From NCBI RefSeq assembly GCF_027563465.1, contig NZ_JAPFQA010000005.1:1-64000 (forward strand): 64,000 nt of DNA, read 5' to 3'. This DNA comes from Mesorhizobium qingshengii. GTDB lineage: Bacteria; Pseudomonadota; Alphaproteobacteria; Rhizobiales; Rhizobiaceae. The translations under genes and the position numbers were made by a program. Positions 1-64,000 of this stretch are shown piece after piece. The notes beneath the pieces were generated by a model, which worked only from the letters and a program-made list of their open reading frames with translations, did not search any database and had not been told where the DNA came from. Positions within the stretch are counted from its first letter, which is position 1; every line of letters begins with the position of its first letter.

Positions 1-495
1 CACTTCAATCCGGCGGTAACGCTGGTCTTTGCCTTGAAGCGGGAGATCGAGACCAATACGGCCGCGGCCTACGTCCTGGCCCAGGTCGCAGGCGGCATCG
101 TCGGCACGTTGCTGGCACACGCTATGTTCGAGCTGCCGGTGTTGCAGTTGTCTGAAACCGCGCGGACTGGAAACGGCCAATGGATCGCCGAAATTGTCGC
201 GACCTTTGGCCTGGTCTTCACCATTCTTGCCGGCCTGCGGGCTCGCCCGGACTCAATCCCGTGGCTGGTCGGGCTCTACATTACCGCCGCCTACTGGTTC
301 ACGGCATCGACCTCCTTCGCCAATCCGGCTGTCGCCATTGCGCGGGCACTGTCCAACACCTTCGCCGGAATCCGCCCTGTCGACTTGGCGGGGTTCATTG
401 TCGCCGAACTTTTAGGCGCGCTGCTTGCCATGGGTTTGGCTGCGTGGCTGCTCACCGAGGCGAAACCAATCAGACAGATGAAAGCAGCAGAATGA
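1..495 (+). CDS. aqpS: Aquaglyceroporin of arsenic operon (AqpS-like), 5' truncated by window edge
   Basis: The reading frame is open from base 1, so the N-terminus lies outside the window. Both aquaporin pore boxes are visible: HFNPAVTL at fragment residues 1-8 and FANPAVAIA around residue 108, about 105 residues apart as in the MIP family. Hydrophobic helices fill the space between. It overlaps arsC by four bases (ATGA) and arsH follows. In Sinorhizobium meliloti the same gene order uses AqpS in place of an ArsB/Acr3 pump to let arsenite leave the cell. The arsenite role is therefore inferred from context; the MIP fold is directly visible. Confidence 0.9.
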   Translation, partial: HFNPAVTLVFALKREIETNTAAAYVLAQVAGGIVGTLLAHAMFELPVLQLSETARTGNGQWIAEIVATFGLVFTILAGLRARPDSIPWLVGLYITAAYWFTASTSFANPAVAIARALSNTFAGIRPVDLAGFIVAELLGALLAMGLAAWLLTEAKPIRQMKAAE

Positions 496-914
496 CCATC
501 ACTATCTACCATAACCCAGACTGCGGCACGTCGCGCAACACGCTGGCCATCATCAGGCAATCCGGCGAGGAGCCGGAGGTGATCGAATATCTGAAGAATC
601 CGCCATCGCGGGAACGGCTCGTCGAGCTTATCGCGGCGATGGGGATGACGCCGCGCCAACTGCTCCGCGAGAAGGGCACGCCCTACGCCGAACTCAATCT
701 CGGTGATCCGAAATGGACTGACGATGAAATTCTGGATTTCATGCTGGCGCATCCGATCCTGATCAACCGGCCGATCGTCGTCAGCCCGCTCGGCGTCGTC
801 CTGGCGCGGCCGTCGGAAAAGGTGCTGGACATCCTGCCCAACCCGCAGATCGGCGCGTTCACCAAGGAGGATGGCGAGGTGGTCATAGACTCGCAAGGCA
901 AGCGCGTAGCCTGA
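492..914 (+). CDS. arsC: Arsenate reductase, glutaredoxin type (ArsC)
   Basis: A 140-residue cytoplasmic enzyme reducing arsenate to arsenite with glutathione and glutaredoxin. The N-terminal [10 protein letters not shown] signature carries the catalytic Cys11, with His7 and Arg15 spaced as in E. coli plasmid R773 ArsC. The length matches the family. The ATG at 492 overlaps the aqpS stop codon, which indicates translational coupling. The arsenite produced would exit through the adjacent AqpS-like channel. A longer in-frame reading from further upstream was rejected because it would run through aqpS. Confidence 0.95.
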
Positions 915-918
915 TCAC

Positions 919-1635
919 GTGCCCGAAGAAGCTTTGCCGAACCTGGACGAGGAACAGTTCCAGCCGATTGACCTGCAGGCGCTGCTGGACGCGCCTCGCT
1001 CAATCCACAAGCCTCGCGTGCTGATGCTCTACGGGTCGCTGCGCGAACGATCCTATTCGAGGCTCGCTACCGAAGAGGCGGCCCGTATTTTGCGTCGCTT
1101 GGGCGCCGAGGTTCGCATCTACAATCCTTCGGGCCTGCCGCTGCCGGATTCAACGTCGGTCGAACACACCAAAGTGAAGGAATTGCGGGATCTCTCGATC
1201 TGGTCGGAAGCCCAAGTTTGGTGTTCTCCCGAGCGGCATGGCGCCATGACCGCCATCATGAAGGCGCAGATTGATTGGCTGCCACTCTCATTGGGCGGCG
1301 TGCGGCCCACCCAGGGCCGGACGCTTGCCGTCATGCAGGTTTCCGGCGGCTCGCAGAGTTTCAACGCCGTCAACCAGCTGCGCATCCTCGGCCGCTGGAT
1401 GCGCATGGTCACCATCCCGAACCAGTCGTCGGTGGCAAAAGCCTTTAATGAGTTCGACGAGGCCGGCCGCATGAAACCGTCGCCCTACTACAACCGGATC
1501 GTCGATGTGATGGAGGAGCTGATGAAATTCACCTTGCTCCTGCGTGATCGATCGGCCTATCTCACGAGCCGTTACTCCGAGCGCATCGAAAGCGCGGAGG
1601 AGGTTGCCAAGCGGGTGAACCAGCGGTCGATTTGA
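919..1635 (+). CDS. arsH: Arsenical resistance protein ArsH (NADPH-dependent FMN reductase)
   Basis: A 238-residue flavodoxin-fold flavoprotein. Near the N-terminus, [10 protein letters not shown] at residues 39-48 is the FMN phosphate-binding loop typical of ArsH. Known ArsH enzymes oxidise trivalent organoarsenicals and reduce quinones. The start is GTG, four bases after the arsC stop, so it is almost certainly the third gene of the aqpS-arsC-arsH operon. An ArsR repressor would be expected upstream, outside the window. Confidence 0.95.
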
Positions 1636-1784
1636 GCCGGCTGGTTGGCGCAAACGGGACGGCGGCAGCATCGTTGTAGGTCGACTATCGGCGCCCTGAG
1701 ACGCACCTCCGTCTATGACGATCTGTAGGGGAATTCGGGTGGCATCTGGATTTCGCATCAACACGCCAGCGGCGAGATCGATCA

Positions 1785-2669
1785 ATGAGACGGCGTGACG
1801 TTCTCATCGCGACGATGCCTCCGGTGCTGTGGGCAATCGCCTACACCGTGGCGAAGCCGGCTATGGAACGCTTTCCGCCATTGTTTCTCATGAGCCTTGT
1901 CTACGCGGTGACGGCACTGGCTCTGTATCGGCCGTGGCAGCTGCGGCAAACATCGCTGTGGGCCGTGATCGCGGCAGCGACACTTGGCGCCAGCTTGCAA
2001 AGCGCGCTTATTTTCAGCGGCATCGCCCATGTCCCTGCCACCATGGCGATACTCGCTGTTCAATCCCAGGTTCCGTTCGCGGTTCTCGCAGCTTGGCTTG
2101 TCGGTCAGGAGCAGACAAACGCTCGCCGCCTGGTGGGTGTTGTGGTCGCCTTGGCGGGGGTCACGCTGATCGTTGGGCTGCCGAACTCCGTTGGTGAATC
2201 CAGTGGCCTGTTGTTGATTGTGCTTGGCACGCTCTGCTGGGGTGTTGCCCAAGCCATCATTCGCACCAAATCCCGAGATCCCGGCGCACGCCTGATGGGA
2301 ATGATGGCGGCAATTGCCGCGCCACAACTGCTGATCATGTCGCTTATTCTGGAACGTGGGCAGCAGGCAGCCATGGTCCAAGCGACCGTGTCTCAATGGT
2401 GCGCAGTTGCTGTCTTGGCGGTTGGAGGTTTCGTCGCCGCGTATTCGATCTGGTATGGCCTGCTTCGCCGACATCGCATTGATGAAATCGCCCCGTTCAT
2501 CCTCCTGATGCCGCTCTTCGGCGTGCTGACGGCACATGTGCTCCTTGGCGAGGCGATCACCCCGCTGGTCATAACTGGAGGCGCGATCATCCTCATGGGT
2601 CTCATACTTGTCGTTTTTACACCGACTGTGGATGACGCAGTGTCTGCCGAGCCGTTGCCTCCTGGATGA
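1785..2669 (+). CDS. DMT superfamily (EamA) transporter
   Basis: A 294-residue inner-membrane protein with about ten hydrophobic helices in two EamA repeats. The repeat starts include LWAIAYTVAKPAMERFPP near residue 15 and LCWGVAQAIIR near residue 152. The family exports small metabolites or amino acids, but the substrate cannot be read from sequence. It lies between arsH and arsA on the same strand, separated from arsH by about 150 bases, so it may have its own promoter. Whether it takes part in arsenic handling is unknown. Confidence 0.85.
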   Translation: MRRRDVLIATMPPVLWAIAYTVAKPAMERFPPLFLMSLVYAVTALALYRPWQLRQTSLWAVIAAATLGASLQSALIFSGIAHVPATMAILAVQSQVPFAVLAAWLVGQEQTNARRLVGVVVALAGVTLIVGLPNSVGESSGLLLIVLGTLCWGVAQAIIRTKSRDPGARLMGMMAAIAAPQLLIMSLILERGQQAAMVQATVSQWCAVAVLAVGGFVAAYSIWYGLLRRHRIDEIAPFILLMPLFGVLTAHVLLGEAITPLVITGGAIILMGLILVVFTPTVDDAVSAEPLPPG

Positions 2670-2704
2670 TGGCCGTCGTGGCTGGACCGTGTGTCACTAA
2701 CTGA

Positions 2705-2821
2705 ATGCCGGGGCAATCCATGAAGAAATTGTCCAACCCACCGCGAAAGCAGCAGTCTAGAAAGGCCGCCGTTCCTCGCCGGGTTGCCCTCGATCAAGTC
2801 CATCTGCTCGACTTGCTGTAA
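2705..2821 (+). CDS. Possible small basic protein, unrecognised
   Basis: A 38-codon ATG-to-TAA frame sits alone between the DMT transporter and arsA. It reads as a lysine/arginine-rich head (KKLSNPPRKQQSRKAA) followed by a short leucine-rich tail. There is no convincing Shine-Dalgarno sequence. I do not recognise it. It could be a remnant of a larger gene or a chance frame. Confidence 0.2.
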   Translation: MPGQSMKKLSNPPRKQQSRKAAVPRRVALDQVHLLDLL

Positions 2822-2857
2822 GCTCAATCCCAAGACGACCAGCAACTATGGACCCCC

Positions 2858-4612
2858 ATGACCCAGTTCAGCGCACTAGAGCATCCTACTCGATATCTGT
2901 TTTTCACCGGGAAGGGTGGAGTGGGCAAGACTGCGCTGAGCTGTGCGAGTGCGCTTGCCTTGGCAGATCGGGGTCTGCGCGTGCTGCTAGTCAGCACCGA
3001 TCCAGCGTCCAATCTCGACGAAATGCTCAATGTCGAGTTGTCGGATACCCCTAGACTGGTCCCAGACGTCCAAGGGCTTCTGGCGTTGAACATTGATCCG
3101 GAGGCCGCGGCAACGCAATACCGCACACGCGTGCTCGATCAGTTGGATCCCGATGCCACTGATACGGAGCGCTCGACGATCCGGGAACAGCTCTCCGGTG
3201 CCTGCACGACAGAAATCGCGGCGTTCGATGAATTCGTTGGCTTGCTGGCAGGCGATGCGCCCGGTTTCGACCACGTCATTTTCGACACTGCCCCAACTGG
3301 CCACACCCTACGGCTACTCAGCCTGCCGAAGGCGTGGACAGGTTTTCTGCATGACAACGATCGAGGAGCCTCATGCCTTGGGCCACACTCGGGCCTGAAA
3401 ATGCAGGAGCAACGTTTTCAGGAGGCTTTGCACTGCCTCGGCGATCCCGCCCGCACTTCGATAGTGCTGGTGACACGCCCCGATCAGGGCGCGATCCGCG
3501 AGGCCGCCCGGACGTCGAGTGAGCTCGATGCGCTTGGACTCTCCAACCAGTCGCTTGCCATCAACGGCATGTTTCGCGCGCAAGACAAGTCCGACGCAGT
3601 TGCCTCGGCACTCGAACAGGAGCAGGAAAACGCTCTCGCCGCGATGCCTGCTTCGCTGGCGAAGCTGCCCCGGGATGAGTTTCCGCTGCTCGGATTCGAT
3701 ATGATTGGATTGCCAGCGCTTCGCGCGCTTTTGTCGCCAGCGGCGGCGCCAGCTGTAATCGATGCTGCGGAAGCTGCACCTATCGATCTTCCTCGCCTCT
3801 CGCACCTTGTGGAGGAAATCGCACACGGCGAGAAGGGCCTCATCATGGTCATGGGCAAAGGTGGCGTCGGCAAGACAACTGTCGCCGCGGCAATCGCGGT
3901 CGGACTTGCAGAACGTGGCCATGCGGTGCATCTCACGACCACCGATCCGGCTGCTCATGTGCAGTTGGTCGTGGAAGGAGCGATGCCTGGGCTTACTGTT
4001 GATCGCATCGACCCGATCGCAGAGACGAGACGCTATATCGAGAAGATCATGTCGTCTCGCGGGCGGGATCTCGATGACGAAGGCAAGGCGTTGCTGCGAG
4101 AGGATCTCGCTTCACCATGCACCGAAGAGGTCGCGGTCTTCCATGCATTCTCGCGGGTCGTCGCGGAAGCGCGCAGCGCCTTTGTCGTGATCGACACAGC
4201 CCCTACTGGTCACACGCTTCTGCTTCTGGATGCCACCGGCGCCTACCACCGGCAAATGACACGTCATCTGGATCCCGCCGCGCCCGGGCGCGCGGTTACT
4301 CCGTTGATGCGCTTGCAGGACGCAAACTACACCCGCATCATCCTCGTGACCCTTCCTGAAACTACGCCGGTCTCCGAGGCAGGCGCGTTGCAAGACGATC
4401 TCCGCCGCGCAGGCATCGAGCCCTATGGCTGGATTATCAACAAGAGCATGATCGCATCTGGCACCCACGATCCCCTCTTGCGCTCAAGGCTGAAGGGAGA
4501 AAGAGCGCAGATTGATCGTGTCCTGGCGGCCTACGCGAAGCGGGTATATCTGCTTGGATTTCGCACCACGCCGCCGGTTGGGCTGGGCGAACTCAAGAAC
4601 CTTGCGAGCTAG
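2858..4612 (+). CDS. arsA: Arsenite-stimulated ATPase ArsA, tandem two-domain form
   Basis: At 584 residues this is the bacterial double-ATPase form. Two P-loops GKGGVGKT occur at residues 18-25 and 333-340, and each half carries a DTAPTGHT signature. The three metalloid-binding cysteines of E. coli ArsA have counterparts at Cys116 (SGACTTE), Cys173 (GASCLG) and Cys421 (ASPCTEE), so arsenite activation looks intact. ArsA normally energises ArsB, with ArsD as chaperone. Neither is in view here; the partner may lie outside the window. Confidence 0.95.
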   Translation: MTQFSALEHPTRYLFFTGKGGVGKTALSCASALALADRGLRVLLVSTDPASNLDEMLNVELSDTPRLVPDVQGLLALNIDPEAAATQYRTRVLDQLDPDATDTERSTIREQLSGACTTEIAAFDEFVGLLAGDAPGFDHVIFDTAPTGHTLRLLSLPKAWTGFLHDNDRGASCLGPHSGLKMQEQRFQEALHCLGDPARTSIVLVTRPDQGAIREAARTSSELDALGLSNQSLAINGMFRAQDKSDAVASALEQEQENALAAMPASLAKLPRDEFPLLGFDMIGLPALRALLSPAAAPAVIDAAEAAPIDLPRLSHLVEEIAHGEKGLIMVMGKGGVGKTTVAAAIAVGLAERGHAVHLTTTDPAAHVQLVVEGAMPGLTVDRIDPIAETRRYIEKIMSSRGRDLDDEGKALLREDLASPCTEEVAVFHAFSRVVAEARSAFVVIDTAPTGHTLLLLDATGAYHRQMTRHLDPAAPGRAVTPLMRLQDANYTRIILVTLPETTPVSEAGALQDDLRRAGIEPYGWIINKSMIASGTHDPLLRSRLKGERAQIDRVLAAYAKRVYLLGFRTTPPVGLGELKNLAS

Positions 4613-5119
4613 CAACACAACGCGGGCGAAGATTCGCCAGCAACGCCGACGATGTCGAACGCAGTTCAAAGCGCCGCAAGAAAAGAGATGCTGTGCTGAT
4701 CGAGATGCATCGAACCGCGAGACGAACTGACGGTAGTCGCCAGCAAGTGGATACCATTCCAGCCTCCCTGATGGGCGAGGTCAGCTGGCGCGGGACCTGT
4801 GTTGCTTACGCGCCATTCTGCCCCAGATTGCGCTTCCTCGCGATCCGCCGCAACAGGCCGTCAATTCCGTATCGAACGATGCGGCCGCTCCGTTCAGGGA
4901 ACGCGGATCGCTCGTTACATGGGTCATTTTGACGGACGTCACAATGTTACAAAATGTCTTATAAGTTATTGATTTTATTTATGTAACCCAGAGTTCAATC
5001 CTCTCTGGCAACACCGCAGAGTAGACCAGAACTTGAGCAAGAATGCTTCAAATCGGCCTGATTGATGGCTGTAACAATTCGTGAAAATAGCCCATCGACT
5101 TATTGCTATAACCTCAAAG
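4613..5119. other. Intergenic region between arsA and the integration module
   Basis: About 500 bases without a credible gene. The right part (about 4925-4990) is markedly more AT-rich than its surroundings. It contains a small inverted repeat, CCAGAG at 4988-4993 and CTCTGG at 5003-5008. AT-rich DNA ahead of a tyrosine integrase is where promoter and arm-type recombinase or excisionase sites usually lie, but no specific site can be proven by eye. Confidence 0.5.
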
Positions 5120-5422
5120 ATGTTGAGGTTGCTCACCCCCACCCAAGCTGCTGAATTTCTCGCTGTCACTCCGAAGCACTTGCTCGAGCTGACGAACGAA
5201 GGCGCTGTGCGCTGGGTGAACATTGGTCTTGAAGGCAAGAGGCCCACCCGTCGCTATAGACAAGACGACCTTGCCGAGTTCATTGCAAAGCGGAGCCAAA
5301 AGGCATGCCGGTATACCGAAAGCACGGCAAACCAGAATACACCTATGATTTCCAATTTCTCGGTCGTCGATTTTCCGGTCCCACGGGCACGAGCAACAAG
5401 CGCCAGGCGGAACGCATCCTAG
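5120..5422 (+). CDS. Helix-turn-helix protein, excisionase-like
   Basis: A 100-residue protein with a MerR/excisionase-type winged helix at residues 4-55 (LLTPTQAAEFLAV, then a wing, then RRYRQDDLAEFI). The gene overlaps the following integrase by 118 bases in a different frame. Such tight pairing is usual for Xis/Int or Alp-like regulators of integrative elements. ATG 5120 was chosen; a GTG at 5081 is an alternative. Its role in excision is inferred from the neighbour. Confidence 0.7.
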   Translation: MLRLLTPTQAAEFLAVTPKHLLELTNEGAVRWVNIGLEGKRPTRRYRQDDLAEFIAKRSQKACRYTESTANQNTPMISNFSVVDFPVPRARATSARRNAS

Positions 5423-6417
5423 AGCAAAAGCGGCAGGAAGCGCGGAGCAAGCTGAAGGCGGCTGCAAGCTTCACTGCCGAAGGACCAATGACACTTGAGA
5501 TAGCTGCTTCCCGCTATTGGCTGGAGGTGGGGCAGCACCTGGCCAATGCCGATAACTACTACCGCTTTCTCGGGTGGCTCCTCGATCATTTTGGCAAGCA
5601 TGTCACGCTGGACCGGATCTCGGACTCCTTGGTGGCTGCAATGGTATCGCAGAGGCGCAGCGACGGCGTCAGCAACGCCACTGTCAATCGCACCGCTACA
5701 GTTCCGCTCCGCGGCATCATGACCCGAGCGAAGAAGACCTGGAAGGTCCCGGTCGGTGATATTGACTGGAGCAGGCATATGCTCAAAGAGCCGAAGGAAC
5801 GCGTTCGTGAAGCCAGCCAAGACGAAGAGAAGCGCCTGCTGAATGCGATGCGCGACGACTATGCACCCGCTGTTCGGTTTGCCCTCCTAACCGGTTGCCG
5901 TCGCATGGAGATCGTCGACCTCACGTGGTCCCGTGTTGACTTCTTTGGCAGGATGATCACCGTCACTGGCAAGGGCGATAAGACGAGGGTCCTGCCGATG
6001 ACAGACGCGGTGCATGCCCTCTTGTGGGCTCTGAAGGACCACAATCCGACGTCGGTCTTCACCTACGTTGCCCGAAGAACAAACAAACGTCTCAAGCTCG
6101 TCAAGGGAACCCGCTACCCAATCACGATGGAAGGCTTCAAGACAGCCTGGCGACGCTACAGAGATAAATCAGGCGTGGAGAACTTCCGGTTCCACGACAC
6201 GCGCCATACAGCGGCGACGAGAACCCTGCGCACCGGCAACATGAAGATCGTGCAGAGGATGCTGGGCCACGAAGACATCACCACCACGGCGAAATACGCC
6301 CATGCGATGATCGAAGATATGCGCATTGCCATGGAGGCAGCAAACCACACCGGAAGTCACACCGGACGAGGAAAGAAAGTCACTAGCGAACTGAAAGATA
6401 AGAAGAAATCAGCCTGA
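5305..6417 (+). CDS. Tyrosine recombinase / phage-type integrase
   Basis: A 370-residue integrase. The catalytic set is complete: Arg199 in LTGCRRMEI, His297 and Arg300 in FRFHDTRHTAA, His322 in MLGHEDITTT, and Tyr331 in KYAHA. The N-terminal part looks like an arm-binding plus SAM-like core-binding region. Its stop codon lies only a few bases from a truncated tRNA-Pro gene. Integrases usually sit at the edge of the element they move, so this gene marks a boundary, with the arsenic genes on the element side. Confidence 0.93.
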   Translation: MPVYRKHGKPEYTYDFQFLGRRFSGPTGTSNKRQAERILEQKRQEARSKLKAAASFTAEGPMTLEIAASRYWLEVGQHLANADNYYRFLGWLLDHFGKHVTLDRISDSLVAAMVSQRRSDGVSNATVNRTATVPLRGIMTRAKKTWKVPVGDIDWSRHMLKEPKERVREASQDEEKRLLNAMRDDYAPAVRFALLTGCRRMEIVDLTWSRVDFFGRMITVTGKGDKTRVLPMTDAVHALLWALKDHNPTSVFTYVARRTNKRLKLVKGTRYPITMEGFKTAWRRYRDKSGVENFRFHDTRHTAATRTLRTGNMKIVQRMLGHEDITTTAKYAHAMIEDMRIAMEAANHTGSHTGRGKKVTSELKDKKKSA

Positions 6418-6422
6418 GCAAC

Positions 6423-6466
6423 CTTGCCCCCCAGTCAAGTGCGCTACCGGGCTGCGCTACACTCCG
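6423..6466 (-). pseudogene. 5' half of tRNA-Pro(GGG), interrupted in the anticodon arm
   Basis: On the minus strand from 6466 leftward the sequence reads as a proline tRNA: acceptor strand CGGAGTG, D arm GCGC...GCGC, then CTTGA and an anticodon loop with GGG at 6432-6430. The 3' anticodon strand reads GCAAG instead of the expected TCAAG, and no T arm or 3' acceptor strand follows. The integrase stop codon follows at once. This is best explained as the attachment junction of the integrated element. The matching 3' half should lie beyond the left edge of the window. Confidence 0.8.
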
Positions 6467-6522
6467 GACCGGTCGCGATGTATCGTGATAACCCCGCTCG
6501 GGTCAACCGAATTCGGCGACTT

Positions 6523-7791
6523 TTATCTTGCTGCGATTGCGGGTGCGGGCGAACCCGGCAATGCCGGCCGCAGCAGCCGCTGATGCCGGTATTCCAGCGC
6601 GATTGCGCCCCAGATCAGCCCGAGCAGCAGGTAGACATGGCGCCAGTGATCGATGTCGATGAAGGTGCCGAGCCCGATATTGCCGATGAAGGCGACGTAG
6701 GCGCACAGGAGATAGGGTTGCCACGGCCGGTCGCGCAGCAGGATGCGGAAACCGGCTGCTATCGTCCAGGCGACGAGCGTCAGGAACGACACGAAACCGA
6801 GCCAGCCATAGTCCATCAGCATCTTCAGCCAGATGTCGTGGGTGTCTTCGCCGAAGATCGTGCCGAAGACCAGCGGGCCGATACCGAACGGGTGCTCGAG
6901 CGCCATCTGGAAGCCGATCGCGTAGCGGGCGAAGCGGCCGAGTCGCGCCGTGTCGTAGCTCTGTTCGAGATGGGCGCGGTTGGAAAACATCTCCGCCACG
7001 CCGGGCAGTTGCAAGATGACGATCATGGCGATGACGAGCAGCGCCAGTGCCGCGATCGTCATCACCACCACGCGCAGCCGGAGCATGCCGCTGGCGCTCT
7101 GCAGGAACAGGCAGCCGGTGAGCAGGATGGCCGAGACGGCGAACATGCCCCAGGCGCCGCGCGAGAAGGAGAAGAAGATGCCGGCGGTGATGATCAGCAG
7201 CGGCACCGCCAGCAGCGGCATGCGCGGGATCGGTCCGGTCAGCAGCAGGTAGAGCAGATAGATGCCAGGCAGCACGAGGAATGGGCCGAAGACGTTCGGG
7301 TCCTGGAAGGCGCCGGCGGCGCGGTCGTATTTGGTGAACATCTCCGCGCCCGGGAAGGCATGGAAATAGCCGGCAATGCCGAGCAGCGAGGTGATCACCG
7401 CCGACACGACATAGGCGAAGAAGATCAGCCGGTAGAGGCTGGGTTGCGCCGCCGTCACCGAGGCGAAGAACACGGCGGTGAAGGCGAGAAACAGCGAAAC
7501 GGAGAGATAGAGCGGGGTGTTGGCGAGGTCCGACATTTGCGTCATGGCGATCATGCCGCCGATGTTCATCGTCACCAGCAGCACCAGCAGCGGCAGTGCC
7601 GCACGCGAAATCCTCAGGCCGAAGAGCGCCCAGATGGCGATCAGCCCCGCCATGTAGAGTTCATAAGGCGCCGGTTCGCTGATGACGAAGCCGGACAGGA
7701 ATATGCCGAGGAAAACCGCCGCCGATGAGATCAGCGAGATCAGCTTGGCGTTGACCGCGCCCAGTGGCAGCTCGTGGGAAATCGCGCTCAA
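6523..7791 (-). CDS. O-antigen ligase / exopolysaccharide polymerase-like membrane protein
   Basis: A 422-residue polytopic protein with about ten to twelve helices and a large periplasmic loop containing HLEQSYDTARLGRF and a conserved HDIWLK segment, as in Wzy/WaaL (Wzy_C) proteins. The TTG start at 7791 overlaps the stop of the upstream priming transferase (TTGA), implying coupling. It is likely to polymerise lipid-linked repeat units in the periplasm. A longer in-frame reading to the right was rejected because it runs through the neighbour in another frame. Confidence 0.82.
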   Translation of the reverse strand: MSAISHELPLGAVNAKLISLISSAAVFLGIFLSGFVISEPAPYELYMAGLIAIWALFGLRISRAALPLLVLLVTMNIGGMIAMTQMSDLANTPLYLSVSLFLAFTAVFFASVTAAQPSLYRLIFFAYVVSAVITSLLGIAGYFHAFPGAEMFTKYDRAAGAFQDPNVFGPFLVLPGIYLLYLLLTGPIPRMPLLAVPLLIITAGIFFSFSRGAWGMFAVSAILLTGCLFLQSASGMLRLRVVVMTIAALALLVIAMIVILQLPGVAEMFSNRAHLEQSYDTARLGRFARYAIGFQMALEHPFGIGPLVFGTIFGEDTHDIWLKMLMDYGWLGFVSFLTLVAWTIAAGFRILLRDRPWQPYLLCAYVAFIGNIGLGTFIDIDHWRHVYLLLGLIWGAIALEYRHQRLLRPALPGSPAPAIAAR

Positions 7792-9323
7792 TAGGCGTTT
7801 TCCGTGTTCAGCAACCGGATCGGCGTCAGGAGCAGGATCCGCAAGTCGAACAGCAGCGACCAGTTCTCGATGTAATAGAGGTCGTACTCGGTTCGCATGC
7901 GGATCTTCTCGTTGGTGTCCATCTCGCCGCGCCAGCCATTGATCTGCGCCCAGCCGGTGACGCCGGGCTTGACCTTGTGGCGCGCGAAATAGCCGTCGAC
8001 CACTTCGTTGTAGAGGAGATTGTGCGACTGCGCGGCGATGGCGTGCGGGCGCGGACCGACAAGCGACAGCGAGCCGAGCAGCGAGTTGAAGAATTGCGGC
8101 AGTTCGTCGATCGAGGTCTTGCGGATGAAGCGGCCGACGCGGGTGACGCGCGGATCGTTCCTGGTCACCGTCTGCTTGGCGGTCGGGTCCGACCGGTCCG
8201 TGTACATCGAGCGGAATTTGTAGACCTCGATGATCTCGTTGTTGAAGCCGTGCCGCTTCTGGTGAAACAGCACGGGTCCCTTGCTGTCGAGCTTGATGGC
8301 AATGGCGGTCGCCAGCATCACCGGCGAGAACACGACGATGCCGATGAGGCTGAAGACGATGTCGAAGGCACGCTTGGCGACCGAATCCCAGTCGTTGATC
8401 GGCTTGTCGAAGATGTCGAGCATCGGCACCGAGCCGATATAGGAATAGGCGCGCGGACGAAATTGCAGCGCATTTGAATGTGCCGACAGGCGGATATCGA
8501 CCGGCAGCACCCACAGCTTCTTCAACAGCTGCAGCACGCGCGATTCGGCCGTCAGCGGCAGCGACACGATCAGCATGTCGATGCGGGCGATGCGGGCGAA
8601 TTCGATCAGTTCGGAAATGGTGCCGAGCTTGGGATAGCCGGCGACGATGGGCGGCGAGCGCTTGTCGCCGCGATCATCGAAGATGCCGCAGATACGAATG
8701 TCGTTGTAGGGCTGCTTTTCGACGGAGCGGATCAGGATTTCCGCTGTCTTGCCGCCGCCGACGATGACAGCGCGCCGCTCCATGCGGCCGTCGCGCGCCC
8801 AGCGCCGGATCAGCTTCGACATCACCAGCCTGAGGCCGAAGATGAGGATGAAACCGACGACGAACCAGGTCCCGAACAGCAGGCGCGAATAATCTTCCGA
8901 CATCTTCGTGGCGAAGGCAGTCAACGCCATCAGGGCGAAGGTGCCGGCCCAGACCAGCAGGACGCGGCCAAAATTGGCGATCGGCCGCATCAAGGCAACA
9001 ACCTGGTAGCAGTCGGTGACGTCGAGCAGCACCACGGCAAGGAAAGACGTGGCGGCAATCGCCAGCGGGTACTGCCAGGCGAGATAGTTGAAGAACCCGA
9101 CATAGTAGAAATAGACGCTGAGCCCGGACAGGAACAGCAGCCCGAATTCGACCATGCGCAGGACGCCGCTGACCATGATCGGCGACATCGTATCGCGCCT
9201 GTACTGTGACGCGACCTGGCGGGCGACGTCGTTCATGCCGCCGGGCGCATCGCCGTCGGTCGGGGCGTCGAATTTACGCACCGCCTCTGCTGAAAAGCGG
9301 TGCGCGGGGTCGATCTCGTTCAT
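7788..9323 (-). CDS. Undecaprenyl-phosphate sugar phosphotransferase (priming glycosyltransferase)
   Basis: A 511-residue WcaJ/PssA-type enzyme. Several N-terminal helices are followed by a Rossmann-like CoA-binding-fold segment ([12 protein letters not shown]). The C-terminal bacterial sugar transferase domain carries [21 protein letters not shown] and VGPRPHA. The enzyme transfers the first sugar phosphate to undecaprenyl phosphate at the inner membrane and so starts repeat-unit assembly. ATG 9323 was chosen; a TTG at 9338 is possible. The sugar (glucose or galactose) cannot be decided from sequence. Confidence 0.92.
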
Positions 9324-9421
9324 GGGGCTTTTCCGCAAGCTTCCCTTCGGTGAATAGCAAAAGAGAGCTAAGAAACCCTTGAAACAACAGGTGGCTTTGG
9401 AATGGCTTGGGGGGTTGCGGC

Positions 9422-10552
9422 CTACTTGTTGAGCGCGGCGAAATAGGCCTTCTCTATCTCGGCGGCCATCACATCGGCGCCGAAGCGTGCCTTGAGGCTG
9501 GCCTCATCGGGCATCAGGTTGCGATAGGCGGCGGGGTCGGCCAGCGCCTGGCTCATCCTGGCCGCAAGCTCGATCGGGTCGGGCCGGATCAGGGCAGGGG
9601 AGCCAGCGCCGAAAATCTCTGGTATGCCGCCGACGGCCGTGGCGATCATCGGTTTTCCCGCGGCTAGCGCCTCGAGGACGATGTAGGGCATGGCTTCTGC
9701 GCGCGACGGAACGACCACGAGCGCCGCCAGCGCGAAGGCTTCCCTGGCCGGCATCGGCGGCAGGAAACGGACATTGCCATCGAGCCCGAGGCGCTTCACT
9801 TGACCATGGTAACGCGGCAGGTCGTCACCGTCGCCCACCATGACCGCGGTAAGCGCGCGGCCGAGCTGGGGGCCGGCCGCGGCCAGCGCATCGATGAAGA
9901 TGTCGGGTCCCTTCAGGTCGCGCATCATGCCGATATAGAGCAGATCGGCACCATCGGCCCCGGTGATCACCGGTTCGAACTCGGCGGCACGCAGGCCGTT
10001 GTAGACCAAGGTGTTCGGGATCGGCGGTTCGCCGACCTTGCGGCGATAGGTTCGCCTTTCGTAGTCGGAAACAAACAGCAGGCAGTCGGTGAAGCGGGCC
10101 ATGAACCGCTCGAGCGCGAAGAACAGCTTTCCGGTGGTCGTGTTCTCGTCATAGTGGAGGGAGCCACCATGCGGCGAATAAAGGCGGGCTACGCGAGACC
10201 TTGATACCCGCAACAATGAGCCGAACAGACGGGCATAGGCGCCACCCTTGGCGCCGTGCCCGTGCAGCACGTCCGGCCGCAATTCCTTGATGATCCTGTA
10301 GGTGCGCCAGGCCGACGCCGCGTCGCCCGGGCCGACATGGCGTTGCATCGGCGTGCGATGGATGCCGAGCGCCAGCATATCGTTCATCTGCTCGAACAGG
10401 CGCTCCTCGAATTCTCCACCCGTCGTCGAATCGCAGACGATGCCGACCGAATGCCCGGCGGCAACCTGTGCCTCGGTCAGGTCGCGCACATGTCGGAAAA
10501 TTCCTCCGACGGGTGAGCGAAAGCAATGGACGATCCGGAGTTTGTCCGCCAC
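9422..10552 (-). CDS. Glycosyltransferase family 4
   Basis: A 376-residue GT-B enzyme. The N-terminal acceptor domain has a glycine-rich SPVGGIFRHV loop. The C-terminal nucleotide-sugar domain carries the E-x7-E motif in SRAEAMPYIVLEALAAGKP. It has no membrane segment and is probably peripheral on the cytoplasmic face. It lies between the Wza-like exporter and the priming transferase on the same strand, so it should add a later sugar of the same exopolysaccharide repeat unit. Confidence 0.9.
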   Translation of the reverse strand: MADKLRIVHCFRSPVGGIFRHVRDLTEAQVAAGHSVGIVCDSTTGGEFEERLFEQMNDMLALGIHRTPMQRHVGPGDAASAWRTYRIIKELRPDVLHGHGAKGGAYARLFGSLLRVSRSRVARLYSPHGGSLHYDENTTTGKLFFALERFMARFTDCLLFVSDYERRTYRRKVGEPPIPNTLVYNGLRAAEFEPVITGADGADLLYIGMMRDLKGPDIFIDALAAAGPQLGRALTAVMVGDGDDLPRYHGQVKRLGLDGNVRFLPPMPAREAFALAALVVVPSRAEAMPYIVLEALAAGKPMIATAVGGIPEIFGAGSPALIRPDPIELAARMSQALADPAAYRNLMPDEASLKARFGADVMAAEIEKAYFAALNK

Positions 10553-10563
10553 GTGGTGGTTCG

Positions 10564-11127
10564 TCAGAAGAGACGTTCGCGGACGTAGACGGTATCTCCG
10601 GGCAGCAGCGGGTCGGAAGTGACCACGCGGCCGGTCATCACCTTGCCGTTAATGTCGCGGGTGATGTCGACGCTTTCCTGGTTGGCGCGCGGTGTGAAGC
10701 CGCCGGCAATGGCGATCGCCTTCTGCACCGTCAGGCCGGGGACGTAGGAATATTGACCGGCAGCGCCCACTTCGCCCATGACGAAGATCGGCCGGTAGCG
10801 GTCGATCTCGACCGAGACGTCGGGATCGCGCAGATAGCCTTGTCGCAGCTTGTCGGCGATTTCCTTTTCCATCTGCTGTGCGGTGTGGCCGCGTGCCGGT
10901 ACGGCGCCGACAAGCGGGAAGGAGAGATAGCCGGATTGGTCGACACTGTAGGTATTGGTCAGCCCGTCCTGCTCGAACACGGTGACGCGGACGCGGTCGC
11001 CGGCGCCGAGGCGGTAGGGCTGATTGAGCACCTCGTGGAAGGCTGCCGGCGTCGGCCGGTAGCTGGAGCAGCCGGCAAGCATCGATACGGCAAGCAGCGC
11101 GCGAAAGAGGGAAGCAGTGCTTTTCAT
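10564..11127 (-). CDS. Polysaccharide export lipoprotein (Wza/ExoF-like, short form)
   Basis: A 187-residue secreted protein with a lipoprotein signal; the lipobox LAGC places the acylated Cys near residue 20. A Poly_export domain (YRLGAGDRVRVTVF) is followed by a SLBB-like segment (VMGEVGAAGQYSYVPGLTVQ). It lacks the long C-terminus of Wza, as in the short rhizobial exporters. The stop precedes the glycosyltransferase start by only 11 bases. It should form or contribute to the outer-membrane channel for the polymer. Confidence 0.9.
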   Translation of the reverse strand: MKSTASLFRALLAVSMLAGCSSYRPTPAAFHEVLNQPYRLGAGDRVRVTVFEQDGLTNTYSVDQSGYLSFPLVGAVPARGHTAQQMEKEIADKLRQGYLRDPDVSVEIDRYRPIFVMGEVGAAGQYSYVPGLTVQKAIAIAGGFTPRANQESVDITRDINGKVMTGRVVTSDPLLPGDTVYVRERLF

Positions 11128-11385
11128 GACCGGACACGTACCTTCGACTGGTCGCTGCAGCGTCGCAGCAAGCTCGGGGATCGAGTTTCGTTATCATCCT
11201 GTTAGGGTTAATGGCCGGTAAAGGAGGTGGCGGATACGGCGAGCGTCGGCAAGAGTTTTCGCGGTCTTTGGCGGTTTTGTTTGTTGCCTTCCAGTAAACC
11301 CTAACGACAGCTTACCGTGATCTTAACGGCTGAGTTACCATAGTTGTTTACGGTGCATCCTGACCCAGTACCGGAGTAGGGATGC

Positions 11386-13635
11386 ATGTCCGTTCAGTCC
11401 GCGGCCGCAGATGTCGACGTCGATCTCAGGCAGCTCTTCGCCAGTCTGGCGAGGAACTGGCTGCGCATCCTCGTCGTCACGCTGGTGGTGACCGGCGCGG
11501 CTTTCGCGTTCGCCTCGACGGCAACCCGGCACTACAAGGCCCAGGCACAAGTGGAGATCATTCCACGTGAATCGGTCTATACGCGGCCGGCCGGCAACAA
11601 CGACACCGACAAGCCAATCCTCGATGAATCGGGCATCGCCACCCAGGTCCAGATAATTTCCTCAAATGACATCCTCAAGCAGGTGGCGCAGAAGCTCGAT
11701 CTGGCGAAACTGCCCGAATTCGACGAAGCAGCCGGCATGTCATCGTTGAGTCGCCTGCTGGTTCTGGTCGGGTTGAAAAGCGACCCGATGGACATACCGG
11801 TCGACGAGCGCGTGCTGAAGAAGATGCGCGAGAAGCTCAACGTCTATGGCGTTGAAAAGACCCGCATTATCGCCATCGAGTTTTCCTCGCAGGATCCGAT
11901 GCTCGCAGCGGCGGTCCCTGACGCCATTGCCGCTGCCTATATCGCTGGCCAAGGGACAGCCAAGCTCGAATCCAATGCCGCGGCCGCTGATTTTCTGGCG
12001 CCGGAGATCGCCGACCTGCAGCAGCAGGTCAAGGCTGCCGAGGCCAAGGTCGCGACCTACCGCGCCCAGTCCGATCTTCTGATGGGCGGCAACAACTCGG
12101 TGCTGGCCACGCAGCAGCTTGCGGAGCTGTCGAGCGAACTGTCGAAAGTGCGTGGCAATCGTGCCTCGGCGGAAGCGACAGCGGACAATGTGCGCAAGGT
12201 GCTGCGGAATGGCGGTTCGCTGGATACGGTGCCGGAAGTCCTGTCATCGGACCTGATCCAGCGTCTGCGTGAGCGACAGGTCGAATTGCGCTCCAATATC
12301 GCCGATCTGTCCACGACCCTGCTTGGCAATCATCCGCGCATTCGCGCGCTGAAGTCGCAACTGGCCGATCTCGATGCACAGATCCGCGGCGAAGCCGAGA
12401 AGATCATAAAGGGCCTGCTGGCGCAGGCCGATACGGCCAAGGCGCGCGAGAGCCAGCTTGTCGCCGATGTCAATACGCTGAAGGCGGCTTCGGCGCGCGC
12501 CGGCGAACAGCAGGTCGATCTCGACGCACTGCAGCGCGACGCCGCTGCCAAGCGCCAGCAACTCGAGCTTTATCTGACCAATTACCGCGAAGCGGCTTCT
12601 CGCCAGGATCGCAAGTATCTGCCCGTCGACGCCCGCATCTCCTCAAAGGCCTCGGTACCGTCCGAGCCCTATTTCCCGAAGGTCCTGCCGATCGTCAGCG
12701 CCGCTTTCGTCGCATCGCTGCTGATCATGGCCATTGCGACGCTTCTGCAGGAGCTGTTTTCAGGCCGCGCGATGCGGCCGGCGGCGGGTGCCGGCTTCGA
12801 GCCGATCGATGAGGTCGCGATGCCGGTTGTCCGCCAGGAACCCGCTACCCTCCAGGAGATGGGGGAATATCCGGCTGAAGCGGTGGTCGAGCCCGACAAG
12901 GCCCCGCTGCCCTATACAACTGCAATGCCCGAGACCGTCGCGTCCGATATGGCCGAGGCCCCTGGCATGGTTGCGGTGCCCGAGGCGGTGCCAGCCGAGC
13001 GTATCGCCGACGAGATCGAACCGGCACGTTCCAGCCTGGGTGAGATCGACATCGAAAAGGCGGCTGAGAAGCTGATCGCAAGCGGGGCCGCGCGCGCCAT
13101 ATTCGTCTCTCCGGAGGGCGATGAGGCAGCCGCATCGGCGGTCCTGGTGGCGCGCGAGGTCTCGGACGCCGGCCTGCGCGTCTTGTTGCTGGACCTGACG
13201 GCGTCGGGGGCTGCCTCGCGGCCGATGCTGGACAGTGGTCTTTTCCCCGGCATCACCAATCTGCTCGCTTCGGAAGCGCAGTTCAGCGACGTCATCCACG
13301 CCGATCTCTACTCGGACTGCCACGTCATCCCCGTCGGCACCGCCGATCCGGTCCGCGCCATGCGCGCGGCCGATCGGCTTCCGATCATCATGCAGTCGCT
13401 GACCACCGCCTATGACCTTGTCGTTGTCGAATGCGGACCGGCCGATGCGCAGGGTATCGGCCGTCTGGCCGGCGATGCCACCGAGGTCTTTCTCTCGATG
13501 CTGGAACCGGACGACGAAGTGGCACAGGCCGCGGTCAAGCTGATCGAAAGCGGCTATCCCGACCTGACACTGGTGACGCCGCTCGGCCACGAGCCGCCCG
13601 GCAATCCGGTGCCGGGACGGCGCTCCGCCGCGTGA
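11386..13635 (+). CDS. Exopolysaccharide co-polymerase (Wzz/ExoP-like) with degenerate kinase-like domain
   Basis: A 749-residue inner-membrane protein divergent from the exporter. Wzz topology is clear: one helix near residues 26-44, a long coiled-coil periplasmic region to about residue 430, and a second helix near 435-456. The cytoplasmic tail (from about residue 565) resembles a CpsD/MinD-fold domain with strands VLLLDL and DLVVVECGPAD. Its P-loop position reads VSPEGDEAAAS without the GK[ST] signature, and there is no tyrosine-rich tail. It probably controls chain length without autokinase activity. Confidence 0.87.
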   Translation: MSVQSAAADVDVDLRQLFASLARNWLRILVVTLVVTGAAFAFASTATRHYKAQAQVEIIPRESVYTRPAGNNDTDKPILDESGIATQVQIISSNDILKQVAQKLDLAKLPEFDEAAGMSSLSRLLVLVGLKSDPMDIPVDERVLKKMREKLNVYGVEKTRIIAIEFSSQDPMLAAAVPDAIAAAYIAGQGTAKLESNAAAADFLAPEIADLQQQVKAAEAKVATYRAQSDLLMGGNNSVLATQQLAELSSELSKVRGNRASAEATADNVRKVLRNGGSLDTVPEVLSSDLIQRLRERQVELRSNIADLSTTLLGNHPRIRALKSQLADLDAQIRGEAEKIIKGLLAQADTAKARESQLVADVNTLKAASARAGEQQVDLDALQRDAAAKRQQLELYLTNYREAASRQDRKYLPVDARISSKASVPSEPYFPKVLPIVSAAFVASLLIMAIATLLQELFSGRAMRPAAGAGFEPIDEVAMPVVRQEPATLQEMGEYPAEAVVEPDKAPLPYTTAMPETVASDMAEAPGMVAVPEAVPAERIADEIEPARSSLGEIDIEKAAEKLIASGAARAIFVSPEGDEAAASAVLVAREVSDAGLRVLLLDLTASGAASRPMLDSGLFPGITNLLASEAQFSDVIHADLYSDCHVIPVGTADPVRAMRAADRLPIIMQSLTTAYDLVVVECGPADAQGIGRLAGDATEVFLSMLEPDDEVAQAAVKLIESGYPDLTLVTPLGHEPPGNPVPGRRSAA

Positions 13636-13679
13636 AAGAGCCGTAGAGCGCTTGTGGGGGCCTGTTCGGAGGTCCGGTT

Positions 13680-14525
13680 CTATCCCAGCTCCAGGGTCGT
13701 CACGCCGAATATCCGGTGCGGGCCGAGCTTCGGGGGCGGACCCTTGTACATGCGGGTGGTGGTGAAGGTCGGTGAGAAGCCTGCCGCATCGAGCGCGGCG
13801 ATGAAGTCCACATTGGCGGCCGGAACGTCGATGTGAAAGTCGCCGCCCTCGCACGCACCCGCCAGCCCCTCCAGCAGGTGCAGCGCGACTCCGATATCGT
13901 CGGCAAACAGCGGGCCGATCTTAAAGCCATTGCGACAGGAGCGCGCCACGGCATAGCCCGTCGTTCCAAGAGATGAGATCACCGCCAGCGCGTGGTGGGG
14001 CGGCTGCAGCCATCGCCGCAGGAAGGCGCGCCGAGGGGCGGGGAAGCAATGGGCATCATAGGCGATGATGTCGGGTACGAGCTCGGTCTTCACCGTCCTG
14101 AGTCCGTCCGCCCTGACCGGCGGGCCCGCCTTGCGGCCGCTGTAGCGGATTGTTTCATAGGCCGGACTGAAGCCCTTGCGCCGGTAATTGGCCTGCTGCT
14201 CTGCCACGCCGTCGAGGCCGACGGTGCGACCGGCAAGTCTTTTCATGCCAGCGTTCCAGACCGCCTTGCCGAAGCCTTTGCCGCGCTTGTCCGGCCGGCA
14301 GATGTAGAGGCCGATGAAGCCGAATTCGCGGCCATAGGCCACCGCCGAGATCGCCGCGACCATTTCGTTGCCGACGAAGGCACCGATGAAGCCTTCGGGG
14401 TCCGCGGCCTGGAACATCGCCGCGTCCTCGAGACCAGGGTTCCAGCCTTCCGCCGCTGCCCAGTCGATCAGGACCGTCAACTCCTGCAGCGACAGCGTGC
14501 GGATGGTTGGCTTCATTGCGCTCAC
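13680..14525 (-). CDS. GNAT N-acetyltransferase with C-terminal YitH-like domain
   Basis: A 281-residue protein. The N-terminal GNAT domain shows the acetyl-CoA loop RPDKRGKGFGKAV near residue 80. The second half resembles the Acetyltransf_18 (YitH) domain. The GTG start at 14525 overlaps the racemase stop codon (GTGA), so the two are translationally coupled; ATG 14516 is an alternative. In this operon it may acetylate the amine or amino acid taken up by the importer. The substrate is unknown. Confidence 0.8.
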   Translation of the reverse strand: MSAMKPTIRTLSLQELTVLIDWAAAEGWNPGLEDAAMFQAADPEGFIGAFVGNEMVAAISAVAYGREFGFIGLYICRPDKRGKGFGKAVWNAGMKRLAGRTVGLDGVAEQQANYRRKGFSPAYETIRYSGRKAGPPVRADGLRTVKTELVPDIIAYDAHCFPAPRRAFLRRWLQPPHHALAVISSLGTTGYAVARSCRNGFKIGPLFADDIGVALHLLEGLAGACEGGDFHIDVPAANVDFIAALDAAGFSPTFTTTRMYKGPPPKLGPHRIFGVTTLELG

Positions 14526-15274
14526 TCCGCTGCGACTGCTCCGGGTGAGAAGGATTTCAGCACACCACGATAGGGCTTGGCCAGCGGGCTCGCATAGGCG
14601 CCGCGCTTCGATGTCGACAGGCCGAGTGCGATCAGCGCCTCGGCCTGCTTCAGCGCCGCGCCGACGCCGTCGATGACCGGCAGTTCGAATTCCGCCTGCA
14701 GCCGGTGCGCGAGATCGGCCATGCCGGCGCAGCCGAGCACGATGGCCTCGGCGCGGTCCTCGTCGACGGCGCGGGCGATTTCGTCGCGCAGCTTTCCGAC
14801 CGCGCCCGATGCCGGATCGTCAAGCGCAAGTACCGGAATGTCGGCGACGCGCACGCGCGCCCGTCCCGCCATGCCGTAGCGCTGCACCAGCGCCTCCACC
14901 GGCACGCGCGAGCGGTCGGTGGTGGTGACGACGCTGAATCGCTGGGCGATGAAGGACGCCATGCCGAGGGCCGCCTCGCAGATTCCAATGACGGGAATCG
15001 CGGCCATGGCGCGCGCCGCGTCGAGGCCGGTGTCGTCGAAGCAGGCGATGATGGCCGCCTGCGCGCCGCGCCGCTCACCGGCGGCGATCTCCATCAGCAG
15101 GCCAGGCACGGCGAGCGCCTCGTCATAATAGCCTTCGATCGAGGCCGGCCCCATCGATGAGGTCACGGCGACGACCTCGGTCCAGGCGCCAGCCGCCGCG
15201 CGCGCCGCGGCCGCGATGGTCTCGGTCATGCTGGCCGTCGTGTTGGGATTCACCACCAGTATCCGCACGATCAA
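14522..15274 (-). CDS. Asp/Glu/hydantoin racemase family protein
   Basis: A 250-residue cytoplasmic enzyme. The N-terminus ILVVNPNTT is the family signature. The two catalytic cysteines sit in IIACFDDTGLDAA and IVLGCAGMADLA, the arrangement of cofactor-independent racemases such as hydantoin and allantoin racemases. The TTG start overlaps the upstream permease stop (TTGA). Coupling to a polyamine-type importer suggests a nitrogenous, chiral substrate; hydantoins, allantoin or an amino acid are all possible. Confidence 0.88.
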   Translation of the reverse strand: MIVRILVVNPNTTASMTETIAAAARAAAGAWTEVVAVTSSMGPASIEGYYDEALAVPGLLMEIAAGERRGAQAAIIACFDDTGLDAARAMAAIPVIGICEAALGMASFIAQRFSVVTTTDRSRVPVEALVQRYGMAGRARVRVADIPVLALDDPASGAVGKLRDEIARAVDEDRAEAIVLGCAGMADLAHRLQAEFELPVIDGVGAALKQAEALIALGLSTSKRGAYASPLAKPYRGVLKSFSPGAVAAE

Positions 15275-16089
15275 GCTCTCGCCCGGCGGCGGCCGACATG
15301 GAGGATGGCGCCCAGCGTTGCCAGGATCACCAGGAAGGAAAACACGGTCGTCACCGTGCCCAGCGCATAGAGCACCGGCGTCGTCACATTGGTCGTCATG
15401 CCGTAGATTTCCAGCGGCAGCGTGTTGAAGGTGCCCGACGTCATCAGCGTGCGGGCGAATTCATCGTAGGACAAGGTGAAGCCGAACAGGCCGACGCCGA
15501 TCAGGCTCGGCGCGATCATCGGCAGCACGACGTGGACGAAGGTCTGCCAGGAGGTGGCGCCCAGATCGCGCGCGGCTTCCTCATAGGCAGGCGAGAAGCG
15601 GTTGAAGACGGCGAACATGATCAGCACGCCGAAGGGCAGCGTCCAGGTCAGATGCGCGCCCAAGGCCGATGTGTACCAGGCCGGGCGAAAGCCGATCTGC
15701 TGGAAGACGACGCCGATGCCCAGTGAAATGATGATCGAAGGCACGACGAGGCTGGCGACGGCGAGGTAGAACAGGGCCGTGGCGCCTCGGAAATTCCGGC
15801 GGAAGGCAAGACCCGCGAGCAGCGACACCACGACGGTGACGATCATCACCATGACGCCCAGCACCAGCGAGCGCCTGAAGCTGCCGCCGAAATCGCCGAC
15901 CGCCTGGCGTTCGAACAGATTGGCGAACCAGTGCAGCGACACACCATTGAGCGGAAACGTCAGTCCGCCCTCGGGCCCCTGGAAGGACAGGATCAGGATC
16001 GCCGACAGCGGGCCATAGAGGAACAGCACGAAGAGCGTGAAGAACACTGCCAGCACGTAGAATTCGAAGCTGCGTTTTTCGTGGCTCAT
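15271..16089 (-). CDS. ABC transporter permease, PotC-like
   Basis: A 272-residue inner-membrane protein with six helices and the EAA loop EEAARDLGATSWQTFVHVV, through which it contacts the ATPase. It is the second permease of the spermidine/putrescine/2-aminoethylphosphonate-type importer encoded here. It follows the first permease by one base and overlaps the racemase start. Substrate specificity resides mainly in the binding protein. Confidence 0.92.
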   Translation of the reverse strand: MSHEKRSFEFYVLAVFFTLFVLFLYGPLSAILILSFQGPEGGLTFPLNGVSLHWFANLFERQAVGDFGGSFRRSLVLGVMVMIVTVVVSLLAGLAFRRNFRGATALFYLAVASLVVPSIIISLGIGVVFQQIGFRPAWYTSALGAHLTWTLPFGVLIMFAVFNRFSPAYEEAARDLGATSWQTFVHVVLPMIAPSLIGVGLFGFTLSYDEFARTLMTSGTFNTLPLEIYGMTTNVTTPVLYALGTVTTVFSFLVILATLGAILHVGRRRARA

Positions 16090-16090
16090 G

Positions 16091-17002
16091 TCACAGTTCT
16101 TTCCTGATATCGACGATGCGCAGGATGCCGGCGACCATCAAGAGCACCAGCACCAGCAGCACGACGGCGTTGGCGGCGGCCGCCGGATATTGCAGCAGCG
16201 ACATCTGGTTTTTCATCATCAGCGCCACCGACGCGCTCTGCCCGCCCGACATCACCTGCACGGTTGAGAAATCGGCCATCACCAGGGTGACGACGAAGAT
16301 GGTGCCGATCGCCATGCCTGGCTTGGCCAGCGGAATGATGACGTTCCACAGCACTTGCCAGCCCGAAGCGCCGGCGTCGCGGGCGGCCTCGACCAGCGAG
16401 CGGTCGATGCGCATCAGCGTGTTGAAGATCGGCGTCACCATGAACAGCGTGTAGAGATGCACCATGGCCAGCACGACGGCGAATTCGGAATAGAGCAGCC
16501 ATTCGATGGGCTTGGGCACAATGCCCAGATGCACCAGCGTAGAATTGATCAGGCCGTTGCGGCCGAGCACCGGGATCCACGAGATCATGCGGATGATGTT
16601 GGAAGTCAGGAAGGGAACGGTGCAGACCAGGAACAGCACCATCTGCATGGCCGTGGTGCGGATGTGGAAGGCGAGGAAATAGGCGACCCAGAAGCCGATG
16701 AACAAGGTCAGCGCCCAGACGATGGCCGCGAATTTGATCGTGTTGAGATAGGTTTTCCAGGTGACCCAAGAGCCCAGCACGTCGGAATAGTTGGTGGCCA
16801 GGAAATCCGGGTACATGGCGGCGAAGTCGTAGTCCCAGAAAGAGACGACGACGATCATGATGATCGGCAACAGCAGGAACGCACCGAGGATCAGCGCCAG
16901 CGGCGCCGATTGCAGATAGGGCGTGACGGCGCCGAGCGAGAAGCGGCGGCGCCTGGCGGGTTTCGCGGCGGCGATTGCGGGACGTTCGAGCGCGACTGTC
17001 AT
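16091..17002 (-). CDS. ABC transporter permease, PotB-like
   Basis: A 303-residue permease with six helices and the EAA loop VEAARDAGASGWQVLWNVI. A basic stretch (PARRRRFS) precedes the first helix, consistent with an inside N-terminus. The ATG at 17002 was chosen because further upstream the frame runs into the hairpin-containing spacer. It pairs with the PotC-like permease to form the membrane channel. Confidence 0.92.
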   Translation of the reverse strand: MTVALERPAIAAAKPARRRRFSLGAVTPYLQSAPLALILGAFLLLPIIMIVVVSFWDYDFAAMYPDFLATNYSDVLGSWVTWKTYLNTIKFAAIVWALTLFIGFWVAYFLAFHIRTTAMQMVLFLVCTVPFLTSNIIRMISWIPVLGRNGLINSTLVHLGIVPKPIEWLLYSEFAVVLAMVHLYTLFMVTPIFNTLMRIDRSLVEAARDAGASGWQVLWNVIIPLAKPGMAIGTIFVVTLVMADFSTVQVMSGGQSASVALMMKNQMSLLQYPAAAANAVVLLVLVLLMVAGILRIVDIRKEL

Positions 17003-17039
17003 CAATGCTCTCGGGTTTGGCGATGCGGCCTGAGCCGTG

Positions 17040-17068
17040 TTCCCTTCTCCCACGAGGGGAGAAGGGAA
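17040..17068 (-). repeat. Intercistronic hairpin between binding-protein and permease genes
   Basis: A perfect 12-bp inverted repeat, TTCCCTTCTCCC paired with GGGAGAAGGGAA, with a five-base loop. It lies in the 89-base spacer between the binding-protein gene and the first permease gene. There is no U-run after it. At this position such stem-loops commonly stabilise the upstream mRNA and allow more binding protein than permease to be made. Confidence 0.75.
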
Positions 17069-17091
17069 GAGGAGGCGCGCGCTAGGCTTCC

Positions 17092-18381
17092 TTACGCCGC
17101 GATGAATTCGTTCCAGCGCTTCACCATGTAGCGGTCCTCGTCCATGACGGAGTTCCAGCAGGCGACATGGCCCATGCGCTCCTCGAACGAGCCGCCGTCG
17201 CGCAGCGCGCCGGCCTTTTCCATGACGGTGCCGTCGGGCGCCTTGATGTCGCCCTTGGCTGGCTTGCCCTCGATCCAGTAGCCCCACTCGTCCTCGGTCA
17301 TGAACTTCTTGGCCGAGACCATGTTGGCCGAGTAGTAGCCCTGGCGGTTGAGATAGCCGCCGACCCAGCCAGACGTGTACCAGTTGATGTATTCATAGGC
17401 GGCGTCGAGCTGGGCGCCCGAGAGATGCGCCGCCAGCCCAAGCCCGCCGCCCCATGAGCGGTAGCCTTCCTTGAGCGGCTGGAAGCGGCAGGCGATACCC
17501 TTGGAACGTACGGCGGCGACAGCCGGCGACCACATCGACTGGATGACCACTTCGCCCGACGCCATCAGGTTGACGCTCTCGTCGAAGGATTTCCAGAAGG
17601 CGCGGAACTGGCCGCCCTGCTTGGCCTTGATCAGGAAGTCGATGGTCTTGTCGATCTCTTCCTTGGTCATGTTGCCCTTGTCGGCATATTTGATGTTGCC
17701 CATGGCTTCCATGATCATGGCGGCGTCCATGATGCCGATGGACGGGATGTTGAGGATCGCGGTCTTGCCCTTGAAGGCCGGGTCCATGATGTCGGCCCAG
17801 GTGGTGATGTCGCGGCCGACGAGATCGGGGCGGATGCCCAGCGTGTCGGCGTTATAGATGGTCGGCACCATCGTGAACCAGTTGGTCGGCGCCTTGGCGA
17901 ACACCTTGCTGTCCTGCGCCTCGACGAAGCCGACCGTGTGCGGCGCGGTGCCTTGGGCAATCACGCTGTCGGGCGTCAGCTTGCCGGTTTTGAACAGCGG
18001 CACCAGCTCGTCGTAATATTTCAGCTTGCTGACATCCATCGGCTGCAGCACACCGGTGGGGAACACTTTCTTGCAGATCCAGTATTCGATGTCGGCGATG
18101 TCGTAACTGTCGGGCTGGGTTACGGCGCGCTGGGCGGCGGCGTCGGAATCGGTCGCGGTCATTTCCAGCGTGATGCCGAGGTCGGCCTTGCACTTGTCGG
18201 CGATGGCATTGAGGTTCGACACGCCGGTGCCGAACTGGCGCAACGTGATGTTGGATTGCGCCCAGATCGTCGGGAAGCCGGTGATGGCGCCGGATCCGGC
18301 GGCGAGGCCGACGGCCGCCGCACCTGTCTTGAGCAGCGAGCGGCGCGATATGCCCGTCTTGGCTTGCGTGGTGTTTGTCAT
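17092..18381 (-). CDS. ABC transporter periplasmic substrate-binding protein, PotD-like
   Basis: A 429-residue exported protein with a twin-arginine type leader (SRRSLLKTG, then an Ala/Gly-rich core, cleavage probably after WAQ). The mature part has the extracellular solute-binding fold of the PotD/PhnS group (GAKTAILNIPSIGIMD-like segments, YEYINWYTSGW). It delivers the ligand to the adjacent permeases. Polyamines, aminophosphonates and opine-like compounds are all plausible ligands. Confidence 0.9.
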   Translation of the reverse strand: MTNTTQAKTGISRRSLLKTGAAAVGLAAGSGAITGFPTIWAQSNITLRQFGTGVSNLNAIADKCKADLGITLEMTATDSDAAAQRAVTQPDSYDIADIEYWICKKVFPTGVLQPMDVSKLKYYDELVPLFKTGKLTPDSVIAQGTAPHTVGFVEAQDSKVFAKAPTNWFTMVPTIYNADTLGIRPDLVGRDITTWADIMDPAFKGKTAILNIPSIGIMDAAMIMEAMGNIKYADKGNMTKEEIDKTIDFLIKAKQGGQFRAFWKSFDESVNLMASGEVVIQSMWSPAVAAVRSKGIACRFQPLKEGYRSWGGGLGLAAHLSGAQLDAAYEYINWYTSGWVGGYLNRQGYYSANMVSAKKFMTEDEWGYWIEGKPAKGDIKAPDGTVMEKAGALRDGGSFEERMGHVACWNSVMDEDRYMVKRWNEFIAA

Positions 18382-18415
18382 GTCTATTCCCCTTTCTTGT
18401 TTTGCTTCGTTGGCG

Positions 18416-19504
18416 TCATGAATGAAGGCGGCCGAGGACGATCGCGTCTTGCGGATCCCAGGCGAGCGGTACGGCGTCGCCGATGGCGACCGGTTTGGCG
18501 AAGAAGTCGGAATCGTCGACGATGACCGTGAAATCGCCGATGCCGGCGCCAGTGACGGAGAGCTTCACCGTGGCGCCGCGGTATTCGATGTTGGAGACGA
18601 TGCCGGTGAAGCCGAGGCCGGGCGAGGCAGCGGCGCCGATGCGCACATGGTCGGTGCGGATGGCGATGTCGATCGGCTGCCCCGCCTCCTGTGGCTTCCC
18701 GCTGGCGGCGAGCGAGCCACCGCCATTGACGTCGAAGACGACCATGCCGTCCTGGTTGCCGGTGACGCGGCCGGAGATGACGTTGTGGTCGCCCATGAAG
18801 CGCGCGACGAAAGCGGTTGCCGGCCGCTCGAACACGTCGCGCGGCGGGGCCGCCTGCTCGATGCGGCCGTCATTCATCACCACGATCAGGTCGGCGAGCG
18901 CCATCGCTTCCTCCTGGCTGTGGGTGACGTGGACGAAGGTGATGCCGAGCGACGTCTGCAGTTTCTTCAACTCGGCGCGCATGCGGATCTTCAGGAACGG
19001 ATCGAGTGCCGACAGCGGTTCGTCGAGCAACAGCGCCTCGGGATCGGTGATCAGCGCACGCGCCAGCGCCACGCGCTGCTGCTGGCCGCCGGAAAGCTGC
19101 GCAGGGCGGCGCGTGGCATAGGCCTCCATCTGCATCAGCTTGAGCATATCCAGCGCCTTGGCGCGGCGCTGTTCCTTGTCGACGCCCTTCATCTTGAGGC
19201 TGAAGGCGACATTGTCGATGAGGTCGAGATGCGGGAACAGCGCATAGGACTGGAACATCATCGCCGTGCCGCGCTTGGCCGGCGGCAGGTCCGTCACGAC
19301 GGTGTTGCCGAGGCGTACATCGCCGCTGGAGATGCTCTCGTGGCCAGCGATCATGCGCAGCGTGGACGTCTTGCCGCAGCCGGAAGGGCCAAGCAGACAG
19401 CAATAGGTGCCGGCGGGGATCTTCAGGCTGATATCCTCGACGGCGGTCGTCGTTCCATAGACTTTCGAAACGGACACGATGTCGATTTCGGCGGCTTTGG
19501 ACAT
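18416..19504 (-). CDS. ABC transporter ATP-binding protein, PotA-like
   Basis: A 362-residue ATPase. Walker A GPSGCGKT is at residues 39-46, the signature LSGGQ at 137-141, and Walker B LLLDEP ends at residue 162. The C-terminal TOBE regulatory domain follows (residues about 280-360). ATG 19504 was chosen; a longer in-frame extension of 44 residues lacks family similarity. It is the first gene of the importer operon and reads away from the GntR regulator. Confidence 0.93.
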   Translation of the reverse strand: MSKAAEIDIVSVSKVYGTTTAVEDISLKIPAGTYCCLLGPSGCGKTSTLRMIAGHESISSGDVRLGNTVVTDLPPAKRGTAMMFQSYALFPHLDLIDNVAFSLKMKGVDKEQRRAKALDMLKLMQMEAYATRRPAQLSGGQQQRVALARALITDPEALLLDEPLSALDPFLKIRMRAELKKLQTSLGITFVHVTHSQEEAMALADLIVVMNDGRIEQAAPPRDVFERPATAFVARFMGDHNVISGRVTGNQDGMVVFDVNGGGSLAASGKPQEAGQPIDIAIRTDHVRIGAAASPGLGFTGIVSNIEYRGATVKLSVTGAGIGDFTVIVDDSDFFAKPVAIGDAVPLAWDPQDAIVLGRLHS

Positions 19505-19628
19505 CAGGCTTCCCCGTTTGGTCGCATTAACCAAAGCATCATGCGTGCCAATCGCGAGGCGAGTGGCCAAGCGGTTGAATCGTCGGCAGAATCTGAATTC
19601 CTGATCGCTGCTCACGGAACGGGCTGGC

Positions 19629-19643
19629 TTGTGCATTGCACAA
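19629..19643. promoter_or_regulatory. Candidate GntR/FCD operator
   Basis: A perfect 15-bp palindrome with one central base, TTGTGCATTGCACAA. It lies in the divergent spacer between the importer ATPase gene and the gntR gene. A further half-site ATGCACAA follows at 19666-19673, and ATGCAAT occurs near 19681. FCD-type GntR repressors bind short palindromes in exactly this position. The match to this regulator is inferred from location. Confidence 0.65.
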
Positions 19644-19766
19644 ATAATGGGCTATTGTAAGCGATATGCACAAAAATCGTATGCAATCTTTTTTGCCTTC
19701 GTGTTCACTTTGCCTCTCGTGCTGGCCTTGCGAGTCGCGCTAGAAGGAGGCAGGACACCTTCCGCC

Positions 19767-20480
19767 ATGAACATCGCCGATCAGGTCTATTCAGCCGCCG
19801 ACAGCGCCACGCAGGATCGCGCCCAGACGATCCGCGACCAGCTGCGCGACGCCATCGTCGATCGCCGGCTGGCGCCAGGCACCAAGCTGTCGGAAGGCGA
19901 GGTCGGCACGTTGTTCGATGTCTCCCGCACTGTCGCACGCGCGGCCCTGCAGATGCTGTCCTTCGAAGGGCTGGTGCGCACCGAGCGCAACCGTGGCGCC
20001 TTCGTCGCCAACCCGTCGCCAGAGGAGGCGCGCCAGGTATTCGCCTCGCGCCGGCTGATCGAGCCGGGCATCGCGATCGCCGCCTGCGGGCGCGTAACCG
20101 CCGCCGACATCGTCGCCTTCAGGGCGCAGCTCGACGAGGAGGGGCGCTTTATCGCCGAGCGCGGCCCACATGCGAGACGCTCCGAAATCAAGGCGTCGGG
20201 CGACTTCCATCTGCTGCTGGCCTCGGTTGCCGGCAATGCCATCCTGCAGCGCTTCATGGAGGAGCTGGTGGCGCGCTCGTCGCTGGTCATTGCCCTTTAT
20301 GGACGATCCGGCGCGTCGGCCTGCGGGCACAGCGAGCACACGGGCATTGTCGGCGCGCTGGAGAGCCGAGATTCCGGGCTGGCGAGCCGGCTGATGCTGC
20401 ACCATATCGACCATATCGAGGCGGATCTCGATCTGCGCGTCAGGGCCGGCCCGGCGCTCAGGGAAGCCCTGAATTTCTGA
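19767..20480 (+). CDS. GntR family transcriptional regulator, FCD subfamily
   Basis: A 237-residue regulator. The winged helix lies near residues 22-75 (GTKLSEGEVGTLFDVSRTVARAALQML). The all-helical FCD ligand-binding domain follows, with likely metal ligands in the FHLLLASVAGN and HTGIVGALESRD stretches. ATG 19767 was chosen because it starts just ahead of the DNA-binding domain and follows a GGAGG-like site. It is divergent from the PotABCD-racemase operon and probably controls it in response to the imported compound. Confidence 0.9.
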   Translation: MNIADQVYSAADSATQDRAQTIRDQLRDAIVDRRLAPGTKLSEGEVGTLFDVSRTVARAALQMLSFEGLVRTERNRGAFVANPSPEEARQVFASRRLIEPGIAIAACGRVTAADIVAFRAQLDEEGRFIAERGPHARRSEIKASGDFHLLLASVAGNAILQRFMEELVARSSLVIALYGRSGASACGHSEHTGIVGALESRDSGLASRLMLHHIDHIEADLDLRVRAGPALREALNF

Positions 20481-20563
20481 GACCCGGGGCATGATTTCGG
20501 AAAAGATCATGCTCAAACGAACAGATGGAGCCTCATCCCGATTCCATCGCGATGAAACGGGCT

Positions 20564-21790
20564 CTAGCTTTCGTCCTCGGTGCGAGCCGCTGTCTGTCCC
20601 GCCGCCTTGCGGCGCAGCATCTTGGTCAGCTTCCAGACCGTCGGGCTGTTCTTGATGAAGGCTTTCAGCCGCGCACCTTGCCGGAGCGTCAGCGCCAGCG
20701 CGCGGGCCTTCAGGGTCAAGGGAAACAGCACTTCGAAATGCTGGGTTTCGATATCGCACCACAGCCGCTTGTAGGGCTCGTCGCCGACGGAGAAATCGTA
20801 GACCTCGAAACCGGTCTCGCAGGCTTCCTGGATGTTGTCGAAGAACAGGAAGTCGCCCGGGCTGGTGTGGCCGAGATCGTCCTCGGCGATCGCCCCGAAC
20901 TCGCAGATCAGGCGCTTGCCCGAACGGCTTGAGCCTGTGATGGCACGCAGCTTGCCGGCGACCTCGAGCCCGTGCAGCACGAAGAAAGGCTTGTCCTCGG
21001 CAAGCGCTTGCGTGAACAGCACGCGGAAGAAGCCACGCACTTGCTCGTCGGCGAAGACGTTGGTGATGCCCATCTTGCGGAAGCGGAACTCCTTCATCTC
21101 GAAGAAGGCGTCGAGCAGCCTGTTCACCTCGTCCGGAGTGGTGGCCTCGATGCGGCGAAGGCTGCCGACGGCCTCGAACTTGCGCATCTGCGAGCGGTGC
21201 TTCTTGCGCTTGCGCTTGCCGCTGGCGCGCAACAGCAGCGCATCGAAGCCATCGGCGAGATTAACTGCCAGCGACAGATTGGGACTGGCAAAATGGTCAA
21301 ACGAGGCGAGTGGATTGGCGACGCCATCGAGATCGGGCAGCAATCTTTCCAGTGCCAGGAGGTCGATGTCAGGACGTGCCTTGGCAATGGCGGTCAGCAT
21401 CGATCGGATGGCCGGGATATCCGGCCTGGCCAGCCATTGCGGATCGACGGCGATGAAGTTGCCGTTGGCGTGGCGCCCACCCATGAAGCGGGCGACGCGG
21501 AACGGTCCGGTGCGGCTGACCTCCAGGGCCAGCGAGAAAACCGGCCTGCCTTCGGCGTTCAATGTCGCGACAAGCAGATCCGGTCCAAGCTGCCCAGCCC
21601 AGTTCAGGACCCAGGCAGCACTCTGCGCCGGCGCAAACAGCGCCGAGCGGCAGAACTCGGCATAGGCCGCGAGGCCCTCGGCGGATGCCACGGATGTCGA
21701 CGGCCCGGCCTGGTCCCGCGGCAAGGCGCGGGGCGACGCCTCGGTCGCCGCGAGCCGATTGCCGTCAAATGACGCTGTTGCGTCAACCAT
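20564..21790 (-). CDS. CelD/BioF2-like GNAT acetyltransferase
   Basis: A 408-residue protein of the GNAT_6 (CelD-like) family. A basic motif SGKRKRKKHRSQMRKFE lies near residue 190, and the C-terminal acetyltransferase fold includes GHTSPGDFLFFDNIQEAC. Members commonly acylate polysaccharides or lipids. It is transcribed away from the neighbouring NodB-fold deacetylase, so the two may adjust the acetylation of the same surface polymer. The substrate is not known. Confidence 0.78.
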   Translation of the reverse strand: MVDATASFDGNRLAATEASPRALPRDQAGPSTSVASAEGLAAYAEFCRSALFAPAQSAAWVLNWAGQLGPDLLVATLNAEGRPVFSLALEVSRTGPFRVARFMGGRHANGNFIAVDPQWLARPDIPAIRSMLTAIAKARPDIDLLALERLLPDLDGVANPLASFDHFASPNLSLAVNLADGFDALLLRASGKRKRKKHRSQMRKFEAVGSLRRIEATTPDEVNRLLDAFFEMKEFRFRKMGITNVFADEQVRGFFRVLFTQALAEDKPFFVLHGLEVAGKLRAITGSSRSGKRLICEFGAIAEDDLGHTSPGDFLFFDNIQEACETGFEVYDFSVGDEPYKRLWCDIETQHFEVLFPLTLKARALALTLRQGARLKAFIKNSPTVWKLTKMLRRKAAGQTAARTEDES

Positions 21791-21881
21791 ACCTCAATCC
21801 TTAGGGCGTATTGATCGCGATTTGGGGGTTCGCGTAGGCGCATTCCGTGCTTGGATCAGCCTAGGCGCAAAAGGTGAATGA

Positions 21882-22940
21882 ATGATCGACGGAGGCGAGG
21901 CAATCCGGAAACTGGCGCTGAACGTCGCCCGCTATTCCGGTCTCGCACCGCTGGCCAAGCCGTTCATCGGCGGCATTGGCGCCATCCTGATGCTGCACCG
22001 CGTCACCGCGACGCCGGAAAAGCCTGACAGCGTCAACCGGCATCTGAATATCGCGCCCGGCTTCCTTGACGCCGTGATCGCCGACATGAAGGCGAGCGGC
22101 TATGCCTTCGTCCCGATGGACGAAGCGGTTGAGCGCATCAAGGCAGGCGGCAAGGGCGGTCAGTTTGCCACCATCACCGCCGATGATGCCTATCGTGACA
22201 ACATGACCGAGGCGTTGCCGGTGCTGGAAAAGCATGGCGCGCCGATCACCATATATGTTGCGCCCGGACTGATCAGCGGCACCGCCGATCTGTGGTGGGA
22301 GGTGGTCGAGGACATCGTCAATGCAGGCACCCGGCTGACCTTGAATACGCCAGGGGGCCCATTGACGATCGATTGTTCGACCCCGGCCAAAAAGCTTCAG
22401 GCCAACGCACGCCTTCACGCCCACCTCACCTCAGAAGTCCGCGAGGAGGACCTGCGGGCCGTGCTGCGTGACCTGGCGGACGCAACAGGCGTCGACGCTG
22501 ACGGCCCGCGTCTGCGGACACTGATGAACTGGGATGAAATCCGCGGCATGGCCGCGCATCCGCTGGTGACGATCGGCGCCCATACGATCAACCACAGCAA
22601 TCTGAAGCGGCTTTCCGAAGCCGATGCTCGGCACGAGATCGGCGCCGTGCGCGGCCTGTTGCAGGCTGAACTGGGCGAAGAACCGCGCCATTTCGCTTAT
22701 CCCTATGGCTATGCCAGCGCGGTGGGCTGCCGCGAAGTGGGGTTCGCCCGCGACGCCGGCTATATCTCCGCCGTGACGACGCGCCACGGTGTGCTGCGCG
22801 CCGAACATGCCGGCTTCCTGCACGCCTTGCCGCGTATTTCAATCAACGGCCGCTACCAGAGCCTCGCCCACATCCGCACCATGCTGTCGGGCGTGACGAC
22901 GCCGCTCGCCAACGCCGGCAAGATGCTTGTCACCATCTGA
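21882..22940 (+). CDS. Polysaccharide deacetylase family protein (NodB fold)
   Basis: A 352-residue carbohydrate esterase 4-type protein. Motif 1 reads TADDAY with Asp101-Asp102, a variant of the canonical TFDDG. The metal motif is present as His234-xxx-His238 (GAHTINH), and a later FAYPYG block matches motif 3. No signal peptide is evident, so it may act in the cytoplasm or at the inner face. RBS AAGGTGA precedes ATG 21882. Confidence 0.85.
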   Translation: MIDGGEAIRKLALNVARYSGLAPLAKPFIGGIGAILMLHRVTATPEKPDSVNRHLNIAPGFLDAVIADMKASGYAFVPMDEAVERIKAGGKGGQFATITADDAYRDNMTEALPVLEKHGAPITIYVAPGLISGTADLWWEVVEDIVNAGTRLTLNTPGGPLTIDCSTPAKKLQANARLHAHLTSEVREEDLRAVLRDLADATGVDADGPRLRTLMNWDEIRGMAAHPLVTIGAHTINHSNLKRLSEADARHEIGAVRGLLQAELGEEPRHFAYPYGYASAVGCREVGFARDAGYISAVTTRHGVLRAEHAGFLHALPRISINGRYQSLAHIRTMLSGVTTPLANAGKMLVTI

Positions 22941-22962
22941 CCACAACTGGCCGAGGTGCGGT

Positions 22963-23178
22963 TCAGCGCTTGGTCCGTGGTTCCAGCATCAGCCACTTGA
23001 TGATGCCCATCGCCGGCAGCACCCAAAGCAGGCCGCTCAGCAGGAAGAACAGGAAGTGCACCCACGGCCCCGACTCCGACAGTCGGGCGACCGCGAAGAT
23101 CGATGCGAGCAGCGCATAGATGATGACCAGCGCCACCAGCAGAAACGTTCCGATCAGCTTTTTCAGGCGCACGGGCAT
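22963..23178 (-). CDS. DUF2842 small membrane protein
   Basis: A 71-residue protein with two hydrophobic helices (residues 9-29 and 38-63) and a basic N-terminus. It matches the alphaproteobacterial DUF2842 pattern with [12 protein letters not shown] near the C-terminus. It is divergent from the heme A synthase gene. Its function is not established. Confidence 0.85.
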
Positions 23179-23375
23179 GGATGGCCTCCTGGTCGAGCCT
23201 GTCGGGAACCCGGACAGGGATCCCGGCGAGCTCAGGGTGTTGGCTTCGCATAGGCCTTGACGCGAAGCGGTGCAACCCGGCAGACGCGGCGCGACGGCGT
23301 GCCGCGCCGCCCGGTCTTGCCAGCACCGGTGCGATGGTCCACCAATCCGGGAAACCAACATGCCGGGACAAGACC

Positions 23376-24467
23376 ATGGCTGCCATATCAGCTGCCGCGC
23401 CATTCGTGGCCCGCGACCGCGACCTGTACAACCGGGCGCTGGTGCGCGGCTGGCTTTATGTCGTGCTTCTGGTGCTGTTCGCGCTGGTGCTGGTCGGCGG
23501 CGCCACAAGGCTCACCGATTCCGGTCTCTCGATCACCGAGTGGAAGCCGATCCACGGCGTGATACCGCCACTCAACGATGCCGAGTGGCAAGAGGAATTC
23601 CAGCTCTACCAGCAGATCCCGCAATATGCCGAGCTCAACAAGGGCATGAGCATCGAGGCGTTCAAGTCGATTTTCTGGTGGGAATGGGCGCATCGTATCC
23701 TGGCGCGCAGCGTCGGCCTGGTCTTTGCCTTGCCGCTGCTGTTCTTCTGGGCAACGCGCCGCATCGAACGCGGCCTGGGGCCGAAACTTGCGGGCATTCT
23801 CCTCCTTGGCGGCCTGCAGGGCGCCATCGGCTGGTGGATGGTGGCCTCCGGGCTGGTCGACCGCGTTTCGGTCAGCCAGTACCGGCTGGCGACCCATCTG
23901 ACGCTGGCCGCGCTGATCTTCACCGCGACCATGGTCGTTGCACGCGGGTTGGCGCCGCATTCCGAACCCGCCGCCGATCGTTCGACGCAGAGGCTGGCCG
24001 GCTTCATCGTGCTTCTGGCGCTGATCCAGATCTATCTCGGCGGTCTGGTGGCCGGGCTCGACGCCGGCCTGAGCTACAACACTTGGCCGCTGATGGACGG
24101 CAAGCTGATACCTGGTGATCTGCTGATCATCGAGCCGGCGTGGCGCAATTTCTTCGAAAGCCCGAAGACGGTGCAGTTCGTCCATCGCCTCGGTGCCTAC
24201 ACGGTTTTCGCCGTCGCGCTCTGGCACATGATCGCAACGCGGATGCGCCTGTCGGGCTCGACCCACGCCCGCCGCGCGACGCTGCTGTTCCTGCTGGTGC
24301 TGGTCCAGGCCTCGATCGGCATCGGCACGCTGCTGATGCAGGTGCCGCTGCATATGGCGCTGACCCATCAGGGTTTTGCGCTTGTCGTGCTGGGTTTTGC
24401 CGCCGCGCATTGGCGCGGCACCAAGGGTGCCTATCCCTTGCCGCACGAAATCGCGCTCAGGAACTGA
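23376..24467 (+). CDS. ctaA: Heme A synthase (COX15/CtaA)
   Basis: A 363-residue inner-membrane enzyme with eight helices. It oxidises the C8 methyl of heme O to give heme A for cytochrome c oxidase. The four heme-ligand histidines are seen in [29 protein letters not shown] and MALTHQGFA, two per repeat. ATG 23376 was chosen; a longer upstream extension lacks family features and would cross the DUF2842 promoter region. Confidence 0.95.
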
Positions 24468-24486
24468 TCCGAAGCCGAGCGCTCGG

Positions 24487-24807
24487 TCACATCCAAAAGG
24501 CGTTGGACTGCGTGGTTTTCTCACCGTCGAATTCCGCCTGGCGCAAAGCGGCGGCGGATGTCGTCGACTGGCTCTGAGCGGCCTTGGCAGCTTTCTCGGC
24601 GTCTGCGGCCCTGAGCGCGTCAAGTTTAGCCTGGGCGGTCGCGATATCCTGCTGCACCTGGGCGGCTTGAACCTGATCCTTGATCGCCTTGGCCTGGTCT
24701 TCCAGATTCTGGATCTGCTTTTCGAGCGCGGCCTCCTGGGCTGCGTTGCTCGACGAGGCGGACGAGGAATATTGGGTTGCCGAGGAACCCGAGATCGCGC
24801 TGACCAT
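24487..24807 (-). CDS. Hypothetical coiled-coil protein
   Basis: A 106-residue protein. A Ser-rich head (SSATQYSSSASSS) is followed by a heptad-like, Gln/Ala/Lys-rich coiled coil at about residues 22-75 (ALEKQIQNLEDQAKAIKDQ). There is no signal peptide. It is convergent with ctaA. It resembles FlxA-like small proteins in composition only; no function can be assigned. Confidence 0.65.
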   Translation of the reverse strand: MVSAISGSSATQYSSSASSSNAAQEAALEKQIQNLEDQAKAIKDQVQAAQVQQDIATAQAKLDALRAADAEKAAKAAQSQSTTSAAALRQAEFDGEKTTQSNAFWM

Positions 24808-24982
24808 GACAAATCCTTGAGCGAAGCCAGGATACGTCAGTAGCCCATCATGGTGAACAAGCGGTTACGACCGCCCATGAACCATCCTCGCGCCGCACCT
24901 TCCAGGTCCCGGCTCGAAAGGGTTTCAGCAATGAGTCCGGGCGCACTGATTTTCCAGCACGCCGGAAATACCGCTGCGTCCA

Positions 24983-25909
24983 TCAGAGACCGAGCATCAG
25001 GTCCATGTTCTGGACGGCGGCACCCGACGCACCCTTGCCGAGATTGTCGTAGACGGCCAGCAGCAGCGCCTGCGCGCGTTTGTCGTTGGCGAAGACGTAG
25101 ACCCTCATCCGGTTGGTGCCGTTGTAGATCTCCGGATCGATCTCCGGCATGCGCTCCAGATGCACATAGGGTGCCACCTCGACCACGCCGCCCTTGATAC
25201 CGGCGAAATGGTCGGCAATGGCGGCATGAAGCTCGGCGCCGGTCGGCACATGGTCGAGGCCGCCAAGCTGCAGCGGCACCACCGTGATCATGCCTTGCGC
25301 GAAATTGCCGACCGCCGGCTGCATGATCGGGTCATGCGACAGCCTGGCATAGGTCCTCAGCTCCGGCACATGCTTATGCTGCAGGGTGAGGCCATAGGGC
25401 AGGAATTCCGGAGCGTCCTCGCCTTTGGCGACATAGTCCTCGATCATCGGCCGTCCGCCGCCCGAATAGCCCGAAATGCCGTTGACCGTGATCGGGAAAT
25501 CCGCCGGCAACAGGCCGGCGGCAACCAGTGGCCGCAATGTCGCGATCGGGCCCTGCGGCCAGCAGCCGGGGTTGGCGACGCGCTTCGCCGAGGCGATCGT
25601 CCTGGCCTGTTCCTTGTCCATTTCGGCAAAGCCATACGCCCAGCCTTCGGCCACGCGATGCGCCGTCGACGCATCGATGACCTTGGTGGTGTCGTTGGCG
25701 ATCAGCGAGACGCTTTCCTTCGCCGCATCGTCCGGCAGGCAAAGGATCGCGATATCGGCGGCATTGAGGAACTCTGCCCGCGCCGCCGTTTCCTTGCGGC
25801 GCTCGGCAGGAATGGAAATGATCTCCAGATCGCCGCGCTCGGCAAGCAGCGCCCGAATCTGCAGGCCGGTGGTGCCGTGCTCGCCGTCGATGAAGATTTT
25901 CGGTTTCAT
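24983..25909 (-). CDS. argC: N-acetyl-gamma-glutamyl-phosphate reductase, type 2 (ArgC)
   Basis: A 308-residue NADPH-dependent enzyme of arginine biosynthesis that reduces N-acetylglutamyl phosphate to the semialdehyde. It has the short type-2 form: the Rossmann start IFIDGEHGTTG is at the N-terminus and the catalytic Cys116 sits in ANPGCWPQG. It lies 30 bases downstream of the agmatinase gene on the same strand, so the two probably form an operon. Confidence 0.95.
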   Translation of the reverse strand: MKPKIFIDGEHGTTGLQIRALLAERGDLEIISIPAERRKETAARAEFLNAADIAILCLPDDAAKESVSLIANDTTKVIDASTAHRVAEGWAYGFAEMDKEQARTIASAKRVANPGCWPQGPIATLRPLVAAGLLPADFPITVNGISGYSGGGRPMIEDYVAKGEDAPEFLPYGLTLQHKHVPELRTYARLSHDPIMQPAVGNFAQGMITVVPLQLGGLDHVPTGAELHAAIADHFAGIKGGVVEVAPYVHLERMPEIDPEIYNGTNRMRVYVFANDKRAQALLLAVYDNLGKGASGAAVQNMDLMLGL

Positions 25910-25939
25910 TGCCTGATCAAATTCCCTGATATTTCAAGA

Positions 25940-26950
25940 CTATATGCCCTGACCGTGATTCACTGCGGCACCGTTGTGATTGCCGTTGTTGTTCAGCTCT
26001 TCAAGCCGGGCCTTTCGCTCCGCCAGCAGACCGAGATACTGCATGGCCACCATCGAGCCCGCGATCGCCGTTATATCGGCGTGATCATAGGCCGGCGCAA
26101 CCTCCACGACATCGGCGCCGACAATATCGACCTGGTTGAGCTGGCGCAGCGTCGACAGGATCTTCGCCGAGGACGGCCCGCCCGCAACCGGCGTGCCGGT
26201 GCCGGGCGCATAGGCCGGATCGAGGCAGTCGATGTCGAAGGTGAGATAGGTCTTCTTGCCGCCAGTGCGGTCGACGATGGCGTAGGCGATGTCGGACGCC
26301 CGCATCTCCTCGATCTCGTGGCCGTAGAGGATCTTGATGCCGAATGTGTCAGGCGCATGGGTGCGAATGCCGATCTGGATCGAGCGGTCTGGATCGATGA
26401 TGCCTTCTTTCACGGCGCGGCCGACGAAGGATCCATGGTCGATGCGCTTGCCATCGTCCGGCCAGGTATCCTGGTGGGCATCGAACTGCACCAAAGCGAG
26501 CGGACCGTGGATGGCGGCATGCGCCTTGAGCAGCGGCCAGGTCACGAAATGGTCGCCGCCTAGCGTCAGCAGGAAGGCGCCCGACTTCAGGATCTTCGTC
26601 GCCTCGCGTTCGATCGTCCCTGGCGTCTTCTGGTGGTTGCCCGAGTCGAGCAGGCAATCGCCATAGTCGACCACCGCCAGATGCTCGAACAGGTCGCGTG
26701 AAAACGGGTATTGCGGGTCGTTGTCGAGGATCGCCGAGGCGCGGCGAATCGCTTGCGGCCCGAAACGCGCGCCGGGCCGGTTGGTGACGGCGGCGTCGAA
26801 CGGAATGCCCCATACCACCGCGTCCGCGCCCTTCACGTCCTTCGTGTATTTGCGCCGCATGAACGACAGCGCGCCGGAATAGGTCGGCTCGAGGGCGCCG
26901 CCCGTTTTGGAACGGGCGGTGAAGGCGTGGTCGATGTTCTTGTTCGCCAT
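25940..26950 (-). CDS. speB: Agmatinase / ureohydrolase (SpeB)
   Basis: A 336-residue ureohydrolase. The manganese-binding motifs are all present: GGDHFVTW, FDAHQDTW and TFDIDCLDPAYAPGTGTP. It should hydrolyse agmatine to putrescine and urea, though some members act on guanidinobutyrate or similar compounds. ATG 26950 follows a GAGG ribosome site; a TTG 33 bases upstream is unlikely. It precedes argC in an apparent operon. Confidence 0.92.
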   Translation of the reverse strand: MANKNIDHAFTARSKTGGALEPTYSGALSFMRRKYTKDVKGADAVVWGIPFDAAVTNRPGARFGPQAIRRASAILDNDPQYPFSRDLFEHLAVVDYGDCLLDSGNHQKTPGTIEREATKILKSGAFLLTLGGDHFVTWPLLKAHAAIHGPLALVQFDAHQDTWPDDGKRIDHGSFVGRAVKEGIIDPDRSIQIGIRTHAPDTFGIKILYGHEIEEMRASDIAYAIVDRTGGKKTYLTFDIDCLDPAYAPGTGTPVAGGPSSAKILSTLRQLNQVDIVGADVVEVAPAYDHADITAIAGSMVAMQYLGLLAERKARLEELNNNGNHNGAAVNHGQGI

Positions 26951-27074
26951 TACGGATCCTCGTTTTTCATCGGGGTGCAACAACTACAGAACCGGCACGG
27001 AAGATGCCAGTCACAGCTTGGCGAGACGAAATGGCGCCGCTCGAGTGCCGCGGCAAGACAGGATTTGTATCATC

Positions 27075-28283
27075 ATGACGCAGACGGCGTTCCTCAATCC
27101 TTCTCGCGCCGTGGTGTCGGCCCACGCCGGCACGATCGCAGGCGAACGCTTCCTGGTTCTCGATTCGTGGCGCGGCATCTGCGCGCTTCTGGTGGCGCTG
27201 TTCCATTTTCCGACCGCTTCGATGGTTTCGCAAAGCGCCTTCATCGGTTCGTCCTACCTTTTTGTCGACTTCTTCTTCGTTCTTTCCGGTTTCGTCATCG
27301 CCAGCAGTTACGGCAATCGGCTGAACCAGCCGGAAGAGGCCGCTCGCTTCGCCCTGGTCCGTTTCGGCCGCATCTACCCGCTGCATCTCATCATGCTTGC
27401 CGCCTTTGCCGGTTTCGAGCTGCTGCGGCTGATGCTGCCGCAACTGCATGGCACCGGGGCTCCCCCCTTCACCGGCGGTTTCGACCTGAGGAGCCTGCTT
27501 GCCAATCTGCTTCTGCTGCAAGGCGTCGGCTTCGAGGATCGACTGACCTGGAATGCGCCAAGCTGGAGCATTTCGGCGGAGTTCTTCGCCTATCTCCTGT
27601 TCGCGGGCGTGGTCTTCGTCGCCGGCGCGCGCGCCTGGGTATGGTTCGTCGCCGCTGCGGTCACCGCGCCGCTGTTCCTGCTCGGATTTTCGACCCATCA
27701 TATGGATGTGTCCTATGATTTCGGCTTCATCCGCTGCCTGTATGGCTTCTCGCTGGGTGCCTTGCTGGCCTGGTTTCAGCATGATTCCATTGCAGCGGCG
27801 CGACAGGCTCTCGCCAGGGGTGGCCCGCGCCTGGCCTGGAGCCTTGCCGAGATCGTCATGGTGGCGGTCATCGCGCTTTTTGTCTCGTTGGCGGGCAACA
27901 GTGATTTCGGCATCGCCGCGCCCCTGGTGTTCGCGCTGGCGCTGTTTCTCTTTGCTCATGAAGGCGGCTGGATTTCTGCCTTGCTGAGGACGCCCTTCAT
28001 GCTGACGCTCGGCGCGCTGTCCTACTCGATCTACATGGTCCACATCTTCGTCCAGGCGCGCCTGATCAACGTTGCCGGGCTCGTCGAGCGCAAGCTCGGC
28101 CTGGGCCTCGTCGGCGACATCGTGCTGCGCGGCGATCCGGCGACAGGCTTCGGTACCGGCTGGGTTGGCACCGTGGCGATCCTCGTCATGCTCGTCGCCA
28201 CCATCGTCGTCTCCTGGATCACTTGGCGCTTTGTTGAAATGCCGGCGATGGCATGGTTCCGCCGGCTCTCGAAACGCATCTGA
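27075..28283 (+). CDS. Acyltransferase 3 family membrane protein (OafA/YrhL-like)
   Basis: A 402-residue polytopic protein with about ten helices. Family features are LDSWRGICALLVALFHF at the N-terminus, a FFFVLSGFVIA segment and RFGRIYPLHL. Members transfer acetyl or succinyl groups to surface glycans or lipids. ATG 27075 was chosen; it lies divergent from speB. The target polymer is unknown, but the exopolysaccharide locus is a candidate. Confidence 0.87.
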   Translation: MTQTAFLNPSRAVVSAHAGTIAGERFLVLDSWRGICALLVALFHFPTASMVSQSAFIGSSYLFVDFFFVLSGFVIASSYGNRLNQPEEAARFALVRFGRIYPLHLIMLAAFAGFELLRLMLPQLHGTGAPPFTGGFDLRSLLANLLLLQGVGFEDRLTWNAPSWSISAEFFAYLLFAGVVFVAGARAWVWFVAAAVTAPLFLLGFSTHHMDVSYDFGFIRCLYGFSLGALLAWFQHDSIAAARQALARGGPRLAWSLAEIVMVAVIALFVSLAGNSDFGIAAPLVFALALFLFAHEGGWISALLRTPFMLTLGALSYSIYMVHIFVQARLINVAGLVERKLGLGLVGDIVLRGDPATGFGTGWVGTVAILVMLVATIVVSWITWRFVEMPAMAWFRRLSKRI

Positions 28284-28379
28284 CGCCCTCTGCTTGCGAA
28301 GCCGCTAGCCGGCTTCGTTCACCTGGATGTCATGGGCATCGCCTATCCCCGGCTTCGATCCGGCAAGGAGCGATTCTCG

Positions 28380-29438
28380 ATGCGGACGATCTGGCTGAGC
28401 CTTCTGCTTTCTTCGGCCCTCGCTGCCGCCTCCGCTCAGGCTCTGGCCGGCGAAAGCCGCACCAGGCAAATTCTCGACCGCTTCGAACATGCCAATCAGT
28501 GCCGTGACCACATCATGGTGGCCGCGCATCGCGCCGGCAGCATGCAGGCCGGCAAGACGCTCTATGCGGAAAACTCGCTTGCCGCCGTCGAAGGCTCGAT
28601 CACCATGGGCGCCGAGATTGTCGAGGTCGATATCAGGCGCTCGAAGGACAATGAATTCGTTGTCATGCATGACAGCTGGCTCGACCGCACCACGACCTGC
28701 AAGGGCGAGGTGGTGAAGTACACGCTGGCCGAACTCAGGGCATGTCGGCTGGTGGTCGAGGGCACCCACGCCGTCACCGACGAGAGGGTCTCGACGCTGC
28801 GCGAAATGCTGCTGGCGACCAGGGACCGGATCCTCATCAATCTCGACAACAAGCTCGAAGTCGGCGACCTCCCGGGCATGATCGCGGTGGCGCGCGATCT
28901 GGGCATGGCCGACCAGGTCATCGTCAAGGAGAACCTCTGGAACCAGAACCGGATCACCACCGTGAAGGCGGCCATGGCCGCGATCGGTGGCGGCGTCCAG
29001 TTCATGCCGATCATCGCCGACGACGTGGTGCATGATGCCGGTTTCGCCGAGACGGTCGATCATGCTTTTGCGCCGCGCGCGATCGAATTGATCAACTGGC
29101 GGGCCGGGGCCGAGACGCTGACGCAAACCGGCGGACCGCTGTTCAGCACGCGCATGCGCGCGGCGGCGGTACGGGGCAACTGGCACATCTGGGCCGACAC
29201 CTACGCCATCGTCAACAAGCCGGGCGGTTTCCTCGCCGGCGGCCGTGGCGACGAATTGGCGGTCCAGGCCAGCCTGCCGCGCGAAAGCTGGGGGTTCTGG
29301 GTCGATCGCGGCGCCACCATCATTCAGACCGACGAGCCGAAGGCGGCCATCGACTGGCTGGCGGCGAACGGTTATCGCGTGCCTTATGCCGGGACGGGCG
29401 AACGCCTCGAACCTGCCGCGACCGCCAGCATCAATTGA
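28380..29438 (+). CDS. Glycerophosphodiester phosphodiesterase family protein, exported
   Basis: A 352-residue protein with a cleavable signal peptide (hydrophobic LLLSSALAAASAQALA, residues 6-21). GDPD motifs follow: VAAHRAG, ENSLAAV, VEVDIRRSKDN and VVMHDSWLDRTT. The enzyme should cleave glycerophosphodiesters to glycerol 3-phosphate in the periplasm. ATG 28380 was chosen because AAGGAG precedes it and the signal peptide starts there. Confidence 0.88.
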   Translation: MRTIWLSLLLSSALAAASAQALAGESRTRQILDRFEHANQCRDHIMVAAHRAGSMQAGKTLYAENSLAAVEGSITMGAEIVEVDIRRSKDNEFVVMHDSWLDRTTTCKGEVVKYTLAELRACRLVVEGTHAVTDERVSTLREMLLATRDRILINLDNKLEVGDLPGMIAVARDLGMADQVIVKENLWNQNRITTVKAAMAAIGGGVQFMPIIADDVVHDAGFAETVDHAFAPRAIELINWRAGAETLTQTGGPLFSTRMRAAAVRGNWHIWADTYAIVNKPGGFLAGGRGDELAVQASLPRESWGFWVDRGATIIQTDEPKAAIDWLAANGYRVPYAGTGERLEPAATASIN

Positions 29439-29593
29439 GCCAGAGCTACGAGCGCATGGTGCTGCTGTTCAACGGCGACGATCCGGACGCACTTGCCTTG
29501 GCCCGCAGCACCTGGACGGATTGCAAGACGCGCGGATTTGAGGTCACCTATTGGCAGGCCGACGAACGGGGCCGGTGGCAGCGGCGGAATTAG
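29435..29593 (+). pseudogene. 3' remnant of DNA polymerase III chi subunit gene (holC)
   Basis: The 52-codon frame reads YERMVLLFNGDDPDALALAR and then FEVTYWQADERGRWQRRN before TAG. This is the hallmark C-terminus of alphaproteobacterial HolC, normally about 150 residues long. The N-terminal two thirds is absent; the preceding sequence is the intact phosphodiesterase gene, which it overlaps. A TTG at 29435 could start a short peptide, but a relic is more likely. Confidence 0.6.
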
Positions 29594-29725
29594 CGGTCGT
29601 TTGCAACGACCGGCCCGCGTGCGGGCATCTACACGTTCACGTCCGGCCGCCTGTCCTCGATCGAGGGCACGCCGGTTGCACCGAAGCCGGCCAAGCCGAA
29701 GGCGAAGAAGAAAGCGGCGACGTAA
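29594..29725 (+). pseudogene. C-terminal tail of an unidentified protein (relic)
   Basis: Directly after the holC-like TAG and in the same frame, a start-less stretch reads TGPRAGIYTFTSGRLSSIEG and ends in a Lys/Ala/Pro-rich tail (KPAKPKAKKKAAT) before TAA. It looks like the end of a real protein without a beginning. I do not recognise the family. The adjacent HolC-like tail suggests that the region collected deletions. Confidence 0.4.
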
Positions 29726-29738
29726 GGCGCCGCACGCA

Positions 29739-30527
29739 TTAAGCGGCCTTTCGCCCCTTGATCGCCGTCGACCAGGCGTGAACCGTGATCGCTCCCGTGG
29801 CGTTTGCCGGCAGTCTGTCCTTTAGTCGGCGTTGCAGCTCCGCGCTCTCCGCATCCGACAGCTTCCCGACGATTCCGCTCGGGCTGCTCACGACCATGGA
29901 TAGCCAATAATCGTCGAAGTCAGCGAAGGTGCGTTCGACGACAAGCTCGCGCGTCTCGACATCGCGGATGCCGAGCTCCGCCCAAAGCGCCTTCAGCGCC
30001 GCGAAACGCGAGACCTCCGCGCTCGGGGGACGTGCGGCCGGTTTGCCCATCGCGTCCATCTCCTCCCACAAATGCTGCGTAGGGGTGCCGCCGCGCATGA
30101 CGTCCCAGGTGTAGGACGCGACGATGCCGCCGGGCTTGGTGACGCGGAGCATTTCCGCGGCGCCCTTGCGCGGGTCGGGGACGAAGAACAGCACCAGCGC
30201 CATCACCGCGACGTCGAAGCGGTTGGCGTCGTAGGGAAGGGCCATCGCATCGCCAATCGACAGCTCGACCTGCTTTGCCGAGATTTTTTGCCGAGCAGTC
30301 GCAATCTGCGCGTCGGAGGGATCGATCGCGCAAACGGACGAAGGGGCGGACTTCGCTAGAATGAGCTCGGTGAACGCGCCGTTGCCGGCACCGACATCAA
30401 CCCAGGCCCGTCCGGAGTCCGGCGCCAGCCAGTCGAGGAACAAAGCCCCGGCGGATCGGCTCCAGGGAGCCATGAAGCGCTCGTAAGCCGCGCCGTCGGT
30501 GAATTTGATCGGTTCGGGTGACGACAT
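29739..30527 (-). CDS. Class I SAM-dependent methyltransferase
   Basis: A 262-residue cytoplasmic methyltransferase. Motif I is WVDVGAGNGAFTEL near residue 42, followed by the acidic CAIDPSD loop and the post-motif segment ALVLFFVPDPRKGAAEMLRV. This is the Methyltransf_11/25 type seen in UbiE-like proteins. ATG 30527 follows GGGGGAGA. The substrate is unknown. Confidence 0.87.
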   Translation of the reverse strand: MSSPEPIKFTDGAAYERFMAPWSRSAGALFLDWLAPDSGRAWVDVGAGNGAFTELILAKSAPSSVCAIDPSDAQIATARQKISAKQVELSIGDAMALPYDANRFDVAVMALVLFFVPDPRKGAAEMLRVTKPGGIVASYTWDVMRGGTPTQHLWEEMDAMGKPAARPPSAEVSRFAALKALWAELGIRDVETRELVVERTFADFDDYWLSMVVSSPSGIVGKLSDAESAELQRRLKDRLPANATGAITVHAWSTAIKGRKAA

Positions 30528-30731
30528 CTGAGATCTCCCCCTAGAATTACCTATCCAGATATCCTTTGGACCGAAAAGGCCGGTCCCTGTTTCGTAGCAT
30601 GGTGCCGCGCCGCGCGCGACGGGCCGCAGCAAATTTGCCGGGCCTGACACTTTCCGGATGTGCAACACGGCTTGCATCTATCGAATGCCGCGCCCGGACG
30701 GTTACAGTGTTGTCATACGCTATTGGGGAGG

Positions 30732-30930
30732 GGGCATGAGGCGGCGCGAATTGCCGGGAAGCCGCCGATCGACTGGGCCGGGTAGGCGCTTGTCGTGCTG
30801 ACGCTGTTTTCGCTGACCGGCGCCTTCATCAAAACCGGCTCGTCGGGCTGGACTTCATTGCCGGTCATTGGCGGATTGATCCTGGCGGTGTTGGCTGGAA
30901 GCCTGTTCTTGCTGGTCGAAATGCTCACGC
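30732..30930 (+). pseudogene. Fragment of an MFS drug transporter (DHA2-type) with in-frame stop
   Basis: Reading the plus strand gives KPPIDWAG, then TAG at 30783-30785, then ALVVLTLFSLTGAF, GWTSLPVIGG and LILAVLAGSLFLLVE. This matches the mid-protein DxxG-helix-GW-helix pattern of DHA2 multidrug transporters. The stop interrupts it, the rest of the roughly 450-residue protein is missing on both sides, and the frame then runs into a terminator hairpin. It is a degraded gene. Confidence 0.65.
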
Positions 30931-30931
30931 A

Positions 30932-30956
30932 AAAGGCCGCCCGGAGGCGGCCTTTC
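30932..30956. terminator. Terminator-like hairpin, identical to the rpsI terminator
   Basis: An AAAGGCCGCC arm, a CGGA loop and a GGCGGCCTTT arm. The 25 bases are identical to 32937-32961 downstream of rpsI. Here the hairpin abuts the MFS fragment and lies past the aldo/keto reductase stop codon. Confidence 0.7.
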
Positions 30957-31015
30957 AAGATCGTTGGTCAGATGCTGCTGTCGCCGGGCGCCTGGCACCA
31001 GCGGACGCTGTGTCG

Positions 31016-31894
31016 TCAGCTTGAGGCGACGCTCGCTATGCTGTCCAACTCCCTGAGCACATCGTCCGAGAGCATGAGTTCGCCAACTGCGAGGTTCTCC
31101 CGCAGATGCGCGACCGACGACGTTCCTGGGATAAGCAGGATGTTGGGCGAACGGTGAAGCAACCAGGCGAGCGCGACCTGCATGGCGGTGGCGTCAAGGC
31201 GCTGCGCTACATCAGACAGCGTCGAAGACTGCAGCGGGTTGAAGCCGCCGAGCGGGAAGAACGGCACGTAGGCGATGCCATGACGGGCAAGGTCGTCGAT
31301 CAGGGCGTCGTCATCGCGATGCGCCAGATTGTACTGGTTCTGCACGCAGACGATCTCGGTGATCCCGCGTCCTTCCGCGATCTGCGCTGACGTCACGTTG
31401 CTCAAGCCGATATGCCTGATCAGGCCCTGCCGCTGAAGCTCGGCCAGCACGGTGAGCGGCGCTTCGATCGACCCTTCGGCGGGACCATGGGTGTCGAACA
31501 TGATCCGCAGGTTGACCACGTCCAGTGCCTCGAGGCCGAGATTGTGCAGATTGTCGTGCACCGCCTGGGTCAGCGCTTCGGGAGAGAAAGCCGGCAGCCA
31601 CGATCCATCCGTGCCGCGCCGGGCGCCGATCTTGGTGACGATCACGAGATCGTCCGGGTAGGGTGACAGCGCTTCGCGGATCAGCCGGTTGGTGATGTGC
31701 GGGCCATAGAAGTCGCTGGTGTCGATGTGGTCGACCCCTTGGACAACGGCCTCGCGCAGCACGGCCAGTGCCGCGTCATGGTCCCTGGGCGGCCCGAACA
31801 CACCGGGCCCTGCTAGCTGCATGGCACCATAGCCAAGACGCTTTACGGTGCGGCTGCCGAGGGTGGATGTTTCGGCCTGATCGATATTGGACAT
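31016..31894 (-). CDS. Aldo/keto reductase
   Basis: A 292-residue NADPH-dependent oxidoreductase of the TIM-barrel AKR family. The catalytic Asp and Tyr are in HIDTSDFYGPHITNRL, the Lys in IVTKIGARR, and cofactor-binding residues in LIPGTSSVAHLREN near the C-terminus. AAGGAG lies ahead of ATG 31894. The LysR gene is divergent from it and is the likely regulator. The carbonyl substrate is unknown. Confidence 0.9.
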   Translation of the reverse strand: MSNIDQAETSTLGSRTVKRLGYGAMQLAGPGVFGPPRDHDAALAVLREAVVQGVDHIDTSDFYGPHITNRLIREALSPYPDDLVIVTKIGARRGTDGSWLPAFSPEALTQAVHDNLHNLGLEALDVVNLRIMFDTHGPAEGSIEAPLTVLAELQRQGLIRHIGLSNVTSAQIAEGRGITEIVCVQNQYNLAHRDDDALIDDLARHGIAYVPFFPLGGFNPLQSSTLSDVAQRLDATAMQVALAWLLHRSPNILLIPGTSSVAHLRENLAVGELMLSDDVLRELDSIASVASS

Positions 31895-31985
31895 GAGTGG
31901 TCTCCTTTGAGGAGGCGAAGATAGGCGCTGCTCAATCTCGGGATAATCAGGTACAATCCACACAGGCTGTGCGGAATGGCGAACA

Positions 31986-32885
31986 ATGATGGACCTTGGC
32001 GATCTGAACGCGTTCGTGGCGGTGGCGCGCGCCGGGGGTTTTCGCGATGGCGCGCGTGCGAGCGGCGGCAGCGCCTCCGGCTTGAGTGAGGCGGTGCGAC
32101 GCCTCGAGGCACAGCTCGGCGTCAGGCTGTTCAACCGCACGACGCGCAGCGTTGTCCCGACCGAGGCGGGCCTCAGCCTGCTGGGGCGGCTCGGCCCGGC
32201 TCTGTCGGAAGTGGAAGCGGCCCTTGACGTGTTGAATGGCTTTCGCGACAGGCCGGCGGGATCGTTGCGTCTCAATGTGCCAGTCAGCGCCGCGCGACTG
32301 ATATTGCCCGACATCGTTCCGGGCTTCCTCGCCGCATATCCCGGCATCCGGCTGGAAGTGATCGCCGATGAGAACTTCGTCGACGTGCTGGCGGCCGGGT
32401 GCGACGCCGGCATCCGCTACGACGAGCGGCTGGAACAGGACATGATCGCGGTGCCGATCGGACCGCGCGTCCAGCATTTCGCCACTGCCGCCAGCCCTGC
32501 CTATCTCGATCGCCATGGGCGGCCTGAACACCCGAGCGACCTGCTCGGCCACGCTTGCCTGCGCGGCCGCTTTGCCAGCGGTTCGATGCTGCCGTGGGAA
32601 TTCGAGCGCGACGGCGAGGTGGTGCGGGTCGATCCGACGGGGCCACTGATCGTGCGGATCGGTGGGGCGACCGATCTTGCCGTCCATGCAGCCATCGCCG
32701 GCACCGGCATCATCGGCCTCTTCGAGGGCTGGCTTCGCCCTTACTTCGAAAACGGTGCCCTTGAGCCCGTGCTCGAACCATGGTGGCAGAGTTTTCCCGG
32801 ACCGTTCCTCTATTATCCCGGTCGGCGCCTCGTGCCGGCCCCGCTACGTGCGTTCATCGACTTCATCAAGGCCGGTAGACCCTGA
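31986..32885 (+). CDS. LysR family transcriptional regulator
   Basis: A 299-residue regulator with an N-terminal winged helix (DLNAFVAVARAGGFRDGARA, then LSEAVRRLEAQLGVRLFNRTTR) and a periplasmic-binding-like effector domain. It is divergent from the aldo/keto reductase across a 91-base spacer, the standard LysR-target arrangement. The two genes together look like a self-contained module. Confidence 0.92.
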   Translation: MMDLGDLNAFVAVARAGGFRDGARASGGSASGLSEAVRRLEAQLGVRLFNRTTRSVVPTEAGLSLLGRLGPALSEVEAALDVLNGFRDRPAGSLRLNVPVSAARLILPDIVPGFLAAYPGIRLEVIADENFVDVLAAGCDAGIRYDERLEQDMIAVPIGPRVQHFATAASPAYLDRHGRPEHPSDLLGHACLRGRFASGSMLPWEFERDGEVVRVDPTGPLIVRIGGATDLAVHAAIAGTGIIGLFEGWLRPYFENGALEPVLEPWWQSFPGPFLYYPGRRLVPAPLRAFIDFIKAGRP

Positions 32886-32930
32886 GATTTGTCGTCATTC
32901 GACGGGTGCGGCTGCTGTCTGGTGAGTTGC

Positions 32931-32961
32931 AAAAAGAAAGGCCGCCCGGAGGCGGCCTTTC
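32931..32961 (-). terminator. Rho-independent terminator of rplM-rpsI
   Basis: On the minus strand a 10-bp GC-rich stem (AAAGGCCGCC paired with GGCGGCCTTT, four-base loop) is followed by CTTTTT. It sits about 25 bases past the rpsI stop codon. Confidence 0.9.
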
Positions 32962-32984
32962 GATTGTCTGAAGTTGCGTAGCGC

Positions 32985-33467
32985 TTAGCGCTTCGAGAAC
33001 TGGAACGAGCGGCGGGCTTTCGCCTTGCCGTACTTCTTGCGCTCGACGACGCGGCTGTCGCGGGTCAGGAAGCCACCCTTCTTGAGCACGGCGCGCAGCG
33101 TCGGCTCGTAGTAGGTCAGCGCCTTGGAGATGCCGTGACGCACCGCGCCGGCCTGGCCGGAGAGGCCGCCGCCGACAACGGTGGCGACGATGTCGTACTG
33201 GCCCGAACGGTTGGCGGCGATGATCGGCTGATTGAGGATCATCTGCAGGACCGGACGCGCGAAATAGGTCGCGAATTCCTTGTCGTTGACGACGATCTTG
33301 CCGGAACCCGGCTTCACCCAGACGCGCGCGATGGCGTTCTTGCGCTTGCCGGTGGCATAGGCGCGGCCCGACTTGTCGAGCTTCTGGACATGGACGGGGG
33401 CCGCCGGCTGCGTGTTGGTGTTGCCGGTGGCGGCGCCCAGTTCTGCGAGCGAGGAAAGCTCAGCCAT
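32985..33467 (-). CDS. rpsI: 30S ribosomal protein S9
   Basis: A 160-residue ribosomal protein. The conserved core is present ([38 protein letters not shown]), and the C-terminus RRSFQFSKR has the basic tail that reaches the P-site tRNA. The N-terminal extension of about 30 residues is usual in rhizobia. It follows rplM by one base in the standard L13-S9 operon. Confidence 0.98.
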
Positions 33468-33468
33468 C

Positions 33469-33933
33469 TTATGCGACCTTCTTGTTCTTGGAATTCAGCT
33501 TGGCCACGTCGAGAACTTCGGGCTGCTGGGCGACATGCGGATGCTCGGCGCCTGCATAGACGCGCAGGTTCTTCATCTGGCGACGGCCGAGCGGGCCACG
33601 CGGGACCATGCGCTCAACGGCCTTCTCGACGACGCGCTCGGGGAAACGACCCTCGAGCAACTGGCGCGCGGTGCGCTCCTTGATGCCGCCGGGGTGGCCG
33701 GTGTGCCAGTAATAGACCTTGTCGGTGAACTTCTTGCCGGTGAACACCACCTTGTCGGCATTGATGACGATGACGTTGTCGCCGTCGTCGACATGCGGGG
33801 TGAAGGTCGGCTTGTGCTTGCCGCGAAGATGATTGGCGATGACAGTGGCGAGACGGCCGACGACGAGACCCTCGGCGTCGATCAGGATCCACTTCTTCAC
33901 CACATCCGCAGGCTTCTGCGAAAAGGTTGTCAT
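33469..33933 (-). CDS. rplM: 50S ribosomal protein L13
   Basis: A 154-residue ribosomal protein. Conserved blocks include [28 protein letters not shown] and [23 protein letters not shown] 33933 gives the standard length; longer in-frame readings extend into the leader. It is cotranscribed with rpsI and preceded by a leader containing two hairpins. Confidence 0.98.
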
Positions 33934-33987
33934 GGTTTTCTGCTTTCGGTTCGGACCTTCACGAGGAAGGCGTTTCTTGTTGCTTGG

Positions 33988-34044
33988 ATTGGCGATGAGA
34001 CGCTGTCCGTCGCCAATAACAAAACGGCGGCCTTTGCGGGCCGC
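33988..34044 (-). promoter_or_regulatory. Hairpins in the rplM leader / terminator of the thioesterase gene
   Basis: In transcription order, a GCGGCC...GGCCGC stem (34044-34027) is followed by CGTTTTG, which resembles an intrinsic terminator for the thioesterase gene or an attenuator. Next comes an 8-bp stem, ATTGGCGA paired with TCGCCAAT (34017-33988, 14-base loop), about 55 bases before rplM. Ribosomal protein leaders often carry such regulatory structures; no specific one is recognised. Confidence 0.5.
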
Positions 34045-34148
34045 TGCTTCGTGAGGGCTTATAGGCGAGGGCAGTTGCTGCGTCAAGGCGCGTAAAAAGT
34101 CTTGTAGCAGGAAAAACACAGCAAGAACAATGCCCTAAGCAAAAGGTA

Positions 34149-34613
34149 TTATTTTACCACATCGCTATTTCGCTTCGGGGGAATCGAATAGGTGCCCGTT
34201 GCATGCGCGATCGTGTGCCCGTCCGGACCGGCGACGATGTCGATGTCGAACACCATCAGGCTCTTCCCCAGCTTCACAATACGGCAATGGCCGTCGATCG
34301 GTCCGGCCTCGGCCTTGCGGACGAAATTGATGTTGAGATTGGTGGTGACCGAGAGCGCATCCGGCCCGGCATGCGAAAGCACGCAGACATAGCCGCCGAT
34401 GTCGGCGAGCGTGAACAGCGACGGGCCGGACACCGTGCCGCCGGGGCGCAGGTGCCGTTCGCCGGCATTGAGCCGCACAACGCAGCCGCCTGGGAACACG
34501 TCGATCGCCTCGTAATATTTGAACTGCTCATTGAGCTGCGGATAGACGGTTTCCATCAGAACATTGACTTGCGCCGCGGTCAGCACGGGCTTCAGATTGG
34601 TCTGGGCAGGCAT
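34149..34613 (-). CDS. PaaI family thioesterase (hotdog fold)
   Basis: A 154-residue protein of the hotdog acyl-CoA thioesterase family. The central helix and active region read GTVSGPSLFTLADIGGYVCVL, followed by the TTNLNINFVRKAE strand. It lies upstream of rplM on the same strand, but a hairpin with a short T-run separates them. The acyl substrate is unknown. Confidence 0.85.
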   Translation of the reverse strand: MPAQTNLKPVLTAAQVNVLMETVYPQLNEQFKYYEAIDVFPGGCVVRLNAGERHLRPGGTVSGPSLFTLADIGGYVCVLSHAGPDALSVTTNLNINFVRKAEAGPIDGHCRIVKLGKSLMVFDIDIVAGPDGHTIAHATGTYSIPPKRNSDVVK

Positions 34614-34765
34614 GTCGGCCTCTCGTGTTGCACCAGCCTGTATGAGCGCAGCACGGCGTTTCTGGCAACAGCTCCGTCCCCTGGCGCAAGCGATGGAGTG
34701 TTGGATGAAACCCGATCCGGTATTAGATACTCTGCCAGCCCGAGCGGAATCGAGGAGACCTATCC

Positions 34766-35587
34766 ATGGCCGAAATCCTTGCCATCAAGCCTGCTGCCGT
34801 TGACGGTCCGGTCGCCGCACGGTTGGACAAGGGCGTGCTGCGGCTGACACTTGCCAATCCACCCGCCAACGCCTTGTCGCTTTCCGTGATGGCGGCGCTG
34901 ACGGCGGAACTCGACCGCGCCAGGGCCGACAAGGCCGTTCGCGTCATCGTGCTGTCGGCGGCCGGCAAGGTGTTCTGCGCCGGCCATGATCTCAAGGAAA
35001 TGACTGCACGGCGCGCCGACGCCGATCGTGGCAAGGCCTTCTTCGAAGAGACGTTTGCGGCCTGCGCCGCCCTGATGCAGGCGATCGTGCGCCATCCCCT
35101 GCCTGTCATCGCCGAGGTCGACGGCCTGGCCACTGCCGCCGGACTGCAGCTGGTCGCCAGTTGCGACCTGGCGATCGCCTCGCATGAGGCGACCTTCTGC
35201 ACGCCGGGCGTCAACATCGGCCTGTTCTGCTCGACGCCGATGGTGGCGCTGTCGCGCAATGTCTCGCGCAAGCATGCGATGGAGATGCTGTTGACCGGCG
35301 AGACGATCGATGCCGCAACCGCCAAGGAATTCGGACTGGTCAACCGCGTCGTGCCGCGCGAATATCTGAATCAGATTGTCACCAAATACGCGCAAACCAT
35401 TGCTTCCAAATCCTCTTTGGTGGTGAAGACCGGCAAGGAAACTTTTTACGAACAGGTCGAAATGGGGCTGGCGGACGCCTATGCCCATACCGGCCGCGTC
35501 ATGGTCGAGAACATGCTGGCGCGCGACGCGGAGGAAGGCATCGGTGCCTTCATCGGCAAGCGCAAGCCGGAGTGGACGGACGAGTAG
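34766..35587 (+). CDS. Enoyl-CoA hydratase/isomerase family protein, ECHDC3-like
   Basis: A 273-residue crotonase-fold protein. The oxyanion-hole segments are present (AAGKVFCAGHDLKEM and VDGLATAAGLQLVAS). The two catalytic glutamates of classical hydratases are not conserved: the first position reads Gln (GLQLVA) and the second Gly (TPGVNIG). Hydration activity is therefore doubtful; ECHDC3-type proteins share this pattern. It heads an apparent operon with a VOC protein, an ATPase and a CoA-binding protein. Confidence 0.87.
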   Translation: MAEILAIKPAAVDGPVAARLDKGVLRLTLANPPANALSLSVMAALTAELDRARADKAVRVIVLSAAGKVFCAGHDLKEMTARRADADRGKAFFEETFAACAALMQAIVRHPLPVIAEVDGLATAAGLQLVASCDLAIASHEATFCTPGVNIGLFCSTPMVALSRNVSRKHAMEMLLTGETIDAATAKEFGLVNRVVPREYLNQIVTKYAQTIASKSSLVVKTGKETFYEQVEMGLADAYAHTGRVMVENMLARDAEEGIGAFIGKRKPEWTDE

Positions 35588-35589
35588 TC

Positions 35590-36012
35590 GTGGAACCTCG
35601 CATCTCCATCATAACGATCGCGACCGACGATCTCGAGCGCGCGGTGCGCTTCTACGAGGCGATGGGCCTCATCCGTCATGCCGGCATCACCGACGGTGTC
35701 GCCTTCTTCCAGATGGGCGGCGCCATTCTCGGCCTGTTCCCGCGCGAAAGCGCCGAGGAGGATTCCGGCATCGCCTTCGCCAGGGCGCCGTCGGCGGTCT
35801 ACCTCGCCTACAACACCCGCTCCGACGCGGAAGTCGACGAAGTGCTCGCCATGGCCCAGAAGGCCGGCGGCCGCATCGTCAAGCCGGCCGGCCGCGCCTT
35901 CTGGGGCGGCTGGTACGGCTACTTCGCCGACGCGGACGGGCATGTCTGGGAAGTGGCGCACAATCCGGCCTTTCCGATCGCCGAAGATGGCACGATTTCG
36001 TTGCCTCGGTAA
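35590..36012 (+). CDS. VOC (glyoxalase/bleomycin-resistance) family protein
   Basis: A 140-residue protein with two beta-alpha-beta-beta-beta modules: ISIITIATDDLERAVRFYEAMGL at the start and WYGYFADADGHVWEVAHN near the end. The GTG at 35590, two bases after the upstream stop codon, was chosen. Members are metal-dependent lyases, dioxygenases or resistance proteins; the activity here is unknown. Its stop codon overlaps the next start (TAATG). Confidence 0.87.
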   Translation: MEPRISIITIATDDLERAVRFYEAMGLIRHAGITDGVAFFQMGGAILGLFPRESAEEDSGIAFARAPSAVYLAYNTRSDAEVDEVLAMAQKAGGRIVKPAGRAFWGGWYGYFADADGHVWEVAHNPAFPIAEDGTISLPR

Positions 36013-36794
36013 TGGCTTACCGCAGGCAGCTGACGCGGCTCAAGGCACCGTATCTCAAGCGCATCCTGCTCGACCCCGAGCGGGTGGCTGACTGGGAGAG
36101 ATACCCCTGGAACCTGCCGCTGTTTCGCGGCCACGACTTCGAACTCGAATTCACCACGCCCATCACCATCGTCGTCGGCGAGAACGGCACCGGCAAGTCC
36201 ACCTTGCTCGAGGCGATCGGCGCGTTGGCAGGCTACGACGAGGCCGGCGGCGGCAAGGGCTACAGGCCGGTCGATCATTCCGGCGCCATCGACAAGAGCG
36301 GTGCCGCACTGGCGAACACGTTGCGCGGCCACTGGTTGCCGAAGGTCACCGCCGGCTGGTTCTTTCGCGCCGAATCCTTCTATTCAGTCGCCCGTTATCT
36401 CGATCAGGCGGCGCTGGAAGATCCGTTCAGGCCACCACCGCCGGATTTCCTGTCCTGGTCGCATGGCGAGGGTTTTATCCGCTTCTTCGAGGAACGTTGC
36501 CGCAGGCAGGGCATCCATATCCTCGACGAGCCGGAGAGCGCGCTTTCTCCGTCGCGGCAGATCGAGCTGCTCAAGATGCTGCGGCGCATGGACCAGTCGG
36601 GCACCGCGCAGGTTATCATGGCGACGCACTCGCCGCTGCTGATGGCCTGTCCCGGCGCCCAACTGTTCCGCATCAGCCGGTTCGGGCTCGAGCCTGCCGA
36701 TTTTCGCGACACCGACCACTTCCGCATGATGCGCGATTTCAGCAATGACCCGGATGGTTTTCTGGCCGAGGCGTTGTATGAGGACAAGGCATGA
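36012..36794 (+). CDS. AAA family ATPase, ABC/RecF-like
   Basis: A 260-residue single-domain ATPase. Walker A is VGENGTGKST near residue 56, Walker B is IHILDEPESALSPSRQ near residue 173, and the H-loop is MATHSPLLM. There is no transmembrane partner. This small stand-alone type (AAA_23/AAA_21) is common in alphaproteobacteria and its role is poorly known. It is coupled at both ends, to the VOC and the CoA-binding genes. Confidence 0.85.
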   Translation: MAYRRQLTRLKAPYLKRILLDPERVADWERYPWNLPLFRGHDFELEFTTPITIVVGENGTGKSTLLEAIGALAGYDEAGGGKGYRPVDHSGAIDKSGAALANTLRGHWLPKVTAGWFFRAESFYSVARYLDQAALEDPFRPPPPDFLSWSHGEGFIRFFEERCRRQGIHILDEPESALSPSRQIELLKMLRRMDQSGTAQVIMATHSPLLMACPGAQLFRISRFGLEPADFRDTDHFRMMRDFSNDPDGFLAEALYEDKA

Positions 36795-37312
36795 ATCACG
36801 ACAGCTACGACAACGCCTACATTGCCGGCATCCTCAATTCGGTGAAGACCATCGCCATGGTCGGCGCATCCGCCAACGATGTGCGACCGAGCTATTTCGT
36901 GCTGAAATACCTGCTGGCCAAGGGATTTTCGGTGTTCCCGATCAATCCCGGCCAGGCCGGCAAGGAAATCCTCGGCCAGATGACCTATGCAAGGCTTGCC
37001 GATATTCCGCAGCCAATCGACATGGTCGATATCTTCCGCGCGGCAACCGCGGTGCCTGGCGTTGTCGACGAGGTGTTGCGGCTCGATCCCTTGCCGAAAG
37101 TCATCTGGATGCAGCTTGGCGTGCGCCATGACGAAGCTGCCGCGCGCGCTGAAGCCGCAGGCATCAAGGTGGTGATGAACCGCTGTCCCAAGATCGAATA
37201 TGGCAAACTGTCCGGCGAGATCGGCTGGACCGGCGTCAACTCCGGGGTGCTGTCGTCGAAGAAGCCGCTGATGCGCCCGGGATTCCAGAGTTTCGGCGTG
37301 CGTCAGAAATGA
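36791..37312 (+). CDS. CoA-binding domain protein (YccU-like)
   Basis: A 173-residue Rossmann-fold protein. VKTIAMVGASAND near residue 18 and the VFPINPGQAGKEILG segment mark the CoA_binding_2 family. The ATG overlaps the ATPase stop codon (ATGA). Members bind CoA in vitro, but no general function is established. The neighbouring crotonase-fold gene hints at acyl-CoA metabolism. Confidence 0.87.
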   Translation: MNHDSYDNAYIAGILNSVKTIAMVGASANDVRPSYFVLKYLLAKGFSVFPINPGQAGKEILGQMTYARLADIPQPIDMVDIFRAATAVPGVVDEVLRLDPLPKVIWMQLGVRHDEAAARAEAAGIKVVMNRCPKIEYGKLSGEIGWTGVNSGVLSSKKPLMRPGFQSFGVRQK

Positions 37313-37561
37313 TGCATGTCGCCAAACGGCGCGCAGCGATTTTTGGGATAACGAGATGCACCGGGAGGAAGGCCTAAGGCGCGCCGCATACATTCCTTCA
37401 AACTCGATAGGCCCCCGGCGCAAAATTATTCCCGCAAGCGCTGTATTTTCTTGCGCTTCGGTCGAAATTCCCGCACCGAAAGGTACTTTCTTCTTTGCAT
37501 TCGCGCACGGGCTTCGCCAAGAATGCGCGGCTATTTTCAGAAGGTTCAAAGGGAGGTTTCA
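37313..37561 (+). promoter_or_regulatory. Long structured spacer/leader ahead of metZ
   Basis: 249 bases without a credible gene. Possible stems are GCAAG/CTTGC around 37434-37455, TTCGGT/ACCGAA around 37457-37480 and GCGCA/TGCGC around 37503-37528. A strong GGGAGG site follows just before the GTG start of metZ. Methionine genes in alphaproteobacteria often have SAM-responsive leaders, but the SAM-II core sequence is not evident here. Confidence 0.4.
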
Positions 37562-38842
37562 GTGACCCGCACGCCCGGTTTCAATACGCTCGCCGTCCAT
37601 GCCGGTGCCAAGCCAGATCCGGCCACCGGCGCGCGCGCCACGCCGATCTACCAGACGACCTCCTTCGTCTTCGACGATGCCGATCACGCCGCCTCGTTGT
37701 TCGGGCTGAAGGCCTTCGGCAACATCTACACCCGCATCATGAACCCGACGCAGGCGGTGCTGGAAGAGCGTCTTGCCGCGCTGGAAGGTGGAACGGCCGC
37801 ACTCGCGGTCGCGTCCGGCCACGCCGCGCAGGTGATCGTCTTCCACAATCTGATGCAGCCGGGCGACAATTTCGTCGCCGCCAACAAGCTCTATGGCGGT
37901 TCGATCAATCAGTTCGGCCACGCCTTCAAGAACTATGGCTGGGAAGTGCGCTGGGCCGACACCAATGACATCTCGACCTTCGAAAGCCAGATCGACGACA
38001 GGACCAAGGCGATCTTCATCGAGAGCCTCGCCAATCCGGGCGGCACCTTCGTCGACATCGAGAAGATCGGTGACATCGCGCGCAAGCATGGCCTGCCGCT
38101 GATCGTCGACAACACGCTGGCTTCGCCCTACCTGATCCGGCCGATCGAGCATGGCGCCGACATCGTCGTGCATTCGCTGACCAAGTTCATTGGCGGCCAC
38201 GGCAATTCGATCGGCGGCGCCATCGTCGATGGCGGCACCTTCGACTGGTCGAAGTCGGGCAAATACCCGATGCTGTCGGAACCGCGCCCCGAATATGGCG
38301 GTCTCGTCCTGCATGAAACCTTCGGCAACTTCGCTTTCGCCATTGCCGCGCGTGTGCTCGGCCTGCGCGACCTCGGCCCGGCGATCTCGCCGTTCAACGC
38401 CTTCCTTATCCTGACCGGCCTGGAAACCTTGCCGTTGCGCATGCAGCGCCACTGCGACAATGCGGTGACCGTCGCCGGCTGGCTGTCCAATCACCCCAAG
38501 GTCGCCTGGGTGAACTATCCCGGCCTGCCGAGCGACAAGAACAACGCGCTGCAGAAGAAGTACTCGCCGCTGGGCGCCGGTGCCGTGTTCACCTTCGGCC
38601 TCAAGGGCGGCTACGAGGCCGGCGTCAAGTTCGTTGAGGCGCTCGAACTGTTCTCGCACCTCGCCAATGTCGGCGACACCAAGTCGCTGGTCATCCACCC
38701 GGCGTCGACGACCCACCGCCAGCTTTCCGACGAGCAGAAGGTCAAGGCCGGTGCGGGCCCGGACACCGTGCGGCTTTCCATCGGCATCGAGGACGTCAAC
38801 GACATTGTCGCCGACCTTGAGCAGGCGCTTGCCAAGGTCTGA
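37562..38842 (+). CDS. metZ: O-acetylhomoserine sulfhydrylase / aminocarboxypropyltransferase
   Basis: A 426-residue PLP enzyme of the Cys/Met metabolism family. It joins O-acetylhomoserine with sulfide (or methanethiol) to give homocysteine (or methionine). The PLP lysine is Lys208 in VVHSLTKFIGGHG. The ARATPIYQTTSFVF and YTRIMNPTQAVLEERLAALEGG blocks are typical. GTG 37562 was chosen on the strength of the GGGAGG site 5 to 10 bases upstream. The symbol metZ versus metY is a naming choice. Confidence 0.92.
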   Translation: MTRTPGFNTLAVHAGAKPDPATGARATPIYQTTSFVFDDADHAASLFGLKAFGNIYTRIMNPTQAVLEERLAALEGGTAALAVASGHAAQVIVFHNLMQPGDNFVAANKLYGGSINQFGHAFKNYGWEVRWADTNDISTFESQIDDRTKAIFIESLANPGGTFVDIEKIGDIARKHGLPLIVDNTLASPYLIRPIEHGADIVVHSLTKFIGGHGNSIGGAIVDGGTFDWSKSGKYPMLSEPRPEYGGLVLHETFGNFAFAIAARVLGLRDLGPAISPFNAFLILTGLETLPLRMQRHCDNAVTVAGWLSNHPKVAWVNYPGLPSDKNNALQKKYSPLGAGAVFTFGLKGGYEAGVKFVEALELFSHLANVGDTKSLVIHPASTTHRQLSDEQKVKAGAGPDTVRLSIGIEDVNDIVADLEQALAKV

Positions 38843-38848
38843 TTGCCC

Positions 38849-39193
38849 ATGGCCGCGTTTCTTTCCGTCGACACCAAAAGCGTCGAACCCGAATCTGGCG
38901 CGCCGGCGCCAGATCGGCTGATCTCCGGCGATCCCAAATTCCGCACCTGGAACGTCGAGGAGCGGGAAGGCGGCCTCTACGCCGGCATCTGGGAATCGAC
39001 CCCTGGCAAATGGCGCATCGTCTATGACGAATGGGAATTCTGCCACATCCTGTCCGGCGTTTCGGTGATCGCGGAAGACGGCGGCGATGCCCGCACCGTT
39101 CGAGCCGGGGACAGTTTCGTGCTGAGGCCCGGCTTCAGGGGCAGCTGGGAAGTGCTTGAAACGACCCGCAAGGAGTATGTGATCAAGCTTTGA
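38849..39193 (+). CDS. Cupin domain protein (DUF861-like)
   Basis: A 114-residue single cupin: GIWESTPGKWRIVYDEWEFCHILSG... forms motif 1 with few metal ligands, and RAGDSFVLRPGFRGSWEV forms motif 2. This is the cupin_3 type found in EutQ-like and ureidoglycine-related proteins. It starts six bases after metZ and may be cotranscribed. It ends base to base against the convergent next gene. Confidence 0.82.
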   Translation: MAAFLSVDTKSVEPESGAPAPDRLISGDPKFRTWNVEEREGGLYAGIWESTPGKWRIVYDEWEFCHILSGVSVIAEDGGDARTVRAGDSFVLRPGFRGSWEVLETTRKEYVIKL

Positions 39194-40261
39194 TCACTTC
39201 GCCGGGAACTGGCTGAGACAAGCCTCCGACGCCTTGTCGTGGAAGGCCAGGACGTCGGCGTCCTGTGCGTCGATGTCCGCATCCGAGATTTCGTTGCGAT
39301 AATACCGTGTCAGCAGATCAAGACCCGCCTGGCTGATGCCCTGGGTTGGCATTTCGCGGGCAAGGCAGCCGCAAAGGCCAAGCGCCCGGTCCGGTGAGCC
39401 AATCTTGTGGTTGGTGAGGATGAAATCCTGTGCCGGGCAGGCCTCGAGGAAGCTGTCGAAATGCAGCTTCTGCGGCGGCTGGTCGCCATGATTGAAATAG
39501 GCTTGGGGCCATTGGCTCTTGCCACTGGCGACATCGCAGCCGGTACCGACATCCTCGGCATTTTTCAGCAGCGCTTGCCAGGCGATCTCTTTCCCGCCCG
39601 TCGGATATTCGAAATTCTCGCCCAGCGACGCGGTGTACATGTCGAGATCGGCCTGCGTGAAGCTGGTCACCTGAAACCGGTTGAACTGGCATTGGCATGT
39701 GGCGCTCACCCGCTCCGCCTCGCCCTCTGCCGGTTGCTCGCTGGATTTGCTTTTCTCACAGGCCGCCAGAAAGGCGGCGCCGTCGAGCGATGAGGCTGGA
39801 AAGGTGGATGCGTCGACATAGCGCTTGCCGTCCCAGCCGATGGTCATCTGGTCGGACTGGATGTCGAGAAAGCCGTTCCGCTTGAAGGCGCTGAGTCCGA
39901 TCTTGTCCTGCGGCACCAGTCGGGCCCCCGGAATGTCGGCGAGAACTTCGTGATAGCTGTCGCCTTCCAGGACGAACAGGAAGTTGCCGCAATTGGTGCC
40001 GTCACAGCCGGGTGCATAGCGATAGGCGAAGATCTCCGGAAAGCCGTCGAGGTTGAGATCGACCTCGACGGCAAAGGATGTCAGTGGCAGGCCCTTGGAG
40101 CCGGTCTGACGCTCCAGGAGAACCGTCGCCATTTTCTGGGCGATGGCCATGCTGTTTTCCCACGGGATGTTTTCGGGCTGTTGCTGGGCATGCGCCACCC
40201 CCAGGCATGCCCATGGCAATACCACTGCGAACGCCGTCGCCGGTCTTGAAAACAGTCTCAT
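39194..40261 (-). CDS. Hypothetical exported cysteine-containing protein
   Basis: A 355-residue protein with a signal peptide (FAVVLPWACLGVAHA, cleavage probably before QQQPEN). An EVDLNLDGFPEIFAY stretch resembles an FG-GAP/EF-like Asp-rich turn, followed by GCDGTNCGNFLF. Many cysteines (CQCQF, GLCGCLA) suggest periplasmic disulfides. I do not recognise a family. It is convergent with the cupin gene with no spacer. Confidence 0.65.
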   Translation of the reverse strand: MRLFSRPATAFAVVLPWACLGVAHAQQQPENIPWENSMAIAQKMATVLLERQTGSKGLPLTSFAVEVDLNLDGFPEIFAYRYAPGCDGTNCGNFLFVLEGDSYHEVLADIPGARLVPQDKIGLSAFKRNGFLDIQSDQMTIGWDGKRYVDASTFPASSLDGAAFLAACEKSKSSEQPAEGEAERVSATCQCQFNRFQVTSFTQADLDMYTASLGENFEYPTGGKEIAWQALLKNAEDVGTGCDVASGKSQWPQAYFNHGDQPPQKLHFDSFLEACPAQDFILTNHKIGSPDRALGLCGCLAREMPTQGISQAGLDLLTRYYRNEISDADIDAQDADVLAFHDKASEACLSQFPAK

Positions 40262-40285
40262 CCCGCAGCCCCAGCCCCGCGATCG

Positions 40286-41536
40286 TCAGAAGCCGACGGC
40301 GAGCGTTTCCAGCCCATGGAAGTGGTAAGTGTCGCGGAAGCGCGGCTGTTCGGCAAGATGGAGTCGCGGGTGCCGTCCGAACAAAGTTCTCAGCGACACC
40401 TGCAATTCGAGCCGGGCGAGCGGCGCACCGATGCAGAAATGGATGCCGGCGCCGAATGACACGTTCTTCTGGTCCGCACGATCCGGCCGGAAGGCGAGGG
40501 GTTCGGCGAAGGCGCGCGGGTCATGATTGGCCATGCCAAGCAGCAGGCCGATCGTCTGGCCCGGCTGCACGACGATGCCGGGCGCGATTTCGATCTCCTG
40601 ATAGGCGTAGCGCGTGAACATGTGCAGCGGCGCGTCGAAACGCAGGCATTCCTCAACCGTTGCCGCGGTCGCTTCGGGCGAGATGAAGAAGCGGCGCGGG
40701 TCACCGCCTTGCGCGAGAATCGAGCGGACGGCGTTGCCCGTCTGATGCACCGTCGCTTCGTGGCCGGCATTGAGCAACAGGATCGCCGACGACACCAGCT
40801 CGTCCTCCGACAGTTTCTGGCCGTCCTGCTGCGCCGAGATCAGCAGCGACAGCAGGTCGTCGCCCGGGTTCTTGCGCCGTTCGGTGACATGGAAGCGCAG
40901 GAAATCGGTAAATTCGCCAGCGGCGCGGTTGGCCGTCTCCTCGGTCTCGCGCGTGCGGCCATGCATGTACATCGCCACCATCCGATGCGACCAGTCGAGC
41001 AATTGAGGCCCCATCTCGACCGGTACGCCGAGCATCTCGGCAATGATGGTGATCGGCAAGGGAGCCGCGAAGGCGGGCAACAGGTCGACGGCTTTGTCCG
41101 GTTCGAAACGGTCGATCAGCTCGTTGGCGAGGGCTTCGACACGTGGCCGCAGCCGTTCGATCTGACGCGAGACGAAGGCACGGTTGACCAGTGTTCTGAG
41201 CCGCGTGTGCACCGGCGGCTCCAGCTCCAGCATCGAGTTGGCTTCGATGCCGTCGAAGGCGCTCAGATGGCTGCGATCCTGGTCGATGCCGCGGCTGTCG
41301 GGAACGCCTGCCGGGTTCTGGCGGCCGAGGCGGCGGTCGCGCAACAGCCGGTTGACATCGTCGAAGCCGCCAAAGCACCAAAAGCCGAATTCTTCCCAGA
41401 AGAACGCATTCGATGCGCCGTGCAGGAAGCCATAGGCCTCATACGGGTTCTGGAAGAAGGCCTGTTCGTGCGGGTCAAGCCGCAGATGGCGGGTGGCTGG
41501 ATCAAAGGCCAGGTAAGGTGGCGTCAATTTGGTCAT
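40286..41536 (-). CDS. Cytochrome P450
   Basis: A 416-residue soluble class I P450. The I-helix oxygen-binding motif is LLNAGHEATVHQT, the ExxR motif EECLR, and the heme thiolate is Cys368 in FGAGIHFCIGAPLAR. It should be a monooxygenase fed by a ferredoxin and reductase encoded elsewhere. It is divergent from the sarcosine-oxidase-like gene. The substrate is unknown. Confidence 0.95.
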   Translation of the reverse strand: MTKLTPPYLAFDPATRHLRLDPHEQAFFQNPYEAYGFLHGASNAFFWEEFGFWCFGGFDDVNRLLRDRRLGRQNPAGVPDSRGIDQDRSHLSAFDGIEANSMLELEPPVHTRLRTLVNRAFVSRQIERLRPRVEALANELIDRFEPDKAVDLLPAFAAPLPITIIAEMLGVPVEMGPQLLDWSHRMVAMYMHGRTRETEETANRAAGEFTDFLRFHVTERRKNPGDDLLSLLISAQQDGQKLSEDELVSSAILLLNAGHEATVHQTGNAVRSILAQGGDPRRFFISPEATAATVEECLRFDAPLHMFTRYAYQEIEIAPGIVVQPGQTIGLLLGMANHDPRAFAEPLAFRPDRADQKNVSFGAGIHFCIGAPLARLELQVSLRTLFGRHPRLHLAEQPRFRDTYHFHGLETLAVGF

Positions 41537-41640
41537 GCCAGACCATTAGCGCGGCTTGCCAGCTTGGTGCCAGACCGTATGTTGGCGCCCGACACCCGAT
41601 GAGTTGAGCCAGCCAATGCGGCTGCGGAAAGTCTGATCTG

Positions 41641-42744
41641 ATGAATGTGATTGTGGTCGGTGCTGGGATCGCCGGGCTTTCGACGGCGTGGTCACTGGTC
41701 AAGGCTGGACACAGCGTCTCGATCGTCGAACAGGGGGCGATCCCCAATCCGCTGGCGGCGTCGGGCGACCATCACCGCATCATCCGCCGCGCCTACCGGG
41801 CCGGAACAGGTTATGGCCGGCTGATCACCGAAGCTTATCGGGCCTGGGACGAGATGTGGGCCGATCTCGGCGAAAGCCATCTCGATGCGCGCGGATTTGT
41901 CTGCATTTCGCGCGAGCCGGGCGACGAGGCCGAGGAATACCGCGAGGGCCTCGAAGAGGGCAATTTTCCATTCGAATTGCTGGAGCCGGACGCAGCCGTG
42001 GAACGCTGGCCATTCCTTGAGGCTGGCTCGTTCCGCTACGCTTATTTTTCGACCGAAGGCGGTGCGCTGCATTGCCGCAAGATAGCGTCCGGCCTGGCAA
42101 AATGGCTGCGGGCCAACGGCGCCAACGTCTACGAAAACAGCAAGGTCGTGGAAGTCGATGCCGAAGCCGGCCGCATCGTGCTTGCCGGTGGCGAGACCAT
42201 GCAGGCCTACCGCATCGTCGTCGCTGCCGGCGCCTGGGTGTTGAAACTGTTCCCGGAATTGGGTGGCGAGCTGAAGACATATCGAACCGCGCTCGCCTAT
42301 GTCGAACCGCCGGCGGACCTCGAGGCCGCCTGGCAGGCAGCACCGGTAGTTCTCGATGTCGGCGGCGCTGTCGACGGCTATGTCATCCCGCCCTCCGGCG
42401 GCGCCGGGATGAAATTCGGTTCGGGACTGCACCGGGTGCCGACCAGCGATGCCGACTGGAACCGTCAACCGGTGGCAGGCGAGGGCGAGGCGATCCGCAA
42501 CCTGTTTTCGCCACCGATCGCCCGTATCGCGGAGTATCGGGTGACCGAAGTGGTCACCTGCGCCTACACCTTCACCGAAGATGAGAAGTTCCTCGCCCAT
42601 GAGCGAGGAAAATGCCTGGTTGTCTCGGCCTGCTCCGGCCATGGCTACAAATTCGGCGCGGCAGTTGGCCGGCGCGTTGCTGCGGCCATCGGCAACGGAG
42701 ATATTGCCGGCCTCAAGAAATGGCTGCGGGCCGAGGTGGCCTGA
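41641..42744 (+). CDS. FAD-dependent oxidoreductase, monomeric sarcosine oxidase-like
   Basis: A 367-residue DAO-family flavoenzyme. The dinucleotide fold is VIVVGAGIAGLSTAWSL at the N-terminus. HHRIIRRAY resembles the active-site HxxxxR region, and Cys307 in VVTCAYTFT aligns with the cysteine that covalently binds FAD in monomeric sarcosine oxidase. SGHGYKFG follows as in that family. It probably oxidises a secondary N-methyl amino acid. Confidence 0.88.
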   Translation: MNVIVVGAGIAGLSTAWSLVKAGHSVSIVEQGAIPNPLAASGDHHRIIRRAYRAGTGYGRLITEAYRAWDEMWADLGESHLDARGFVCISREPGDEAEEYREGLEEGNFPFELLEPDAAVERWPFLEAGSFRYAYFSTEGGALHCRKIASGLAKWLRANGANVYENSKVVEVDAEAGRIVLAGGETMQAYRIVVAAGAWVLKLFPELGGELKTYRTALAYVEPPADLEAAWQAAPVVLDVGGAVDGYVIPPSGGAGMKFGSGLHRVPTSDADWNRQPVAGEGEAIRNLFSPPIARIAEYRVTEVVTCAYTFTEDEKFLAHERGKCLVVSACSGHGYKFGAAVGRRVAAAIGNGDIAGLKKWLRAEVA

Positions 42745-42757
42745 GCGCTTGCCTGGC

Positions 42758-43348
42758 CTAATCCTGGCAATGCCTCGGTATATGCACACGCCGCCAGCCT
42801 GACGACCCTTCTCGGATCAGCACGCGCCGCGCGACGGTCTGGTAGGAGGCGGGAACATCGATGACGCGCCTCTGTTCCGGCTGCACCAGCACCTCTTCGG
42901 CAATCTTGTCGTACTGCGCCGGGATGACGACGCGCCGCGTGCGCTCCGGCTGGATCACCACGGTCTCGGCGACCCGCCCGTAACGTGCCCTGTGCCAGAT
43001 CTTGCACAGCACCCGGCGGCCGTGGATAACGCGCCATTCCCAGGAATAGCCGCCATCATCGACCTGGACCGTATGGTAGACGGTACGGGTGACGGCGGGC
43101 ACGACCTCGTAGGTCACCTGTGCCGGAACGGTCATCACCACGCGCTCGCGGGTGCCGTAGATGGCGGGGACATAGTCGACCTGCTGGCCGGGCGGGCTGA
43201 TCATGACGTCTTCGTAGACTGTATCGTAGATGGCTGGCGTCCGGAGAGGTTCATAGCATTCGACGGCGCGGCCGCCTGCCGCCGTTTCGGAAATCGTGCC
43301 GAGCATGGTCAGCCCGGCAATGGTGAAGCATGCAGTTTTCCTGAACAT
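42758..43348 (-). CDS. Exported protein with degenerate VPA-x-Y repeats
   Basis: A 196-residue protein with a signal peptide (FTIAGLTMLGTISETAAG). The mature part repeats a short beta-rich unit: TPAIYDTVYEDV, VPAIYGTRERVV, VPAQVTYEVVPAVTRTV, then IPAQYDKIAEEV and VPASYQTVARRV. Units are about 20-25 residues with Pro-Ala-x-Tyr and paired acidic/Val residues. I do not know a function; an envelope structural role is possible. Confidence 0.65.
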   Translation of the reverse strand: MFRKTACFTIAGLTMLGTISETAAGGRAVECYEPLRTPAIYDTVYEDVMISPPGQQVDYVPAIYGTRERVVMTVPAQVTYEVVPAVTRTVYHTVQVDDGGYSWEWRVIHGRRVLCKIWHRARYGRVAETVVIQPERTRRVVIPAQYDKIAEEVLVQPEQRRVIDVPASYQTVARRVLIREGSSGWRRVHIPRHCQD

Positions 43349-43677
43349 GACACTCCCCCTGTTTGAACTCTCCGCACAAGTTCAACGTTGAATTGTAGAG
43401 GAAGCCTTTTCGGAGAAAAGCGGTTTCCGCGCATTTCGTTAAGCGACGCGGTTAAGAAACTGCTACTGGATCACCAGTGTCGCCAGCAGGAGACGGCGTC
43501 AGCCGACAAATCCTGTCAGCGTAACCTTGATTCGACTTACCCAGATGGCTAGGACGGGTCGGCCTTGCACAAGGATGAGCCGGCATCCTATTTACGGAAC
43601 AACGATCCAGAACCGATTCTGCCCGACTTGCCAGCCTTCCCGGCGCCGGAATCCCACCGCGAGATAAGAGATAACTA
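43349..43677. other. Divergent intergenic region upstream of clpP
   Basis: 329 bases without a credible gene between the repeat protein and clpP. A CCTTGAT hexamer-like element at 43525-43531, with CTAGGA 17 bases on, weakly resembles a heat-shock sigma (RpoH) promoter. Nothing else is evident. Confidence 0.35.
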
Positions 43678-44307
43678 ATGAAGAACCCCGTCGAAACCTA
43701 CATGAACCTCGTTCCGATGGTGGTCGAACAGACCAATCGCGGCGAGCGGGCCTACGACATTTTCTCCCGCCTCCTCAAGGAGCGCATCATTTTCATCACC
43801 GGTCCGGTCGAGGACGGCATGGCGACGCTGGTCTGCGCGCAGCTTTTGTTCCTTGAAGCCGAGAATCCGAAGAAGGAAATCAACCTCTATATCAATTCGC
43901 CGGGCGGTGTCGTCACCTCGGGCATGGCGATCTATGACACCATGCAGTTCATCAAGCCGGCCGTCTCGACGCTCTGCATCGGCCAGGCGGCCTCGATGGG
44001 CTCGCTGCTTTTGACCGCTGGCCACAAGGATATGCGCTTCGCCACGCCGAACGCGCGCATCATGGTTCACCAGCCGTCAGGCGGCTTCCAGGGCCAGGCC
44101 TCCGACATCGAGCGCCACGCCCAGGACATCATCAAGCTGAAGCGTCGCCTCAACGAGGTTTATGTCAAGCACACCGGCAAGAGCTACGAAGAGATCGAGA
44201 AGACGCTCGACCGCGACCATTTCATGACCGCCGACGAAGCCAAGGATTTCGGCCTCATCGACAAGGTCATTTCGTCGCGCGAGGCGGCCGAAGGAGCGGT
44301 GGCATAA
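43678..44307 (+). CDS. clpP: ATP-dependent Clp protease proteolytic subunit
   Basis: A 209-residue serine peptidase that forms a double heptameric chamber and works with ClpX (or ClpA). The catalytic triad is Ser106 (GQAASMGS), His131 ([10 protein letters not shown]) and Asp180 (DRDHFM), each nine residues beyond the E. coli numbering. It precedes clpX by about 295 bases in the conserved clpP-clpX-lon order. Confidence 0.97.
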
Positions 44308-44602
44308 GGGCTTGTTGGCAGTTGGATGGCACCATCACGCGCTTTTGGCGCGTCTTGCGGCATTTCGGCCACAATTGGCTGTTCCCTCGGCGGACAGGAT
44401 TGCCTACGTTAAGGCTATGTTGAGTTTCGGCGGCTTAGCTTTATGCGGGGCTGTCGCGAATCATTGCCACGTTTTCTGATTTGTGTTTCGTACGGAATGC
44501 GTTGCGGGAGCCGGGATACTGGCGGCGGCGGATTCCCGCGATAGATAGAGTATGCGCCCTTTCAGCCAGACCATCGGCGGGCGGCCATGAAAGGACATGA
44601 AA

Positions 44603-45877
44603 ATGAGCAAGGTCGGCAACAACAGCGGCGATTCCAAGAACACGCTTTATTGCTCGTTTTGCGGCAAAAGCCAGCACGAAGTGCGCAAGCTGATCGCCGG
44701 TCCGACGGTCTTCATCTGCGACGAGTGCGTCGAGCTCTGCATGGACATCATCCGCGAGGAGAACAAGACCTCGATGGTGAAGTCGCGCGAGGGCGTGCCG
44801 ACACCGCAGGAGATCCTCAAGGTTCTCGACGACTATGTCATCGGCCAGCCCTACGCCAAGCGCGTGTTGTCGGTGGCGGTTCACAACCACTACAAGCGCC
44901 TCGCGCATGCCGGCAAGAACAACGATGTCGAGCTGGCGAAGTCGAACATCCTGCTGATCGGCCCGACCGGTTGCGGCAAGACGCTGCTCGCGCAGACGCT
45001 GGCCCGCATCATCGACGTGCCGTTCACCATGGCGGACGCGACGACGCTGACCGAGGCCGGTTATGTCGGCGAGGATGTCGAAAACATCATCCTGAAGCTG
45101 TTGCAGTCGGCTGACTACAATGTCGAACGCGCCCAGCGCGGCATCGTCTACATCGACGAAATCGACAAGATTTCGCGCAAGTCCGACAATCCCTCGATCA
45201 CCCGCGACGTGTCGGGCGAGGGCGTGCAGCAGGCGCTGTTGAAGATCATGGAAGGCACGGTCGCCTCCGTGCCGCCGCAGGGCGGCAGGAAGCATCCGCA
45301 GCAGGAGTTCCTGCAGGTGGACACCGCCAACATCCTGTTCATCTGCGGTGGCGCCTTCGCCGGCCTGGACAAGATCATTTCGGATCGCGGCAGAAAAACC
45401 TCGATTGGCTTCGGCGCCATCGTCGCTTCGCCGGAGGATCGCCGCACCGGCGATGTTTTCCGCCTTGTCGAGCCCGAGGATCTCTTGAAATTCGGCCTTA
45501 TCCCCGAATTTGTCGGCCGTCTGCCGGTCCTGGCGACCCTTGAGGACCTTGACGAGCCCGCGCTGATCCAGATCCTGACCGAACCGAAGAATGCGCTGGT
45601 CAAGCAGTATCAGCGGCTGTTCGAGATGGAGAATGTCGACCTGACATTCCACGAGAACGCCCTGTCGGCGATCGCCAAGCGCGCCATCGAGCGCAAGACC
45701 GGCGCGCGCGGCCTGCGCTCGATCATGGAAGCGATCCTGCTCGACACGATGTTCGAACTTCCCGCGCTCGAAGGCGTGCGCGAAGTGGTGATTTCGGAAG
45801 AGGTGGTTACCGGCAGCGCCCGGCCGCTCTACATCTATTCCGAACAGAAGGAAAAGAAGGGCAATGTCAGCGCCTGA
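44603..45877 (+). CDS. clpX: ATP-dependent Clp protease ATP-binding subunit ClpX
   Basis: A 424-residue AAA+ unfoldase. The zinc-binding domain uses Cys17, Cys20, Cys39 and Cys42, Walker A GPTGCGKT is at 120-127, Walker B is IVYIDEIDK, and the ClpP-docking loop is SIGFGA. ATG 44603 was chosen over 44597 because GGA lies nine bases upstream and MSKVGNN is the usual start. It feeds substrates into ClpP. Confidence 0.97.
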
Positions 45878-45900
45878 CATGAGCCCGCAGCGGAATTTTG

Positions 45901-45925
45901 AAACGGCGCCGCAAGGCGCCGTTTT
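45901..45925 (+). terminator. Rho-independent terminator of clpX
   Basis: AACGGCGCC, loop GCAA, GGCGCCGTTTT; the stop codon of clpX lies about 25 bases upstream. Confidence 0.88.
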
Positions 45926-46183
45926 GCTGTCATGCAGGGTTTTGCGGCTGCGTCCGGTCTTGCCGTCGCAAATCTGTCATTTGCGGGCACGTTGGAGGAG
46001 TGGATTTGTACCGGCCCCTTGATCTTTGTGGATCGTGCATCCAACTAAACGGAGAAGGCCGAGGTGCCCGATTTCTGTGCTGTAAAACTCCCGTCATAAA
46101 CGGTGGTAGGCGGAACGATCCCCGGTCGTTAATATAGGATTCGCGGTTGGCTGGTTGGCGGCCGCGACATGAAAGGTTCGACA

Positions 46184-48595
<2,412 letters not shown>

Positions 48596-48626
48596 TAAAA
48601 GCTAAAGTTGCAGCGCACAAACAGAG

Positions 48627-48652
48627 AGCCGGGCTTCATGCCCGGCTTTTTC
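48627..48652 (+). terminator. Rho-independent terminator of lon (first)
   Basis: An AGCCGGGC / GCCCGGCT stem with a five-base loop, followed by TTTTTC. Confidence 0.88.
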
Positions 48653-48663
48653 ATGTGAAAAAC

Positions 48664-48683
48664 CCCGGAATTCCGGGCTTTTT
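48664..48683 (+). terminator. Second terminator downstream of lon
   Basis: A perfect 14-bp palindrome CCCGGAATTCCGGG followed by CTTTTT, 12 bases after the first hairpin. It insulates the HU gene from lon readthrough. Confidence 0.65.
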
Positions 48684-48791
48684 CCGCTTTTTCTTGGGCA
48701 TTTCGACTTGGTTGCGGCAACGCTTCTTTCTAAAGTCCGTTTCCTGCCGGATGAGTCGTTAGTTCCGGTGTTCTCATGGAAGGGAATTTTT

Positions 48792-49064
48792 ATGAACAAG
48801 AACGAACTGGTGTCCGCTGTCGCCGACGCCGCGAGCATTTCGAAGGGTGACGCGCAGTCGGCGGTCGATGCGGTATTTTCCGTGATCACCGGCGAACTGA
48901 AGAAGGGCGGCGATGTCCGGCTTGTCGGCTTTGGCAATTTCACCGTGTCAAAGCGTGCGGCCTCGACCGGTCGCAATCCGCAGACCGGTGCCGAAGTGCA
49001 GATCCCGGCACGCACCGTGCCGAAGTTCTCGGCCGGCAAGGGCCTCAAGGACGCAGTAAACTAA
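48792..49064 (+). CDS. hupB: DNA-binding protein HU
   Basis: A 90-residue histone-like protein that bends and compacts DNA. Family features are MNKNELV at the start, GDVRLVGFGNFTVSKRAA and GRNPQTGAEVQIPARTVPKFSAGK, the last forming the DNA-gripping arm with its conserved Pro. ATG 48792 gives the standard length and AAGGGA precedes it. It ends the conserved clpP-clpX-lon-HU run. Confidence 0.96.
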   Translation: MNKNELVSAVADAASISKGDAQSAVDAVFSVITGELKKGGDVRLVGFGNFTVSKRAASTGRNPQTGAEVQIPARTVPKFSAGKGLKDAVN

Positions 49065-49084
49065 GCGTTTCGTTTCTTTTCAGA

Positions 49085-49120
49085 GACCAGAAAAGCCGGG
49101 CTTGCCCGGCTTTTCATTTT
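49085..49120 (+). terminator. Terminator of the HU gene, copy 1 of a direct repeat
   Basis: AAAAGCCGGGC, short loop, GCCCGGCTTTTC, then ATTTT. This is the first copy of a 36-base direct repeat. Confidence 0.88.
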
Positions 49121-49142
49121 TGTGCCCGACGCCGATACACGC

Positions 49143-49178
49143 GACCAGAAAAGCCGGGCTTGCCCGGCTTTTCATTTT
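49143..49178 (+). repeat. Terminator of the HU gene, copy 2 of a direct repeat
   Basis: These 36 bases are identical to 49085-49120, starting 58 bases later. A 13-base part of the repeat (CAGAAAAGCCGGG) recurs at 49249-49261. It is probably a local tandem duplication. Confidence 0.85.
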
Positions 49179-49392
49179 CATTTGCCGGGCCTGGAGTGGG
49201 TCAGGCTGTCCCGGAAAATGAGGGCGCGAAGCAGCCAAACTCGCGAGTCAGAAAAGCCGGGATGGAGGGCGCTTGACGCGAGTCCGCGTTTTGCGCTCGA
49301 CCGAGAGCCCTGGCCATACTATCCTGAACCTTGGACACAGGCGGCGCTGCTCCACCTCAAGAGAGGTTCCCCATGCCTAGGGGTGTTCGGAA

Positions 49393-49575
49393 ATGAACCT
49401 GTTGATCGACAAGCTTGGCGGATTGATCTTTATCGTCCTTGGCTTCCTGCTGGCGGCATCGGGGTACCGGGCCACATCGATGGGATATATGGCTGCCGGG
49501 ATCGTTCTGCTCGCCATCGGTATTGCACTGGTGGTACGCAAGGTGTTCCGGCGAAATCAAGACAGTCAACGGTGA
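49393..49575 (+). CDS. Small two-helix membrane protein, hypothetical
   Basis: A 60-residue protein with two hydrophobic helices (residues 9-24 and 32-48, ending LAIGIALVV) and a basic C-terminus RKVFRRNQDSQR. It has the composition of a genuine small inner-membrane protein, with weak GGA-type initiation signals. No function is known. About 210 bases on either side contain no other credible gene. Confidence 0.55.
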   Translation: MNLLIDKLGGLIFIVLGFLLAASGYRATSMGYMAAGIVLLAIGIALVVRKVFRRNQDSQR

Positions 49576-49792
49576 CGGCCGCCGAGGGGTAGAGAGCCAA
49601 CCCCCTGCGTTCGAGCGGTCGGCCGACAGCATCCGAACAGATCGGTCGGCAGCCGTGCAAGCGCTGCATAAACCTGTAAATTGGCCCTCGGATTTGCTTT
49701 GAAGCGAGTATACGCTTCCATCGCCAGGCCTTTCACCTGGTCGGGCACCGGCAAATGGCCGGTAAGCCGGGTCCGCTTTTGGGCGACATGCA

Positions 49793-50815
49793 TTAGCCAT
49801 TCGGCGCGTCGGAGCGCATCAGGCCTTCCTGCTTGAGATCGGCCCAAAGCGCTGCCGGCAGCTTCGCGTCGAGCAGCGAGCGGTTGCTCTCGACTTCGCT
49901 CGGCCGCTGGCCGCCGGGGATCACCGAGACGACCGACGGGTGCAGCAACGGGAATTGCAGCGCCGCCTCGATCAGCCGCACGCCATGGCGCTTGCAGACG
50001 GCCTCGATGCGCGCCACGCGGTCAAGCACGTCCTGTGGCGCTTCGGTGTAGTTATAGTAGGCGCCCGGTTTCGGCCCCGTTGCCAGGATACCGGAATTGT
50101 AAGGTCCGCCGAGAACGATGCCGATGCCGCGCGCCTGGCAAAGCGGCAGGAAGGATATCAGCGCCTCCTGCTCCAGCAGCGTATAGCGCCCGGCAAGCAG
50201 GAACAGGTCGAAATCGCCGCGCTCGGCCAGAATCTGGGCAACCTGCCACTCGTTGATGCCGCCGCCGAACGCCTTGATCGCGCCCTGGTCGCGCAGCGAC
50301 AGCAGCCCGTAGTAGCCCGAGCGCATGAATTCCTCGATGCGCCGGTCGGACGCTTCCTTGCTGCCATGGGTGAAGATGTCGACATCGTGTACGAAAAGGA
50401 TGTCGATGCGGTCGACACCGAGGCGCTCGAGCGAGGCTTCGAACGAACGCATGACGCCGTCATAGCTGTAGTCGTACACCTCACGGCGCGACGGGGTGTC
50501 GAAGAACTTGCCTATGCCGGTGCGCTCTTCCGGCGGACAGGCACGCATGATGCGGCCGACCTTGCTCGACAACACATAGTCGTCGCGCTTCTTGGAGCGC
50601 AGGAAGGGGTTGAGCCGCGTTTCCGACAGGCCGAGCCCGTAGAGCGGCGCGGTGTCGTAGTAGCGGCAGCCGGTCGCCCACGCAGCCTCCAGCGTGGCAT
50701 TGGCATCCTCGTCCGAGACGGCACGGTAGAGGTTGCCGAGCGGCGCCGTGCCGAAGCCGAGCTCGGTAAAGCTGATGCCGCCATTGCCGATGCGGTCGAA
50801 ATGCCGTGTCTTCAT
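49793..50815 (-). CDS. Aldo/keto reductase, D-threo-aldose 1-dehydrogenase / L-fucose dehydrogenase-like
   Basis: A 340-residue AKR. The active-site segment is YYDTAPLYGLGLSETRL and the barrel motif IDILFVHDVD. The C-terminal VIPGGQRPSEVESN binds NAD(P). The overall pattern matches the group that oxidises L-fucose and related aldoses at C1, which also includes pyridoxal 4-dehydrogenase. A FucU-like mutarotase in the same locus supports a fucose-type sugar, by inference. Confidence 0.85.
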   Translation of the reverse strand: MKTRHFDRIGNGGISFTELGFGTAPLGNLYRAVSDEDANATLEAAWATGCRYYDTAPLYGLGLSETRLNPFLRSKKRDDYVLSSKVGRIMRACPPEERTGIGKFFDTPSRREVYDYSYDGVMRSFEASLERLGVDRIDILFVHDVDIFTHGSKEASDRRIEEFMRSGYYGLLSLRDQGAIKAFGGGINEWQVAQILAERGDFDLFLLAGRYTLLEQEALISFLPLCQARGIGIVLGGPYNSGILATGPKPGAYYNYTEAPQDVLDRVARIEAVCKRHGVRLIEAALQFPLLHPSVVSVIPGGQRPSEVESNRSLLDAKLPAALWADLKQEGLMRSDAPNG

Positions 50816-50978
50816 GTTCTACGGTTTTCCTGGGTTGATTTGTCTGACATGACACTATCATGCCCGTGGCCCGGCAAAAGCGCCGCGCAGCGTTGGACAC
50901 GCATTTTCCCCGTTGCTAGCATGAACGAAATCAAGCTGTTCGCGGGAGAAATCCCGGGATGATTTTGAGGGCGGGTTT

Positions 50979-51548
50979 GTGGTGAGCGAGCAGGGCGAAA
51001 ACCTCTTCAAGACCGCGCTCGGCGAACTCGGCGGCGTATTGGCTCGCATCGACGAGAGTCGCATCGACGCGGCTTGCAGGATGCTGGCCGACGCCGGGCG
51101 GATCGTCGTCTATGGCTGCGGCCGCGAGGCCTTGCAGGTCAAGGGTTTTGCCATGCGGCTCTACCATCTCGGCCTGCCGGTCTCCGTGGTCGGCGACATG
51201 ACCACGCCGCCCCTGGGGGCGGGTGATGTCTTCCTGGCCAGTTCCGGGCCTGGCGAGACATCGACCGTGCTGACCCTGATGCGGGTCGCGCACGGTGCCG
51301 GCGCAACCAACCTCCTGCTGACCGCTCAGGCCGGGAGCAGCGCAGCAAGACAGGCCGATTTCACGCTGCTCATCCCGGCGCAGACCATGGCCAACGACCA
51401 GGGGCCGAAGAAGACATCGGTGCTGCCGATGGGCTCGGTATTCGAAGGCGCGCTGTTCCTGCTGTTCGAGGTGATGGTGCTGAAGCTCAGGGATTTGACG
51501 GCGGCGACACCGGAAGCCATGCGCGCCCGCCACACCAACATGGAATAG
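50979..51548 (+). CDS. SIS domain protein, 6-phospho-3-hexuloisomerase-like
   Basis: A 189-residue protein made of one sugar-isomerase (SIS) domain: RIVVYGCGREALQVKGFAM, then a FLASSGPGETSTVL phosphosugar loop, and a Glu in GSVFEGALFLLFE. This is the HxlB-like arrangement. The start is GTG at 50979 or 50982. No helix-turn-helix is attached, so it is more likely an enzyme than an RpiR-type regulator. It is followed at three bases by the creatininase-like gene. Confidence 0.8.
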   Translation: MVSEQGENLFKTALGELGGVLARIDESRIDAACRMLADAGRIVVYGCGREALQVKGFAMRLYHLGLPVSVVGDMTTPPLGAGDVFLASSGPGETSTVLTLMRVAHGAGATNLLLTAQAGSSAARQADFTLLIPAQTMANDQGPKKTSVLPMGSVFEGALFLLFEVMVLKLRDLTAATPEAMRARHTNME

Positions 51549-51551
51549 ATC

Positions 51552-52295
51552 ATGCGCTACGAACTGATGTTGCCACACCAGATCCGCAAGGCGATCGCCG
51601 AGAACTGGCCGGTGGCATTGCCGCTCGGCGTGCTCGAGTACCACGGCGAGCACATGGCCGTCGGCATGGACACGCTGGCCGTCATCAAGACGCTGGAACT
51701 GTTCGAGAAGGAGAGGGACGTTGTCATCCTGCCGCCCTTCTACTACGGCGCGGCAAGCTATGCGGTGGCGCCGCCGGAAGGCAGCGGCTCGGTGCAGGTC
51801 GGTGGCAATGCGCTGGCGCCGTTCGCGGAGGAGCTGTTCTACAGCCTGCTGCGCATCGGTTTTCGCAACATCCACGCCATCATCCACCACCAGACCGAGA
51901 ATTTCGCCGCCGGCATGCCGACCGACCTCGCCTTCAAGACCGCCGGCCGCCAGGCGATCTTCCGCTTCCTCGAGAAGCAGCGCGGCGAGGGCTGGTGGGG
52001 ATCGGAGGCGATGGCCGACTACTATTCCGGGCACGCCGCGGGTGAAAATTTCTTCAATTGGGTGCAAGTGCATCCGCTGATGCCGGCGGCAATGAACGGC
52101 AAATACCCGTTCGACCATGCCGGCATTGGCGAGACGTCATTGATGCTGGCGCTATGCCCGGAAGCCGTCGATGCCGCTCATTTCGCCGACAATACGGGCT
52201 GGTACACGGCGAGCGCCAAGGATGCATCGGCTGAGCTCGGAGAAGAGGGCGTCGCCATGATCATGGATCACCTGCGCGCGATCCTGAGGGGCTAA
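51552..52295 (+). CDS. Creatininase family amidohydrolase
   Basis: A 247-residue protein. The first metal site is clear: LPLGVLEYHGEHMAVGMD gives Glu29, His31 and Asp40. The second block reads IIHHQTEN, where creatininase has NGHYEN; the expected His position is Gln114 with His113 next to it, and Glu116 is kept. GIGETSLML follows as in the family. It may hydrolyse a cyclic amide or a sugar lactone. It overlaps the convergent gene by four bases. Confidence 0.83.
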   Translation: MRYELMLPHQIRKAIAENWPVALPLGVLEYHGEHMAVGMDTLAVIKTLELFEKERDVVILPPFYYGAASYAVAPPEGSGSVQVGGNALAPFAEELFYSLLRIGFRNIHAIIHHQTENFAAGMPTDLAFKTAGRQAIFRFLEKQRGEGWWGSEAMADYYSGHAAGENFFNWVQVHPLMPAAMNGKYPFDHAGIGETSLMLALCPEAVDAAHFADNTGWYTASAKDASAELGEEGVAMIMDHLRAILRG

Positions 52296-52606
52296 TCGCT
52301 GATTTTCTGCCGCTCTGCCCGGTAGTCGGCGATCGACTTGTCCGGATCGCTTTTCGTTGCCGCGGCCCAAATGAACGTGCCGCCGCCGGCAATTGCAAGG
52401 ATGGCAAAGAGCGCGATGCCAAGTGGAAACAGCTTGGTGTAGAGCACGATCAGCAGCAAGGAGAGGCCGCCTCCCACCATCGCCAGTACAAAGCCGGCGA
52501 TGACGGCTTGGCCTTGCCAGGCGACGGGCATGACGCCCTTGCCGTAGCGGTCGTAACCCTGGTGGCCCGCGCGGATGTTGCGCGCGAACCAGTATGTGGT
52601 CGTCAC
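52292..52606 (-). CDS. Small membrane protein of the sugar importer operon, unknown
   Basis: A 104-residue protein with two helices (about residues 32-56 and 60-83). The N-terminal YWFARNIRAGHQGYDRYGKG and the tail SIADYRAERQ are polar. The GTG start overlaps the permease stop codon (GTGA), so it is cotranslated with the importer. It may be an accessory of the transporter. I do not recognise a named family. Confidence 0.65.
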   Translation of the reverse strand: MTTTYWFARNIRAGHQGYDRYGKGVMPVAWQGQAVIAGFVLAMVGGGLSLLLIVLYTKLFPLGIALFAILAIAGGGTFIWAAATKSDPDKSIADYRAERQKISD

Positions 52607-53520
52607 TTCACCGCCCCGGCAGTCATGCCCATGATCAGATAACGTTCCAGCGCGATGCCAATAACGGCAAGCGGCGCTATTGCCGCGGTGGCCAGCGCTG
52701 CCATCGACCACCAGTTGATGCCTTGCGAGCCGGTCTGGCTCGCCACCATGACGGGAATTGTCTTGGCGTCGGTCGAAGTCAGAAGCGCGGCGAAGAAATA
52801 CTCGTTCCAGCACAGCACCATCGCCAGGATGAAGGCGGCGACCATGCCCGGCAACGCGATCGGCATGACAATGCGCAGGAACGCCCCCCAGATCGAAAGC
52901 CCGTCGACCAGTGCCGCTTCCTCGAGCTCGACCGGGATCGAGTTGAACTGGTCGCGCATGATCCAGATGACGATCGGCAACACCATCAGCGTGTAGAGCA
53001 GGATCAGCCCGACGCGCGTGTCGAGCAGGCCGACTTCCCGGTAGAGCACCAGGAAGGGCAGCGCCAACACCACCGGCGGCAGGATCAGCTGCGACAGGAA
53101 GAAGAACGAGATGTCCTCGTTCTTGAACCAGGCGAAGCGGTAGCGATAGCGGGTGAGCCCGTAGGCCGCGAGGCTGCCGATGACGATGGCGAGGCTCGAC
53201 GCGCCGACCGAGGTGATAACCGAGTTCATGAAGCGCTTGAAGAACTCATCGCGCACCGTGGAGGTCTGGAAGATCGAATCCGGCGACAGGCCGAGCGAAC
53301 GCCAGCCCTTCCAGTCCGGCTGGAAATCGACGAAGGGGATCAAGTGGCCCTGGGTGACATCGACCGCCGATTTGAACGAAGTGGTTAGCGTCCAGTAGAT
53401 CGGGAACAGGCAGATGAAGGCCCAGAACACCAGCGCGCCGTAGATGAAGACGCGGCTGGTGATGAAGCTCGCCGGAGAGCGGATTTCGGAAACGGTGTAT
53501 TCGGTGGTTTGAACGCTCAT
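52603..53520 (-). CDS. Sugar ABC transporter permease, MalG-like
   Basis: A 305-residue permease of the CUT1 group with six helices and the EAA loop LEEAALVDGLSIWGAFLRIV. The C-terminal WNEYFFAALLTSTDAKTIPV segment is typical of MalG-type subunits. It follows the MalF-like permease closely and works with the ATPase on the other strand. Confidence 0.93.
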   Translation of the reverse strand: MSVQTTEYTVSEIRSPASFITSRVFIYGALVFWAFICLFPIYWTLTTSFKSAVDVTQGHLIPFVDFQPDWKGWRSLGLSPDSIFQTSTVRDEFFKRFMNSVITSVGASSLAIVIGSLAAYGLTRYRYRFAWFKNEDISFFFLSQLILPPVVLALPFLVLYREVGLLDTRVGLILLYTLMVLPIVIWIMRDQFNSIPVELEEAALVDGLSIWGAFLRIVMPIALPGMVAAFILAMVLCWNEYFFAALLTSTDAKTIPVMVASQTGSQGINWWSMAALATAAIAPLAVIGIALERYLIMGMTAGAVK

Positions 53521-53532
53521 GATCCCGGCCGC

Positions 53533-54654
53533 TCAGTTAACGTTGCGCACGAAGCGGTTGGCGAATTTCAGCAGCCAGGTCACGAACACGATGATGATGA
53601 CGAGATAGGCCATCGCCAGCATGGTTCCATAGCCGACATTCGAGCGGTCGCGGTATTCGCGGTAGATGAAACTGGAGACGGAATCGGTGGCGCCACCGGG
53701 CCCGCCCGAGGTCACCGTGATGATGATGTCGGCAAGCTTCAGCTTGAAGATGATGCGCAGGATGACGGCCGTCACCGACACCGGCAGCATCAGCGGAAAA
53801 GTGACCTGCCAGAAGGTCTGCCACGCATTGGCACCGTCGACCCGTGCGGCTTCGAGTATCTCGCGCGACATCGCTTGCAGGCCGGCGAGCAGCATGATCA
53901 TCATGAACGGGATGAAGGTCCATGCATCCAGCACCATGATGGAGATGCGGGCGGTGATCGGATCCGAGAAGAAGGCCGGATTTTCCCAGCCGAGATGGCG
54001 CGCCAGTGTTGCCGCCGGCCCGAAGCGGTATTCCATCAGCGATTTGCCGACCATCCACGACACCGCGACCGGCGACAGCATCAGCGGCATCAGGAAGACG
54101 ACGCGGAAGAACTTTCGTGCGCGGATTTGTGCATTGAGCAACAGCGCCAATCCGAATGCGATCACATATTCGACCAGCACGGCAAGCACATAGAGCACCA
54201 TGTTGAACAGCGCGTTGCGATAGTAGGGATCGCTCAGCATCTGCCAGAAATTGTCGAGCCCGTTGAACCTGCGGCCGCTGAAGGAACTGAGGTTCCAGTC
54301 GGTGAGCGCGATGTAGAAGCCGAACAGCGTCGGGAAGATCACCATGGCGATGGTGAACAGCAGTGCCGGCAACAGGAACAGCGCGCGCTGGCCGTCTTCA
54401 CCGCGCGTCAGCACCTGGCCGATGCCGATTGCCACGCCCCACAGCACATAGGCGTAGACGACCGGACGCCAGGTCTCGAAGCCGATAGCGCCGGTGTCGG
54501 TCTTGTACTGGATCTCCAGCGCGATCGTCGCCAGCAGGCCGAGCGTAGCAGCAGCCATCAAAGCCCAGCCCAGCCGTTTACGGGCCGGTGAAATCAGGTC
54601 GTAAGGGGCGGCGTCTGCCGGCCACTGGTTCGCGGTCGAAGTCTGGTCAGCCAC
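53533..54654 (-). CDS. Sugar ABC transporter permease, MalF-like
   Basis: A 373-residue permease with extra N-terminal helices before the core six and an EAA-type loop LEAARVDGANAWQTFWQVTF. It pairs with the MalG-like subunit and ends 12 bases before it. It is preceded by the binding-protein gene. Confidence 0.92.
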   Translation of the reverse strand: MADQTSTANQWPADAAPYDLISPARKRLGWALMAAATLGLLATIALEIQYKTDTGAIGFETWRPVVYAYVLWGVAIGIGQVLTRGEDGQRALFLLPALLFTIAMVIFPTLFGFYIALTDWNLSSFSGRRFNGLDNFWQMLSDPYYRNALFNMVLYVLAVLVEYVIAFGLALLLNAQIRARKFFRVVFLMPLMLSPVAVSWMVGKSLMEYRFGPAATLARHLGWENPAFFSDPITARISIMVLDAWTFIPFMMIMLLAGLQAMSREILEAARVDGANAWQTFWQVTFPLMLPVSVTAVILRIIFKLKLADIIITVTSGGPGGATDSVSSFIYREYRDRSNVGYGTMLAMAYLVIIIVFVTWLLKFANRFVRNVN

Positions 54655-54750
54655 AAATCTCGCCCATTCAGGGGCTCCGCGATGAGGCGGAGCCGGTCAG
54701 TTGTGGTCCGGCGGCCTATGCCGCCGGACCACGGGTTCACATAAGCCAGC

Positions 54751-56415
54751 CTACATGCCGAGCGAAGCCTTGTAGAGCTTGACCTGCTTTTCGCGGCCGA
54801 TCTGGTCGGTCAGCTTCTCCCAGGCCGCGGCAATGGCGTCGGCGCCCTCCTGCGCCTTCATCTTGCCCGCGAAGGTGTTGGCCAGAATGTCCTCGGCGGC
54901 GCTGTAGTACTGGAAGATGCCGGGGATGCGGGGCTCGATCGCCGCGTTCGGATGGTTGTAGGAGTCGCCTTCCGACTTGAGGTACGAGGTGATGAAAGCC
55001 TCGTCGTAGCCTGCCGCCACCCATTCCGGAATATCGAAGTGGGAATTGCGGTAGGGCTGGAAGCCCGACGGATACATCGCCGTCCAGATCGACAGGTCCT
55101 TGCCGCCGAGATGGGCGGCGGCGGACCATGCCGCCTTCTTCTTCTTCTCGTCGGCATCGACGCGGGCCATCACATAGACGCCCCAGCCGAGATAGGCGCA
55201 GTTCGGCGAATAGTTCGGCCCGCTGGCGAGCTTTTCCCACTTGCCGGTCTTGGAATTGTAGACGTCGTCGGAACCGGGCAGGATCGAGAAGCCGGTGACA
55301 TCGCCAATGACCGAGGAATCGTTGGTCTTGACGTTGGAGCCGATGTCGCCCCACCAGGGGATCATCGAACCGGTGCCGGCCAGGAACTGCTGGAAGCCGG
55401 TAGTGTTCGGGTCAGCGTTGATCTGGTCCGCCGGCTCGGAAGGCAAGGCGTCGATGACGTCCTGGATTGCCCGCACCCAGGCCGGGTTGTTGATGCGCGG
55501 CTTCATCGTGTCGGCGTCGAACAGCCAGGCCTTGTCATCGGGATGCTTGGCATAGGCGGTAGCGCGGCTGCCAAGGAAGTAGAAGCCGAACCCGCCCCAG
55601 GGCTTGGGCGCGTCGAGATAGCCATAGACGTCCTGGCCCTTGAACTTCTTGCCCTTGAGGAATTTGGTGACCGCCTGGACCTGTTGCCAGGTCTTCGGCA
55701 CGCCCCACTCGCCCTCACCGCCGCCATCCTTCCACTGCTTGGCGAGATCGGCGTCGGCGAACACGTCGGTGCGGTAGTTGAAATTGTGCGTGTCGCCGTC
55801 AATGGTCACGCGGTACTGCTTGCCGTCCCAGGTGCCGACCGGAGGCTTGAGATAGTTGACCAGATCGTCGAAATCGATCTGCTTCTTGACCCAGTCGGGC
55901 ATTTCCGATGTCAGGCCCTTGCCGCAGACATCGCCTTCGAACGGCGCGCCCATCTCGATGATGTCGAAGTCGACGGTGCCGGTGGCGATCGACTGCTGCA
56001 GGCGGGCATTGTAATCGGCCTGCGCCAGATCGATCCAGCTGATCTTGGCGCCGGTATAGGCTTCCCATGGCTTCAGGAAGCCGCGGAACAGCACATTGTG
56101 CAGGTTCTGGTTGTTGAGACCCATGAAGGTCAGCTCGACGCCGGCGAATTCGCCTTCCTTTACGTTGGCCTTGGTTGCTTCCAGGCAAAGCTCGCCGACC
56201 TTCTGGAAGTCAGCGTCCGTCGGCTGACCCTTGCCGACACCGGGGATCTGCAGGATTTTCGTGCGAAGCTCGCTGGCGGCGGAGGCCGGACGCGTCAACG
56301 CGCCAAGCCCGGCGCCGGACGCGGCTGCGATAGCGGCCATGCTGGCAGCGCCCTTCAAGATGTCGCGCCTCGTGGCGCCGGCACGGACCAGCTTTTCGTA
56401 AAGACCTGTTCTCAT
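54751..56415 (-). CDS. Sugar ABC transporter substrate-binding protein (CUT1), Tat leader
   Basis: A 554-residue exported protein, long for the family. The leader has [20 protein letters not shown], a twin-arginine type signal ending near RPASA. The mature part is a solute-binding fold ([31 protein letters not shown]). GGGAGGAA precedes ATG 56415. It is the first gene of the minus-strand importer operon, divergent from the ATPase gene. Confidence 0.9.
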
Positions 56416-56703
56416 GGACTATTCCTCCCAGAATATCAGTGTGAATGGATGTGGTCACTGTCGGACGCTGGAGCACCAGCGATTCTCCCGGCTCGGAAAC
56501 GAATTACGCAGGACCCCACACTGCGTCGACTGATGTTCCGATTGCGGATCGGCCACCGACTTTGGACCAGCACCCACCACTATTCTCACAACCAACTGCC
56601 GTGTCAACGAGGACAGGTTTTTATCTATAAGAGACCGACTTGCCCTCACAGGTCGCGTTGGTTAGCTTCTGCGCCTACGGCCAATGGAGCCGATGGGGGA
56701 GAT

Positions 56704-57762
56704 ATGGCGCAAGTCGCAATCAGCAAGGTGGCCAAGGCGTTCGGAACCGTCAAGGTTCTGCATGAGGTCAGCGTCGACATAGCCGACGGACAGTTCGTGG
56801 TGCTGGTCGGTCCCTCCGGTTGCGGCAAGTCCACGTTGCTGAGAATGGTGGCCGGGCTGGAGACCGTTTCCGGCGGCACGATCGCCATTGGCGACCGCGT
56901 CGTCAATCATCTGCCGCCGGCCAAGCGCGATATCGCCATGGTGTTCCAGAACTATGCGCTCTATCCGCACAAGACGGTCGAGCAGAACATGGCCTTTGCC
57001 CTCAAACTGCGCAAAACCGATCCGGCCGAGGTCGCCGAGCGGGTCAAGCGCGCCGCCGACATCCTCGACCTCAATCCCTATCTGAAACGCTATCCCCGGC
57101 AGCTCTCCGGGGGCCAGCGCCAGCGCGTGGCGATGGGGCGCGCCATCGTGCGCAACCCGCAGGTGTTCTTGTTCGACGAGCCGCTGTCCAATCTCGACGC
57201 CAAGCTGCGCGTGCAGATGCGCACGGAGATCAAGGAGCTGCACCAGCGGCTGAAGACCACCACCATCTACGTCACGCACGATCAGATCGAAGCCATGACC
57301 ATGGCCGACAAGATCGTCGTCATGCGCGACGGCCGCATCGAGCAGGTCGGCGCGCCGCTGGAGCTGTTCGATCGGCCGGCCAATCTTTTTGTCGCCGGCT
57401 TCATCGGCTCGCCTTCGATGAACCTGCTCAAGGGCGTCATGCGCAAGGGCGACAGGCCCGGCGTCGAAATCGCCGGCACACTGTTCCCGATTGCCGCGGA
57501 CAATGCCGCGCGGGACGGGCAGGCCGTCGTCTACGGCGTGCGGCCGGAGCATCTCGAGATCCATCCCGACGGCGTGCCGGCGAAGATTTCGGTGGTTGAG
57601 CCGACCGGCTCGGAAACGCTGGTGTTCCTGCGCTTTGGCGAGGGCGAGATGGCGGCGCTGTTCCGTGAGCGTCACGACTTCAAGCCCGGCGACACGCTCA
57701 AGCTGAAGCCAAGGCTCGACCAGATCCATCTTTTCGATGCCGAGACCGGCAAGCGTCTCTGA
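56704..57762 (+). CDS. Sugar ABC transporter ATP-binding protein (UgpC/MsmK-like)
   Basis: A 352-residue ATPase. Walker [10 protein letters not shown] is at 36-44, LSGGQ at 134-138, and Walker B FLFDEP ends at residue 160. A MalK-type C-terminal TOBE domain follows, with [14 protein letters not shown] 56704 was chosen; the frame is open much further left but only antisense to the binding protein. It powers the MalFG-like permeases and leads the FucU-kinase run. Confidence 0.94.
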
Positions 57763-57789
57763 TCTCAAACGGACTTCACGAGGACTATC

Positions 57790-58242
57790 ATGCTCAAAGG
57801 CATCAATCCGCTGCTCAATGCCGACGTGCTCCAGGCATTGCGGGCGATGGGCCATGGCGATGACCTGATCATCGCCGACACCAACTTCCCGTCCGATTCG
57901 GTGGCGAGGCAGACAGTGCACGGCAAGCTGCTGCGCATCGACGCGCCGGCGGCCGAGGTGGTCAGGGCAGTGCTGTCGCTTTACCCGCTGGACACATTCG
58001 TCGACGACTCGGCGGCGCGCATGGAAATCGTCGGCAAGCCGGACGAGATCCCGCCCGTGCAAAAGGAAGTGCAAAAGGAGATCGACAAGGCCGAAGGCAA
58101 GGCCTGGCCGATGATTTCCGTCGAGCGCTACGCCTTCTACGAGCGCGCCAAACAGGCCTATTGCGTGATCCAGACAGGGGAACGCCGCTTCTACGGCTGC
58201 TTTGCCTTCCGCAAGGGCGTGGTGCCGCCGGATGCGGAGTAG
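57790..58242 (+). CDS. RbsD/FucU family sugar mutarotase
   Basis: A 150-residue decameric-type mutarotase. LKGINPLLNADVLQALRAMGHGDDLIIADTNFP carries the catalytic His22 and Asp30 of the family. The long FucU-type form and the ATNFP-like start favour L-fucose mutarotase over RbsD. It would supply the anomer used by the dehydrogenase or kinase. It begins 28 bases after the ATPase gene. Confidence 0.9.
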   Translation: MLKGINPLLNADVLQALRAMGHGDDLIIADTNFPSDSVARQTVHGKLLRIDAPAAEVVRAVLSLYPLDTFVDDSAARMEIVGKPDEIPPVQKEVQKEIDKAEGKAWPMISVERYAFYERAKQAYCVIQTGERRFYGCFAFRKGVVPPDAE

Positions 58243-58246
58243 GGAC

Positions 58247-59176
58247 ATGGCCGTGGGCAAGCCGATCGTCATCCTTGGCGTGTTCGTCGCCGATACGGCC
58301 TACAGGGCGCAGCGGCAGCCGCGCATGGGCGAGACGATCCTCGGGACATCCTTCACGCTGGGGCCGGGTGGCAAGGGTTCGAACCAGGCCGTGGCGGCCG
58401 GCAAGCTTGGCGCCGACGTCACTTTTCTCACTCGCCTCGGCGTCGACCCGTTCGCCGACATGGCAAGGCAGACCTGGGCGCGGGCGGGCGTGAAGAATGC
58501 CGTCATCGATACGCCGGCGAGCTATACCGGCGCCGCCTACATCTTCGTCGAGGAGACGACCGGCAACAACGCCATCATCGTCAGCCCCGGTGCGGCCATG
58601 CTAATCTCACCGGCCGATATCGAGGCCAATGCCGAGCTGATCCGCGCCGCCGGCGTCTTTGTCACGCAGCTCGAACAGCCGATCGACGCCGCGATGCGAG
58701 CACTGGAGATCGCGCGTGGGGCAGGGGTGACGACCATCCTGAACCCTGCTCCGGCGGCAAAGCTTCCGGACCGCATCTACACGCTCTGCGACTACCTCAC
58801 GCCCAACGAGACGGAGACGGAGGAATTGACCGGCATGAAGGTCTCCTCGGTCGACGACGCGCGCCGCGCCGCGGACAAGCTGCTCGACAAGGGCGTCGGC
58901 ACGGTCATCGTCACGCTCGGCGACAAGGGCGCGCTTCTGCACACGAAGGATCGCTCCGACCATGTCCCCGCCATCAGCGCGGGGCCGGTCGTCGAGACCA
59001 CGGGGGCGGGGGACGCCTTCAATGGCGGCCTCGCCGCAGCACTTTCGCGAGGGGTTGAGCCGCTGCAGGCGGTGCGCTTCGCCTGCGCCGTAGCCGGCAT
59101 TTCCGTGACCCGCCCCGGCACCGCGCCGTCGATGCCGACGCTGCAGGAGGTCGAGGCGCTGCTCGACGAGAGCTGA
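58247..59176 (+). CDS. Ribokinase-like carbohydrate kinase (PfkB family)
   Basis: A 309-residue PfkB-fold kinase. The N-terminal GPGGKGSNQAVAAGKLG binds the sugar, NPAPAAKLP marks ribokinases, and TTGAGDAFNGG holds the catalytic base Asp256. The substrate may be ribose or the sugar imported by this locus. It starts five bases after the FucU gene with GGAGT upstream. Confidence 0.92.
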   Translation: MAVGKPIVILGVFVADTAYRAQRQPRMGETILGTSFTLGPGGKGSNQAVAAGKLGADVTFLTRLGVDPFADMARQTWARAGVKNAVIDTPASYTGAAYIFVEETTGNNAIIVSPGAAMLISPADIEANAELIRAAGVFVTQLEQPIDAAMRALEIARGAGVTTILNPAPAAKLPDRIYTLCDYLTPNETETEELTGMKVSSVDDARRAADKLLDKGVGTVIVTLGDKGALLHTKDRSDHVPAISAGPVVETTGAGDAFNGGLAAALSRGVEPLQAVRFACAVAGISVTRPGTAPSMPTLQEVEALLDES

Positions 59177-59220
59177 GCTGGGAGCATAGCCGCCTGGTAT
59201 CACGCCTGTCAGGACAGCCT

Positions 59221-60006
59221 TTGGCCGACACCCCACCATCATCGAGAAATACCGGTGACTTGACCGTCGATTTCGAAACCAACTGCTACGAGAACGACTG
59301 GCGGATCGTGCTCGGAAGACACTATCTGCGCGTCGTCCTGGACCGCTGCGCCTATCCGTTTTCCAGACGCCGCCTGATCGTCAACAACATCAGGAAGCGT
59401 CGTCCGGTCGAAGCCGCGGCAAAGGCGGCAATCGCCCGAGGCCATCTCGACGAGTATTTATTCGTGGAAGACCACGCCGATGCCGCGTTGGATTTCTTCC
59501 AGATCGACAGGGCGTCCCTTGGCCGTGGCTACCTGTATTCGATCAGTGAACTGGTCGGCATCCACGCCAGCACAGCCGACTATCTGCTCTACTACAAGGG
59601 CGACTCATACCCGAACCGTCGTCACAGGTGGATCGATCCTGTCATCCAGCTCATGGAAAGCAGGAGCGATCTTGTCGTCGCCAATCTGTGCTGGAATGAC
59701 AGGTTTGATGAAGCGAGATCGGAGAGTTTCGACCGGGCGGGCGAGTTCCTTGTCGGCTACGGTTTCTCGGATCAGTGCTTTCTGGCAAAGATGTCCGTCT
59801 TTCGTGCGCCCATTTACAATGAACACAATCCCGCATCCGCGCGATATCCGGACTATGCCGGTGAATCATTCGAAAAGCGGGCCGATGCCTACATGCGCAA
59901 TCACGAGGCGAAACGCCTGACGCATGGCAGTCAGAGCTACACGCATAAAAATGTCCCGAAAGGCGGAATGGCGAGAATTCTGCGGCGGCTCAGACCGTTC
60001 GGGTAG
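59221..60006 (+). CDS. Hypothetical protein, glycosyltransferase-like
   Basis: A 261-residue soluble protein starting at TTG 59221. Strand LRVVLDRCAYPFSRRRLIVNNI and a YLLYYKGDSYP segment, where the Asp could bind a metal, recall GT-A glycosyltransferases, but no firm motif is seen. Many Arg and Tyr residues, with a basic tail ILRRLRPFG. I do not recognise a family. It may not belong to the sugar operon. Confidence 0.6.
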   Translation: MADTPPSSRNTGDLTVDFETNCYENDWRIVLGRHYLRVVLDRCAYPFSRRRLIVNNIRKRRPVEAAAKAAIARGHLDEYLFVEDHADAALDFFQIDRASLGRGYLYSISELVGIHASTADYLLYYKGDSYPNRRHRWIDPVIQLMESRSDLVVANLCWNDRFDEARSESFDRAGEFLVGYGFSDQCFLAKMSVFRAPIYNEHNPASARYPDYAGESFEKRADAYMRNHEAKRLTHGSQSYTHKNVPKGGMARILRRLRPFG

Positions 60007-60195
60007 AGCGCCTCTCGGCCCTGGCAGGAAATGGCGCCAGTGGCGCGCTCGATCCAAAAGCGGGTTTGCAGGCCGATCCCTGGGCGCGCTCGAACTCAGA
60101 TCCGGAAAGACCTGAGCTGCTTCACGAAAGAAGACGTTTTGACATTCAATGTCGACATTTCTCCGTGCCAAGGGCTTGTTATCCCTTGAGAGAAA

Positions 60196-60272
60196 TGGCG
60201 CGAGTGACGGGGCTCGAACCCGCGACCTCCGGCGTGACAGGCCGGCACTCTAACCAACTGAGCTACACCCGC
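60196..60272 (-). tRNA. tRNA-Asp (GTC)
   Basis: A complete 77-base cloverleaf on the minus strand: acceptor GCGGGTG paired with CACTCGC, D arm GCTC...GAGT, anticodon GTC (complement of 60236-60238) in a CCGGC/GCCGG stem, T loop GGTTCGAGCC, and encoded CCA. Confidence 0.97.
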
Positions 60273-60489
60273 GCATTGACGAGCACGTGTCAGCCGTGTT
60301 CGTCGTTGGGCCGCTGGATAAGGGGTTCGCCACCGGGTGTCAAGCGCGGCAGGACAGCATAACAGCAATCAGGAGAAGGTTTTTTGACAGCCGGCGTTTT
60401 GTTGGCAAAACCGGCCTCCAAGGAGGGCGCCCAGCACTCATTTGGCCTTGCGAAGCCGGTCCTGACCGCTTAAAGGTCCGCGCCGGAGC

Positions 60490-60552
<63 letters not shown>

Positions 60553-60565
<13 letters not shown>

Positions 60566-60822
60566 TTCCAGCCACACAATCCATCCACCGCCGGGTCAGT
60601 GGCGAAGGTCCCGGTACGGAGTGGTAAGCTGTCCGTTGGCGGCGGCATCACAACCCGGCGCAGATCGGCATGGATGTTGCGGGTGTTCAACAGCTCGGCC
60701 GCTTCCGGGTAGCCCTCGTCAAGCAAGGTGGCAACGATCTCGGCTGGAGAGTTGTGCGCACCGCCCTCCGCCAAGGCATGAGCCCGCTGGTAGATGTGGC
60801 CGGTCCTGATTTCGTCTGTCAT
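60553..60822 (-). CDS. Hypothetical protein, 89 residues
   Basis: A strong GGAGGTG site eight bases ahead of ATG 60822 supports translation. The N-terminal half (RTGHIYQRAHALAEGGAH, SPAEIVATLLDEGYPEAAEL) is helical and looks like a real fold. The last codons run 13 bases into the 3' end of the oppositely oriented tRNA-Val. I do not recognise it. Confidence 0.5.
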
Positions 60823-60994
60823 TCACAAGCACCTCCGTTGATGAGCACTTGGTGGACAACTTTTGAGACGTATCCGAGTTCCATGCAACTTAGAGGGAAA
60901 TCTACCTGCCGATGCGCGAAGCGCTGAATCTTGCGCTTGAAGTCACGGCTCGCCGCCAGTAGACACAGCCGGTCCGTTGCCGTCGGTGCAGCGA

Positions 60995-61765
60995 TTACGG
61001 TGGCAACAGCCTGAAATCATTGCCTTCCGGCAGCAATTGCCCGCCATCGACGACAATGGTCGTGCCGGTGATGTAACTGGCATCGTCGGAGGCGAGGAAC
61101 AGGAAGGCATTGGCGACGTCGCGCGGGCTGCCGAGCCGGCCGAGCGGGATGGAGTCCTCCATGTTCTTGATATAGGCGGCGCCGCGGTGAAGTTCGATCG
61201 CTTCGGTGAGGATGTTGCCGGGCTCGACGCCGTTGACGGTGATGCCATAGCCCGAGAATTCGAGCGCGGCGGCACGGATGAAGCCGTTGATTCCGGCCTT
61301 GCTGGCGGAATAGTGGCCGTGGCCGGGGCTGGTGACGTGCGGGCCGGTGATGGATGAGGTGAAGAGCATGCGGCCGAAGCGCTGCGCCTTCATCGGCACA
61401 AGCGCCGCGCGCGCGGCATTGAAAGTGCCGCGCAGATTGACCGCCATGACGCTATCCCAGTCGTCCGACGTGGTGTTCTCGATCAGTTGCCAGGGATAGA
61501 TGCCGGCATTCTGCACGATGATGTCGAGGCGTCCATGGTGCTTCAGCGCCGTCGCCACGGCGGCTTCCGCGTCACTCATCCGCGAGATATCGGTGCGGAT
61601 GAAGGGGACGCCGAATTCGTCAGCGGTTGCTTGCCCGGCCTCGGCTTCGTTGTCGGCGAGCACGAGCCTTGCCCCTTCTTCGGCAAAGCGCAGCGCGATG
61701 CCCTTGCCGATGCCGCGCGCGCTGCCGACGATCAGCGCGACCTTGTCTTTTAACCGGTTGGTCAT
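60995..61765 (-). CDS. SDR family oxidoreductase
   Basis: A 256-residue classical short-chain dehydrogenase. The cofactor loop GSARGIG is at 14-20, NAG at 86-88, the catalytic Ser near 138, and the YxxxK pair is Tyr152-Lys156. An Asp after the second strand (LVLADNE) favours NAD over NADP. It follows the sugar permease by 13 bases, so it probably oxidises the imported sugar or polyol. Confidence 0.92.
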   Translation of the reverse strand: MTNRLKDKVALIVGSARGIGKGIALRFAEEGARLVLADNEAEAGQATADEFGVPFIRTDISRMSDAEAAVATALKHHGRLDIIVQNAGIYPWQLIENTTSDDWDSVMAVNLRGTFNAARAALVPMKAQRFGRMLFTSSITGPHVTSPGHGHYSASKAGINGFIRAAALEFSGYGITVNGVEPGNILTEAIELHRGAAYIKNMEDSIPLGRLGSPRDVANAFLFLASDDASYITGTTIVVDGGQLLPEGNDFRLLPP

Positions 61766-61778
61766 GCGAGCCGTCCTG

Positions 61779-62774
61779 TCATGCGAGTCTTTGGCGAATG
61801 GTTTGCTTGAAAGCGTCGAGCAGCACGGCGGCCAGCACCAGCAGGCCGTGGATCACCTGGGTGAAGTTGGCCGGGAGGCCCATGAGGTTGATCGCCGTGT
61901 TGATGGCCGAGAGCAGCAGCACGCCGGCATAGACGCCGGGCAGGGTGCCGACACCGCCTTTCAGGCTGACGCCGCCGATGACGACCGCGGCAAAGGCGTT
62001 GAACAGCAGGCCGACGCCGAGATTGGCTGTGGCGCCGGAGGTGCGGATTGCCAGCAGCCAGCCGGCGAGCCCGGCGATGGCGCCGGCGAGCACGAAGGCG
62101 ATGATGAGATTGCGGTTCACGCGGATGCCGGCGCGGAAGGTTGCCGTCTCATTGCCGCCGATCATGACGAGATGGCGGCCGAACGGCGTCTTGGCCATGA
62201 TCAGCGAGAAGACCACGAAACAGGCAATTGCTATCCAGGCCGTCAGCGGCAGGCCGGCGAGGCGCTGGATGCCGAACCAGCGGATTGCCGGTGCAAGGTC
62301 CTGCGCCGAGCGGCCGCCCGAAATCACGAGAACGAGGCCTCGCACCCAGATGTAGGAGGCCAGCGTGATGATGAAGGCGCTCATCTTCACCCTGACAACC
62401 AGATAGCCGTTGAAGGCGCCGATGAGGCCGCCCACGGCAAGCGCCAGCAGCAGCGAAACCGGAACCATCAACCATTCCGGATGGAGCTGAACGCCAAGGC
62501 CAATGCCCGACGAACAGAACAGGATGCCGACCGCCATGGCGCTGAGTGCTGCCACCGATTCGACCGACAGGTCCATGTGACCGGCGATGATGACCAGGGC
62601 CAGGCCGATCGACATGACGCCGAGCACGCTGGAAGCCTCGATGATGTTGGCGAAGATGCCGAGCTGGAAGTAATTCGGAATGAAAATGGAAAAGACAACC
62701 AGCACGAACAGCAACATGAACCAGACAAGGTTGTCGAGGACGAACTCCAGGCCGTGGCGAGTGCGGGGGTTCAT
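61779..62774 (-). CDS. Sugar ABC transporter permease, RbsC-like
   Basis: A 331-residue CUT2-type permease with about ten helices. Typical segments are VSIGLALVIIAGHMDLSVESV, GAFNGYLVVRVK and IGGVSLKGGVGTLPGVYAG. ATG 62774 was chosen to match the usual short N-terminus; ATG 62831 is possible but would place the 24-bp palindrome in coding sequence. Its ATPase should be beyond the right edge. Confidence 0.92.
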   Translation of the reverse strand: MNPRTRHGLEFVLDNLVWFMLLFVLVVFSIFIPNYFQLGIFANIIEASSVLGVMSIGLALVIIAGHMDLSVESVAALSAMAVGILFCSSGIGLGVQLHPEWLMVPVSLLLALAVGGLIGAFNGYLVVRVKMSAFIITLASYIWVRGLVLVISGGRSAQDLAPAIRWFGIQRLAGLPLTAWIAIACFVVFSLIMAKTPFGRHLVMIGGNETATFRAGIRVNRNLIIAFVLAGAIAGLAGWLLAIRTSGATANLGVGLLFNAFAAVVIGGVSLKGGVGTLPGVYAGVLLLSAINTAINLMGLPANFTQVIHGLLVLAAVLLDAFKQTIRQRLA

Positions 62775-62799
62775 GGGCTGATCCGGCTGGCGCACGAAC

Positions 62800-62823
62800 C
62801 CGAAGATCGAATTCGATCTTCGG
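62800..62823. repeat. Perfect 24-bp palindrome between binding-protein and permease genes
   Basis: The two 12-base arms (CCGAAGATCGAA and its complement TTCGATCTTCGG) abut without a loop. It lies between the stop codon of the binding-protein gene and the permease start. It could fold as an mRNA stem or be a protein-binding site. Confidence 0.8.
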
Positions 62824-62897
62824 AGGACCATGCGCAAATTGAAATTGCGGAGGACTGGCTCCGGACCGAGAGGCCCGGAGCGCTTTGCGGGATGCGT

Positions 62898-63938
62898 CTA
62901 TTCGACGGATTTGACGGTGTCCGTCGGCGGCTTCTGGTTGCCCCAGAAGGCCGGGTTGTCGACGTTTTCCTTGGTGATGGCGGCACCGGGGATCTTGATG
63001 TTCGGGCCCCAGGCCTCCTTGGTCACGGTCGATTTCAGGCCGAGCACGTCATATTCGCCCGGCTTGATCTCTTCTTTCTTGACGACCTTGTCCATGAACA
63101 TGGCGACGGCCGCGGCCTGTGCGTAAAGCGGTTGCTCGACTTCGACGTTGAGCCAGCCTTTGCGGATCAGGTCGAGGCCGACCGGAGCGCCGTTCGAGCT
63201 CATCAGCATGACGTCGCCCGGCTTCTTGCCGGCGGCCTCGAGCGAGGCGACGGCAGCGACCGAGAGGTGCGCGGCATGGCTGAAGATCAGGTCGATATCG
63301 GGATTCGCCAGCATCTGGTCGGCAACGATGGTGCCGGCGTTGCTGGCTTCCCATTGCATGGCCGGAAGCGAGATGATCTTGACGTCCGGAAACGCCTTCA
63401 TCTTCTCCTCAAAACCCTTCTGGATGTCGAGCGTGTAGGGATCGCCGGGGTCGCCGAGCACCTGCAGGACCTTGCCCTTGACCGAGCCGTTCTTTGCTTT
63501 CAGAAGCTTCTCGGCCTGGTCGGCGGCGACGTAACCGATCTCCACCGTTCCCGCGACCGACGTGAAGTCGGAGGGGGTCGAGGTGATCTGGCGGTCGAAC
63601 TCGACCACCGGGATGCCGGCTGCGCGCGCTGCTTCGATGGACGGTTTCAGCGCATTGAAGTCGACGGCGGCAAGGATGATCGCGGCCGGCTTCAGCGCGA
63701 TGACGTCATTCATCTGCGATTGCTGGGCGTCGGTCTTGTTGTCGGCGTTCAGCGTCTTCACCTCATAGCCGACCTGCTTCAGGAACAGCTCCAGAGCGCT
63801 CACCGAGCCGGTCTGAAACTCATCGAGCAATGTCGGCACCAAGTAATAGACGGTCCCCTTGGACTGGGCGAATGCCGGCGTGAGCGTGGCAAAGGCCAGT
63901 GCCAGGATACCGAAGACAGCAAGAAGTATTCGCTTCAT
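62898..63938 (-). CDS. Sugar ABC transporter substrate-binding protein, RbsB-like
   Basis: A 346-residue periplasmic binding protein with a Sec signal ([20 protein letters not shown], cleavage before QSKG). Peripla_BP_4 features are [31 protein letters not shown] and [18 protein letters not shown]. It is the first visible gene of a ribose-type importer with the permease and SDR. Ligand not determined. Confidence 0.92.
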
Positions 63939-64000
63939 GTCGTTCGCTCCTGTTAAGCCGGACCCCTCTTTGTCCCTCAGCCTGCTGGTCCGGCACCGGC

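Follow-up and report, generated by a model that had tools for sequence, protein, structure and literature searches.

The window analysed here comprises the initial 64 kb of contig C45 in a Mesorhizobium genome of 6.5 Mb, assembled into 63 contigs. Its left part contains arsenic genes, a gene for a tyrosine integrase (int) and the front part of a broken tRNA-Pro(GGG) gene, in the following order.

34-495, plus strand: ORF of the aquaporin family (MIP), close to the start of the contig, element side (PF00230, E = 6e-10; match to profile positions 80-151 of 222, the N-terminal part being absent from it)
492-914, plus strand: arsenate reductase of the ArsC family, element side (PF03960, E = 2e-20)
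919-1635, plus strand: NADPH-dependent FMN reductase, element side (PF03358, E = 1.2e-30)
1785-2669, plus strand: EamA-family transporter, element side (PF00892, E = 6.9e-27)
2858-4612, plus strand: ATPase of the ArsA type, duplicated, element side (PF02374, E = 1.8e-87, matched in two stretches)
5120-5422, plus strand: small HTH ORF overlapping int, probable excisionase (RDF) (PF12728, E = 2.7e-7; phrog_66, excisionase and transcriptional regulator, E = 2.2e-4)
5305-6417, plus strand: tyrosine integrase, 370 aa, with no internal stop (PF00589, E = 1.7e-29, residues 172-334; phrog_1, integrase, E = 8.5e-56)
6418-6427, unstranded: arm of element origin that separates the int stop from the core; 6422-6427 resemble tRNA positions 40-45 (5 of 6)
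6428-6434, unstranded: 7-bp core, CCCCCAG on the plus strand, equal to the anticodon loop (tRNA positions 39-33); putative crossover/overlap region
6428-6466, minus strand: displaced 5′ part of the host tRNA-Pro(GGG), positions 1-39, with its own chromosomal promoter adjoining (direct reading and relatives)
6478-6506, minus strand: chromosomal promoter-like sequence A (TTGACC, 17 bp, ATACAT), now leading only into the 5′ part (conserved in relatives; hexamers named by eye)
6526-7770, minus strand: gene resembling O-antigen ligase (Wzy_C), in the right chromosomal flank and thus not part of the element (PF04932, E = 8.2e-13; a longer ORF spans 6523-8514)

The split in the tRNA gene was read directly from the sequence. 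On the minus strand, window 6466-6428 matches positions 1-39 of tRNA-Pro(GGG) with 0 mismatches, a match that ends with the final base of the anticodon loop. Position 40 differs (G for T, window 6427), positions 41-45 are the same (6426-6422), and the sequence diverges beyond them. The stop codon of int, TGA at 6415-6417, lies 10 bp from the core, and ARAGORN called no tRNA at the split site. The initial annotation had described a 5′ half of tRNA-Pro starting at 6466 on the minus strand, broken within the anticodon stem and directly followed by the end of int. The 5′ half (39 nt) and the adjacent stop codon were confirmed, but the break lies at the 3′ edge of the anticodon loop. The integrase is indeed present in the stretch 5120-6466 described by that annotation; it starts at 5305, and 5120-5304 belongs to the separate HTH/excisionase-like ORF.

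Residues R199, H297, R300, H322 and Y331 are invariant across seven aligned members of the integrase family, and we take them to be the catalytic residues of the R..HxxR..H..Y tyrosine recombinase motif. Close relatives of the integrase were found in M. waimense (G053, 89% identity) and Mesorhizobium sp. NFR06 (G047, 85%), and in both the excisionase-like frame is open next to int. Among the cargo genes, the FMN reductase is presumably ArsH-like. No phage structural genes were recognised among the scanned ORFs of window 1-5104.

The empty site and the missing junction

The queried tRNA/promoter stretch was matched in all 119 of 119 genus genomes. By match range, promoter A was covered in 95 of them (own genome included), only the tRNA part was covered in 23, and one genome (G014) gave a weak match. 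When the 29 best-matching relatives of the 119 were read, each of them (29/29) contained a complete 77-nt tRNA-Pro(GGG) behind promoter A, so the match of the split gene is not due to chance. The sister genome in the rpoB tree (G010; 80 of the 146 genus genomes in the tree, SH-aLRT 100) has an intact tRNA-Pro(GGG). Its left flank matched contig C14 of the own assembly at 94% over 6.7 kb up to the tRNA, and the O-antigen-ligase-like protein of its right flank, encoded beside the intact tRNA, is 98% identical to that of the window. Island-free relatives, the sister G010 included, carry an empty, uninterrupted site, which the initial annotation had proposed to look for, and its flanks in G010 are those found here on C14 and to the right of the split gene.

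In the own assembly, 44 tRNA matches were above the cut-off. The genes for tRNA-Pro(CGG) and tRNA-Pro(TGG) are intact, and the count of intact tRNA-Pro(GGG) genes is zero in this genome, which was scored 100% complete, with one match of unsettled anticodon. The 3′ half of tRNA-Pro(GGG), which the initial annotation had proposed to search for to the left, was found at the extreme ends of two contigs, C14 (the chromosomal left flank) and C31. Both contigs terminate at the final base of the 7-bp core formed by the anticodon loop. When the end of C14 is joined to the window from 6435 on, the resulting tRNA is the same as that of G010 in every base, and the end of C31, joined at the same position, yields this tRNA too. 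A second 5′ half, likewise to be sought according to that annotation, was not found in the own assembly, where only weaker matches were obtained, the best two being the other two tRNA-Pro genes; it was present in relatives. When the own genome was searched with the far-end sequence of the G047 element, no homologous contig end was obtained. As the missing tRNA junction coincides with contig ends lying on the core, the absence of the GGG tRNA from the assembly is not surprising.

Contig C31 (11,170 bp) encodes a second tyrosine integrase, an O-like replication initiator, an HK97-type major head protein, a NotI-like restriction enzyme, a cytosine C5 methylase and Vsr, with the tRNA-Pro 3′ half at its end. 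By its look, we assume it to be a capsid-encoding phage satellite with restriction-modification cargo. At E ≤ 1e-60 its integrase was found in 1 of the 146 genus genomes, the own one, and no relative gave a match. A separate observation was made on contig C8 (C8:55919-56063, L074), where two low-scoring tRNA-like matches adjoin each other. One was called as tRNA-Leu(TAG), and for the other (C8:55993-56063) ARAGORN left the anticodon unsettled ('tg'). Both are possibly element-borne or decayed.

For the cargo of window 1-5104, no matching DNA was found to the left of tRNA-Pro in eight relatives with an intact promoter-A tRNA, two of which (G028 and G057) have extra DNA between the tRNA and the C14-like flank. 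The arsenic genes are located on the element side of the junction. These results support the earlier view that the window holds the right boundary of an integrated element reaching left through the arsenic genes. Comparison with the G053 and G047 elements showed that DNA is shared from 5105 (G053, 84%) or 5070 (G047, 81%) to the chromosomal flank, which covers the excisionase-like ORF, int and the arm. Window 1-5069 has no DNA in common with the two elements except an 81-bp noncoding match in G047. The three elements have a common recombination module and differ in cargo. The noncoding match itself (window 4922-5002, upstream of the excisionase-like ORF and int) is 85% identical to a spot in the G047 element that lies some 6 kb inward of the far end, and it is possibly a regulatory or arm-type repeat.

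Rebuilt tRNA genes in island-bearing relatives

At E ≤ 1e-80 the integrase was found in 7 of the 146 genus genomes, the own one included. In G053 and G047, int lies beside a displaced 5′ part, and an intact tRNA-Pro(GGG) is located 26.7 and 61.7 kb away, respectively. The distant intact copy has a promoter that differs from A (promoter B: CTTGC ... TATAGGGC ... CGCGGTC; hexamers again named by eye), joined to the 3′ half. The junction of int and the 5′ half, with a closely similar arm beside the core, is also present in both genomes. A displaced promoter-A 5′ part together with an intact B-promoter tRNA was found in Mesorhizobium sp. LSJC280B00 (G094) and M. ventifaucium (G118) as well. In G043 a mutated promoter-A 5′ part is situated 1.45 kb from an intact B-type tRNA, and no integrase was detected in this genome at E ≤ 1e-80. 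Between elements, the element end upstream of the core is conserved over 105-190 bp. Of the two outcomes named in the initial annotation, rebuilding of the tRNA at the far end by an element-borne 5′ half was thus borne out in five relatives (G053, G047, G118, G094 and G043). These relatives were recognised partly by their two 5′ halves, so they say nothing on how often the gene is lost. Of the six other genomes with the integrase, four (G053, G047, G118 and G094) have it at islands with a rebuilt tRNA-Pro(GGG); in G005 and G021 the integrase is 53-54% identical and lies hundreds of kb from tRNA-Pro(GGG).

Two further arrangements were noted. In G118 (L116, L117), int is at the end with the restored tRNA. 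At the displaced 5′ part, located 67 kb from there, comes next the arm sequence that adjoins int in G094; at E ≤ 1e-80, only one such integrase was found in G118. Its element would be rearranged or composite. In G065, three tRNA-Pro(GGG) 3′ halves lie within about 20 kb (L121:8702, L121:11403 and L122:8675-8751), one of them in an intact gene, which is apparently the result of tandem elements of the usual 3′-half type at the same tRNA.

Starting from the split gene, the empty site in G010, the 3′ half at the C14 end and the far-end arrangement of the relatives, all of which were observed directly, we consider it very likely that the window contains the right (integrase) end of an island integrated in tRNA-Pro(GGG), and that the island supplies a replacement 5′ half and promoter at its far end. 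The tyrosine integrase would recombine the attachment site of the island with tRNA-Pro(GGG), exchanging strands within the 7-bp anticodon loop. Integration would leave the host promoter and 5′ part beside int and push the host 3′ half to the far end of the island, where it would meet the replacement 5′ half with its own promoter. As the island supplies the far-end 5′ half, the intact tRNA would consist of element DNA in front and of the DNA beyond the element at the back. We infer the same far end for this genome as for the relatives, at a position that falls in an assembly gap. Because window 1-5069 is without homology to the G053 and G047 elements, apart from the 81 bp, this far end is predicted from the integrase module only. 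Excision would proceed through the excisionase-like ORF, and the exact strand-exchange points are likewise presumed.

The phage-like C31, with its own 3′ half, may lie between C14 and the ars island. The simplest order would then be the C14 3′ half joined to C31, the C31 3′ half joined to the 5′ half of the ars island, and int of the island joined to the host 5′ part. With C31 in this position, the sole complete tRNA would be built from two element-borne halves.

One alternative is that the island destroyed tRNA-Pro(GGG) and the gene was not rebuilt, its codons being covered by tRNA-Pro(TGG), perhaps with a modified wobble base, or by a complete element-borne tRNA. The lack of an intact GGG tRNA in a genome scored as complete, next to intact Pro-TGG and Pro-CGG genes, fits this reading, and tRNA-Pro(GGG) is dispensable in enteric bacteria. 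There is also a precedent in S. meliloti, where, according to the available part of PMC11476347, two prophages disrupt tRNA-Leu and carry a similar tRNA. However, the four relatives that have a related integrase at this tRNA all have the gene rebuilt, and the junction is missing exactly where contigs end on the core. We therefore regard loss as improbable, and judging from the relatives, a rebuilt tRNA is the likelier state in this genome. An assembly error could also have produced the junction between int and the 5′ half in C45, with the tRNA really intact, as the region is repetitive and the 3′ half occurs at two contig ends. This is very improbable, since the same junction with a similar arm exists in two relatives and similar junctions occur in several other genera. 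Fragments of tRNA genes are common in genomes, but a degenerate pseudogene beside an unrelated integrase, with no attachment site, is scarcely credible for 39 nt free of mismatches with native promoter and flank, a matching 3′ half on C14, an empty site in G010 and own flanks that restore a complete tRNA when joined.

Proposed promoter turnover in Mesorhizobium

Promoter B was found in 28 of the 146 genus genomes (3 mismatches allowed), scattered over the rpoB tree. Five of them have a displaced promoter-A 5′ part elsewhere. No such part was found in the 23 B-only genomes, of which 18 were searched genome-wide and 5 in the fetched stretch only. To place 21 B-only genomes, the rpoB tree requires 13 changes, of which well-supported branches force at least 8, and a single B-only group was rejected (AU test, p = 3e-81, on a quick tree of the single gene rpoB).

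The loci of 20 of the 23 B-only genomes were fetched, and none of them has int within the stretch. The O-antigen-ligase gene lies 0.18-7.5 kb upstream in 17 of the 20 loci, compared with about 60 bp in the window; it is on the 3′ side in two and outside the stretch in one. In three B-only loci (G026, G036 and G136), the DNA in between is made up of a YcaO-TfuA-cyclase block that runs collinear with an internal part of the G053 element (75% over 5.1 kb, and 79-80% over 1.7-1.8 kb). In the other 17 loci, no long cargo match to the elements compared was found. A promoter-A remnant clearly above the shuffled control was seen only in G100 of the 20 loci, with G129 and G048 marginal. The cargo in G026, G036 and G136 and the remnant in G100 fit islands that may have decayed after handing over their promoter.

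B-like promoters are also frequent in other genera of the family, as judged by eye in 30 listed loci of 148 matching genomes; A-like promoters were seen in two of these 30, both from one genus. Because of this frequency, some B loci may be ancestral, and homologous recombination could be a further route for spreading the B type. The blanket claim that every B-only genome bears an island scar was considered and rejected: B-like promoters are common in other genera, int is absent from the 20 loci, and only G100 has a clear remnant. In favour of scars among B-only genomes are the three loci with element cargo and the many switches on the rpoB tree. We propose only tentatively, leaning slightly against it, that the promoter and front half of tRNA-Pro(GGG) in Mesorhizobium have been repeatedly replaced by those of an element, which would enter from the 5′ side and decay until its promoter remains the sole one, and that in the genome studied here the gene was attacked from both sides, so that its working tRNA comes from two unrelated elements with no host half.

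Within one genus, the complete island, the shrunken or int-less island and the bare element end before the tRNA can be lined up as states. Control of a translation gene may in this way pass to mobile DNA, and the effect of promoter swaps on tRNA supply becomes testable. A draft assembly can seem to lack a tRNA that is merely hidden at an attachment site.

Known systems and the integrase clade beyond the genus

Rhizobium phage 16-3 also integrates site-specifically in a rhizobial tRNA-Pro, but its attB is at tRNA-Pro(CGG), a different anticodon, and at the 3′ end of the gene. A bacterial tRNA gene that serves as integration site is said to keep its original promoter with very few exceptions, and the integrase clade described here, present in several alphaproteobacterial genera, does mostly the reverse.

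In the consulted part of the Islander account (PMC4383910), 159 of 3919 islands have a 5′ fragment and 2083 are anticodon-centred. The element of the window resembles these tDNA islands in its tyrosine integrase, split tRNA, displaced 5′ fragment and putative crossover in the anticodon loop. It differs from the Islander 5′-fragment islands in that its restored end falls in an assembly gap and in that, in relatives, the replacement promoter is readable and decayed copies persist. For the pTN3-like archaeal integrases, the portion of the review consulted (PMC8371274) describes a tRNA that is afterwards expressed from element DNA, a situation seldom encountered in bacteria. Here the host is a bacterium, the integrase gene is not split by integration, and, in this subtype, the new promoter is found at the opposite end to int. 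ICEs next to tRNA-Pro in Mesorhizobium, one of them with putative arsenic-resistance genes, appear in the accessible part of PMC8627217. The genus and the amino-acid class of the tRNA are shared with our element. Among the 20 ORFs scanned, 10 each from the G053 and G047 elements, neither a relaxase nor a type IV secretion family turned up; the greater part of the element in the window extends beyond the contig. The S. meliloti prophages, as presented in the same part of PMC11476347, also integrate in the middle of a rhizobial tRNA gene, tRNA-Leu, but compensation is said to come from a separate tRNA gene on the element, whereas here half a gene is supplied (in relatives). Since 5′-fragment islands and Mesorhizobium tRNA-Pro ICEs are known, the element in the window is, as far as these sources go, of a known, uncommon kind. 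In the literature seen, the search found no description of the 5′-half habit of this integrase clade or of repeated promoter change.

In named genomes, 78 loci of related integrases were found, and the best-matching 42 (L177-L217, L225) were classified. A 5′ tRNA fragment faces int in 18 of the 42, at more than 600 bp from int in two (L191, L213). These fragments end at position 38 or 39 in 12 of the 18 and at 41-45 in the rest. A 3′ fragment was found at seven loci, starting at position 33 in three of the seven, or in five by blastn (range 30-44). An intact tRNA has its 5′ end toward int at four loci and its 3′ end toward int at five, and eight loci gave nothing clear. The opposite, 3′-half type accounts for 12 of the 42. 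Judged from the ends of C14 and C31, from the usual end of the 5′ fragments (38-39) and from the usual start of the 3′ fragments (33), the overlap region would be the 7-base anticodon loop, positions 33-39. Fragments of tRNA-Pro of the 5′ kind occur in Mesorhizobium, Shinella, Jiella, Aurantimonas, Nitratireductor, Devosia, Brucella, Pseudochrobactrum and Oricola, and those of tRNA-Val in two Sphingomonas. In the integrase tree, the clade around the int of the window has 22 rows (SH-aLRT 90), 20 of the 5′-half type and two of the 3′ type, and a fork of 21 rows inside it has an SH-aLRT of 97. Three changes of type suffice in this tree when unclear rows are left uncounted, with long branches flagged (L217, L194).

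Relatives of the integrase are also encoded by 46 viral contigs in IMG/VR, of which 38 have at least 30 bp behind int. In 10 of these 38, a 5′ fragment faces int. The others comprise five with a sense match (four of them spanning the full tRNA by alignment, which ARAGORN did not confirm, and one only its front part), eight with a sense 3′ fragment, one with an antisense 3′ fragment and 14 with nothing clear. The contig IMGVR_UViG_2706794521_000001 (L366/L370; 67,892 bp) carries the integrase at one end and, at the opposite one, the B-promoter tRNA end seen in G094; from its length and sequence it seems to be the element of G094. As it apparently is that element, part of the integrase clade may drive prophages. 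In a Chelatococcus locus (L194), the 5′ end of a tRNA-Pro that is intact by ARAGORN faces the integrase, and two environmental viral contigs (L404/L405) are arranged likewise by alignment only, which suggests a 5′-half mode in more distant hosts.
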